Below are positions 1-42,609 of a DNA stretch of 42,609 nt, piece after piece (the first letter of the stretch is position 1; every line of letters starts with the position of its first letter). The notes beneath the pieces are model-generated. The model did no database searches and had not been told where the DNA came from. It saw only the letters and a program-made list of their open reading frames with translations. A program made the position numbers and the translations under genes. This stretch comes from Runella sp. (GTDB lineage: Bacteria > Bacteroidota > Bacteroidia > Cytophagales > Spirosomataceae), in NCBI GenBank assembly GCA_023254175.1, contig JALQYJ010000032.1, positions 1 to 42,609 of the forward strand. The letters are read 5' to 3'.

Positions 1-477
1 ATCAATAGCCTTGAAAGTGCTGTAAATCTGAGCGATAATACTATTCCTCGCTATGATTTTGCAACGATTAGTTCGGATAAAGCACTTATCCAAACGCTAT
101 CCACAACACAGGATATTAGCAATTCCTACCAGTTTTTACAAGTACCCGTTCAGACAGGATTTGCACTTATTAAACCTAAACGTAAGTTTTCTCTGTGGCT
201 TTTGGGAGGACTTATCAACAATATTTTCTTGAAAAATACCTTCCAAACGGGACAAGATAATACTATGACGGTGAGTGGAAACGACAGCCCTTATCGCCGC
301 CTGTCTTTTTCTGCCACTACTGGTATACGACTTCAGTATAAAATCAGTAAGCGCTGGACGACTCTATTGTCAGGAAATTATCAGCGGTCGGTGGGTTCAA
401 CAACCCGGGCCAGCGCGGTCTTTCAAGCTCGTCCCCAACTTATGGGTGTTGGCGCGGGCGTACGTTATGGATTTTAG
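1..477 (+). CDS. Outer-membrane beta-barrel protein, C-terminal part
   Basis: This is the 3' end of a gene that starts before the window; the frame is open from base 1, so 158 codons are visible. The protein ends in alternating hydrophobic and polar strands rich in Tyr, Arg and Gly, and its last residues are GVGAGVRYGF. A terminal Phe after an aromatic strand is the usual signal for insertion by the BAM complex into the outer membrane. The style fits the PorT-like or 'outer membrane beta-barrel' families common in Bacteroidota. Function is unknown. An ATG at 202 is internal and not the real start. The stop TAG at 475-477 abuts the decayed gene on the other strand. Confidence 0.6.
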   Translation: MNSLESAVNLSDNTIPRYDFATISSDKALIQTLSTTQDISNSYQFLQVPVQTGFALIKPKRKFSLWLLGGLINNIFLKNTFQTGQDNTMTVSGNDSPYRRLSFSATTGIRLQYKISKRWTTLLSGNYQRSVGSTTRASAVFQARPQLMGVGAGVRYGF

Positions 478-904
478 TTAAAATTTTGGGCAAACTGTGC
501 CACGGTGACGGTCGGTTTGTTCGTCCCACGTACTTTGAGCAGCGAATGGCTCAGGGTGTTCTATCATTGCTTTGATGACATCGTAACCTAGTCGGCTTGG
601 CGGTTTAATAGCCCTCCTGCCGTTTTTAAAAACCATAGCGGTAGTTTTACTGTTTTTAGAGAACGCATTGGTGTAATGCTTTTTCTTTTTGTAAATTTCT
701 GCGGCTTCGTCAACCGTCAGCGCTTCTGGCCTTACGAATGGCCGAAGTATCAGCCAAATCTCCTTTGATTAACGTAACCCGACGCGGGTAAAATTTCTTT
801 CGCTCTTTGTAGGTTTTCGTACCAAAGCGGTTACTTCAAAACCTGCCTCTACAAGCGCAGGTACAGCGTAACCCTATAGCGCCCAAAACGGTGATTTTTT
901 TCAT
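478..904 (-). pseudogene. Decayed NAD(P)-binding (NmrA/SDR-like) protein gene
   Basis: Read leftwards from an ATG at 904, the sequence begins MKKITVLGAIG, a classic Rossmann first strand and Gly loop. The frame then breaks. One frame over it continues YAVPALVEAGFEVTALVRK, then KGDLADTSAIRKA, which is what NmrA or atypical SDR proteins look like up to strand 3. A further shift leads to an open stretch (EALTVDEAAEIYKKK...) ending in TAA at 478-480. Only about 140 codons remain against 280-300 for the family, so there are at least two frameshifts and probably an internal deletion. The assignment rests on the N-terminal motif; the C-terminal part is not recognised. Its stop touches the stop of the upstream plus-strand gene. 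Confidence 0.55.
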
Positions 905-921
905 AAAAAGAGCTTCATTTA

Positions 922-2451
922 CTACTTATTACCAAGTAAAACCTCAGGCGCAACCATTCCCCGCGAGTTTTCAGAGGCATTTTCGAGATTGAGGACGCCA
1001 CGCGGGCATACGGCTGAGCATATTCCGCATCCCACACACGACGACCTCACGATGTCTTGGCCGCGTTGGGCATAAGCCCGTACGTCGATGCCCATTTCGC
1101 AGTAGGTCGAGCAGTTACCACAAGAGATGCACTGACCGCCATTGGTTGTAATGCGAAAACGTGATTTTTTTCGTTGCCACATTCCAAGATACGCTGCCAA
1201 CGGGCACCCAAAACGACACCAAACGCGGTTACCCATAAGGGGATACAAGCCCGTTCCCACAACACCCGCAAAAATTCCACCTATCCAAAAGCCATATAAT
1301 GAACGTACGCTGTAGCTATCAATAAAAAGTATCGTAGAAGAACCGCTAAAATAGGTGTATAACACCATGACTGTCATCAAAACAGCCGCGACTAATACCG
1401 CATGAATCAGGTAACGTTCAATTTTCCAAGAAGCTAAAGATTTATCCGAAAGTTGTCGATAAGGGTCGCCCAGGGTTTCGGCCAAGCCGCCACAGCCACA
1501 TACCCACGAACAGTACCAGCGTTTTCCAAAAAAATAAGTCAAAACGGGTACACCCACAACGAATAAAACAATACCCCAAACCAACATAAAAATGCCCAAA
1601 TCCCCACTTTGGAGAAGGCTATTGAGGTTATAATCGAAGAAAAAGTCGTAATCAAGCGGCCAAATATTTTTGAAGTCGAAATAAGGTTTATTGAGGCTGA
1701 CCAAAACTTCGGGTAAAAGAAAAGCAACCACCATTTGAAAAAACACCACTGAGGCCGTCCGCACTTGCTGATACCGATTGTGTCGGTATTTGATGGTCAT
1801 TCTTACCCCCATGACGAGTACACAAACCGTATAAATAAAACCATATAAAAACCACTGGCTCGCCTCGGCACCGTTAAGCACTCGACTGATAGGATCCACG
1901 AGCATTGTCCAGTTGGCTAAGTATTGAGGATAGTAGTACAGCGTAATGTAAAAAAGAATGAGAAAGGCGCCGATACATTTCGCAATCCACCCACGATTGG
2001 TCGACGCATCTTGAAAAATACCGTTGTTTTTATTACCTGCCAATTGGGAAAGAGCAGGTAGAATGAACAACAGAGCACCGAAGATAACTAGTCCAAACGT
2101 GAGCCCAAACCATAGCCAAGGCTGTTGTTTGAGCGAACCTGAGGCGGCCGCTTTGGTGAGGGCGAAGCTATATTCGTCGTAAATGACCTTATCCCATTGC
2201 TGAGCACTGCGGTATTCTTTATTGAGGTTGTTGAGAATCGTATCAAAGGCGTACGTAAACTCCCAGCTAGCGTGGAAGGTTTTTTGGAGTAATGGCTGTA
2301 AGCGAACCCCTAACGTAGCTTGATGCTCGGGTTTGAGGTGGGAAGAAACAAGGGCAGGAGTAAGGGTAAATTCGTTGAGGGTAAGGGTGTATAGCCACAG
2401 CCCCAAACCTGCTAAAAGAAGATACATACCTAACTGAGAGAGACGTGCCAT
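922..2451 (-). CDS. Membrane-bound 4Fe-4S protein (NapH/NosR/CcoG-like)
   Basis: Predicted inner-membrane electron-transfer protein of 509 aa with about eight hydrophobic segments. Between the last ones are two short Cys motifs typical of NapH/NosR/CcoG-type proteins (CSWVCGCGG after a YFFGKRWY segment, and WCRFGCPLAAYLGMW). The C-terminus carries two 4Fe-4S ferredoxin motifs (CISCGNCSTYCEMG and CVGCGICSAVCPRG). Such proteins pass electrons between quinol and periplasmic reductases or help assemble oxidases; the partner here is not identifiable. I chose the ATG at 2451 (MARLSQLGMYLL): the longer frame from 2535 would translate through a 19-bp hairpin and into the atpC terminator region. The gene is not clustered with nos, nap or cco genes. 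Confidence 0.7.
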   Translation of the reverse strand: MARLSQLGMYLLLAGLGLWLYTLTLNEFTLTPALVSSHLKPEHQATLGVRLQPLLQKTFHASWEFTYAFDTILNNLNKEYRSAQQWDKVIYDEYSFALTKAAASGSLKQQPWLWFGLTFGLVIFGALLFILPALSQLAGNKNNGIFQDASTNRGWIAKCIGAFLILFYITLYYYPQYLANWTMLVDPISRVLNGAEASQWFLYGFIYTVCVLVMGVRMTIKYRHNRYQQVRTASVVFFQMVVAFLLPEVLVSLNKPYFDFKNIWPLDYDFFFDYNLNSLLQSGDLGIFMLVWGIVLFVVGVPVLTYFFGKRWYCSWVCGCGGLAETLGDPYRQLSDKSLASWKIERYLIHAVLVAAVLMTVMVLYTYFSGSSTILFIDSYSVRSLYGFWIGGIFAGVVGTGLYPLMGNRVWCRFGCPLAAYLGMWQRKKSRFRITTNGGQCISCGNCSTYCEMGIDVRAYAQRGQDIVRSSCVGCGICSAVCPRGVLNLENASENSRGMVAPEVLLGNK

Positions 2452-2488
2452 TTTCTTCAAAGATTTAGGGCGAAGATACAGGAAAACC

Positions 2489-2528
2489 TTCACCTTCCCG
2501 AAAGTTTTGAAACTTTCGGGAAGGTGAA
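2489..2528. repeat. 19-bp perfect inverted repeat with 2-nt loop
   Basis: Arms 2489-2507 and 2510-2528 are perfect complements (core CTTCCCGAAAGTTT) separated by TG. The element lies between the atpC terminator and the start of the 4Fe-4S gene. It could be a second terminator, a REP-like palindrome or an attenuator in the leader of the 4Fe-4S gene. The plus-strand copy is followed by AAAAAA and the minus-strand copy by AAGGTTTTCC, so a classical U-tract is weak in both directions. Confidence 0.75.
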
Positions 2529-2535
2529 AAAACAA

Positions 2536-2564
2536 AAAGCGCGAGACAGGTTATCTCGCGCTTT
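2536..2564 (-). terminator. Rho-independent terminator of atpDC
   Basis: Perfect 11-bp stem (2536-2546 with 2554-2564, arm AAAGCGCGAGA) with a 7-nt loop. On the minus strand it is followed by TTTTTGTTTTTTC. It lies 22 bases past the atpC stop codon and fits termination of the atpD-atpC transcript. Confidence 0.88.
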
Positions 2565-2586
2565 AGAGCGTATTGCAAAGTGGTGT

Positions 2587-2826
2587 TTACAAAATTGCTT
2601 CAGCCAACACCAATACTTTATTATTTAATACTTCTACCACACCACCATCGACGGTAAAGGTTTCTTTGCTGCTACCTTCGACGATGATATTGCCTTTTCC
2701 AAGTGTGCTTACTAGAGCGGCGTGGTTGTTCAAAATTTGAAACAAACCTTCCGTTCCAGGTAGTGTTACCGAAGTAGCCTCACCTGAAAAGACTTTTTTG
2801 TCGGGAGTGATGATTTCTAATGTCAT
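2587..2826 (-). CDS. atpC: ATP synthase F1 epsilon subunit, short form
   Basis: 79-aa epsilon subunit of the F1 sector; it couples rotation of the central stalk to catalysis at the inner face of the membrane. It begins MTLEIITPDKKVFSGEA and carries LPGTEGLFQILNNHAALVSTL, the conserved beta-sandwich signature. It ends after that domain, so the C-terminal helical hairpin that inhibits ATP hydrolysis in E. coli (139 aa) is absent; this short form is common in Bacteroidota. It starts 3 nt after the atpD stop and is surely co-transcribed and translationally coupled. A terminator follows. Confidence 0.93.
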   Translation of the reverse strand: MTLEIITPDKKVFSGEATSVTLPGTEGLFQILNNHAALVSTLGKGNIIVEGSSKETFTVDGGVVEVLNNKVLVLAEAIL

Positions 2827-2829
2827 AGC

Positions 2830-4356
<1,527 letters not shown>

Positions 4357-4366
4357 TTAAATAAGC

Positions 4367-4400
4367 GTTATCAGTTATCTGTTATCCGTTAATGTTATCG
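4367..4400. repeat. Heptameric GTTATC repeats in the atpD leader
   Basis: GTTATC occurs at 4367, 4374, 4381 and 4394, so spacings are 7, 7 and 13. Inverted copies (GGATAC, GGATAAC) follow near 4434-4448. The block falls between the atpD promoter and the atpD start codon, so it would be transcribed as untranslated leader. It may be slippage-derived or a binding array; nothing in the sequence decides between these. Confidence 0.6.
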
Positions 4401-4471
4401 TTACCCGCTAATTTTGAAGGAATTCCACTCAACGGATACGCGGATAACTATTAACTCATCCTTTCAGGCCG

Positions 4472-4503
4472 CAAAATTAGGAGTTTGTTTTCTGAAACCC
4501 AAA
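4472..4503 (-). promoter_or_regulatory. Bacteroidota-type promoter of atpDC
   Basis: Minus strand reads TTTG (4503-4500), 20 nt, then TAATTTTG (4479-4472). This matches the Bacteroidota housekeeping consensus TTTG-N19-21-TAnnTTTG in both boxes and in spacing. Predicted transcript start is near 4465, giving a leader of about 115 nt. Confidence 0.75.
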
Positions 4504-4616
4504 ACCAGTCATCTCTATTTTGGATATTTTTTATAGAAATGACCTGTTTTATTGAAAAATGTTGTGCGAAAACGAGTTTACCCAAAAAATCGGAGTATTA
4601 CGTACAAATTAAGTCG

Positions 4617-5810
4617 TCACTTTCGTAAAATAATTCGGAAGGTAGTACCTTTCCCAATTTCGGAGGATTTTACGTACAATTTTCCACCATGATATTCTTC
4701 AACTATGCGTTTGGCAAGGGTCAAACCCAGCCCCCAGCCTCGTTTTTTTGTACTGACCCCAGGCTTAAACACTTTTTGCCAACTGCCGCGTGGAATTCCT
4801 TTTCCAGTATCGCTAATATCGATGGCTACCTCTTGTTTATTGAGGGCAAACATACGCACCTTGATTTCGCCAACGCCCGTCATGGCATCAACGGCGTTTT
4901 TGCAGATATTTTCTACGACCCATTCAAACAGGTTGCGGTTGAGGTACATCGAGCGCTCGGGGTCTAATTCATTCAAAAACTCAAGTTTTACCTTGGTCGA
5001 AATCCGTCGTTTGAGGTAATCCAAAAACGGCCCAAGTACTTCTACTACTTTTTCGTATCTCATGGTAGGAGCAGAGCCAATACTAGAAAAACGGGCAGTA
5101 ATCATTTCGAGGCGATTGATGTCTTTCTCAATTTCATGGGTGTATTCTTCAGGGTAGCGGTCAGGGTCGGTTCTGAAAAACGATACCCAACCCATGAGCG
5201 AGGCAATAGGGGTTCCGAGCTGGTGCGCTGTTTCTTTGGCTAGCCCTACCCACACACGATTTTGCTCGGCTGAGCGAGAAGAACTGAAAACCAAATAGGC
5301 TAGAAAAGCGAGTACTAATAAGCTCAGTAGCTGAGCGTATGGATAATAACGCATCTGAACCAAAAGGGGAGAGTCACTGTAATAGATATACTGTTTGGTA
5401 CCCATGACGTCAACCACGATAGGAGGGTTCTCGTCTTTTATTTCCTCAAAAGCCTCTTGCAAAAGTTTTGTGTGTTCGGCGGAAGAAACATTTTTAGGGA
5501 TATCAAGATTAATGTCTCCCTGCGGTTGCATATCCTCACTGACTAATACCGTTGGAATACGGCTTTGCTTGATATTCTCCCGAACGATTTCAAAAAGTTT
5601 GGTGTAATCTTCGGTCAAATCGGGATGATTGGCTTGGTACTCAATGAGTTGAGCGAATATGGCTAGCTGCCGATGTTCACGGGTGTCAAGATTATCAACA
5701 ATGTTGTAGGTGTAAAAAACGGAGGCAATGCCAATGAGCGCCAAATTGATACCAATAAATAACTGATACAGATTTTTGTGGCTGTAAATGTCTATGGTTG
5801 GAAATTTCAT
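4617..5810 (-). CDS. Sensor histidine kinase
   Basis: 397-aa two-transmembrane sensor kinase. TM1 is about residues 17-38, then an extracytoplasmic domain of about 115 residues with no recognised fold, then TM2 at about 158-175. The phosphoacceptor is His196 in KETAHQLGTPIASL, an H-box variant (HQLGTP) widespread in Bacteroidota. The ATP-binding domain has the N box ENICKNAVDAM, G1 DTGKGIP and G2 GWGLGLTLAKRIV. There is no HAMP domain and no response regulator nearby, so it is an orphan kinase of unknown signal. It is divergent from hemA across 338 bases, which suggests nothing firm about its role. Confidence 0.88.
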   Translation of the reverse strand: MKFPTIDIYSHKNLYQLFIGINLALIGIASVFYTYNIVDNLDTREHRQLAIFAQLIEYQANHPDLTEDYTKLFEIVRENIKQSRIPTVLVSEDMQPQGDINLDIPKNVSSAEHTKLLQEAFEEIKDENPPIVVDVMGTKQYIYYSDSPLLVQMRYYPYAQLLSLLVLAFLAYLVFSSSRSAEQNRVWVGLAKETAHQLGTPIASLMGWVSFFRTDPDRYPEEYTHEIEKDINRLEMITARFSSIGSAPTMRYEKVVEVLGPFLDYLKRRISTKVKLEFLNELDPERSMYLNRNLFEWVVENICKNAVDAMTGVGEIKVRMFALNKQEVAIDISDTGKGIPRGSWQKVFKPGVSTKKRGWGLGLTLAKRIVEEYHGGKLYVKSSEIGKGTTFRIILRK

Positions 5811-5968
5811 AAGCGATACCGAAAATATTTTTGAAAAATAGGTACAACAGAAGCATCTAATTGCTTTTGTAAGTCGTATGTAATTATAAACGAAAAATTA
5901 AAAAATAAACGTACACGTTGAGATTTTGAGGGTTCAAAGGAAAAAGTTTTTGATCACTATCCAAAATA

Positions 5969-5989
5969 TGACAAAAATCAGTTTTGTCA
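5969..5989. promoter_or_regulatory. Candidate operator: 8-bp perfect dyad
   Basis: TGACAAAA at 5969-5976 and TTTTGTCA at 5982-5989 with a 5-nt spacer (21 bp in all). The size and symmetry suit a dimeric regulator. It is about 160 bases from each of the two divergent start codons, so it could serve either gene. There is no U-tract to make it a terminator. Confidence 0.35.
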
Positions 5990-6117
5990 CCTGTATAAAG
6001 TCATCTTTTGAACTTTAAAAACCGCTCATTTTGCGGTGCAGGTTAGACTAGTTGTTTATACTCATTCTAAATTATTTTTTACTCGGATTTTAATTCTTCA
6101 AAACGCGTTGTTTGAGG

Positions 6118-6125
6118 TAACTTTG
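6118..6125 (+). promoter_or_regulatory. -7 box of hemA promoter
   Basis: TAACTTTG matches TAnnTTTG exactly. The -33 position lacks a clear TTG. Predicted start of transcription is around 6131, which supports the hemA start at 6149 rather than the longer frame from 6125. Confidence 0.5.
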
Positions 6126-6148
6126 TGAACTTTTTTCTGGCAAGTGAC

Positions 6149-7420
6149 ATGGAATATTTACAGTTTAGAAGCGTTGGCATTTCGTATAAAACAGCTCCAC
6201 TAGAGATTCGGGAGCAAATTGCACTAAATGAAGATGAATCCAAAGGCCTGATGCTCAAAGTGCAAGAGTTTTTCGGGGGGACTGACATTTTGGTGGTTTC
6301 GACCTGTAACCGTACTGAAGTGTACTACAATGCAGCGAACGACTGTAATATTGATATTGCTAAACTACTTCTCATTCAGAAAGGGTTGACCAATACCGAA
6401 GCCTATCTCCCTTATTTCGTTAATTATAGTGACCAAAACCAAGCAGCTCGTCACTTGTTTGAAGTAGCAACAGGGCTTCATTCGCAAGTAGTGGGCGATA
6501 TGCAAATCCCGAATCAAGTAAAACACGCTTACCAATGGTCGGTTGATTTGGGGATGGCAGGGCCGTTTTTGCACCGTTTATTACACACTATTTTCTTTGC
6601 CAACAAGCGCGTTGCGCAAGAAACATCTTTCCGTGATGGAGCCGCTTCTACTTCATACGTGGCGGTTGAGCTTATCGAGCACGCAACCGCGTTGAAAGCA
6701 AATCCGTCGATTTTAGTGTTGGGAGTGGGAGAAATTGGAACGGATGTTTGTCGAAATTTGAAAGAAAAAGAATATACAAATATTACGGTAGTCAACCGTA
6801 CCCGTGCCAAGTCGGAGCAACTGGCCCATGAACTTGGCTTTGGTGTGGCTGATTTTGAGAATGTAGAAGAGGAAATTCTCAAAGCAGACGTAGTAATTTC
6901 GTCGATTTTACGCGATGAGCCTTTTATCAATAAAGCGCTTCTTCAAAAGAAACCTCTCCACTCATTCAAATACGTGATTGACTTGTCGGTACCTCGCAGT
7001 GTAGCTGCTGATGCGGAGCAAGTACCTGGGGTAATTGTGTACAACATCGATAATATTCAAGCTAAAGCCAACGAAGCACTCGACCGACGTTTGGCTTCTG
7101 TTTCTCAAGTACAAGGTATTATTGACCAAGCCTTGGACGAATTTAGCGACTGGTCGAAAGAAATGGTAGTATCGCCTACGATTCAAAAGCTAAAAAATGC
7201 CCTTGAGCAGATTCGTCAAGAAGAAATGGCCCGTTTCATGAAAAACTTGACGGAAGATGAAGCGGCCAAAATGGATAAAATCACGTCGAGTATGATGCAG
7301 AAAATCATCAAACTTCCTGTGCTTCAACTAAAAGCTGCCTGTAAGCGTGGTGAAGCAGAAACGCTGATTGATGTGTTGAACGACTTATTTAATCTTGAAC
7401 AACAACCTGAAAGGCGTTAG
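6149..7420 (+). CDS. hemA: Glutamyl-tRNA reductase
   Basis: 423-aa NADPH-dependent reductase that converts glutamyl-tRNA to glutamate-1-semialdehyde, the first committed step of C5 tetrapyrrole synthesis in the cytoplasm. The catalytic Cys is Cys53 in STCNRTEVYY, preceded by GISYKTAPLEIRE. Residues around 195-210 (LVLGVGEIGTDVCRNL) form the NADPH-binding loop, then VVNRT, and the C-terminal dimerisation helices end the protein. I chose ATG 6149 (MEYLQFRSVGIS) because homologues start there and because the promoter overlaps the earlier possible start at 6125. It stands alone, with no hemBCD nearby. hemW, also a haem gene, is 17 kb away. Confidence 0.95.
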   Translation: MEYLQFRSVGISYKTAPLEIREQIALNEDESKGLMLKVQEFFGGTDILVVSTCNRTEVYYNAANDCNIDIAKLLLIQKGLTNTEAYLPYFVNYSDQNQAARHLFEVATGLHSQVVGDMQIPNQVKHAYQWSVDLGMAGPFLHRLLHTIFFANKRVAQETSFRDGAASTSYVAVELIEHATALKANPSILVLGVGEIGTDVCRNLKEKEYTNITVVNRTRAKSEQLAHELGFGVADFENVEEEILKADVVISSILRDEPFINKALLQKKPLHSFKYVIDLSVPRSVAADAEQVPGVIVYNIDNIQAKANEALDRRLASVSQVQGIIDQALDEFSDWSKEMVVSPTIQKLKNALEQIRQEEMARFMKNLTEDEAAKMDKITSSMMQKIIKLPVLQLKAACKRGEAETLIDVLNDLFNLEQQPERR

Positions 7421-7460
7421 TCGGCTTTTGGGTTTAAAGATTTGTTTTTGCCTTTTATTC

Positions 7461-7476
7461 GGGTTGTGAGCAACCC
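7461..7476. terminator. Weak hairpin between convergent genes
   Basis: GGGTTG and CAACCC with a TGAG loop, in the 76-base gap between hemA and the convergent peptidase gene. The stem is only 6 bp and has no U-tract, so terminator function is uncertain. Confidence 0.3.
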
Positions 7477-7496
7477 TCAGCACTGCCTCTCCTCTA

Positions 7497-8621
7497 CTAC
7501 TTCACCTTTCCGGCTTTTTTCAAGATTTCTAGTGTTTTTGAAACTGGTAATCGTTCAATGGTATGGCCTTGATACCCTTTGGTCGTCTGGGCCATAAACA
7601 GCGAATTGATGATGGCTTCTTCGGTGGCTTCCATGGATGCTAGAAACAATGGTGAGGTATCGTCGTTACGAAGGAGTGCATAGGTTTCGAGCGGAGAAGT
7701 GGATTCATGTGGAATTCGATACGCCGTCGAAAATGCAATCACGTAGTCGCCGCTGCCGTTGGCCATAATACCGCCTGTTTTCCCTAACCCTAGCAAAGCT
7801 CGTTTTGCTAGGCGTTTGAGGTTACGAGCGTCTAAAGGTGCATCAGTGGCTACGACAATCATACAAGAACCATCGCCCGATTTGTCGAGGGTTTCTTTGA
7901 ACGAATACTTACCCAACTCCACGCCAATGGGTGCGCCTGCCACTTCCAAAACCCCGCCAAAATTGGTTTGTACCAAAACGCCCACCGTATAACCTCCCAA
8001 TTTTTGGGGAAGCTTGCGCGATGAAGTACCAATACCCCCTTTCCAACCAAAACATACCGTACCCGTTCCTGCTCCCACGCAGCCTTCCTCTTGGTTGGTA
8101 GTAGTGGCGCGTTGGATGGCTTGAAGCACATCAGAGGCTTTGACGTGACGGCCTCGTATATCATTTAGGTAGCTATCGTTAGTTTCGCCGACAATAGGGT
8201 TCACTGAGCGGACATTTTCGTTTCCTTGTTGGTGCAATGTCCAGTCGACCAAAGCGGAGGTTCCAGCAGGGACACTCAGGGTGTTGGTCAAAACGATAGG
8301 GGTTTCGAGGTTGCCTAATTCATTGACTTGACTGTAGCCTGTCAATTTGCCAAAGCCATTCCCCAACTCTATCGCAGCGGGTACTTTTTGTTGAAAAAGG
8401 TTGCCGTTGTGGGGTAAAATAGCCGTAACACCCGTACGAATGCTGTCGCCAACGAAAAGCGTAGTATGGCCTACTTTGACTCCACTCACGTCGGTAATGG
8501 CGTTTAACTTGCCTGTTGGAAGTACCCCGATTTTTAATCCTAAATCGCGAGCACGTTGGGCGGTACCGTAAAAGGAGACCGAAAATACCATAATGATGAG
8601 TAGTGTGCTAAAACGCAACAT
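7497..8621 (-). CDS. Secreted P1-family peptidase (DmpA/BapA-like)
   Basis: 374-aa precursor. An N-terminal signal peptide (MLRFSTLLIIMVFSVSFYGTAQ) predicts export. The mature part starts with the family signature ITDVSGVKVGHTT. The self-processing site of this N-terminal-nucleophile family is visible as SGDG|SCMIVVATDAPL: cleavage before Ser252 would free the catalytic Ser. Other family blocks (GAGTGTVCFGWKGGIGTSSR, KTGGIMANGSGDYVIAFST) are intact. Members are L-aminopeptidase/D-amidase or beta-peptidyl aminopeptidase enzymes; the exact substrate cannot be read from sequence. It is convergent with hemA and monocistronic. Confidence 0.9.
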   Translation of the reverse strand: MLRFSTLLIIMVFSVSFYGTAQRARDLGLKIGVLPTGKLNAITDVSGVKVGHTTLFVGDSIRTGVTAILPHNGNLFQQKVPAAIELGNGFGKLTGYSQVNELGNLETPIVLTNTLSVPAGTSALVDWTLHQQGNENVRSVNPIVGETNDSYLNDIRGRHVKASDVLQAIQRATTTNQEEGCVGAGTGTVCFGWKGGIGTSSRKLPQKLGGYTVGVLVQTNFGGVLEVAGAPIGVELGKYSFKETLDKSGDGSCMIVVATDAPLDARNLKRLAKRALLGLGKTGGIMANGSGDYVIAFSTAYRIPHESTSPLETYALLRNDDTSPLFLASMEATEEAIINSLFMAQTTKGYQGHTIERLPVSKTLEILKKAGKVK

Positions 8622-8801
8622 GATTTTTAGAAGTATTCAGAAAATGAAAAGGGCCTGATTTTGCAACAAGGAAGTAATTAAAAAAATAAACCGAATAAAA
8701 TGGAGATGTAAAACAAATTTTCTTGAAAATATGCAATTAAACGTTCATATGATTTAAATTTTTCTTGGATAAGTATAGAAATAAAGTAATTATTTGAGGA
8801 G

Positions 8802-8829
8802 ACGTAAAATCATTGGTGTAATTTTACGT
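8802..8829. promoter_or_regulatory. Candidate operator: 9-bp perfect dyad
   Basis: ACGTAAAAT (8802-8810) and ATTTTACGT (8821-8829) with a 10-nt spacer, 33 bases before the start of the secreted repeat protein. The position suits an operator at a promoter or a leader hairpin. Confidence 0.35.
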
Positions 8830-8862
8830 TTAATTCAATGCAGATGAGATTTTGAAGCTACC

Positions 8863-10449
8863 ATGAAATATTACATTCATTTTTTTTTCTTGTTATTTAT
8901 TCATTTTCAGACATTAGTATGTGCCCAAGATAATCGTTCTAATTTTCAGATTGAGCTTCCTAATGAGCCTAATTGGAACGTGGTACACGAAGGAAGCCAG
9001 ATCGAGTTTCGACTGAAGACGTTGGGCGGGAAAGCCGATTCACTGATTCGTTTTACGGTGAAACAAGGTTTAGAAGACGATATGAAATTTGACTCGGCGG
9101 GGTATTTTGAATGGGTCCCATCGTATGATTTGGCCGACCGTACCAATACTCAAAAGTCGATACAGCTGATTGTTGAAGCCAAAAATAGCTACAACGAAAC
9201 AGCGACGCGGTCGTTCGATTTGAGGGTAATACATGTCAATCGCCCACCACAGATTGATATTTTGAAGCCGTTTTACATCCAGAACCGTACGCAGAACATT
9301 TACCAAATTGATCCTAATGCGTTGAAGGATGAAGACAATGACCCGCTCGCTATTATTCCTGTAACGGAAACATTACCTGAAGGTGCCAAGCTATCAGCGG
9401 CAGGAGAATTGACGTGGCATCCTTCGATGACTCAATTCAACAATTTAAAAAATAAGCCCATCTACATTGACTTCCACGTAGAAGATCAGCCAAGCAAAGC
9501 GCGGGCGAAGGGACGCCTTAAACTAGAAGCCACTCAAATGGATCTTCCGCCCGATATTATTCAGATTCCGAAAGGAGATTCTTTCAAAGCAAAGGAAAAT
9601 GCAACTATCAATTTGAAGTTCTTTTTGTCAGACCCTAATGGCGATGATGATATTGAAGCTTTTGATTTTGTAACAGATAACCCCGATGTACCTGCTAAAG
9701 CATTGGTAAAAAATACCAATAATCAATACGAATTTATCTGGACACCTACCTATGATTTTGTGAAAGACCCACACGATTCGTTGACATTCCACATTAACTT
9801 TTTTGTGTTAGACAAAGAGCAAAACCGAAAAGAGCAAAAAATTCGGTTTACGATTATGAATGCAGTCAACGAAATCGAACGGGACCGTCAATTGTATGCA
9901 CTGTATCGTAATTCACTGGTAGAAGCGTGGAATTTAGTGACGCAACTTTCTGAAAAAGAACAAGAACTCAAACGAGCGTATTTAAAAGCCAAAAAAGGGA
10001 AAAAGAACCGCTCGATGATCAATGCGTCATTGGGTGCAACCACAGGTTTGTCACCAGCATTGATAAAAACGGCTCAAACTAAAACCATTGTTACGGCGAT
10101 TGGAGGAACAACCATTGCCACAATCGGGGCGTTGGAAGCAGCGGAGGTAATTGGAAAACCATTGCGCGATTTACTAGACCGTTACAACTATGTATTAGAA
10201 AAGAAAATCGAAATCCAGAACAAAGGCGATGTCTTTGCGCGTGAGTTTGCGCTGAAAGCAGCCCGTCGTCAGAATGATTATGCTAAAAAACGCGATGAAT
10301 TTAGAGCAGCTTTGGCAATTAAAGGCTTGGTAACGCTGGATTTAGATGCGGGTTGGGAGAATAAAAAGGAAGCAACAGACAAGGCTATTGGAAATACCTT
10401 CAAAGACTTTACGCCGTTGGAAGTAGGAAATCGTTCTAGAGCGCAGTAA
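8863..10449 (+). CDS. Secreted Ig/cadherin-like repeat protein with helical C-terminus
   Basis: 528-aa protein of unknown function. A signal peptide (residues 1-21, ending VCAQ) predicts export. Three tandem repeats of about 100 residues follow (roughly 25-123, 128-222, 230-332). Each has a late strand with Trp-x-Pro: FEWVPSYDL (Trp84), LTWHPSMTQF (Trp185) and FIWTPTYDFV (Trp293). The blocks NRPPQID and LKDEDNDPL are typical of dystroglycan-type cadherin-like (CADG) or bacterial Ig folds. Residues 335-485 are charged and helical, probably coiled coil, interrupted by a Gly/Ala-rich hydrophobic stretch at about 405-430 that could be a membrane hairpin. No type IX sorting domain is present. It is likely a periplasmic or envelope structural protein. 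Confidence 0.65.
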   Translation: MKYYIHFFFLLFIHFQTLVCAQDNRSNFQIELPNEPNWNVVHEGSQIEFRLKTLGGKADSLIRFTVKQGLEDDMKFDSAGYFEWVPSYDLADRTNTQKSIQLIVEAKNSYNETATRSFDLRVIHVNRPPQIDILKPFYIQNRTQNIYQIDPNALKDEDNDPLAIIPVTETLPEGAKLSAAGELTWHPSMTQFNNLKNKPIYIDFHVEDQPSKARAKGRLKLEATQMDLPPDIIQIPKGDSFKAKENATINLKFFLSDPNGDDDIEAFDFVTDNPDVPAKALVKNTNNQYEFIWTPTYDFVKDPHDSLTFHINFFVLDKEQNRKEQKIRFTIMNAVNEIERDRQLYALYRNSLVEAWNLVTQLSEKEQELKRAYLKAKKGKKNRSMINASLGATTGLSPALIKTAQTKTIVTAIGGTTIATIGALEAAEVIGKPLRDLLDRYNYVLEKKIEIQNKGDVFAREFALKAARRQNDYAKKRDEFRAALAIKGLVTLDLDAGWENKKEATDKAIGNTFKDFTPLEVGNRSRAQ

Positions 10450-10472
10450 TCGTTCTATTTTTTACTTTATGC

Positions 10473-10505
10473 AAAGGCGTTCCAAAAGGTTTTTGGAACG
10501 CCTTT
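10473..10505 (+). terminator. Strong terminator between convergent genes
   Basis: Perfect 15-bp stem (10473-10487 with 10491-10505) with a 3-nt loop, followed on the plus strand by TT. It lies 24 bases after the stop of the repeat protein and before the end of the convergent azurin-fusion gene, so it may act on both. Confidence 0.85.
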
Positions 10506-10517
10506 TTAATTAGGGAC

Positions 10518-12536
10518 TTACTTCACCACTTTCATTTTACCCTGCATCAACGTATGATGCCCTGGGAACGTACAAAGAAAAGGGTAATCGCCAGGTTCAG
10601 AAGGGGCAACGAAGTAAATGGTTTCGCTGGTTTCTGGTTGGAGAATATTGGTATGAAACAATACATTCGCTGATTTGGGAACGTATTGCATATCAGGTCC
10701 TTTGAGCCCTAATTTGATAGCAGCTTCACCCACTGGGTTGGCGGTGCCAGGTTTTACAAGGACGCAGTTGTGAAGCATATCGTCGTTGTTATTGAAAACC
10801 CATTTGATTTTACTCCCAGCTTTCACTTGTACATCGGCAAGGTCGAACTTCAATCCAGGTTTGGTTCCCAAAATAATCACTTGGTCGGGACCGTTGCTCC
10901 AATCCACAGGCTGCTCAAGCACCCGTTTGGGGCTATTGCTGGCTTTGGCGGGAGTGGGTGTAGTAGCAGCAGGTATGGTATGACCCGCGTGGGCGTTGGC
11001 ATCGGCTACTTTAGCAGGAACAACCACGTTCCATTGTGAACTTGGGATTTTTTCGCCGTCAGGAATTTCGTTCAAAGTATAATAGCCGACATTGTGCAAA
11101 AGGGGCAACCCTGCCGCCGAGCGAATGCCTTCGGCTTTGATTTCGTGAATGTAACCAAGTTTTAAGCTATCCAACACAATCCGTGCTTTGAGGCCGTTAT
11201 CAGCCACCTGAATGTGCTTAATCACTCGCTCAGAGGCACGGATGATCGGGCTACCGTAGGTATGGTGGTATTTGTAAGTAAAGCTGTTGAACTGATAAGA
11301 AGCCGCATCTTGGGCTGTTTTTTTGTCAACTGGCAACGTAAATTCTACCTCAAAACCATCAGGTCTTGCTTTGACGGTTTTCATTTCAAACGGCGTTTTA
11401 CCCGTCCAAACCAAGCGTTGAATCCCAAAATTATCTTTCCCAGTCGCTGACCAGCCACGGCTTGTTTGTCCGACAAACATAGAACCGTCAAGTCCCCAAA
11501 CCATTCTCAAAATTCCTGATTGGAATCCTTCGCGGAAGGGAAAACAGATTCCTTGCCAGCGTCCTTTTACTTTTTCGAGCATGACACGCATGATTTTGCT
11601 GTGCCCTTGGTCGCCGACAAACAACTGTCCTTCAAAAGGACCAAAGGCTCCCTTGGTCATGTCTTCACGAATGTCGGAGGTAGAAATCCCCATCAATGTG
11701 TGCGGAAACCATACAGCAGGAGCTTTCAAGCCTGGAACGCGCTTGGCGACTTCGTAAAGCGGCTCACCCGTATCAGGAATGTCTTCTTTTTTAAGTTTAA
11801 CGGGCGACTCAGGTTCTTGGCTCCAGCGTAAACCTGCGGGGTTTCCCGCAAAATCGCCCGATTCGAGGTGTGTCATTCGCCCCGAACCTACCCAGTCGCC
11901 TTGGTTTTCGGTATAAAACATGTCGCCATTTTGCAGGGCAACGTAGCCCGCAGGCGAACGAAGTCCCGTGGCGATGGGGGTCATGTTGGCTTTATCGTCA
12001 AACTTCAATAACCAGCCGCGCCATTTGGCTAAACTCGCTCCATAGCCAATCCAATCGAGGTTGAGAGTTACGAGCAAGTCGCCGTTGGGTGCTTGGACAG
12101 GCCCGTACGAATATTCGTGGTAATTCCCCGATAGTGGCCATTTGTAAAATGATTCGTAAATGTCAGCAACGCCATCGTTGTCGGAGTCAACGAGATGCGT
12201 GATTTCACCGCGTTGGGATAACAAAAATGAGCCATCGGGGCGGTACAACAACCCAAGTGGCTCGTGAAGGCCGTGGGCAAAACGTTTGTAAGATGGCTGT
12301 CCTGAGCCTTTGAGGTAGGGATTTGTTATCATCCATACTTCTCCACGACGGGTAGAAGCAGCAAGGCGTCCGTCGGGTAAGACGGCCAATCCACCCACCT
12401 CCAATTGGACAGTTTCGGGAATAGGCAGGGTAACAATACGATAATAGTCTTCCTCGGTCATAGGTCGGTTTTGTGCCTGCCCTGCGATTACCGATGTCAA
12501 CAAAACAATGAGTGAATAGGCAATTCCTTTTTTCAT
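10518..12536 (-). CDS. Secreted beta-propeller dehydrogenase-like protein fused to an azurin-like copper domain
   Basis: 672-aa exported protein (signal peptide to about residue 21). Residues about 30-400 form a beta-propeller like the glucose/sorbosone dehydrogenase or 'membrane-bound dehydrogenase' group, with GLAVLPDGRLAASTRRGEVW, DSDNDGVADIYE and MVWGLDGSMFVGQTSRGW. A Pro/Ala/Thr-rich linker follows (about 515-545). The C-terminal 125 residues are a type-1 copper domain: His589 (MLHN), Cys655, His660 and Met664 (FLCTFPGHHTLMQ). These ligand spacings (66, 5 and 4) equal those of azurin. The copper site probably takes up or passes on electrons from the propeller's reaction; the substrate and cofactor are unknown. 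A near-consensus promoter precedes it. Confidence 0.8.
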   Translation of the reverse strand: MKKGIAYSLIVLLTSVIAGQAQNRPMTEEDYYRIVTLPIPETVQLEVGGLAVLPDGRLAASTRRGEVWMITNPYLKGSGQPSYKRFAHGLHEPLGLLYRPDGSFLLSQRGEITHLVDSDNDGVADIYESFYKWPLSGNYHEYSYGPVQAPNGDLLVTLNLDWIGYGASLAKWRGWLLKFDDKANMTPIATGLRSPAGYVALQNGDMFYTENQGDWVGSGRMTHLESGDFAGNPAGLRWSQEPESPVKLKKEDIPDTGEPLYEVAKRVPGLKAPAVWFPHTLMGISTSDIREDMTKGAFGPFEGQLFVGDQGHSKIMRVMLEKVKGRWQGICFPFREGFQSGILRMVWGLDGSMFVGQTSRGWSATGKDNFGIQRLVWTGKTPFEMKTVKARPDGFEVEFTLPVDKKTAQDAASYQFNSFTYKYHHTYGSPIIRASERVIKHIQVADNGLKARIVLDSLKLGYIHEIKAEGIRSAAGLPLLHNVGYYTLNEIPDGEKIPSSQWNVVVPAKVADANAHAGHTIPAATTPTPAKASNSPKRVLEQPVDWSNGPDQVIILGTKPGLKFDLADVQVKAGSKIKWVFNNNDDMLHNCVLVKPGTANPVGEAAIKLGLKGPDMQYVPKSANVLFHTNILQPETSETIYFVAPSEPGDYPFLCTFPGHHTLMQGKMKVVK

Positions 12537-12561
12537 GAATAACTATCTTAATTTTCCTTTA

Positions 12562-12592
12562 CAAAGGTCTAAAAAGTCCGTCTTTACCCAAA
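12562..12592 (-). promoter_or_regulatory. Probable promoter of the azurin-fusion gene
   Basis: Minus strand reads TTTG (12592-12589), 19 nt, then GACCTTTG (12569-12562): one mismatch to TAnnTTTG, ideal spacing. It overlaps the downstream arm of the mdh terminator. Confidence 0.45.
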
Positions 12593-12630
12593 ATAAAAGC
12601 GGGGTACTTCGAGTACTCCGCTTTTATTTT
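12590..12630 (-). terminator. Terminator of mdh
   Basis: 19-bp stem (12590-12608 with 12612-12630, one G-T pair) with a 3-nt loop. On the minus strand the 3' side ends CGCTTTTATTTT. It lies 17 bases past the mdh stop. Confidence 0.85.
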
Positions 12631-12647
12631 TCTTCCAAAAGAAAATT

Positions 12648-13577
12648 TTACATAGAGGTAAGCACGTTGTTCATGTTGCGAACAGCATCGGCCGATTTTG
12701 CAAACGCCGCTTTTTCTGATTCGCTCAAACGAAGGCTGATGATTTTTTCCCAACCACCTGCACCAATTACCACTGGCACACCCATGCAGATATCTTTTTG
12801 GCCATACTCACCATTGAGATAAACTGAGCAAGGGAAAATACGTTTTTGGTCACGTACGATGCTTTCTACCAACGTTGCTACTGCTGCACCTGGTGCATAC
12901 CAAGCCGAAGTACCAATCAATTTTGTCAAAGTAGCACCACCCACCATCGTGTCAGCGGCTACTTGTTGTAATTTCTCTTCTGACAAGAAACGGCTTACTG
13001 GGATACCGTTGTAAGTCGCCAAACGAGTCAAAGGAATCATGGTCGTATCACCATGACCACCAATTACCATTCCGTGGAGGTCATTAGGTGAAACATTCAT
13101 TGCCATCGACAAGTACGTTTTGAAACGTGCGCTGTCCAAAATACCACCCATACCGATGATACGCTTCTTAGGCAAGCCCAACTCTTTGAACGCCAAGTAA
13201 GTCATGGTATCCATTGGGTTTGAAACGATAATGATAATGGCTTTAGGAGAGTATTTCAAAATGTTTTCTGCTACGCCTTTTACGATACCAGCATTGATAC
13301 CGATAAGTTCTTCGCGCGTCATACCTGGCTTGCGAGGAATCCCCGAAGTAATGACAACTACGTCCGAACCTTTTGTTTTTTCATAGTCACCTGTTGAACC
13401 TGTGATTTTCGTATCAAACCCGTTCAAAGTAGCCGTCTGGAACATATCAAGGGCCTTACCTTCCGACAAGCCTTCTTTGATATCGAGCAATACTACTTCT
13501 TGAGCCAATTGGCGGCGGGCGATGTTGTCAGCACAGGTAGCACCTACTGCACCTGCACCTACTACGGTAATTTTCAT
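12648..13577 (-). CDS. mdh: Malate dehydrogenase (LDH-like type)
   Basis: 309-aa NAD-dependent enzyme of the TCA cycle that interconverts malate and oxaloacetate. The Rossmann loop is GAGAVG at residues 7-12 and Asp32 (LLDIKEG) selects NAD. Substrate-binding arginines are Arg82 and Arg88 in PRKPGMTR and Arg151, which specify malate over lactate. Asp148 and His175 (GGHGDTTM) form the catalytic relay. Length and motifs fit the bacterial LDH-like MDH group. The gene is single, with its own terminator. A GC-rich palindrome of a dispersed type sits between the likely promoter and the start codon. Confidence 0.95.
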   Translation of the reverse strand: MKITVVGAGAVGATCADNIARRQLAQEVVLLDIKEGLSEGKALDMFQTATLNGFDTKITGSTGDYEKTKGSDVVVITSGIPRKPGMTREELIGINAGIVKGVAENILKYSPKAIIIIVSNPMDTMTYLAFKELGLPKKRIIGMGGILDSARFKTYLSMAMNVSPNDLHGMVIGGHGDTTMIPLTRLATYNGIPVSRFLSEEKLQQVAADTMVGGATLTKLIGTSAWYAPGAAVATLVESIVRDQKRIFPCSVYLNGEYGQKDICMGVPVVIGAGGWEKIISLRLSESEKAAFAKSADAVRNMNNVLTSM

Positions 13578-13584
13578 AGTTTTT

Positions 13585-13613
13585 GAAGCCCCCTAACCCC
13601 CAATGGGGGAACT
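13585..13613. repeat. C/G-run palindrome, copy 1 (mdh leader)
   Basis: Reads AAGCCCCCTAACCCCC-AAT-GGGGG-AACTT (plus strand). The C5/G5 arms can pair. A related copy in the same orientation lies in the leader of lysS (21563-21590). Such AAGCCCCC...GGGGGAA elements are, from my recollection, dispersed in many Bacteroidota genomes; function unknown. Confidence 0.6.
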
Positions 13614-13704
13614 TATTGATGGTTTAGCCTTTGTTTTTGCTTTGGGAGTTAGATAAAAGCATAGGCAATTGGTGAATTAACTTGGCAAGTTTTACTTAGC
13701 GCCG

Positions 13705-13712
13705 TAAAGATA
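13705..13712 (-). promoter_or_regulatory. Possible -7 box of mdh
   Basis: Minus strand TATCTTTA, one mismatch to TAnnTTTG, 128 bases before mdh. No good -33 box. If used, the C/G palindrome is in the transcribed leader. Confidence 0.3.
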
Positions 13713-13836
13713 GGGCGAAAACCAATCGAAGCTACTCTTAAAGGTATTTTTAATGCTAAAAATAGATAGTTTGATGCCGTTCATCCGATTTTCTCAAGGA
13801 GAGTACTCTTGGAAATAACTGCTCATCCTAAAATGA

Positions 13837-13868
13837 TTGGAGGCCGTATAATCACTGACTTACCTTTG
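13837..13868 (+). promoter_or_regulatory. Promoter of the lipoprotein-ligase pair
   Basis: TTG at 13837-13839, 21 nt, then TACCTTTG at 13861-13868: both boxes match the Bacteroidota consensus. Leader to the ATG at 13935 is about 60 nt. Confidence 0.65.
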
Positions 13869-13934
13869 CATTATCTTTTTCAGCCATGAAATACTAATTT
13901 TAACCAATTGATTATTACTACAACCTTTACTAAT

Positions 13935-14564
13935 ATGACACTTAAACGAAACGGGGCGGTGATTAAAACCGTCCGAGAAATTACGGTAGGAGCTGCTTTG
14001 TCGGTGGCGTTATTGAATGGAGGAATGTTGCTTCAAAGTTGCGGTGGCTCGTCGGATGATGACCGCCAACAAGCAGAAGCGCCCTACAAAGGTCGCCCCG
14101 TCAAAACTTACATCACCGAAATGAAACCAGGTGAATTTAAAATCACGGATGAAGTAGAGGTGAAAAGCGCGTCTGAAGCGGGTGCGATTGTGCGTTACTT
14201 CGACGGCCGCCGCGATACCCTGAGTGTAGCAGAAGCACAAAGACTGGTAAAAACCGACTCCACAACGCGGGATTATTACAACAACCCGAACCATTATCAT
14301 ACGCATTATCACCGTAGTTCGTTGTCGAATGCGCTACTTTGGGGCGGAATGGGGTATATGTTGGGACGTAACAATTCCTCTAATTATTACAACGAACAAC
14401 GCGAGCGCGGGTACAGCTCGGGAGTCTATGCCAACTCGTCGGTGTATTCACGCTCGTCGAGTATTCACAACAATTACCACAACTACCGTAAAAGCGTCGC
14501 CTCGCGTCCTAGCAGTAGCCGTAGCGGATTTTTTAGCCGTGCAGGGCGCAGTTTTGGTGGATAA
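13935..14564 (+). CDS. UPF0323-like lipoprotein
   Basis: 209-aa predicted lipoprotein: N-terminal basic region, hydrophobic stretch and lipobox LLQSC, with the lipid-bearing Cys at residue 36 followed by GGSSDDD. A small alpha/beta-looking domain follows (VKTYITEMKPGEFKITDE ... AIVRYFDGRRDTLSVAEAQRLV). Then comes a Gly-rich hydrophobic patch (ALLWGGMGYMLGRN) and a Ser/Tyr/Arg-rich tail ending SRAGRSFGG. This order matches what I recall of the Helicobacter/Campylobacter UPF0323 lipoproteins and, more loosely, E. coli YgiB. Function is unknown. The ATG at 13935 (MTLKRNG) is preferred over a TTG at 13908. It is 17 nt upstream of the ligase gene, so the two form an operon. Confidence 0.65.
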   Translation: MTLKRNGAVIKTVREITVGAALSVALLNGGMLLQSCGGSSDDDRQQAEAPYKGRPVKTYITEMKPGEFKITDEVEVKSASEAGAIVRYFDGRRDTLSVAEAQRLVKTDSTTRDYYNNPNHYHTHYHRSSLSNALLWGGMGYMLGRNNSSNYYNEQRERGYSSGVYANSSVYSRSSSIHNNYHNYRKSVASRPSSSRSGFFSRAGRSFGG

Positions 14565-14581
14565 TTTTTTTGATAACAACC

Positions 14582-15754
14582 ATGATACGAACACATTATT
14601 TGAATAACAGCCCCGAAACCCAACTCCGCAACATAGGTTGGGCGTGGATGCTCGGGGCCGATACGCTGCCTTACCTCGCCAACGAGGCGGTAACCATCAA
14701 ATCGTACGAGGCCGAGGCGTATTACAACGCCGCCAACGAACTTTACGAAATTTATGCCGAGGCGGCTCAACACGCCATCGACCGTCAGCTTTGGAAAGAA
14801 ATGGGCATTCCAAAAAACCTCATTGAGCTGGTCAAGCTGACGTGGGAAGACGAGCGGCATTGGCACATTTATGGCCGATTCGATTTAGCGGGAGGAGTAG
14901 GGCGGGAGCCGATTAAACTCATTGAGTTTAACGCCGATACCGCCACGTGTATTCCTGAAACTGCCGTAGTCCAGTGGGCGCACCTCAAGGCCAATCAAAT
15001 GGATGAAAGCAAGCAGTTTAATAATGTTTATGAGGCATTGAAGGCGCAGTTTTCAGAGCTTCGTCAGCGCAATAGTCACTTGAATCCGACGTTGCTTTTT
15101 TCGACCATGCGCGATGCTCCCGAAGACGATACCAACGTGGCCGTATTGGGCGAAGCCGCGCGGGAGGCGGGCTTTGACGTGGAGTTTAGCTACATCGACG
15201 AAATTGAGTTTTCGCCTACGGACGGAATTTTTAAACAGAACCCTCAAAATGGGCAATTTGAATCCTTCGATTTTTGGTTCAAACTTGTGCCGTGGGAGTA
15301 CATTGGTTACGAAGAGCCAGAGTTAGCAGATTTGCTGACAAGCATCGTCAAAAACGGAAAAGCAGTGATTGTTAATCCTGCCTACACCTTGCTTTTTCAG
15401 TCGAAATACATTTTAAAGTTACTCTGGGATTTGTACCCTAACCACCCATTACTATTGCCGACTTCTTCGCAACCTTTTACGGACAAAACCAGCGTGGAAA
15501 AGGTACTTTTTGGACGAGAAGGAGCGAATGTCCGAATCATTGAAAGCAACGGAGCCGTTGTTTCGTCGGCGGAAGGTGATTACGGAGATTATGAAAAAAT
15601 CTATCAAGAGTACGTCGAATTTTCGCGCGATTCGCTCGGAAAACGTTACCAAGCGGGGGTTTTTTGGGCGGGAGAAGGCTGCGGATTGGGCTACCGTCGC
15701 GGCGGCAAAATCATCGACAACACCGCCCAGTTTGTAGGTCATGTGGTTGAGTAG
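14582..15754 (+). CDS. Glutathionylspermidine synthase-like ATP-grasp ligase (YgiC/YjfC type)
   Basis: 390-aa cytoplasmic enzyme of the GSP_synth (preATP-grasp/ATP-grasp) family. It has the family core GRFDL (99-103), IEFNADTATCIPETAV (114-129, metal and nucleotide ligands Glu115, Asn117, Asp119), DFWFKLVPWEYI, VIVNPAYTLLFQSKYIL and the C-terminal GVFWAGEGCGLGYRRGG. It lacks the amidase half of the bifunctional E. coli enzyme. Family members join a peptide-like acid to an amine using ATP, but the substrates of the YgiC branch are unknown. The lipoprotein gene immediately upstream mirrors the ygiB-ygiC arrangement. The ATG at 14582 is preferred over a TTG at 14570. Confidence 0.85.
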   Translation: MIRTHYLNNSPETQLRNIGWAWMLGADTLPYLANEAVTIKSYEAEAYYNAANELYEIYAEAAQHAIDRQLWKEMGIPKNLIELVKLTWEDERHWHIYGRFDLAGGVGREPIKLIEFNADTATCIPETAVVQWAHLKANQMDESKQFNNVYEALKAQFSELRQRNSHLNPTLLFSTMRDAPEDDTNVAVLGEAAREAGFDVEFSYIDEIEFSPTDGIFKQNPQNGQFESFDFWFKLVPWEYIGYEEPELADLLTSIVKNGKAVIVNPAYTLLFQSKYILKLLWDLYPNHPLLLPTSSQPFTDKTSVEKVLFGREGANVRIIESNGAVVSSAEGDYGDYEKIYQEYVEFSRDSLGKRYQAGVFWAGEGCGLGYRRGGKIIDNTAQFVGHVVE

Positions 15755-15765
15755 GGAATTTTATC

Positions 15766-15795
15766 GTGCGTCTGGATGCTCACATCCAGACGCAC
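15766..15795. terminator. Hairpin between convergent genes
   Basis: Perfect 13-bp stem (GTGCGTCTGGATG with its complement) with a CTCA loop, between the ligase stop (15754) and the YheT stop (15809). No U-tract, but the position suits a bidirectional terminator. Confidence 0.6.
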
Positions 15796-15808
15796 CTAAC
15801 AGACGCAC

Positions 15809-16771
15809 TCACCCATTCAAAAAGGCCAATGCCCTGCGTTCGGCCCACGAAAACTCGTCGTTGGGTACCATAAAACCGACGTGGCCGCCTTCAGTGGGGG
15901 TTTCTACAAAAATATGGGGGCTTTTCTCCGCCAATGCCTTGGGCGCACAGTCGGCGTTGAGAATGGGGTCGTTTTGAGCGTTACAAATGAGGACTGGAAT
16001 ACTGACGTTTTCAATAAAATTGGCGGCTGAAGCTTGTTCATAAAAATCGTTGGCATCGCGGTAACCGTTGACGGGAGCGGAGAAAAAATCGTCAAAATCC
16101 TTCCATATTTTTACCTCTTTGAGCTTAGCTAAGTCGATTCGATTAGGGTACAATCGGTCTTTTTCGGTTATTTTTTTGAGCAGTTTGCTTTTAAACCGTT
16201 CGCGGTAGAGTCGGTTTTGGGGAAGATTCAACAACTGAGCGCTTGTTTTTAAGTTGGTAGGTGCTGAAAAAGCAGCTACTCCCCGCACCACATCGGGTAA
16301 ATCTTTGCCATTGACCCCCACGTACTTGAGCGAAATATTCCCACCCATGCTGTACCCCACCAGTGATACTTGTTCGTATTTTTTTGTGCGAAGAGCGTGG
16401 GAAATTACTTCTGAAATGTCCCCCGTTTCGCCGTGGTTGTAGAGGCGAAACGCGCGGTTCATCTCGCCGCTGCACGAGCGACAATTCCACGCCAACACAT
16501 CCCAGCCATGTTGGGCAAATAGCTTCGCCGTTCCTTTCACATAATGCCGATGTGAGTCGCCTTCCAACCCGTGGGTAAGTACCACCAATTTTTTGCTGCC
16601 CGTATCGAGCCAATCCACGTCCACAAAATCGCCGTCGGAAAGCGTCAGCCGTTCGCGCTCATAATCAACCCCTTTGATTTTTCGAAATACACTCGGAATC
16701 ACGGTTTGTAGATGTCCGTTGAACAAAAAACGCGGAGGGCCTGGGTAGCTAGAACGATGAATGATGGGCAT
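15809..16771 (-). CDS. YheT-family alpha/beta hydrolase
   Basis: 320-aa soluble hydrolase. It opens with the family-specific FLFNGHLQTVIPS, has the oxyanion region VVLTHGLEGDSHRHYVKG, and then the nucleophile elbow GYSMGGN. The catalytic Asp is in NAQNDPILN and the His in EGGHVGFM. YheT/ABHD1-3-type proteins act on short or acyl esters; the physiological substrate is unknown. It is monocistronic. No clear promoter was seen in the 340 bases between it and the divergent desulfurase gene. Confidence 0.87.
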   Translation of the reverse strand: MPIIHRSSYPGPPRFLFNGHLQTVIPSVFRKIKGVDYERERLTLSDGDFVDVDWLDTGSKKLVVLTHGLEGDSHRHYVKGTAKLFAQHGWDVLAWNCRSCSGEMNRAFRLYNHGETGDISEVISHALRTKKYEQVSLVGYSMGGNISLKYVGVNGKDLPDVVRGVAAFSAPTNLKTSAQLLNLPQNRLYRERFKSKLLKKITEKDRLYPNRIDLAKLKEVKIWKDFDDFFSAPVNGYRDANDFYEQASAANFIENVSIPVLICNAQNDPILNADCAPKALAEKSPHIFVETPTEGGHVGFMVPNDEFSWAERRALAFLNG

Positions 16772-17028
16772 ACGGACGAAAATTTTTTGTAAAATTGCGG
16801 CTATTTTGGTGAAAAATGCACACCCGTTGGATTAAAAAATGAGCTTCATCTACAGAAACTTATCTTGAAAGCGATGGTGTTATGAATTTGGAGATTTGCC
16901 TATTGGGCAATGATTTATTTTGTGCATTTTGAATAAAGGCACGTCTTATCTTTTTCAATAGGTTCGTTTCCAGAAAAATATAAAAACGAAGAAAAAGATA
17001 AAGGCAAATAGTCAATCGAATCGGTAGG

Positions 17029-17059
17029 TTGTTAGGTTTAAAGATTCCCTTTATTTTTG
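17029..17059 (+). promoter_or_regulatory. Promoter of the cysteine desulfurase gene
   Basis: TTG at 17029-17031, 20 nt, TATTTTTG at 17052-17059: full match to the Bacteroidota consensus with ideal spacing. Predicted transcript start is near 17066, inside the dyad that follows. Confidence 0.7.
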
Positions 17060-17062
17060 TGT

Positions 17063-17082
17063 ATAGTTGTCGCAACAACTAT
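17063..17082. promoter_or_regulatory. Dyad across the predicted transcript start
   Basis: ATAGTTG (17063-17069) and CAACTAT (17076-17082) with a 6-nt centre. Its place directly after the -7 box is where a repressor would block initiation. The regulator is unknown; an Rrf2/IscR-type protein would be plausible for an Fe-S gene but is only a guess. Confidence 0.4.
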
Positions 17083-17111
17083 GCACCTCACTCACATTCA
17101 TCTATGAATTT

Positions 17112-18269
17112 ATGATTCGTTCAGTTGCAGACCGTATTTATTTAGACAACGCCGCTACAACACCCATCGACGCGGAAGTAATCGAAGTGATGCTCCCTTG
17201 GATAACGGAGCAATACGGAAACCCGTCGTCGATTCATGGACACGGGCGTGTCGTAAAATCGGCGATTGAACAAGCACGCAAAACCGTAGCAGGACTGCTC
17301 AATACGTCACCTTCTCAAATTTTCTTTACCTCGGGCGGAACCGAAGCCGATAACACGGCCATCCTTTGCAGCGTGGAGGCGTACAGCCTTACCCACGCCA
17401 TTACCTCACCGCTGGAGCACCACGCCGTTTTGCATACATTAGAGTATTTGGCCAAATCAGGAAAAATCAAACTCAGCATGGTCAATATCGACGAAAAAGG
17501 CCACGTGGACATTAACCATTTGGAAGCATTGTTGAAGACCAATCCACGCTCGTTGGTTTCGTTGATGCACGGCAATAATGAAATTGGCAACTTGCTGGAT
17601 TTGAATGCGGTAGGGGAGCTTTGTGAGCAATACAACGCCATTTTTCACAGCGATACGGTACAAACGATGGGGCATTTGCGCCATGATTTGAAGAACTTAA
17701 AAACCAATTTTTTGGTCGGGGCGGCACATAAATTTAATGGTCCTAAAGGCGTTGGATTCTTGTACGTCAACGATGTGCGTATTCATCCGTACATTCACGG
17801 TGGTGCGCAAGAACGGAATATGCGCGGGGGAACTGAAAATGTTTATGGCATTGTAGGATTAGCCAAAGCATTAGAAATTGCCTACCGCGATATGGACAGC
17901 CACCGCGCTCATCTGGAAAGTCTTAAAAAGAGAATGATTGCGGGTTTCCGCGAAAAAATAGAAGATGTTCGTTTCAACGGCGACTCAGCCAACCTTGAGC
18001 GGAGTAATTATACGGTTTTGAACGTGAGTTTACCACCGTCAGATGTCAACGATATGTTGTTGTTCAACTTGGACATTGCCAAGATTTCAGCTTCGGGTGG
18101 GAGTGCCTGTTCGAGCGGTTCGGAAGTAGGCTCACACGTATTGTCAGCGTTGGGAGTAGCACCTGAGCGCGGCAATGTTCGTTTTTCATTTGGCAAATAC
18201 AATACCGAAGCCGAAATCGACTACGCCGTAGCAACCGTAGCAGATATGTATAAAACGGTAGGTGTGTAA
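17112..18269 (+). CDS. Cysteine desulfurase (IscS/NifS family)
   Basis: 385-aa PLP enzyme that takes sulfur from cysteine as a persulfide for Fe-S clusters or tRNA thiolation. It starts with IYLDNAATTPID. His104 stacks on PLP (LEHHAVLHTLE), Lys207 (GAAHKFNGPKG) forms the Schiff base, and Cys333 lies in the mobile loop SASGGSACSSGSEVGSHVL. That loop is of the class I (IscS/NifS) kind. No iscU, iscR or mnmA is adjacent, so its client is unclear and I leave the symbol blank. ATG 17112 is chosen; an earlier TTG frame from 17067 would start inside the promoter dyad. Confidence 0.93.
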   Translation: MIRSVADRIYLDNAATTPIDAEVIEVMLPWITEQYGNPSSIHGHGRVVKSAIEQARKTVAGLLNTSPSQIFFTSGGTEADNTAILCSVEAYSLTHAITSPLEHHAVLHTLEYLAKSGKIKLSMVNIDEKGHVDINHLEALLKTNPRSLVSLMHGNNEIGNLLDLNAVGELCEQYNAIFHSDTVQTMGHLRHDLKNLKTNFLVGAAHKFNGPKGVGFLYVNDVRIHPYIHGGAQERNMRGGTENVYGIVGLAKALEIAYRDMDSHRAHLESLKKRMIAGFREKIEDVRFNGDSANLERSNYTVLNVSLPPSDVNDMLLFNLDIAKISASGGSACSSGSEVGSHVLSALGVAPERGNVRFSFGKYNTEAEIDYAVATVADMYKTVGV

Positions 18270-18328
18270 GTGCAAGTACTTACCAAGCAATAGAAACCCC
18301 TTCGGTGAGGGGGGGGGCGCCATGCAGT
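18270..18328. repeat. C4/G9-run palindrome after the desulfurase gene
   Basis: AACCCCTTCGGTGAGGGGGGGGG (18297-18317) can fold through its C and G runs. It may be a degraded relative of the C/G palindromes at 13585 and 21563, and may act as a weak terminator. Confidence 0.35.
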
Positions 18329-18634
18329 TTAGCACTTGGGCGTTGGCGGTTTGGACTCAATCACAAAATACTCGCGTTGGAGCTGATTTTTGTAAAAACC
18401 CATCGTCAGCAAATGGATTTCCACCATCAGCATATAATGGGATGGCCCACAAGCGTATAAATGCGCGTCAGAAAAAGGGACAACTTGGAGGGCCAGATGC
18501 TAACACAAATTTCCCACTACGCTTGGATTTTCCAGTTCTTCGAGGCTACCCGCAAACGTAAGTGTAGCGTTTTTCTCCACAAAAAACGAAGTCTGCGTTT
18601 TGCCCTTTGAAGTGAAATTCACTATTCGCTGATT
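18329..18634 (-). pseudogene. Remnant resembling the C-terminus of a ferredoxin/flavin reductase
   Basis: Read leftwards, one frame is open from 18634 except for an in-frame TAG at 18500-18502. After that stop it gives DAHLYACGPSHYMLMVEIHL then LTMGFYKNQLQREYFVIESK before TAA at 18329-18331. A CGP motif followed by M..V...L...GF...Q...E.F is the usual end of FNR-type NAD(P)H oxidoreductase domains. The part before the stop (FFVEKNATLTFAGSLEELEN) is unassigned. With no start, an internal stop and missing domains, it is a gene relic. The FNR assignment is moderate. Confidence 0.4.
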
Positions 18635-18688
18635 TCAACGAATCCACAGTTTTTTCGTATCGGAGGTAAATGGTTTGGTTAATCTAGT

Positions 18689-19228
18689 TTAGAAGGTATA
18701 ATTTTTTTTCAAAGTAAAATCTATAATTTTAGCTGCTTGATTAAGGAAAGAATTTGTAAACTTACCAGTCTTTTTAATTGCAATTGCCTCGATAGGTGTT
18801 ATTTCTCCCTGAGCTGAACCAAATAATGGGCTTATTCGCTTTGTATCATTTTGATTAATGAATGTAATTTTCTTGACTGTTACAATATAACCATCACTAA
18901 AATTTTCAATAGTAACAAAGGATTTATAAGAACTATTTGAAAGAATAATTGGTGTTGACATACGTGTAAATCCAGCACCTCGATAATCCATAAAACTTTC
19001 AACGGATTGTCCCACTATTGTGTTTTGAAATATGTCGATATTATTTAAAATACCTGCTTTTTTTACTGAAATCAAAAGGTCTTGAAAAGTAAATATCTTC
19101 TCAAATTTATGTGTCCAATAAACTGTACTATTTTGAGAGGTAAAATTACCAGAAGTGTCAATTAGCTCTTGTGAAAAAGATTTAAATGTTAGAAATAGAA
19201 AGATGAAAATGATTACTTTTGTCTTCAT
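18689..19228 (-). CDS. AT-rich secreted hypothetical protein
   Basis: 179-aa protein with a clear signal peptide (MKTKVIIFIFLFLTFKSFSQ). The mature part is Lys/Ile/Phe/Asn-rich and shows no family I recognise. The segment GSAQGEITPIEAIAIKKTGKF near the C-terminus may form a small beta/alpha unit. Codon use is much more AT-rich than the neighbours, and the gene lies in a patch of gene relics, so recent acquisition is likely. No neighbour suggests a function. Confidence 0.55.
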   Translation of the reverse strand: MKTKVIIFIFLFLTFKSFSQELIDTSGNFTSQNSTVYWTHKFEKIFTFQDLLISVKKAGILNNIDIFQNTIVGQSVESFMDYRGAGFTRMSTPIILSNSSYKSFVTIENFSDGYIVTVKKITFINQNDTKRISPLFGSAQGEITPIEAIAIKKTGKFTNSFLNQAAKIIDFTLKKNYTF

Positions 19229-19326
19229 TGTGTTTTTTTTATAAAATTTAAATTGATAATCCTAGATAAAATATAAAAATAAATAGCTTTATCCTTAATA
19301 TTACTATAAGAATTAATAGTAGTCTG
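19229..19326. other. AT-rich spacer in the insert
   Basis: About 100 bases of very AT-rich sequence between two AT-rich reading frames. No promoter, repeat or RNA gene was recognised. Confidence 0.4.
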
Positions 19327-19603
19327 CTAATTGTCAAATATTAATTTTTTCAGTTCAATAACTAAAGAACCTATGCTAGAAAAATCCAATGTCAACTCTA
19401 CAAGACTTTGAAAAGAAAATTTTTGTTTTCTCCCTGAGTCAATAGTTGTCTCTATTTCATCAATACAGTCAGTTATATCTTTAAGTTTATTTCTTGAAAT
19501 TGTATTGTCTGCTTTGATTGCTGTTATCTTATTTTTAAGAGTGCCATAGTTATTAATTTGAATTGATACTCTATTTGAGCCTGAAACGATAATTGCAATT
19601 ATT
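19327..19603 (-). pseudogene. 5'-truncated AT-rich reading frame
   Basis: The frame ending at 19327 encodes a coding-looking, AT-rich tail: KNKITAIKADNTISRNKLKD then ITDCIDEIETTIDSGRKQKF and FSSIGSLVIELKKLIFDN. It has no start codon within the AT-rich sequence. Its only possible starts lie across a junction near 19603, inside the signal-peptide relic in another frame. It therefore looks like the end of a gene whose beginning was lost when the segment was inserted. No family was recognised. Confidence 0.4.
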
Positions 19604-19706
19604 GGTCTTTTAGTCCTTTGATGGCACCTGTCACCGAAAAAGGGGCAGGGGCGGCTATAGCCAAGAAAGGAAGCAGCGCGAGGCAAGACAATAACAGCTT
19701 TTTCAT
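19604..19706 (-). pseudogene. Truncated 5' end of a TlpA/DUF4369-type secreted protein gene
   Basis: From ATG 19706 the frame reads MKKLLLSCLALLPFLAIAAP then APFSVTGAIKGLKDQ and stops at 19599-19601. The signal peptide followed by F(S/T)VTG.IKGLKD is how DUF4369-containing thioredoxin-like proteins of Bacteroidota begin. The rest is missing: base composition and reading frame change abruptly near 19603. It is a clean breakpoint with the AT-rich insert. Confidence 0.55.
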
Positions 19707-19801
19707 CGCGAAATGGTTTTGAGTTTCAGTGAAATGTAAATGTTTTGGCAAGATAAGGCGTATTCGGTAGAGTGCCAAATTGGGTAGGGGTATAAAACTA
19801 A

Positions 19802-19829
19802 AAAAAGCGGGGAACAATCACCGCTTTTT
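19802..19829 (-). terminator. Terminator of lysS
   Basis: 9-bp stem (AAAAAGCGG with CCGCTTTTT) and a 10-nt loop. On the minus strand it ends in GCTTTTTTTAG. It lies 10 bases past the lysS stop. Confidence 0.82.
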
Positions 19830-19838
19830 GTCACTATG

Positions 19839-21548
19839 TTATCCAATCCAAGCCTCAACCTCTTCTTTTTTAGGCATGGGAGCGTCGATTTTTAGTTTTT
19901 TGCGCAAACCTCCCAAATCGTTGAACACTTTGTTGGGGTTGGCGGCTTTGAGGGCGTCGATGGTTAAGAAACCCATTTTTTGGAGGGCAGGCACCCAAAT
20001 CGCGGGCACGCCTTGCGTTACATAATCGGCTTCGGTGGCCATTTCTATCTTCTTCTCTGGGCGCATTTGTGGGAAGAACAACACTTCCTGAATGCTGGTT
20101 TGGTCGGTCATCATCATCGTCAGACGGTCGATACCGATACCAATTCCTGAAGTAGTAGGCATTCCATACTCAAGCGAACGGATGAAATCCTCGTCCATGG
20201 CCATTGCTTCTTCGTCGCCACGTTCAGCAAGGCGAAGTTGCTCTTCAAAACGTTCACGTTGGTCGATAGGGTCATTTAGCTCAGAGTACGCATTAGCAAC
20301 CTCTTTTCCATTGATAAACAGCTCAAAACGCTCCACCAAACCAGGTTTGCTACGGTGCTTTTTGGTCAATGGTGACATTTCAACGGGATAGTCGATGATA
20401 AACGTCGGCTGAATCAAGTTATCTTCTACCTTCGCGCCAAAAATCTCGTCGATGAGTTTGGCCACGCCCATGGTCGCGTCGGTTTCGATACCCCACTCCT
20501 TGCACTGAGCGATAAGTTCTGCTTCGGTTTTGCCTTCTACGTTGACACCTGTGTATTTTTCAATCGCTTCAAAGATACTCAAGCGTGTGTAAGGCCCTGC
20601 AAACTCAATTTCGTTGCCCCACGATTGTATCTTGGTAGTGCCGTTTACGGCTTTGGCTACTTTCTCAAGGATTTCTTCCGTGATGCCCATCATCCAGTGG
20701 TAGTCTTTGTAAGCCACGTAAAACTCCAACGACGTAAACTCTGGGTTGTGGGTACGATCCATTCCTTCATTGCGGAACATTTTTCCGAATTCATACACAC
20801 CGTCAAAACCACCCACAATCAGACGCTTGAGGTAAAGCTCGTTGGCGATACGCATGTACAACGGCATATCAAGCGTGTTGTGGTGCGTTTTAAACGGACG
20901 GGCCGTAGCTCCTCCGTGGATAGGCTGAAGAATAGGCGTTTCGACTTCCAACCAGCCTCTGTCGTCAAAAATCCGACGCATAGTGCTGATGATGCGGGCA
21001 CGTTTGATAAAAATATCTTTGACGTGAGGATTCACAATCAAGTCCACGTACCGCTGACGAAAACGTTGTTCAGGATCCGAAAATGCGTCATACACTTTGC
21101 CATCTACTTCTTTCACCACAGGAAGTGGGCGAAGCGATTTGTTCAAAATTTTAAACCCTTCAACGTGAATCGAGATTTCACCCGTTTGGGTCGTAAAGAC
21201 ATAGCCTTTGACCCCGATGATGTCGCCGATGTCGAGCAATTTTTTGAAAACCGTATTATAGAGCGTTTTGTCTTCGCCAGGGCAAAGGTCGTCGCGGCGA
21301 AAATACAGCTGAACGCGGCCTGTGCTGTCTTGTAATTCAGCAAACGACGCGCTTCCCATGATACGGAAGCTCATCAAACGGCCTGCAATCGAGATACTCT
21401 TATAATTGAGCTTATCGTTTTCGTAGTTTTTATGAATATCGGCTGCCGTAGCGTTTACCTCAAATAATTCGGCAGGATAGGGGTCAATCCCCATTTTCAT
21501 CAAATCTTCGCGCTTTTGGCGGCGGAGGAGTTCTTGTTCGCTCAACAT
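19839..21548 (-). CDS. lysS: Lysyl-tRNA synthetase, class II, with C-terminal extension
   Basis: 569-aa enzyme that charges tRNA-Lys. The OB-fold anticodon-binding domain covers about residues 55-150 ([22 protein letters not shown]). The catalytic domain has motif 2 ([26 protein letters not shown]) and motif 3 ([14 protein letters not shown]). It is about 65 residues longer than E. coli LysS. The extra C-terminal tail ([20 protein letters not shown], then [21 protein letters not shown]) looks like a small helix-hairpin-helix-type domain and is typical of Bacteroidota LysRS. A C/G palindrome lies in its leader. The -7 box overlaps the end of the next gene. Confidence 0.95.
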
Positions 21549-21562
21549 TTACTTGGTTGTTT

Positions 21563-21590
21563 TAAGCCCTTTACCCCTCGTTGGGGAAAT
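21563..21590. repeat. C/G-run palindrome, copy 2 (lysS leader)
   Basis: Plus strand AAGCCCTTTACCCCTCG-TTGGGGAAAT, related to the copy at 13585-13613 and in the same orientation. It starts 15 bases before the lysS start codon. Confidence 0.55.
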
Positions 21591-21632
21591 GTACAGATAC
21601 GGGACTATTCGTTGTTTTTATAAATATTGATG

Positions 21633-21640
21633 CAAAATTA
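21633..21640 (-). promoter_or_regulatory. -7 box of lysS
   Basis: Minus strand TAATTTTG, exact TAnnTTTG match, about 85 bases before lysS and overlapping the stop of the glycosyltransferase gene. The -33 position is not clear. Confidence 0.45.
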
Positions 21641-22729
21641 GGCAAAAGCCTCCAAAACTTGCTTCTTAAGCGCGACTTCTTCTAAATGGGCTAGAAAAAG
21701 AGTTGGCGTTTGATGACACCACCGCTGAAACTCGTCTTGCGGGGAAACGTGTTTAGGGAGGTAGTCGAGAAGCAGCGACAAGTCAAATTCTTCGGCGGCA
21801 ATCCCAGCCCCTGCCCGTTGTGCATCGAGGGCGTTGCAGGACTGTTCGTAGTGCGCAGGAACCATCAAAGCAGGTTTCCCAAGGTACATCGCTTCGCAGA
21901 CCGACTCAAACCCTGCCGTCGTCATCAATGCCGTACAGCGTGCCATCATCTCTAAAAACTTAGCACCATCCACTTGATGAAAAGTCAGCGTATCGTCAAA
22001 TGCACAGTCGGGTTGGTTCCAAAAACAGTGCAAATGCACTTCGGGATGCTGTAAATGCCACTCAATCAAGGTTTTACTCATGGTGGCGTAGGTGATATAA
22101 ACCAGAAAAAAAGGTTCTTGGGTGGGGGTTAGCGCTTTGACCGCCCCACGAAGAAGGGGCGGGACGGTCACGATGCGGTGGTGAGTAGAAGTAGCAGTGG
22201 GATAAAACGAAAGAGCCAGCAGTTTTTGAGCCCGTACCGCCGTAAGGCGCGTATTGATTTTTAACAACCAATGGTTTAAACTGAGTTTGACAGGAAATGT
22301 AAAATCGTTACGCAAAAATAAATAATGGTGCCCAACGGCCACAATCGGAACCGCAGGCCGATACGTTAGCGCGTACAAACCACCAAGAACATCGTAAAAA
22401 TTAACGATGACGTCGGGCTGATAACGCTGGACGTGGGCATGAACGGCTTTGAGGCTTTTGACGTAGAGAGGAATCCGAAAAAGATGATGCGTAATCGTTT
22501 TGGAAAAACTAATCCCCCGTTTTCCCATAATCAAGTGTGGGCTGTTAAAAGGATAAATGTCAGCGGGAAAAGAATCGTAAAAGAAAGAAGGTAGTTGCCG
22601 TCCTTTGCCAATTCCGACTAGTCCAGCCACGACTTCGTGACCATTGTCTCGCAGCAACTGAGCCAGCGAAATAGCTTGGGTCAAGTGGCCTCGACCTTCG
22701 CCTTGGATAATAAACAGAAATTTACTCAC
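21638..22729 (-). CDS. GT-B glycosyltransferase (MurG/UDP-glycosyltransferase-like)
   Basis: 363-aa protein beginning MSKFLFIIQGEGRGHLTQAI, the N-terminal Gly loop of GT28-like glycosyltransferases. The C-terminal donor-binding half contains LMTTAGFESVCEAMYLGKPA LMVPAHYEQSCNA, the usual nucleotide-sugar site. Donor and acceptor are unknown. The start is GTG at 22729, overlapping the stop of the upstream phosphoesterase gene (GTGA), so the two are translationally coupled. The partner's similarity to LpxH suggests work on an envelope glycolipid, which is inference. Confidence 0.8.
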   Translation of the reverse strand: MSKFLFIIQGEGRGHLTQAISLAQLLRDNGHEVVAGLVGIGKGRQLPSFFYDSFPADIYPFNSPHLIMGKRGISFSKTITHHLFRIPLYVKSLKAVHAHVQRYQPDVIVNFYDVLGGLYALTYRPAVPIVAVGHHYLFLRNDFTFPVKLSLNHWLLKINTRLTAVRAQKLLALSFYPTATSTHHRIVTVPPLLRGAVKALTPTQEPFFLVYITYATMSKTLIEWHLQHPEVHLHCFWNQPDCAFDDTLTFHQVDGAKFLEMMARCTALMTTAGFESVCEAMYLGKPALMVPAHYEQSCNALDAQRAGAGIAAEEFDLSLLLDYLPKHVSPQDEFQRWCHQTPTLFLAHLEEVALKKQVLEAFA

Positions 22730-23538
22730 GATGCCGCCCGCTCTTTTACGCCAAAAAATTCGGATACTGTTGGCTCGTCTACTTTGCCCATTTGGGCTTC
22801 GTTGTAGTAAACGAGAGTCCAGCTGCCATCGTGGTCTTCGACCAAGGCCGTGAGCGATTCTACCCAGTCGCCTGAGTTCATGTAAAGTAAGCCGTCGATG
22901 TCGCGCATAGCGGGTTGGTGAATGTGTCCGCAGATGATTCCGTCGCAGTTACGAGAGCGGGCCAATTCGGTGAGTTTTTCTTCAAAATCAGAGACGTAAT
23001 TGACGGCTGCCTTAACTTTCTGCTTGATTAATTGTGAAAGTGAATAATATGGAAGTCCGCACCAGTCGCGGTAGTGATTATATAACTTGTTGAGCCACAG
23101 TAAGAATGTATAACCCGCGTCGCCCAAATACGCCAACCACTTCATGTGCGTCGTGATGCTGTCGAAGACATCGCCGTGGGTAACGTAAAACCGTTTTTGT
23201 CCCGATTTTAAGATGTAGTCTTTGCGAATTTGAAACTGTTTCCCGAGGCGAAGGGGCATGATTTGATCCAAAAAATCATCGTGATTTCCACGGATGTAAA
23301 TGACCTTGGTGTGGTAGTCATCCATCATTTTTAGCACCGTTTTGAAAAAAGCCGTGTGAGGTCGTTTCCACGTACCGTATTTTTTCAACTGCCATCCGTC
23401 GATGATGTCGCCGTTTAAGATAAGCCGTTTGCATTTGTATTGCTTCAAAAAATGCGTAACTTCTTTGGCCTTGGAGCCGCTGGTTCCGAGGTGAACATCC
23501 GAAATCACAATGGTACGGTAGTGCGTCTTCTGCTTCAT
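22726..23538 (-). CDS. Metallophosphoesterase, LpxH-like
   Basis: 270-aa calcineurin-like phosphoesterase with all five metal-binding blocks: SDVHLG, NGDIIDGW, RGNHDD, THGD and GHIHQP. The order and the WL..LGD..Y..LLWLN segment resemble UDP-2,3-diacylglucosamine hydrolases (LpxH and related enzymes), which release lipid X in lipid A synthesis; homologous proteins with other substrates exist. ATG 23538 (MKQKTHYRT) is chosen over a GTG five codons upstream. It is first in a two-gene operon with the glycosyltransferase. Confidence 0.82.
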   Translation of the reverse strand: MKQKTHYRTIVISDVHLGTSGSKAKEVTHFLKQYKCKRLILNGDIIDGWQLKKYGTWKRPHTAFFKTVLKMMDDYHTKVIYIRGNHDDFLDQIMPLRLGKQFQIRKDYILKSGQKRFYVTHGDVFDSITTHMKWLAYLGDAGYTFLLWLNKLYNHYRDWCGLPYYSLSQLIKQKVKAAVNYVSDFEEKLTELARSRNCDGIICGHIHQPAMRDIDGLLYMNSGDWVESLTALVEDHDGSWTLVYYNEAQMGKVDEPTVSEFFGVKERAAS

Positions 23539-23640
23539 GCTCGCAAATTGCACTTCATCTATTACTTGATTATTGCTTGATTTTTAAGGTTTTAAAAAAT
23601 TTCTATAGGCTTTCCTAACAAATGGGTAATGCAAAAAAAA

Positions 23641-23676
23641 ATACCTCAGATTTTAATGCATCAATTTCTGAGGTAT
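23641..23676. promoter_or_regulatory. Inverted repeat before the padR relic
   Basis: ATACCTCAGA (23641-23650) and TCTGAGGTAT (23667-23676), perfect 10-bp arms with a 16-nt spacer, ending 9 bases before the padR start codon. PadR proteins commonly bind dyads at their own promoters, so this is probably the old autoregulatory site. Confidence 0.5.
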
Positions 23677-23685
23677 ATTCATAGC

Positions 23686-23844
23686 ATGAACAATTCACAA
23701 CTATACAAGGGTAGCCTTTCGCTGATTATTCTAAAGTTATTGGAAGAAAAAGGCGAAGCCGAAACCATCAACCGTTTGGAGGAACTTGCCGATTTTGTCA
23801 AACACATGCAGTTATTGCTTAATCCTAAACTATCGCTTGGATGA
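23686..23844 (+). pseudogene. PadR-family regulator with its DNA-binding core deleted
   Basis: The 52-codon frame reads MNNSQLYKGSLSLIILKLLE then EKGEAETINRLEELADFVKH ending NPKLSLG. The first 20 residues are the standard PadR N-terminus and the rest is the standard C-terminal helix, but the central 50-60 residues, containing the recognition helix and wing (MYGYEIT...EGALYPALHRLE in relatives), are missing. The join keeps the frame at a GAAGAAAAAGGCGAA run, as expected for a deletion between short direct repeats. It cannot bind DNA as a normal PadR. It overlaps the next broken gene by 4 bases, as intact PadR operons do. Confidence 0.7.
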
Positions 23845-24176
23845 TGAATTCTCAACTTACAAAACAGCAAATCAATCGCCTATATAAATATTGTGTACAG
23901 CATATTTATCTTTTTTCGTTTTGTTAATTTCTGCTCTTTTTCTGGTAAGGAGCGCGGAAATTCAAGCATACGAAAAACTCCGTGCATACAGTCGCCAACT
24001 TTACCCTGATATGTTACTCTGGGGGAGTTTTGGCAAAATAGCTATTCTACCAAGTATACGCGATTTGGGCGACGTTTTTTGTAGTACTCCGTACAACGTT
24101 TACGTGGGCGACGATAGAAATCTACGAACACCTCATGGCCAAAAGTGGGCGCCTTTATCCGCAGGCTTTTGCGTAA
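23841..24176 (+). pseudogene. Broken membrane protein gene, partner of padR
   Basis: It starts ATGATG at 23841 with MMNSQLTKQQINRLYKYCVQ H, like the proteins that usually follow PadR in Bacteroidota. The frame stops at about 23922. One frame over, a membrane segment continues (YLSFFVLLISALFLVRS), then AYSRQLYPDMLLWGSFGKIA. A second shift leads to YQVYAIWATFFVVLRTTFTW and the tail IYEHLMAKSGRLYPQAFA before TAA at 24174-24176. So there is an internal deletion and at least two frameshifts. The protein was probably a small integral membrane protein with a soluble N-terminal domain. Confidence 0.55.
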
Positions 24177-24181
24177 ATTTG
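24174..24181 (+). promoter_or_regulatory. Possible -7 box very close to hemW
   Basis: TAAATTTG matches TAnnTTTG but ends 4 bases before the hemW ATG, so use of it would give a leaderless mRNA. No -33 box. It overlaps the stop of the broken gene. Could be chance. Confidence 0.25.
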
Positions 24182-24185
24182 CGCG

Positions 24186-25334
24186 ATGCACTTATACCTT
24201 CATATTCCTTTTTGCAAACAGGCGTGTCACTACTGTGACTTCCATTTTAGTACCACTCTCCATTCTAAAAAAGAGATGGTAGAGGCTATTTGTCGGGAAA
24301 TTGAACTACAAAAGGGGTATCTGCCCACTCGAACCCTCGAAACGATTTATTTTGGGGGAGGTACACCTTCATTGTTGACTCAACATGAACTAGCCCAAAT
24401 CTTCGACACCATTCATCAGTTTTTTACGGTGGAAAGTGGTGCAGAAATTACGCTGGAAGCCAATCCAGATGATATTTCTGCCGAAAAGTTAATGATTTGG
24501 AAGCCCTACATCAACCGACTCAGTATTGGTCTACAGTCATTTTATGAACCTTATTTGCGTTTTATGAATCGGGCGCATAATGCCGTAGAGTCGGAGCGGT
24601 CGGTGAAATTGGCCCAAGACTACGGATTCAATAATCTGACGATTGACCTGATTTATGGCATGAGCCAAGCGCATTTGGGGATGGTTCCAACGGTCAGTGA
24701 CGAACAACTTTGGCAGCAAGACCTCGACAAAGCAATGGCGCTCGGAACGCCGCATATTTCGGCCTATAATCTAACCATTGAACCAAAGACTGCGTTGGGA
24801 CATTGGCTCAAAAAAGGAAAAATAAAACCCGTTGACGAAGAGTTATCTGCGCGTCATTTTGGGCAAATGGTACAATCCTTAACACAAGCTGGGTACGAGC
24901 AATACGAAATCTCCAACTTTGCCAAAAATGGCCACTATGCCTGCCACAATAGCAGCTATTGGAAGCGGCGGCCATACTTGGGCGTTGGGCCTAGCGCGCA
25001 TTCGTTCAATGGTATTTCGCGCCAGTACAACGTGTCTAATAATGCCCTGTATCTTCTTGGTATTCAGGCCAAAAAGCCTGTTTTTGAACTAGAAGAATTG
25101 TCAGTTTTTGACCAAGTAAATGACTATATTTTGACGAGCCTTAGAACGATTTGGGGCTGTGATTTGGCGGTCATTTGGGACATAGGGAAAGTTGACCTTC
25201 TGGAAGAACAAAAAGTGTACATAGAAAAATTTCTTGAAAAAAATTGGGTAGAAGTAAGGAGCAATGTACTGTATATCACAGAGAAGGGGAAATTATTTGC
25301 CGACCGAATTGCCTCAGATTTGTTTTTAGTTTGA
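24186..25334 (+). CDS. hemW: HemW radical SAM family protein
   Basis: 382-aa protein starting MHLYLHIPFCKQACHYCDFH; Cys10, Cys14 and Cys17 form the CxxxCxxC motif for the SAM-binding 4Fe-4S cluster. It also has IYFGGGTPSLL, LEANPDD, RLSIGLQSF and the C-terminal HemW domain (SYWKRRPYLGVGPSAHSF). The shortened HNSSYWKRRPYLG region and lack of the extra N-terminal Cys-rich tail favour HemW (haem chaperone, formerly 'HemN-like') over coproporphyrinogen dehydrogenase HemN. It lies directly behind the broken padR operon. Confidence 0.9.
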   Translation: MHLYLHIPFCKQACHYCDFHFSTTLHSKKEMVEAICREIELQKGYLPTRTLETIYFGGGTPSLLTQHELAQIFDTIHQFFTVESGAEITLEANPDDISAEKLMIWKPYINRLSIGLQSFYEPYLRFMNRAHNAVESERSVKLAQDYGFNNLTIDLIYGMSQAHLGMVPTVSDEQLWQQDLDKAMALGTPHISAYNLTIEPKTALGHWLKKGKIKPVDEELSARHFGQMVQSLTQAGYEQYEISNFAKNGHYACHNSSYWKRRPYLGVGPSAHSFNGISRQYNVSNNALYLLGIQAKKPVFELEELSVFDQVNDYILTSLRTIWGCDLAVIWDIGKVDLLEEQKVYIEKFLEKNWVEVRSNVLYITEKGKLFADRIASDLFLV

Positions 25335-25440
25335 ACAATTGAAGGCATTTTTTGATTTTTGTAAACAGGCAAATGATAAGTGAAGCACTTAAAATTTGTT
25401 TATCTCAGAAAATAATAACAAATTACGTTCACTCATTTTA

Positions 25441-25463
25441 ACGGGCAAGATGCCCGTGCCACC
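25441..25463. repeat. Hairpin repeat encoding 'TGKMPVPP'
   Basis: ACGGGCA-AGA-TGCCCGT is a perfect 7-bp hairpin (25441-25457) followed by GCCACC. In one frame it reads TGKMPVPP, a string I recall from spurious N-terminal extensions in many unrelated bacteria. It is best seen as a dispersed nucleotide repeat, not as part of mtgA. Confidence 0.5.
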
Positions 25464-25470
25464 TTGTTGT

Positions 25471-26217
25471 ATGGCTATTAATCGAATTCGACCTACTGTG
25501 ACTGCACCTTTGCCCAAATCGAAAAGTTGGAAATCCATTCTAACGCGTATTGTATTAAAGAGCATTCTGTATTTTCTGGTAGGTTCAGTAATTTGGGTAA
25601 CCGTACTCAAATTTGTACCCGTCTGGTTTACGCCATTCATGATAGTGCGAAAGGTAGAAGCTATTTCCGAGGGGCGTAGCAGCAAAATTTATTCAGATTG
25701 GACTCCTATTGAGAACATGTCAAAAGAAGCGCCATTGTCGGTAGTAGCGTCTGAAGACCAGCTTTTCCCTGAGCATTGGGGTTTTGATTTTAAGGCAATG
25801 GGTAACGCATTTCAACACAATTTGAAAGGAAAAAAAATCAGAGGAGCAAGCACTATTTCGCAACAAGTAGCCAAAAATGTTTTTTTATGGCAAGGCCGTA
25901 GCTATGTGCGTAAAGCCTTAGAGGTTTACTTTACCCTTTTGATTGAGGTCATTTGGGGCAAACAAAGAATTCTAGAAGTATACCTCAACGTCGCCGAAAC
26001 AGGTAACATGACTTTTGGGTATGAGGCCGCCGCTCAACGCTTCTTTAATAAATCCTCAGCTGAGTTAACTCGAGTGGAAGCGGCGCGAATAGCGGCTGTT
26101 TTACCCAGTCCATTACGCTTTTCGGTTAAAAACCCATCTAATTACACATTACGACGCACACAGCAAATAGCTCGCCAAATGCGTATGTTAGGCCAAGACT
26201 ATACCGCAAAACTCTAA
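25471..26217 (+). CDS. mtgA: Monofunctional peptidoglycan glycosyltransferase
   Basis: 248-aa GT51 enzyme that polymerises lipid II into glycan strands outside the inner membrane. One N-terminal membrane segment (about residues 28-57) is followed by the GT51 blocks. Catalytic Glu95 lies in SVVASEDQLFPEHWGFD, then KKIRGASTISQQVAKNVFLW and KQRILEVYLNVAETG. There is no transpeptidase domain, as in MtgA. The ATG at 25471 (MAINRIRPTV) is preferred; the longer frame from 25396 would translate the hairpin repeat just upstream. No operon partner. Confidence 0.9.
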   Translation: MAINRIRPTVTAPLPKSKSWKSILTRIVLKSILYFLVGSVIWVTVLKFVPVWFTPFMIVRKVEAISEGRSSKIYSDWTPIENMSKEAPLSVVASEDQLFPEHWGFDFKAMGNAFQHNLKGKKIRGASTISQQVAKNVFLWQGRSYVRKALEVYFTLLIEVIWGKQRILEVYLNVAETGNMTFGYEAAAQRFFNKSSAELTRVEAARIAAVLPSPLRFSVKNPSNYTLRRTQQIARQMRMLGQDYTAKL

Positions 26218-26420
26218 AAATACTTTTGTTTATTGGGAGTTGATTTTTATAAAAATAGTTAGTCATAAAGTAATCAATCTGCTTTTGATTAAAAGAAAAG
26301 TGTATTCTACTATCTATACCAATTTTTGGCATAATTATTGTCTATAAAATCACAGTACCAATCACCCTACAAAAACATCAATTAGCTGATTATCAAATAA
26401 ATAATTTCTTGACTTAGTAA

Positions 26421-27196
26421 AACTGTAATGCCAACGATGTCAATAATGCTATCAATGTTTATTTCCCCAATACGATTCCGTTTGGTAGTTTAGCTATCTC
26501 TGGATACGCCTACTTTCCTAGTACACTTGCTAGTACTAACCGACTGTTTGTTCAGGCAAGTAGTGCCACTGATGTACGGACTTTTACCCACGAATAACAC
26601 CCGTAAGCCCTTTTGGAACAGCTACCTCCGCTAGCCAACCTTATAAAACGGCTCCATGGAGTTATTTAGGAACGGAAACAGTGAGTACCTACGATAGCAA
26701 TGTGTTCGATTGGGTAATTGTATCATTACGAACAGACGTTACGAATGCCTCTTCGATGGTATATCAGACGGCTGGGTTACTTCGAAAAGACGGAAATGTT
26801 ACTATGGTAGCTTCCTATCCTACTCTCTCGGTCTCCCAATCCTACTATGTTCTTGTTGAACACAGAACGCACGTTGGAGCAGCGTCACATACACCTGTGA
26901 CGATAACTAATGAAAAGATTACCTATGATTTTACACGGCAGCAGTCTTACATTACTATCAATGCACCTGCGTCAGGGCAATTACAATTGGGCATAATCTA
27001 TTATTTGTTTTCAGGAGATTGTAGTAAAACCCCTTTCTCAGAAATAAATGCCAATGATTCAAGTTCATGGCGGTTGGACAATGGAAAGTTTGCGCGCTAT
27101 TTATTTACAGATTATAACTTGGATGGAGAAATAAACGCCAATGATGATATTCTTTGGCGCAAAAATAATGGTAAATTTTCAGGGGTAAATTTCTAA
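26421..27196 (+). pseudogene. Truncated and frameshifted dockerin-like protein gene
   Basis: Two frames join into one protein. Frame A (26421-26594) gives CNANDVNNAINVYFPNTIPF and then GYAYFPSTLASTNRLFVQAS up to DVRTFTHE, and hits TAA at 26595. Frame B takes over at 26594 with ITPVSPFGTATSASQPYKTA and runs to 27196. Loss of one A in a GAAATA run at about 26594 explains the shift. There is no start codon, so the 5' end is gone. The C-terminus has two related Ca-binding-like repeats (EINANDSSSWRLDNGKF and DYNLDGEINANDDILWRKNN), which resemble dockerin half-repeats. The middle is beta-rich and unassigned. Confidence 0.6.
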
Positions 27197-27273
27197 ACCG
27201 GCATACTAATTGTGCATTATAAGAGGTAGGCTTTTAAGGGTTTCGCAAAAATCGAACCAATTTTTCAGAAAAT

Positions 27274-28155
27274 ATGAAAAAGTTTAAACTTCAATCTGTT
27301 TTATTCGTAGTGGCTCTATTAATGAATATAGTAGTTGCCAAAGCCCAAGGACGTTATGAAGTACGGCTAGTGCCAGGAGCATTTAATTGTGCCGAAGATT
27401 CGGTAACGATGTGTTTAGAAATTCGTGCGACTTCAGCCGACAGTGCTTTTGTAATGGGAAATGCCAATTTTATTTTAATATACCCAACTAGCCAATTAAA
27501 TAATCCCGTTTTTAGGAGCCGTGGTGCGTTCAGTGGCGGCACCTATTCGTTGTTAGGGATGACCAAAACAGCAGGTACTCCTAACAGCGCACTAAGTATC
27601 AACGTCGTTAATAATGGGGTAAACGGAGAAGGAACCACCGTTGACCCCAATTGGAAAACGATAGCTTGTTTGGCCTTTAGCACCACAGGTAATACTAACA
27701 AGTGCTATAGCCTTACTATTAGTGCAAGCAATCCTACAACGGTAGTGACAATGGCGTATCCTGACCCTGCCGACCCTCAAAATAATATTTCTCTGACAAA
27801 GCAGGTATCGCAAGGCACACTGACTTCAATTAGTAATCAGTGCCCTGCCCCCCCCATTGCGACGTTGTCAGGAGGGGGTACTATCGCTACGGGAGGAAGT
27901 TCAACCTTGACAGTGACGTCTCAGAATAGCGTTCTACCTGCAATAGTTGCACTCAGTGGGGGAGTTTCAGTGACATTGACTCAGCAAGAACCAACCAAGA
28001 CAGTAACAGTTACTCCTACTAATACAACAACTTATACCATACAAAGCGTAACGGGTGACTGCGGAGCTGGTACAGGACAGGGAACAGCTACTGTAACTAT
28101 TCAAAATTGCACAAATGTTCAATGTATTCCCGTAACGTTCCGAATTATTAAGTAG
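27274..28155 (+). CDS. Secreted cohesin-like protein with Ig/PKD-like C-terminus
   Basis: 293-aa exported protein (signal peptide to about residue 25, ending VAKAQ). Residues 28-165 (VTMCLEIRATSADSAFVMGN then ANFILIYPTSQLNNPVF ... WKTIACLAFSTTG) have the alternating-strand pattern of a cohesin or carbohydrate-binding jelly-roll fold, as in other Bacteroidota surface proteins. After a CPAPP hinge, residues 195-280 are Thr/Gly-rich and look like an Ig/PKD-type domain. No type IX sorting domain is visible. It lies 77 bases after the broken dockerin-like gene; a binding pair is possible but inferred. The 3' end overlaps convergent meaB by 8 bases. Confidence 0.6.
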   Translation: MKKFKLQSVLFVVALLMNIVVAKAQGRYEVRLVPGAFNCAEDSVTMCLEIRATSADSAFVMGNANFILIYPTSQLNNPVFRSRGAFSGGTYSLLGMTKTAGTPNSALSINVVNNGVNGEGTTVDPNWKTIACLAFSTTGNTNKCYSLTISASNPTTVVTMAYPDPADPQNNISLTKQVSQGTLTSISNQCPAPPIATLSGGGTIATGGSSTLTVTSQNSVLPAIVALSGGVSVTLTQQEPTKTVTVTPTNTTTYTIQSVTGDCGAGTGQGTATVTIQNCTNVQCIPVTFRIIK

Positions 28156-29140
28156 GAAAGTTTTGAAAAACAGACAATAGATAAGTGGCTGCTTTAATAG
28201 GTAGCCATTTTTCGTTTTCTACCTGTGACTCTACTTTATAAAGTTGTTGAAGAACATCTGGATGTTGGTAAAATTTTTCTTCTAAGGCATATCGAATTAG
28301 ACTGTGCATCCACTCGAGGTTTTGCTGTTGGCGGTTTTGGTGAAAAAAACCGTTTTGCCGTACTTGATGCGAAAACCGTTCTATCATTTCCCAAATGTCA
28401 TATAAGCCTCTGTTTTCAAGGGCTGAACATGTTTTTACTTCGGGATACCATCCGTTTTCAGTGGGAGGGAATAAGTGCAGCGCATTTTGGTATTCTACTA
28501 CAGCTCGTTGAGTAGCGGCTTGGTTGGTCCCATCGGCTTTGGTGATAACAACTGCATCTGCCATTTCCATAATTCCCTTTTTTATACCTTGCAGTTCGTC
28601 GCCTGCGCCTGCCAACATCAATAAGAGAAAAAAATCGACCATTCCTTTGACCAACGTTTCGGATTGTCCCACTCCTACGGTTTCGATAAAGATAACTTCA
28701 AAGCCCGCAGCTTCGCACAAAAGCATCGTTTCGCGCGTTTTGTTGGCTACTCCTCCTAAAGAACCGCCAGAAGGAGAAGGCCGAATGTAAGCCAATGGGT
28801 CGTGGGAAAGTTCTTCCATTCGGGTCTTATCGCCCATGATACTACCTTTAGAGCGCTTACTAGTGGGGTCAATGGCCAAAACGGCTAACTTTTTACCCGC
28901 CTTAGTCAAATTTTTGCCAAAAGCTTCGATAAACGTGCTTTTCCCGACGCCAGGCACTCCCGTAATACCGATACGCACAGAGCGGCCCGAATGGGGTAAA
29001 ATTTGCTCTAGTACTTGTTGGGCTAATTCTTTATCGGAAGAAAGTTGGCTTTCGATGAGCGTAATGGCACGGCTCAGAATCATTCGGTTACCCGAAAGAA
29101 CACCTTCAACGTAGGCTTGAACGGAAAGACGGTTTCGCAA
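28148..29140 (-). CDS. meaB: Methylmalonyl-CoA mutase-associated GTPase MeaB
   Basis: 330-aa G3E-family GTPase that loads or protects the adenosylcobalamin cofactor of methylmalonyl-CoA mutase. The Walker A loop GVPGVGKST is at residues 61-69. The family block DPTSKRSKGSIMGDKTRM, the switch ETVGVGQSE and the guanine motif TKADGTN are all present. Length fits. No mutase gene is nearby. It lies 86 bases after ispD on the same strand and may be read through from queA-ispD. Its last 8 bases overlap the convergent cohesin-like gene. Confidence 0.93.
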   Translation of the reverse strand: MRNRLSVQAYVEGVLSGNRMILSRAITLIESQLSSDKELAQQVLEQILPHSGRSVRIGITGVPGVGKSTFIEAFGKNLTKAGKKLAVLAIDPTSKRSKGSIMGDKTRMEELSHDPLAYIRPSPSGGSLGGVANKTRETMLLCEAAGFEVIFIETVGVGQSETLVKGMVDFFLLLMLAGAGDELQGIKKGIMEMADAVVITKADGTNQAATQRAVVEYQNALHLFPPTENGWYPEVKTCSALENRGLYDIWEMIERFSHQVRQNGFFHQNRQQQNLEWMHSLIRYALEEKFYQHPDVLQQLYKVESQVENEKWLPIKAATYLLSVFQNFPT

Positions 29141-29226
29141 CGGAGTAATTTGCAGTTAGTAATAAAAAAAACGGCGGTATTGGGGAGTAAAAATAAAGGC
29201 CGCGCGACGTATCTGCAAATAGAATT

Positions 29227-29919
29227 TTAGGAGGCACTTGTGGAGGAGGTAGGCCCTAAAAATGCTTCGGCCCACAAAATGTCCTCAGGGGTAGTGATTT
29301 TAATATTTTCGTACGCTCCTTCAATAAGAGTTACGTCTCGTCCTGCAAAATTGAGAACACTGGCACAGTCAGTGAAAAAAGACTGTTCGGGAGAGTCAAA
29401 GGCTGGACGCATCCAATCAAGACGAAACGTTTGTGGAGTTTGAACAAGGCGGTAGGATGCGCGTTCGGCAGATTGATTGCTTCCATTTTCGTTCACCAAC
29501 CGAATTGAGTCTTTGAGTGGAACGCTCGTAACAGCTGCGCCTTTTTCAGCGGCTACTTCAAAACCTTTGGAAATGATTTCGGGAGTAATAAATGGGCGAA
29601 CGCCGTCATGAACAGCGACTAAGCCATCTTTTGCACTAATACGTTTAAGCCCGTTTTTAACTGATTGAAAGCGACTGTTTCCGCCAGTAACCGTGACAAT
29701 CGGAGGGTAAAATTCGTGTTTATCACAAAGGGCATACCAAGCCTTCATTTCGCTGGCTGGGAGAACCAAAATAAGCTGTAATGAGAAATCATAAGAAAGA
29801 AATTTCTCAATGGTATGCATTAAGATGGGTTTTCCGCCAATTTCAATAAATTGTTTTGGAATCCTTTTCCCCATCCGTGTTCCGCTTCCCCCAGCAACGA
29901 TAATGGCAAACTTGGTCAT
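29227..29919 (-). CDS. ispD: 2-C-methyl-D-erythritol 4-phosphate cytidylyltransferase
   Basis: 230-aa enzyme of the MEP isoprenoid pathway that couples CTP with MEP. The CTP-binding N-terminus IIVAGGSGTRMGKRIPKQF is intact, as are VAVHDGVRPFI and the C-terminal DCASVLNFAGRDVTLIEGAY ENIKITTPED. It is not fused to IspF. It starts 6 bases after the queA stop, so the two form an operon. Confidence 0.95.
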   Translation of the reverse strand: MTKFAIIVAGGSGTRMGKRIPKQFIEIGGKPILMHTIEKFLSYDFSLQLILVLPASEMKAWYALCDKHEFYPPIVTVTGGNSRFQSVKNGLKRISAKDGLVAVHDGVRPFITPEIISKGFEVAAEKGAAVTSVPLKDSIRLVNENGSNQSAERASYRLVQTPQTFRLDWMRPAFDSPEQSFFTDCASVLNFAGRDVTLIEGAYENIKITTPEDILWAEAFLGPTSSTSAS

Positions 29920-29925
29920 TCGCAG

Positions 29926-30969
29926 TTAGATAATGAGCATGGCATCGCCGTAGCTGAAGAATTTGTATTTTTCTTTAATGGCAATTTCGTACGCCTCCAT
30001 GATGAGCTCATGACCCCCAAATGCACAAGTCATCATCAATAAGATAGATTCAGGCAAGTGGAAGTTGGTCAAAAGTGCGTTTGAAATCTTAAAATCATAA
30101 GGAGGGAAGATAAACTTATCGGTCCATCCTTCAAAAGGCTTTACGCGGTTGTTAGCCGATACCGAAGATTCTAATGCTTTGAGTGATGTAGTACCGATGG
30201 CACACACTTTCTTTTGCTTATCTAAGGCTTCGTTAATAATCACCGTGCTATGCTCTGGAATGACATAGTTTTCAGAGTCTGTTTTGTGCTTGGTAAGGTC
30301 TTCTACGTCTACCTGACGAAAAGTTCCTACACCCACATGCAACGTAATTGGAGCAAAGTTTACTCCTTTGATTTCCATCCGACGCTGAATCACCTTAGTA
30401 AAGTGCATTCCTGCGGTTGGAGCGGCTACGGCGCCTACGTGTTGCGCAAAAATTGTTTGATAACGTTCACGGTCAGCATCTTCTACTTTGCGTTTGATGT
30501 CGCGTGGTAGAGGTGTTTCGCCCAGCTCATCAATAGCACGCATTAGTTCATCGTGATTTCCATCGTACAAAAAGCGAATGGTACGACCCCGAGAAGTAGT
30601 GTTATCAATAACTTCGGCTACTAAGTCACTATCGCCAAAATACAATTTATTTCCGACCCGAATCTTACGCGCAGGGTCTACCAATACGTCCCAAAGACGC
30701 ATTTCACGGTTGAGTTCACGCAATAGAAATACTTCGATTTTGGCGCCAGTTTTTTCTTTTTGCCCGTACAAACGAGCAGGAAAAACTTTAGTATCATTGA
30801 CGACCATTACATCGCCTTCGTTGAAGTAATCTATAATTTCAGAAAATTTCTTGTGTTCAATCTTCTTAGTTTGACGATTAACCACCATTAAGCGGGAGTC
30901 GCCACGGTCAGCGGGATAAAGAGCAACAAGGCTCTGAGGAAGGTCAAACTTGAACTCGGACAGTTTCAT
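29926..30969 (-). CDS. queA: S-adenosylmethionine:tRNA ribosyltransferase-isomerase
   Basis: 347-aa enzyme that transfers ribose from SAM to 7-aminomethyl-7-deazaguanine in tRNA during queuosine synthesis. It opens [20 protein letters not shown] with RGDSRLMV just after. It also has [40 protein letters not shown] and [15 protein letters not shown], all family signatures. Length is usual. First gene of an operon with ispD, with an exact -7 box about 45 bases upstream. Confidence 0.96.
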
Positions 30970-31011
30970 ATATCTTTCTTATCTAAAAGACACCTCAAAA
31001 AATTAAGACCG

Positions 31012-31019
31012 CAAAAGTA
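31012..31019 (-). promoter_or_regulatory. -7 box of queA-ispD
   Basis: Minus strand TACTTTTG, exact match to TAnnTTTG, 43 bases before the queA start codon. No clear -33 TTG. Confidence 0.5.
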
Positions 31020-31106
31020 GTAATAAATGAGCGATTTTCAGTTACTTTAGTGCTTTTTTTTAGACAAGACCCTTCCCCAGAGTTTTTAGGAGAGTAATCC
31101 CCGTGA

Positions 31107-31667
31107 TTAAGGAGCGAGTGTCAGAGGAAAAGTGACGTTTACATCATCGCTACCAGGGGTAACCGTTCCATTTTTTACAGGCTGACCGTTAACAGGTGGC
31201 TGATGGCGAAGTTGCACTTTGAGGGTTCCCGTGCTAGCAGAACCTGTTACTAAAGTACCTGTCAAACCGATAGGGAAGTTACGGCTGTCTTTGTCGGTAG
31301 CAGTATAGGTAAATAAGCTAGATGCACTTGGAGTAACTACTACCAAGTGTTCGTCGGCTTCACTCAGAATTTCACTGGTTTTATTTTCAGCAGGAGTTTT
31401 ACTTTCATCCAAAAACTCCACTTCAAGTTTGTACGTACGACTTGTGCGTAGAGAAATAGGACTAATTGTGGGTACCGTACCTCCGTCGCCATCCAAATCT
31501 TTCCATGTAAAAGTCTGGGCTGTCGTAGTACCGTTTTCGGTAAACTTCAAACGTACCGTTGTGATTAATTCGTTTTCGTCTTCGGGAGCAGGGGCTTCTT
31601 TTTTACAGCTACCAAGCATAACTACCAAAGCAAGCAAAACGAGGAGTCGGGTGTGTACAAGTGACAT
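31107..31667 (-). CDS. Lipoprotein of the zinc locus
   Basis: 186-aa predicted lipoprotein: MSLVHTRLLVLLALVVMLGS then CKKEAPAPEDE, with a lipobox ending in Cys21. The mature part is beta-rich (TTVRLKFTENGTTTAQTFTWKDLDGDG, TYKLEVEFLDESKTPAENKT), with ADEHLVVV and a terminal LRHQPPVNGQPVKNG strand pair. I recall similar lipoproteins beside TonB receptors in other Bacteroidota, without a known activity. It follows the COG0523 gene by 28 bases and is likely co-transcribed with it. The frame extends upstream to 31790, but that part overlaps the previous gene and precedes the lipobox start, so 31667 is preferred. A role in metal binding at the outer membrane is inference. Confidence 0.65.
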   Translation of the reverse strand: MSLVHTRLLVLLALVVMLGSCKKEAPAPEDENELITTVRLKFTENGTTTAQTFTWKDLDGDGGTVPTISPISLRTSRTYKLEVEFLDESKTPAENKTSEILSEADEHLVVVTPSASSLFTYTATDKDSRNFPIGLTGTLVTGSASTGTLKVQLRHQPPVNGQPVKNGTVTPGSDDVNVTFPLTLAP

Positions 31668-31695
31668 AGTTTGTTTAATAAAATAAGTGAAATAG

Positions 31696-32676
31696 TTATA
31701 GTACAGGGAACGGGTCAAAAAAGCGCTCATTAGCCTCCATTTTCTTAATTTCGGCTTCAGTGCAAAGGCATGCCATAAGTTCTTGCTCAATGGCTTTGGG
31801 GTTTAAATCTTGTCCAATAATCACAAGTTCGTTTTGACGGTCGCCAAAGCGCTTGTCCCATTTATTTTCGATGAGCTTTTGATTCGAAACGTAAGCTGAA
31901 TACCGAATTCGCTGGTTAAAAGGCATACTACACCCCGCGCTTTCGACGCGGAGGGAGCCGCTCCAGTTGATGGCTTTGTCGTAGTCAAAAAGGCCCGTAT
32001 TTAGAATAGTGGAAAGAGGTACTTTGCCAAAAGTCGTTGGAATAATTTTCGCAACGGGGTTTAAAGACTTGATGATGGCGGTCAACTCTTGCAGTTGTTC
32101 TTTGGTAACCAAGTCTGTTTTGTTCAATAAAATGATGTCGGCAAACTCAATTTGATCAGTCAACAAGTTGACAATCGTCCGATAATCTTGTGGGTCTTCA
32201 GTGAGTTGACGTGTTTGAAGTGTATCCACCGAACCAAAATCTTTGGCAAAATTGAAGGCATCCACCACCGTGACCATGCTGTCGATTTGTGCCCATTTAG
32301 ACAAATCAATGCCGTTTTCTTCGTCCAAAAACGTGAAAGTTTGCGCCACGGGAACAGGTTCAGAAATCCCTGTGCTTTCAATGAGCAGGTAGTCAAAACG
32401 GTTTTCTTTGGCCAATCGCTCTACTTCTATCATCAAATCTTCCCTGAGTGTACAACAAATACAACCATTTGACATTTCAACGAGTTTTTCTTCAGTGCGA
32501 GAAAGGGTATTTTCTTTCGCTACCAGTTGGGCGTCGATATTGACCTCACTCATATCGTTCACAATGACTGCGACTTTAAGTCCTTCTTTGTTGTGAAGTA
32601 CATGGTTGAGTAGGGTCGTTTTGCCTGCCCCTAAAAAACCTGATAGCACGGTTACGGGCAACTTTTTCTGTGTCAT
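31696..32676 (-). CDS. COG0523 (CobW-like) GTPase, probable zinc metallochaperone
   Basis: 326-aa G3E GTPase. The Walker A motif GFLGAGKT is at residues 13-20. The metal-binding CxCC motif ([12 protein letters not shown]) is at 69-80, with Cys72, Cys74 and Cys75. ESTGISEP and LNKTDLV follow, and a CobW C-terminal domain ends the protein. COG0523 proteins under Zur control (for example YeiR, ZagA and related) deliver zinc to essential enzymes in zinc shortage. Two palindromes of the Zur-like type flank its promoter. I chose ATG 32676 (MTQKKLPVT): the upstream ATGs at 32697 and 32715 lie in or at the operator. First gene of an operon with the lipoprotein. Confidence 0.85.
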
Positions 32677-32688
32677 TAATGCGATTTT

Positions 32689-32705
32689 TTGCAACATTGA
32701 TGCAA
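32689..32705. promoter_or_regulatory. Zur-like operator, site B
   Basis: TTGCAACATTGATGCAA, a TTGCA-N7-TGCAA palindrome. It overlaps the 3' half of the -7 box and the predicted transcript start of the COG0523 gene. Confidence 0.65.
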
Positions 32706-32710
32706 ATGTA
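32703..32710 (-). promoter_or_regulatory. -7 box of the COG0523-lipoprotein operon
   Basis: Minus strand TACATTTG, exact TAnnTTTG match, between operator sites A and B. The -33 region lies under site A. Confidence 0.55.
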
Positions 32711-32723
32711 ATCAAAATTTTAT

Positions 32724-32740
32724 TTGCATCAGTGTTGCAA
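32724..32740. promoter_or_regulatory. Zur-like operator, site A
   Basis: TTGCATCAGTGTTGCAA, the same TTGCA-N7-TGCAA palindrome, centred 35 bp upstream of site B and covering the -33 region of the COG0523 promoter. Confidence 0.65.
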
Positions 32741-32772
32741 TTAACTTTTGAGCAGAATTTTTTGCGGAGGAA

Positions 32773-35148
32773 TTAAAACGTATAGCGAAGTTTCAGGGAG
32801 ATGTTGCGGCCTTGTTCGGTTGCAAAGTAGCGAAACCGATTGAGGTAATCACGGTACGAAGTATTAAGGGCGTTTTGAACCGAAAAAGCCCAATGTAATT
32901 GGGAAGGCCCTTTGAGAGAAAGTGCCCCACCCACGTTGAAATTCCACAAATGATAAGCTGATGGAGAATCCATAAAATCACTTTTAGGCGGTACGCGTCG
33001 CTGTTTATCCACCCAAAGGTGACTGAGTATCACATAGGTATCTTTGGACGAAAACACTTTCCCAAAGCTCCAACGCAGTTTGTTTTCGATGCGATTGGCT
33101 GGAATAAGGACTAAATACCCCTGCTCGCGGCGATCGTAAGCGCGCAAATAAGAAAATTTTAAGTTATGAGAAAAACGTTGTGGGATGACATCCCACTGAG
33201 TATCAAGGTCAAATCCCGTAAAAGTAGCGTCGGTTTGGGTGTATTTAAAATAGGGGAACGCGCCACGAATGGTCAGAATGGGTTCGGCTTGGGGTTTTAG
33301 GTAAATAAAATCGGAGATTTGGTTGTGATACATTCCCAATTCCCCCTTAAAACGTTGGCTAGTATATTCCACACTTCCGATGAGGTTGTAAGCTACTTCG
33401 GGGCGCAGGGTTTCGTCGCCTTCTTCGTACGAAGCTGCTCCGTGATGAACGCCTTTGCTGTATAATTCATTGGGCGTGGGGGGGCGCCAAGCTGTTCCAA
33501 AATTGGCTCGAAATGACAACTTTTCGTTGGGGGTATGAACTACACCAACAGTACCAGAGCCATTATTAAATGAATGGTGGCGTGGGTCAGGCACGGTACC
33601 AACGAAGCGAAAAACATCCAATTGACGCCAATCAAAACGAGCGCCAGCTTCCAATTCCCAGCGTTGAAATACCCAACGTTCTAACCCAAAAATTCCGATA
33701 TTGGTTTGCTCAAAATCAGGGATAAGTGGCCGACCATCCGTAAAATTATACTGGTATAACCCAGTAAGTCCCAGTTGTCCATTCATTTTGCCGTTTCCAA
33801 GTGGCTTGTGGTCAAGAACAAGGTCGCTGGTAAGTGTAGTGATGCGAAATAACAACGCAGGGTTAGTGGCTGCTTGTGGGCCATGCAAGTCGTATTCAGC
33901 TCGGCGGTTAAATTGCCGCCCGATGGTCCAGCTCAGTCGGTTGCCGTTAAAATTATAATATGCTTTTCCTTTGAGAAGGTTGTGGCGAATGAATTGGTTG
34001 GGGCGTTCGATGTTACGGGTAAAGCCTGTTTTGATGAAAGGCTCTCCGTTTTGGATGACCTTCAATAAATCGGACGTACTTCCAATGTGCGATCCCGAAA
34101 AAATACCAATGTTGCTGTCAAATTGACTAAAAAACGCCTCAACGCCCACGCGATTATTTCGATAACCTGTGGTAATCGAAAAATTGTTCTCTCGCACGCC
34201 TGTATTAGCCATAAAATAGTCAGGAGTGCGGATATTACCACCGTTCTTAAGAGTGCCTTGAATACGCCACGCCCAACCTTTCCACTGAGGTAATCCTCCT
34301 TGCAATGTACCTGACACCACCCCAATACGGCCGTTGGAAAACGCAGCCGCATTCACTTCGCCACTCAGTTGTGGGCTTTTTGGAAGCTCGTCGGGCTCAA
34401 CCAAAATAACGCCCGCAATGGCGTCAGAACCGTAGCGAACGCCCGCTGCACCTTTCACGACAGTTAGGCGTTTAGCAATAAACGGGTCGATTTCAGGAGC
34501 GTGTTCCGAGCCCCATTGCTGGCCTTCTTGGCGAATGCCATTGTTCATAATAACGACCCGATTGCTGTGTAAGCCGTGAATAACGGGCTTGCTGATGGAG
34601 GCTCCCGTTTGGAGGGTGGTGATGCCCGTGATTCTTTTTAGGGCGTCGCCCAACGTTTCACCACGGGTGAGTTCAAGAGCTTGCCCTTCCAAAAGGCTAC
34701 TTTTCTGGGAAAGAAGCGTTTGAAGGCGTCGAGCTACAATCTCGACATCCTGAAGATGAACTTCGTCTTCGCTCAGGTTGAGATTTTCTTCCGCACTGTG
34801 CTCAAGAACAATGGAGGTTTTAATGACTTTATAGCCAACGATTCGGCATTCAAGAGTGTATTTCCCTTGGCAAATATTGCTGATTTTATATCGACCAGCG
34901 GTGTCGGTTGTAGTAAAAAGAGGAGTACCTTCGATGCGTAAAATAGCCCCAACGATGGGTAGACGAGTTTCACGGTCTTTAACCACTCCTTTGATGAGGC
35001 AGTGACAATCTTTCGGAGTTTGCGCGTAAGCGAAATGAAACAATAAAAAAAGAACCCATCCAGCAAAGAATTGATACTGCCAACGGCGTCTTGGGCGTAC
35101 TGAGTATAGTGGGAATATTAGGTAAGGCAGAAGTTTTTTTTTATTCAT
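32773..35148 (-). CDS. TonB-dependent receptor, probable zinc uptake (ZnuD-like)
   Basis: 791-aa outer-membrane receptor. A basic N-terminus and hydrophobic signal end at FAYAQ (about residue 43). A carboxypeptidase-regulatory-like domain follows (about 50-125: CLIKGVVKDRETRLPIVGAI), then a plug (LSQKSSLLEGQALELTRGET LGDALKRITGI... HGLHSNRVVIMNNGIRQEGQ) and a 22-strand-type barrel ending in Phe (ISLKLRYTF). The plug resembles neisserial ZnuD (LGDAL..I.GI; DP/HAPEIDPF..KRL.VVKG), which takes up zinc. No SusD partner is present, against a glycan role. Its promoter carries the same palindrome as the COG0523 gene. Start ATG 35148; the ATG at 35157 lies within the -7 box. Confidence 0.82.
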   Translation of the reverse strand: MNKKKLLPYLIFPLYSVRPRRRWQYQFFAGWVLFLLFHFAYAQTPKDCHCLIKGVVKDRETRLPIVGAILRIEGTPLFTTTDTAGRYKISNICQGKYTLECRIVGYKVIKTSIVLEHSAEENLNLSEDEVHLQDVEIVARRLQTLLSQKSSLLEGQALELTRGETLGDALKRITGITTLQTGASISKPVIHGLHSNRVVIMNNGIRQEGQQWGSEHAPEIDPFIAKRLTVVKGAAGVRYGSDAIAGVILVEPDELPKSPQLSGEVNAAAFSNGRIGVVSGTLQGGLPQWKGWAWRIQGTLKNGGNIRTPDYFMANTGVRENNFSITTGYRNNRVGVEAFFSQFDSNIGIFSGSHIGSTSDLLKVIQNGEPFIKTGFTRNIERPNQFIRHNLLKGKAYYNFNGNRLSWTIGRQFNRRAEYDLHGPQAATNPALLFRITTLTSDLVLDHKPLGNGKMNGQLGLTGLYQYNFTDGRPLIPDFEQTNIGIFGLERWVFQRWELEAGARFDWRQLDVFRFVGTVPDPRHHSFNNGSGTVGVVHTPNEKLSFRANFGTAWRPPTPNELYSKGVHHGAASYEEGDETLRPEVAYNLIGSVEYTSQRFKGELGMYHNQISDFIYLKPQAEPILTIRGAFPYFKYTQTDATFTGFDLDTQWDVIPQRFSHNLKFSYLRAYDRREQGYLVLIPANRIENKLRWSFGKVFSSKDTYVILSHLWVDKQRRVPPKSDFMDSPSAYHLWNFNVGGALSLKGPSQLHWAFSVQNALNTSYRDYLNRFRYFATEQGRNISLKLRYTF

Positions 35149-35154
35149 TTTAGA

Positions 35155-35186
35155 CAAAAGTACTTTATTTGCAACAAAGTTGCAAA
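35155..35186 (-). promoter_or_regulatory. Promoter of the TonB receptor gene
   Basis: Minus strand TTTG (35186-35183), 20 nt, TACTTTTG (35162-35155): full consensus. The spacer is filled by operator site C. The -7 box ends only 6 bases before the ATG at 35148, so the mRNA would be almost leaderless. Confidence 0.7.
35169..35185. promoter_or_regulatory. Zur-like operator, site C
   Basis: TTGCAACAAAGTTGCAA, a near-perfect palindrome of the TTGCA-N7-TGCAA type, lying between the -33 and -7 boxes of the receptor promoter where a bound repressor would exclude RNA polymerase. Confidence 0.7.
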
Positions 35187-35202
35187 TACAAAAAGTTCAT
35201 TA

Positions 35203-35252
35203 AAAAACCTGTTGGCGAAATTTTTTCTAAAAAAAAGCTCCAACAGGTTTTT
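35203..35252 (-). terminator. Terminator of the MORN-like gene
   Basis: 13-bp stem (AAAAACCTGTTGG with its complement at 35240-35252) around a 24-nt A/T-rich loop. On the minus strand the 3' arm ends CAGGTTTTTTAA. It isolates the receptor promoter from upstream transcription. Confidence 0.75.
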
Positions 35253-35255
35253 AGC

Positions 35256-36260
35256 TTATTTTTCAGATTCTTCGGTGGTGTCGGCGCCTTTGGGGCGTTC
35301 ATAAATGAGTTTACCTTTGTCGTCCCATTCACTGAGAATAACTCCCTCGCCTTCTTCGTACCAATAGCGGGGATAGCGGGTTACTTTTTTACGTTGACGA
35401 CGGTATTGGTAGTATTCGTTCCAAGTTCCTACGGGAAAATCGTTGTCATATTGGCCTTTGACCATAAGCTGCCCACCGTCGTAGAACATCAAATAATCTC
35501 CTTTGCGTTTTCCGTATTGAACAGGAATAACTTCTCTGACTTTGGTATGTGCCGAATCATAATACGTCACTCTTGACTCAGCAGGAAAACCATGCTTCCA
35601 TTTGCTTTTATCTAACAGTTTATAATCACCATCGTAGCTTTCCCAACGTCCGTCTTTGGTGCCGACATAGTAATTCCCTTCTTCGACCAAATTTCCTGAA
35701 ACATAGCGTTTGTAAGGGCCATGTAAAATCAGGGCTGCTTCTTTGTCTTTGATGACCGATTTGCTGATGATACGACTGCGAGTATCGTACCAGTACACGT
35801 CTAGCCCATCGTATGTACGAGGTTGACGGTACTCTTTTAAAACGTGAAATTCGATTTGAGTAATGCGGTCACCACTACCTGTACTCGAGGTCATACGATT
35901 GATAGCAAGCCCTTCATAATCGGTATGGTATTTTTTCTTCTTCTGCCTACGCGCTTTTTCCTTTTTCTTGATATCATTGATTTTGAGGCCAAGGTCGGGG
36001 AGGGTCTCACTGAAAAACTCTTTAGCATCTGACGGCTTTACGGATTTTCCACCGACAGTGGCACCTACCCCTAGGCTTGGGGTAGCTATACCTGCTTTTT
36101 GGAGCAAGCTGTCGGCTTGTGATTTTCGTTCTTTAAGTTGTTGAGATTTAGTTTTACTCGACGAAGAATTTTGCTCTTGCGCGGCAGCTGTAAACACCAA
36201 ACAAAGAGTAACAAATGCGGGGACAAAGCGAAAAGAGGACATACTCGAATGCAAAAACAT
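35256..36260 (-). CDS. Secreted protein with MORN/YwqK-like repeats
   Basis: 334-aa exported protein; the signal peptide is MSSFRFVPAFVTLCLVFTAAAQ if the ATG at 36242 is used, or six residues longer from 36260. A Lys/Ser-rich helical segment follows (residues about 30-110). The second half has MORN-like 'toxin antidote YwqK-type' repeats, e.g. GPYKRYVSGNLVEEGNYYVG then TKDGRWESY, and GDYLMFYDGGQLMVKGQYDN then DFPVGTWNEYYQY. Such repeats are beta-hairpin arrays in Bacteroidota envelope proteins; function is unknown. The longer frame to 36356 has no signal at its start and is rejected. An exact -7 box precedes it. Confidence 0.65.
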   Translation of the reverse strand: MFLHSSMSSFRFVPAFVTLCLVFTAAAQEQNSSSSKTKSQQLKERKSQADSLLQKAGIATPSLGVGATVGGKSVKPSDAKEFFSETLPDLGLKINDIKKKEKARRQKKKKYHTDYEGLAINRMTSSTGSGDRITQIEFHVLKEYRQPRTYDGLDVYWYDTRSRIISKSVIKDKEAALILHGPYKRYVSGNLVEEGNYYVGTKDGRWESYDGDYKLLDKSKWKHGFPAESRVTYYDSAHTKVREVIPVQYGKRKGDYLMFYDGGQLMVKGQYDNDFPVGTWNEYYQYRRQRKKVTRYPRYWYEEGEGVILSEWDDKGKLIYERPKGADTTEESEK

Positions 36261-36302
36261 GGAAGTTTTACGTATTTGATGCGAAACTAACGAATCATTT
36301 GC

Positions 36303-36310
36303 CAAAATTA
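36303..36310 (-). promoter_or_regulatory. -7 box of the MORN-like gene
   Basis: Minus strand TAATTTTG, exact TAnnTTTG match, 43 bases before the ATG at 36260. No clear -33 box. Confidence 0.4.
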
Positions 36311-36389
36311 TACCAAATTTTAGAACGTTGCCCCGTTGATTTTGTTGTGCGTTCAATCGTTTCCCTTCCCATCCGCTGAGTTCGTGACA

Positions 36390-37940
36390 TTATGCTTTTA
36401 AAATACGAATCACTTTTTGACCTGCATCGCACCTCATTGCACACAAATAAGAGCCTGGTATCCAATAACTTCCTTCCACAATTTCTGAATATACGCCTGC
36501 TGCCATGTTTCCTTCTTTGAGAGTCCCTACTTCACGCCCCATCATGTCGTACAGACTGATTTTGACGTACATGTCTTTTTTGAGTGAGTACAACAGCGTC
36601 GTATAGGTCGAGAATGGATTCGCGCCGCTCTGTTCAAAAGTAAATTCTTGATTGCTAGCTACATATCCACTCGTCGATTGACGAAAAATGGGAAGCGTTG
36701 AGAACGTTTTTCCCCCCATAATGTTCTGAACAGCGGTAGATTCTACCCCCAAATGGTCTTGCAAAATGCTGGCGTAGATTTGTCGAAAATCGTATTCAAA
36801 CTTAATATCCCCGTTACTATCGAGGTCGCTCAATACAGGATTTTTACCCAAAATTCCGCCCCTCACCCCTGACCCTACTACAAATAGTGGTGCAGCCGAA
36901 CCGTGGTCGGTACCCATGGTACCGTTTTGAGATACCCGTCGTCCAAATTCTGAAAACGTCATTACTACTACTTTATCTGCCAAGCCACGCTTCTCTAAAT
37001 CTTTTTGAAAAGCAGCGACGGCGTCGGCTACGGTTCGGAGGAGGTTGGCGTGCGTACCTGTGTTAGTAGCATTCGCTACTACTTGGTTGGCGTGGGTATC
37101 AAATCCTCCAATCGTGGTGAGATAGATAGGAGTTTGAAGCCCACCGCCAATAAGTTCGCTCACAATTTTGAGCTGACTTGCCAAGTTGGTCGTAGGGTAA
37201 GTGTAAAGATTTTTGAGTGATTTATCCCATTTTTGCTTGATAATCCCCGAATAAGCCACCGATTGAGTGGCAATCTGACGCATAAATCGTAGCTCTTCGC
37301 CAGCGAAGGTATCAGGGACAGCTTCATTGTCGATGGTAGTGCCTGAAACTAGGTTATAAAAATTAGTGGGATTGCTAAACACCACTCCCGTTGAGCCCAA
37401 ATCGGTTTGAATCAGCAATGATTCCACTGAGCCTAGCTGAATGGCCATAGGTTCTTGGGGAATTTGTAACGGAAAACCAGGGTAAAGCTTGGTCAAGTAA
37501 CGCCCTACCCAACCTTCATCCCAGACCTCTGCGGCGTCCGAACCCGTCAACCAAATGTCGGTTGAACGGAAATGAGAACGGTTGGGATTGGCATAACCCA
37601 CATTTTGAACAATGGTCAATTTGCCTTTGTCGTACAGCTCTTTGAAAGCCGACATTCCAGGGTTTAATCCCATTTGGCTATTGATGACCAATGCCTGCTC
37701 TTTTTTGATGGCGATATTGGCGCGTCTATTATAGTAAAGCGGGTTTTCGTAAGGGATAACGGTATTGAGACCATCGTTTCCACCTGCTAGTTGGACGAGC
37801 ACGAGTATTTTTCCGTTGGTCGCTTCCATGTCTACGGCAAACGGATTATGAGCGAATGCTTTGACAGAAGTTCCGCCCATTCCAAAAGCGACTCCTCCCG
37901 ACAATAAGCTTAATTGCTGTAAGAATTCTTTCCGATTCAT
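36390..37940 (-). CDS. DUF1501 protein with type IX sorting domain
   Basis: 516-aa exported protein of the DUF1501 (alkaline-phosphatase/sulfatase-like fold) family. It starts MNRKEFLQQLSLLSGGVAFG, a Tat-like leader lacking a full RR pair, then VQLAGGNDGLNTVIPYENPL YY, NRSHFRSTDIW and GTDHGSAAPLFVVGSGVRGG, all family blocks. Residues about 441-516 (NPFSTYTTLLYSLKKDMYVK ISLYDMMGREV ... VIRILKA) form a type A T9SS C-terminal domain, so the protein should be secreted across the outer membrane and anchored at the cell surface. It follows the DUF1800 gene by 23 bases; the two families are nearly always paired. Enzymatic activity is unknown. Confidence 0.88.
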   Translation of the reverse strand: MNRKEFLQQLSLLSGGVAFGMGGTSVKAFAHNPFAVDMEATNGKILVLVQLAGGNDGLNTVIPYENPLYYNRRANIAIKKEQALVINSQMGLNPGMSAFKELYDKGKLTIVQNVGYANPNRSHFRSTDIWLTGSDAAEVWDEGWVGRYLTKLYPGFPLQIPQEPMAIQLGSVESLLIQTDLGSTGVVFSNPTNFYNLVSGTTIDNEAVPDTFAGEELRFMRQIATQSVAYSGIIKQKWDKSLKNLYTYPTTNLASQLKIVSELIGGGLQTPIYLTTIGGFDTHANQVVANATNTGTHANLLRTVADAVAAFQKDLEKRGLADKVVVMTFSEFGRRVSQNGTMGTDHGSAAPLFVVGSGVRGGILGKNPVLSDLDSNGDIKFEYDFRQIYASILQDHLGVESTAVQNIMGGKTFSTLPIFRQSTSGYVASNQEFTFEQSGANPFSTYTTLLYSLKKDMYVKISLYDMMGREVGTLKEGNMAAGVYSEIVEGSYWIPGSYLCAMRCDAGQKVIRILKA

Positions 37941-37963
37941 GAGTTGTTAGCAGAGTTGAGGGG

Positions 37964-39340
37964 TTACGCAAATTGAAATTCGGGCAAACGCATGACGGCT
38001 CTTAGCAGTGCTTTAATTTGGTTTTCGGCTCCAGGAGTACTGGTCGACCAGTTGGCCAAAATAGTACTTCCCAAGAGGGTAGAAAGCAACGATTGCTTTT
38101 TGGTGGCACTGATAGGAAACTGCAAAAAAAGACTAACGATTTCGTCAACGAGTTTGGTAGCGTCTTCCGAACTTTTGAACGTACGAGCGTACGAAACGGG
38201 ATTATTAATAAGCTTAAACTGCGTCGCTTTCGTGTTTCCCATGGTGTTGACGATATAGTCGGAAAGACTACCACGAGTGACAAAAGTGGTCGAACTAATC
38301 CAGTCACGTTGCCCCACCCATCCCTGCACGTCTGGAGGATAAAAAAGCTGCTGTTGAAGTGCTTGAGTTTGCGTATATATATAGGACCAGTCGTTGGTCG
38401 TATTTACTTGTTCGCGGGTCAAGTCAAAAGCTTTGAGAATGCCCACAGTGACTTCCATTGGATTTTTTATTTTAGCACCTCGGTACTGCGGGTTAAAAAA
38501 CTCGTCGGAAGTTAGCATAAACTTTAGTACAGGCCGTATTTCGTAGTTATTTTTACGAAATACATCGGCCATTTGCTTTACAAAGGCCTCGTTAGGTTTA
38601 TAGAAAACAAACTCTTTGAACAGTTTGCGACAAACGAACTCGGCGGCTTCGGGCTTTTCGAGGATGATATCTACCACATCGCCGTATTTATAATTGCCTG
38701 TTTTGCCAAAAATCGTTTTATTCGTATTAGCAAAACGGCTTTGGGTAAATACTGCATTTAGCCCAGTCACCTGCCAGCCTGTAAAAGCAAGGGCAGCTTG
38801 TTTGATGTCGTTTTCGGTGTAATTTCCTACGCCCAGGGTAAACAACTCCATGATTTCGCGGGCGTAGTTTTCGTTGGGACTGGTGCCACTACTCAAACGC
38901 CCGTCCAAATAAATTAGCATGGCGGGGTCGATGGAAACATCTTTGGTGAGTTGCCTAAAATTACCCCAAGCCGAACGCCGAAAAAGGTTGTTTTGGATGT
39001 ATAAATGCTGCGGGTAATTTACTTTATCGCGGGCTGATACAAAGTGATTGTGCCAGAAAAGTGTCATTTTTTCTCGCATATTTGTGCCTTCTGACAGCAT
39101 AAGGTCGTACCACCAATATGTCATAGCTCGGTAGCGGTCACCTTCGAGTGAGTTGTTGGTAGGCACTTCGTTGACCCATTCCCCAGGTGCGGTCGGAAGA
39201 GGTTGGTCAGCTAATAACTCTTTCTCGACAAAGTCATTAAGCGTTTTGTATGACAACGCTTTCTCAAGGTCTTTGCGAGAGTAGCCAAACAAGCAGCGAG
39301 ATAGCAGGTGCTTGGCGTTGGAAACATCCCACACTGGCAT
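37964..39340 (-). CDS. DUF1800 family protein
   Basis: 458-aa all-helical-looking protein starting MPVWDVSNAKHLLSRCLFGYS. It has the family blocks LREKMTLFWHNHF (here MREKMTLFWHNHFVSA), SPNENYAREIMELFTLGVGN YTENDI and ALAFTGWQV, plus PPDVQGWVGQRDWIS near the C-terminus. Many DUF1800 proteins have a signal peptide, but none is clear here. It is co-transcribed with the DUF1501 gene. The biochemical function of the pair is unknown; a surface or polymer-handling role is a guess. Confidence 0.88.
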   Translation of the reverse strand: MPVWDVSNAKHLLSRCLFGYSRKDLEKALSYKTLNDFVEKELLADQPLPTAPGEWVNEVPTNNSLEGDRYRAMTYWWYDLMLSEGTNMREKMTLFWHNHFVSARDKVNYPQHLYIQNNLFRRSAWGNFRQLTKDVSIDPAMLIYLDGRLSSGTSPNENYAREIMELFTLGVGNYTENDIKQAALAFTGWQVTGLNAVFTQSRFANTNKTIFGKTGNYKYGDVVDIILEKPEAAEFVCRKLFKEFVFYKPNEAFVKQMADVFRKNNYEIRPVLKFMLTSDEFFNPQYRGAKIKNPMEVTVGILKAFDLTREQVNTTNDWSYIYTQTQALQQQLFYPPDVQGWVGQRDWISSTTFVTRGSLSDYIVNTMGNTKATQFKLINNPVSYARTFKSSEDATKLVDEIVSLFLQFPISATKKQSLLSTLLGSTILANWSTSTPGAENQIKALLRAVMRLPEFQFA

Positions 39341-39388
39341 AGTAGATAGTGATTAAAGGGTACTTTGCTGTTAGCATTTTAGGTTTGA

Positions 39389-39396
39389 CAAAGGTA
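39389..39396 (-). promoter_or_regulatory. -7 box of the DUF1800-DUF1501 operon
   Basis: Minus strand TACCTTTG, exact TAnnTTTG match, 48 bases before the DUF1800 start. The -33 region (TTTTATT) is weak. Confidence 0.5.
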
Positions 39397-39523
39397 TATA
39401 AAAAGGTTTAATAAAATGGGTAATCATTTTATAATCAGTGCAAAATATGCGTTTGTAGCTAATGGTCCAAAAGTAGCCATATCGTTTCAGTGAATCAATA
39501 ATAAATAAACCAACTAGTCAGAA

Positions 39524-40273
39524 ATGCAAGTAGAAGTTTGTGCGTTTTCAGTAGAGTCATGTTTGAATGCTCAGAAGGCGGGTGCGACCCGAATTGAATT
39601 GTGTGGAGGGCTTTATGAGGGTGGAACCACGCCTAGTTACGGCCTGATTAAAAGAGCAAGAGAAGCCACTACGCTTCAATTATACGTCATGATTCGTCCG
39701 AGAGGAGGAGATTTTTGCTACGATGATGAAGAGTTTTTAGTTATGAAAAACGATATTGAAGCGGTTAAAGAATTAGGTGCTGATGGTGTAGTATTTGGAT
39801 TACTTTTGCCAACGGGCGAAGTAGACGAAACGCGTACAGCTGAATTGGTAGAACTAGCGAAGCCTTTGAATGTGACTTTCCATCGGGCGTTTGACGTTGC
39901 TAATGACCCTTTTGAGGCGTTAGAAGCGGTTATTCGGACGGGTGCAGTACGTATTTTGACCTCGGGGCAAGAAAATTCAGCCGTAGATGGGGCGGAACTG
40001 TTGGCGCAATTGGTCCAAAAAGCCGCAGGCCGAATAGACCTAATGGCAGGAAGTGGAGTCAATAATACAAATGCGGTGCAACTGGTACAAACGGGCATAC
40101 AAGCACTCCACCTGACGGGCAAGGCCGCGCGTAAAGGCCAAATGGTGTATCAGAAAGAAAGAGTGAGCATGGCCTCTGTGTTACCTACCGACGAATACGA
40201 AGTTATTTACAGTGACACCCTCAAAATCAGGTCAGTAATAGAGGTTGTAAGTGGTGACAAGGTTAATTATTAA
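39524..40273 (+). CDS. cutC: CutC family TIM-barrel protein
   Basis: 249-aa cytoplasmic TIM-barrel protein. The start MQVEVCAFSVESCLNAQKAG followed by ATRIELCGGLYEGGTTPS is the CutC signature. MIRPRGGDFCYDDEE, GADGVVFGLL, VTFHRAFD and ILTSGQ are also conserved. The family was linked to copper homeostasis in early E. coli work, but that role is disputed and the reaction is unknown. It lies 82 bases before the NagB/PIG-L gene, which has its own -7 box, so co-transcription is not needed. The azurin-fusion copper protein of this window is 27 kb away. Confidence 0.93.
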   Translation: MQVEVCAFSVESCLNAQKAGATRIELCGGLYEGGTTPSYGLIKRAREATTLQLYVMIRPRGGDFCYDDEEFLVMKNDIEAVKELGADGVVFGLLLPTGEVDETRTAELVELAKPLNVTFHRAFDVANDPFEALEAVIRTGAVRILTSGQENSAVDGAELLAQLVQKAAGRIDLMAGSGVNNTNAVQLVQTGIQALHLTGKAARKGQMVYQKERVSMASVLPTDEYEVIYSDTLKIRSVIEVVSGDKVNY

Positions 40274-40315
40274 ATTTTTTTATTAATTTAAATCGCTTAT
40301 TATCTTACAAATAGA

Positions 40316-40323
40316 TACCTTTG
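40316..40323 (+). promoter_or_regulatory. -7 box of the nagB-fusion gene
   Basis: TACCTTTG, exact TAnnTTTG match, 32 bases before the ATG at 40356. No clear -33 TTG. Confidence 0.5.
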
Positions 40324-40355
40324 TTGCCGTAAACTACTCCTTCTTTTTGACAAAC

Positions 40356-42314
40356 ATGATTACCGAACCTTTAATGATTCAAGCACAAGCCGCTGACAGT
40401 AAATTGTCAAACGGTATGGTAGGTCAGGCTATCACCTACGAAAAAATTCCGACTCAGATTTATGCCGATGCCAAGGATGCTTCTCGCGCTGTAGCGCAAG
40501 AAATCGCTGACTTGATTCGAGCCAAACAGAAGGAAGGCAAAAATTGCGTGTTAGGATTGGCGACAGGGTCGTCACCTAAAACGGTGTATGCCGAACTTAT
40601 CAAGATGCATCGTGAAGAAGGATTGAGTTTCAAAAACGTAGTGTCATTCAATTTGGACGAATACTACCCCATGCAGCCCGATTCGATTCATAGCTACGTG
40701 CGTTTCATGCGCGAGCAGTTGTTTGACCATGTAGATATTCCAAAAGAAAATTATTTTATCCCTGACGGGACGGTTCCTGCCGCTCTCATTGCTGATTTTG
40801 CCCAGCGTTACGACAATAAAATGAACGCAATGGGTGGTATCGATTTCCAACTTCTTGGAATTGGAGGAAACGGCCACATTGGTTTCAACGAACCAGGGTC
40901 ATTGATTAATTCACGTACTCGCTTGATGACACTCGACCACTCTACCCGCGCTGCCGCAGCCATGGAGTTTGGCGGGCTTCATAATGTACCCAAAAAAGCG
41001 ATTACGATGGGGGTTTCGTCCATTATGAACGCCAAGCGAGTAGTTTTGTTGGCCTGGGGTGAGCGCAAAGCACCAATGATTAAGTCGTCGGTAGAAGGCC
41101 CAGTGAGTGAGCTAGTTCCTGCATCTTACTTGCAAGCACATCCTAACGTAGCGTTTTTTGTAGATACACGCGCCGCTTCGGAGCTGACTCGCGTAAAATC
41201 ACCGTGGTTGGTAGATACCGTTGAATGGGACAATTCAATGATTAAGAAGGCAGTAACGCACCTTTCTTTGACCCTTCAAAAACCAATTTTAAAACTCACT
41301 ACCAAAGATTACAACGACAATGGGATGAGTGATATGTTAGCGGCGCACGGTTCGGCCTACGATATTAACATCAACGTTTTCAATCAGTTACAACATACTA
41401 TTACAGGGTGGCCAGGAGGTAAACCAAACGCCGACGATACCCACCGTCCTGAACGCGCACATCCTGCGAAAAAACGGGTGATTCTCTTTAGCCCACACCC
41501 CGATGATGACATCATCTCGATGGGAGGAACGTTCCAACGTTTGGTAGACCAAGGTCACGAAGTTCATGTTGCTTACCAAACTTCAGGAAACATTGCAGTG
41601 GCCGATGACGAAGCCTTCCGCTTTATTGATTTCGTAGTAGACTACAACCAGCGATTTGGCATTGAGAGCCCTGAGGCAATGAAGATTTTTGAAGACGCAA
41701 AAGCGTTCTTGAAAAAGAAAAAAGACAGCGAAATTGATACGCCAGAGGTGCGCTATGTAAAAGGAATCATCCGTCGTGGAGAAGCAAAAGCCACCTGCCG
41801 CTTTGTAGGAACTGAGTACTTCCATTTTCTTGATATGCCGTTCTACGAAACAGGAACGGTGCAGAAAAAACCAATTGGGTCTGAGGATGTGAAAATCATC
41901 GCTGATTTGATTGAAGAAATCAAACCACACCAAATATACGCTGCGGGCGACTTTGCCGACCCTCACGGGACGCACAAGGTATGCTGGGATGCCATCGAAG
42001 CTGCTTTGGGACAATTGAAGCACAAAAACTTCATGAAGGACTGTTGGGTGTGGTTGTATCGCGGCGCGTGGGCGGAGTGGGATATACACGAAATCGAGAT
42101 GGCGGTGCCAATGAGCCCCGATCAGGTGGTCAAAAAGCGTTTGGGAATTTTCAAACACCAATCACAAAAAGACGGGGTTGTATTTCAAGGCGAAGATTCG
42201 CGTGAGTTCTGGCAACGTGCTGAAGAACGCAACAGCGGAACTGCAAAACTCTACGACCAACTTGGCTTGGCCGAATACGAGGCAATGGAAGCATTTGTTC
42301 GTTGGCATTTTTAA
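40356..42314 (+). CDS. nagB: Glucosamine-6-phosphate deaminase fused to a PIG-L deacetylase domain
   Basis: 652-aa two-domain protein. Residues about 30-290 are NagB: LGLATGSSPKTVYAEL (phosphate loop, 66-81), NLDEYY (Asp101, Glu102), and LGIGGNGHIGFNEPGS with the ring-opening His173 and Glu178. Residues about 370-640 are a PIG-L/LmbE-type Zn deacetylase: ILFSPHPDDDIISMGGTFQR with HPDDD at 381-385, then a long insert and AAGDFADPHGTHKVCWDAIEAAL with the third zinc ligand His. The enzyme could remove the N-acetyl group and then deaminate glucosamine-6-P to fructose-6-P in one chain. The fusion is conserved in Bacteroidota. ATG 40356 is preferred over a TTG at 40347. A strong terminator follows. 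Confidence 0.9.
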   Translation: MITEPLMIQAQAADSKLSNGMVGQAITYEKIPTQIYADAKDASRAVAQEIADLIRAKQKEGKNCVLGLATGSSPKTVYAELIKMHREEGLSFKNVVSFNLDEYYPMQPDSIHSYVRFMREQLFDHVDIPKENYFIPDGTVPAALIADFAQRYDNKMNAMGGIDFQLLGIGGNGHIGFNEPGSLINSRTRLMTLDHSTRAAAAMEFGGLHNVPKKAITMGVSSIMNAKRVVLLAWGERKAPMIKSSVEGPVSELVPASYLQAHPNVAFFVDTRAASELTRVKSPWLVDTVEWDNSMIKKAVTHLSLTLQKPILKLTTKDYNDNGMSDMLAAHGSAYDININVFNQLQHTITGWPGGKPNADDTHRPERAHPAKKRVILFSPHPDDDIISMGGTFQRLVDQGHEVHVAYQTSGNIAVADDEAFRFIDFVVDYNQRFGIESPEAMKIFEDAKAFLKKKKDSEIDTPEVRYVKGIIRRGEAKATCRFVGTEYFHFLDMPFYETGTVQKKPIGSEDVKIIADLIEEIKPHQIYAAGDFADPHGTHKVCWDAIEAALGQLKHKNFMKDCWVWLYRGAWAEWDIHEIEMAVPMSPDQVVKKRLGIFKHQSQKDGVVFQGEDSREFWQRAEERNSGTAKLYDQLGLAEYEAMEAFVRWHF

Positions 42315-42347
42315 TTCCCTTTTAGGTTTCCAAGTTTGTTTTTACAG

Positions 42348-42380
42348 CGTCGGTCGGTAAATAACTGACCGACGTTTTTT
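42348..42380 (+). terminator. Terminator of the nagB-fusion gene
   Basis: 11-bp stem (CGTCGGTCGGT with ACTGACCGACG, one G-T pair), 5-nt loop, then six T. It ends transcription before the RNA candidate downstream. Confidence 0.88.
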
Positions 42381-42390
42381 GTGTAAAATC

Positions 42391-42398
42391 TATCTTTG
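42391..42398 (+). promoter_or_regulatory. -7 box before the terminal RNA candidate
   Basis: TATCTTTG, exact TAnnTTTG match, 11 bases after the preceding U-tract. No consensus -33 box at the right distance. Predicted transcript start near 42404. Confidence 0.4.
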
Positions 42399-42403
42399 TG
42401 TCT

Positions 42404-42609
42404 CAAATCGTCACTTATATGCTCACTATTGCGATGCAGTTAGGGGGCTAGCAGTGAGCCATTGGGAAGGCGGGGGGAGCCTGTTTCGAGCTAACTGCGT
42501 AAAACCCCATCCTGCTAGCCGTCCTTACAAAAACTACCCAACCAGTGTGAGCGTTTGTAAGACCTTCATCAACGAAAACGAACGCACTGTATACTTCAGC
42601 AACTTGATT
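42404..42609 (+). ncRNA. Possible structured RNA, 5' part (runs off the window)
   Basis: About 200 bases with several perfect inverted repeats: GCTCACT (42421) with AGTGAGC (42453); GCAGTTAG (42436) with CTAACTGC (42491); GGCTAGCAG (42446) with CTGCTAGCC (42512); AGGC (42468) with GCCT (42479); and CTTACAAA (42524) with TTTGTAAG (42554). The second and third pairs interlock, so a pseudoknot or two alternative folds are needed. It lies between a terminator plus -7 box and the window end. It does not match tRNA, tmRNA, RNase P, SRP or a riboswitch I know. A frame open to the end exists on each strand, so a partial CDS is not excluded. Confidence 0.35.

Follow-up and report, generated by a model that had tools for sequence, protein, structure and literature searches.

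Gene content of the locus

The locus described here lies in a stretch of 42,609 nucleotides from Runella sp. (the window, contig C22 of a host genome of 4.85 Mb in 199 contigs) and comprises three genes on the minus strand. The first encodes a ZnuD-like TonB-dependent receptor (32773..35148) with Pfam plug and barrel domains, whose likely start is the ATG at 35148, a minor correction to the initial annotation. Its closest solved relative is ZnuD (4rdr, E 3.6e-17), which agrees with the earlier description as ZnuD-like; the second-best is the copper receptor OprC. The NCBIfam ZnuD cut-off is not reached by the receptor (126.9 bits vs 950), and a general heme-receptor model of the same collection scores somewhat above the ZnuD model (132.8 bits). 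Moreover, the protein carries an extra N-terminal carboxypeptidase-regulatory-like domain.

The second gene, cobW (31696..32676), encodes a COG0523/ZigA-like GTPase of 326 aa, which is matched by Pfam cobW with 196.8 bits and has ZigA as its best NCBIfam model (425.5 bits, cut-off 600); a full-length relative reaches 569.5 bits with ZigA, just under that cut-off. A CobW-like gene with a CxCC metal motif had been proposed at this position, and the motif is present as GCICC. The window gene is shorter than its relatives (326 vs about 404 codons). Alignment with Runella limosa and Runella defluvii shows three in-frame deletions of 72, 3 and 3 codons, 78 aa in total, and in place of an intact CobW C-terminal domain CobW_C is matched in the window protein at positions 61-94 of 94 only. 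The loss of these 78 residues is either natural or an assembly error. The third gene (31107..31667) encodes a lipoprotein with a predicted beta-sandwich and no Pfam family, a recurrent partner of the receptor.

A palindrome overlaps both promoters of the locus

A scan of the whole window found exact matches to TTGCA-N7-TGCAA at 32689-32705 (site A), 32724-32740 (site B) and 35169-35185 (site C). These are the coordinates initially given for them, and there is no further exact match in the window, where one-mismatch matches occur at 22017 and 41119. All three represent a single 17-bp palindrome, TTGCAACA-N-TGTTGCAA, of the form 8-1-8; site A, which reads TTGCAACATTGATGCAA, has one mismatch to the full sequence TTGCAACANTGTTGCAA, and sites B and C are likewise within one mismatch of it. 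Zur boxes are named as 7-1-7 and 9-1-9 palindromes in a review on Zur (PMC6103462).

The receptor gene has a -7 box TACTTTTG (35155..35162, minus strand) and, 20 nt from it, a -33 box TTTG (35183..35186, minus strand). Promoters with -33 and -7 elements are of the Bacteroidota type. The promoter TTTG-N20-TACTTTTG with site C in its spacer had been predicted and is confirmed here, with the refinement that, on the minus strand, the start of site C falls within the TTTG, so that the palindrome lies over both the -33 element and the spacer. At cobW, sites A (proximal) and B (distal, 35 bp from site A) had been described as flanking the -7 box. Site B does lie upstream of it; site A overlaps the box TACATTTG (32703..32710, minus strand) by 3 nt. 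A clean -33 TTTG is absent from this promoter, and the -33 position lies inside site B.

The same 3-nt overlap between TAnnTTTG and the proximal cobW site was observed in eight of the 14 relatives listed. Three more have TAnnTTTG on the distal or sole site, which brings those with an overlap to 11, and near the cobW sites of the remaining three (L036, L039 and L046) there is none. Paired sites also recur in relatives, 39-40 bp apart in 30 of the 49 neighbouring pairs under 70 bp. This geometry of sites and promoter elements would fit a blocking of RNA polymerase.

Specificity of the palindrome in the host genome

A genome-wide scan had been suggested as a check; taken together with scans of other genomes, the outcome was favourable to the Zur reading. 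TTGCA-N7-TGCAA occurs at 14 places in the host genome vs 4 for the reversed-pattern control, and eight of the 11 matches outside the window are inside ORFs; since the loose form alone is therefore unspecific, this 10-base motif was dropped as a definition of the regulon and the full palindrome was used. With at most one mismatch, TTGCAACANTGTTGCAA is found at the three window sites only, and two more places are added at up to two mismatches. If the rate is taken from the remaining genome, three loose sites in one 42.6-kb contig have a Poisson probability of about 1.4e-4, a post hoc figure. At three mismatches the full palindrome gave 24 forward matches vs 29 in the control, that is, no excess, and weak sites therefore cannot be called in the host genome.

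Genes linked to the palindrome across relatives

A degenerate form of the motif was found 133 times in 59 genomes vs 16 times for the reversed control. Outside called ORFs lie 157 of the 170 distinct sites examined; because the loci were mostly chosen by motif, neither this proportion nor the following counts of neighbouring genes are independent evidence. When the genes beside the 157 intergenic sites were clustered, the largest classes were MerC (26 loci), CobW (21), TonB receptor (20) and lipoprotein (14), followed by a thioredoxin-reductase-like class (11), Zur-like (10), MerT-HMA (8), AztD-like (7) and a divergent oxidoreductase class (7), called Gfo/Idh by eye only. None of these nine recurrent classes stands beside 16 of the 157 sites. 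Class representatives match MerC (PF03203) and, for the ZIP transporter, PF02535; the match to the zinc chaperone AztD reaches 81.9 bits, under the cut-off of 400, and the MerT-HMA representative matches a MerTP-like fusion with 27.9 bits (cut-off 180), together with a weak HMA match. Ribosomal-protein paralogues had been named as possible targets; none turned up among the clustered neighbour genes, where the clusters were named from scanned proteins and are not exhaustive.

A further, less biased set of loci was chosen by gene, namely by cobW, lipoprotein, MerC, ZIP, ZnuA, MerT-HMA and, as a control, Fur; it agreed with the picture obtained from the motif. CobW relatives were detected in 65 of 149 genomes, the host included (threshold 1e-60), and 28 of the 29 cobW loci fetched from relatives, each consisting of the match plus up to 1.5 kb on each side, contain the palindrome at up to three mismatches. 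A site lies within 400 bp upstream of MerC in 26 of the 30 loci fetched and precedes MerT-HMA in all 16 of its loci; three of four ZIP loci contain a site. The palindrome also precedes the receptor orthologues in other Runella; in R. limosa and R. defluvii the receptor sites are 3 positions off the consensus.

Several other genes were observed beside sites. Seven loci (among those named, L179 at G010:C1:1904300-1909300, L146, L149 and L155) have, under sites, a lipoprotein some 400 aa long; its member L146 matches AztD. A thioredoxin-reductase-like flavoprotein of 302 aa, with no evident zinc role, stands under the palindrome in 11 loci, L177, L182, L183 and L191 among them. A small protein of 144-168 aa, with the motif CFFCG in the four members printed, recurs beside sites in L034, L035, L038, L043 and L180; member L034 had no match in Pfam and NCBIfam scans, and the label DUF3299 was dropped for this protein. 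Finally, in two loci from other families of the order (L064 and L142) palindromes precede genes for a CtlX hydrolase and a formimidoylglutamase-like protein, again with no evident zinc role; L064 has a cobW gene on the other side of the palindrome.

A Zur-like protein as candidate regulator

The presence of a Fur-family gene in the genome had been named as a point on which the Zur reading would turn, and one with Zur-type cysteines was found on contig C96 (C96:2117-2524; PF01475 FUR domain, 44.4 bits, cut-off 23.1). Matches to this Zur-like protein (L027) occur in 131 of 149 genomes, the host included, at a threshold of 1e-15. Its best NCBIfam model is Zur, with 35.4 bits vs the equivalog cut-off of 167, and its closest solved relative is FurB, labelled as a probable zinc uptake regulation protein (3.9e-7); in a profile of the wider group, PerR and Fur structures rank above Zur structures. 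The cysteine of its YALC stretch aligns with that of YVLC in E. coli Zur (4mtd); it is kept in the eight closest members of alignment A2 and is missing in the Fur paralogue L026. In E. coli Zur this cysteine, in the DNA-binding domain, is a ligand of the sensory site. The Runella protein and the autoregulated Zur-like orthologues described below are identical over the stretch DRVTIYRTLKTF, which presumably sits in the DNA-reading helix. Four further cysteines, C95, C98, C131 and C134, form two CxxC pairs that are invariant in the alignment. The Zur review describes such a structural Cys4 site with two CxxC pairs and names a Cys, unnumbered, in the sensory site (PMC6103462); the Cys4 site is not specific to Zur because other Fur-family members have it too.

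The expectation that the palindrome would also be found before zur held outside Runella and failed inside it. Among 30 Zur-like loci fetched, the palindrome lies upstream of the gene in 11 of the 17 from outside Runella, with one more locus (L105) that has it only downstream, and at the orthologous gene in none of the 13 Runella loci; the shuffled-sequence control gave 0.3 hits over all 30 loci. Seven loci outside Runella (L102, L103, L107, L110, L111, L114 and L118) have the Zur-like gene clustered together with MerC, receptor and lipoprotein. The ordinary Fur gene (L026), which served as a control, has no site in any of 30 loci and was therefore rejected as the regulator. Furthermore, presence of the Zur-like gene goes with presence of the motif: the mean number of palindrome hits per genome is 2.6 in the 50 genomes with the gene vs 0.33 in the nine without it, and at least one hit is found in 43 of the former and two of the latter (Mann-Whitney p = 3e-4 over 59 genomes, not corrected for relatedness).

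Two other Fur-family genes were noted. One Runella genome, G010, has a second Zur-like paralogue (L180, G010:C1:3285000-3293000) with FLLR instead of the YALC cysteine and two sites upstream of it; the same locus contains a receptor as well as a ZIP gene with a site of its own. In the host, a third Fur-family fragment (L028, C148:15594-17228) lies beside an NhaA-like antiporter, so named by eye; it runs off the contig end, may represent foreign DNA or contamination, and was set aside.

Zinc-type genes elsewhere in the host and its family

A fourth site of the host genome, TTGCAATACAGTTGCAA at C132:104855-104871, has two mismatches and lies immediately before a MerT-HMA gene (181 aa), which is followed by a gene for a His-rich lipoprotein (162 aa) containing HEHHHEGEEHHHDH. 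All 13 Runella genomes searched have a MerT-HMA gene with a site just upstream. The host also has a ZIP gene, on contig C36, where the palindrome was not found at up to three mismatches.

The znuABC genes had been expected among the targets. The search for ZnuA (PF01297) gave no match in the 37 genomes that it covered in the host's family, a few of which are under 90% complete, and the apparent absence of ZnuABC is read from ZnuA. The gene is present in 15 of 22 searched genomes of other families, with 16 matches. Four of these loci were fetched and none has a convincing palindrome, a single weak match with 3 mismatches being the nearest, and ZnuA was rejected as a target.

The distribution of the two Mer-type proteins in the family is complementary. 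MerC (Pfam, E 0.001) is found in 21 of the 37 genomes and MerT-HMA (E 1e-8) in the other 16, where two of the matches are weak (29 and 33% identity); at these thresholds no genome has both and none has neither. For 20 of the 21 MerC loci of the family, a site is located no more than 400 bp ahead of the gene; in the remaining one (G024) MerC is preceded by a lipoprotein gene, and the site lies upstream of the latter. That two different small membrane proteins stand under the operator and strictly exclude each other suggests one shared job for them, and since ZnuABC is apparently missing, zinc import across the inner membrane is the obvious candidate. The Mer-type protein may thus be an inner-membrane zinc importer. 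Two observations count against this: some family genomes, the host's included, have ZIP proteins, and ZnuA and MerC occur together in six genomes of other families. The MerC-type protein could alternatively act in export, sensing or chaperoning. We consider the chances about even that the Zur regulon of the Spirosomataceae serves a zinc uptake free of ZnuABC, with the ZnuD-like receptor and the lipoprotein at the outer membrane and a Mer-type protein at the inner membrane; MerT-HMA would then be a non-orthologous replacement of MerC in Runella and a few others.

A lipoprotein family paired with the receptor

In the initial annotation the lipoprotein was put forward as a possible new part of the zinc system, and its recurrence speaks for this. 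Besides 14 homologues (33-60% identity) immediately 3' of the palindrome, relatives were found 322 times in named genomes, and the best 80 loci were retained (one of them, L265, repeats the contig region of L260). These best 80 of 322 loci span Runella, Larkinella, Dyadobacter, Emticicia, Arcicella, Siphonobacter, Hymenobacter and others, and 65 of them have a site upstream of the lipoprotein gene or of the preceding receptor gene. No such site was found in the other 15, nine of which are from Hymenobacter; L242 and L243 lack a site upstream of the lipoprotein, yet have sites elsewhere in the locus. Over the 0.90 Mb of the 80 loci, the palindrome occurs 143 times at up to three mismatches vs 8 times for the reversed control. 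A receptor gene lies within 2 kb upstream of the lipoprotein gene in 44 of the 80 loci and directly downstream in five. On this conservation, the lipoprotein is a real and recurrent member of the predicted gene set, usually paired with the receptor.

In the window, R. limosa (L225), R. defluvii (L226), L233 and L235, the receptor and lipoprotein genes are separated by cobW and its one or more sites, and in six other Runella loci (L227-L232) the two are adjacent under one site. Given these four loci with cobW interposed and six with an adjacent pair, the receptor-lipoprotein pair therefore looks like the common unit and cobW like an insertion.

The structure model of the lipoprotein has a confident beta-rich fold (pLDDT 89.8). 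A PDB fold search with it found nothing at E 0.001 or better and weak beta-sandwich matches only, and the sequence profile matched a collagen adhesin weakly (1.6e-6), which we took as a hint on the fold only. Pfam matches among 52 members are weak and scattered, any one of them being shared by at most three. Residues invariant in the 52 sequences include Cys21, Asp57, His107, Asp125, Asp127, His155 and Asp175. We propose that the lipoprotein binds zinc or a zinc carrier on behalf of the receptor.

Discussion

Our comparative approach indicates that TTGCAACA-N-TGTTGCAA is very probably the operator of a Zur-type Fur-family repressor, the C96 protein, which would act by zinc-dependent repression. 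The computational observations are the sites, their conservation and placement on promoters, what the linked genes are, and the connection with the Zur-like gene; from these we infer binding by the C96 protein, zinc as co-repressor and a repressive effect. The initial idea of a Zur regulon is thereby strengthened: the palindrome stands at zinc-type genes throughout the family and before the Zur-type gene in other genera, and is absent at ordinary Fur. In the proposed mechanism, the zinc-loaded repressor would bind each palindrome as one dimer. At cobW, site B would place one dimer over the -33 region and site A another over the start point and the -7 box; at the receptor gene, a single dimer on site C would occupy the spacer and the -33 box. 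Both promoters would thereby be shut. When zinc falls, the repressor would be released and the outer-membrane zinc receptor, its lipoprotein partner and the zinc-chaperone GTPase would be made, as would, via the fourth site elsewhere in the genome, the MerT-HMA membrane protein and the His-rich lipoprotein.

A sensor of the Fur family or another metal sensor could instead respond to a metal other than zinc (copper, mercury, cobalt or iron/heme), as the resemblance of MerC and MerT-HMA to mercury transporters, the rank of OprC among the receptor's relatives and the higher score of the heme-receptor model would allow. We regard this as unlikely, since ZigA, AztD, ZIP and ZnuD are zinc-type families, the regulator has the Zur cysteine and the ordinary Fur gene has no site; moreover, the Mer-type genes share their operator with zinc-type genes (26/30 and 16/16), unlike a mercury operon. 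Binding of the palindrome by a regulator other than the C96 protein, for instance Fur or a non-Fur dimeric regulator, is in our view very improbable. It would account for the missing site at the orthologous Zur-like gene in Runella and for the motif hits of G092 (one) and G104 (two), which belong to the nine genomes where no Zur-like protein was matched; however, one of the G104 sites is inside an ORF (L062), and the palindromes that precede the Zur-like gene elsewhere than in Runella, the gene clusters, the co-occurrence of gene and motif, the identity of DRVTIYRTLKTF between the Runella protein and the autoregulated orthologues and the 0/30 Fur loci all favour the C96 protein. An origin of the sites by chance, or as a structural feature such as a repeat in AT-rich promoters, is hardly credible: the 14 occurrences of the loose 10-base form, with eight of the 11 outside the window in ORFs, would suit such an origin, but it is contradicted by the controls, by the recurrence of the sites in different genera, by their placement on promoter elements and by the coherent functions of the genes.

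The proposed Zur regulon can be compared with known systems. The yciC gene of Bacillus subtilis is a COG0523 gene. According to the Zur review, the promoters of B. subtilis yciC and Streptomyces coelicolor znuA have two or more Zur boxes, with one covering the -35 and one the -10 motif (PMC6103462). Palindromic boxes are common to these regulons and the one described here, but the box sequence differs, the promoter is of the Bacteroidota type and ZnuA was not found in the family; on the Runella side the members include MerC or MerT-HMA, an AztD-like protein and the new lipoprotein. Like ZnuD of Neisseria and the Zur-controlled TonB receptors reported for Caulobacter (PMC4176598), the window receptor, which matches ZnuD, is under a putative Zur-like operator; it differs from Neisseria ZnuD in its sub-cut-off score, its extra N-terminal domain and its pairing with a lipoprotein. 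With the COG0523/ZigA zinc GTPases, as Haas 2009 presents them (PMC2770081), the window cobW shares the ZigA model, the CxCC motif and a place downstream of putative Zur sites, but it is without the 78 residues present in its R. limosa and R. defluvii counterparts.

HmuR is a receptor that pairs with the lipoprotein HmuY. The XusA-XusB system likewise joins a TonB receptor, XusA, with a small lipoprotein, XusB (PMC12574912). The receptor-lipoprotein pair of the window has this arrangement in common with both systems, but its ligand is presumed to be zinc, not a siderophore or heme, and its lipoprotein has no family match. In the same phylum, PgFur of Porphyromonas gingivalis is described as forming a Fur subfamily of its own; it is reported to bind the hmu promoter and to have one zinc per monomer, and it did not bind iron or the E. 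coli Fur box (PMC6613475); both it and the Zur-like protein are of the Fur family, and they are likened here by description only.

Zur regulation in the Bacteroidota seems to be hardly described. The word Bacteroidetes is absent from the main text of Haas 2009 (PMC2770081), words beginning with bacteroid are absent from the main text of the Zur review (PMC6103462), and among the full-text literature matches listed no title or opening of an abstract names a Bacteroidota operator of this kind. The Zur interpretation is strongly supported by the sequence comparisons made here; what appears new is that this regulon uses an operator of its own and that, while ZnuABC is apparently missing, its members include Mer-type transporters and a lipoprotein not described before.

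Overall, our analysis opens each predicted gene of a whole family to testing, by providing a concrete operator sequence together with its probable regulator and a list of targets, and offers a first functional hypothesis for the lipoprotein family. Moreover, it poses a sharp question for the Spirosomataceae: how scarce zinc passes the inner membrane in a family apparently without ZnuABC, and whether the MerC/MerT-type “mercury” transporters may really be zinc importers.
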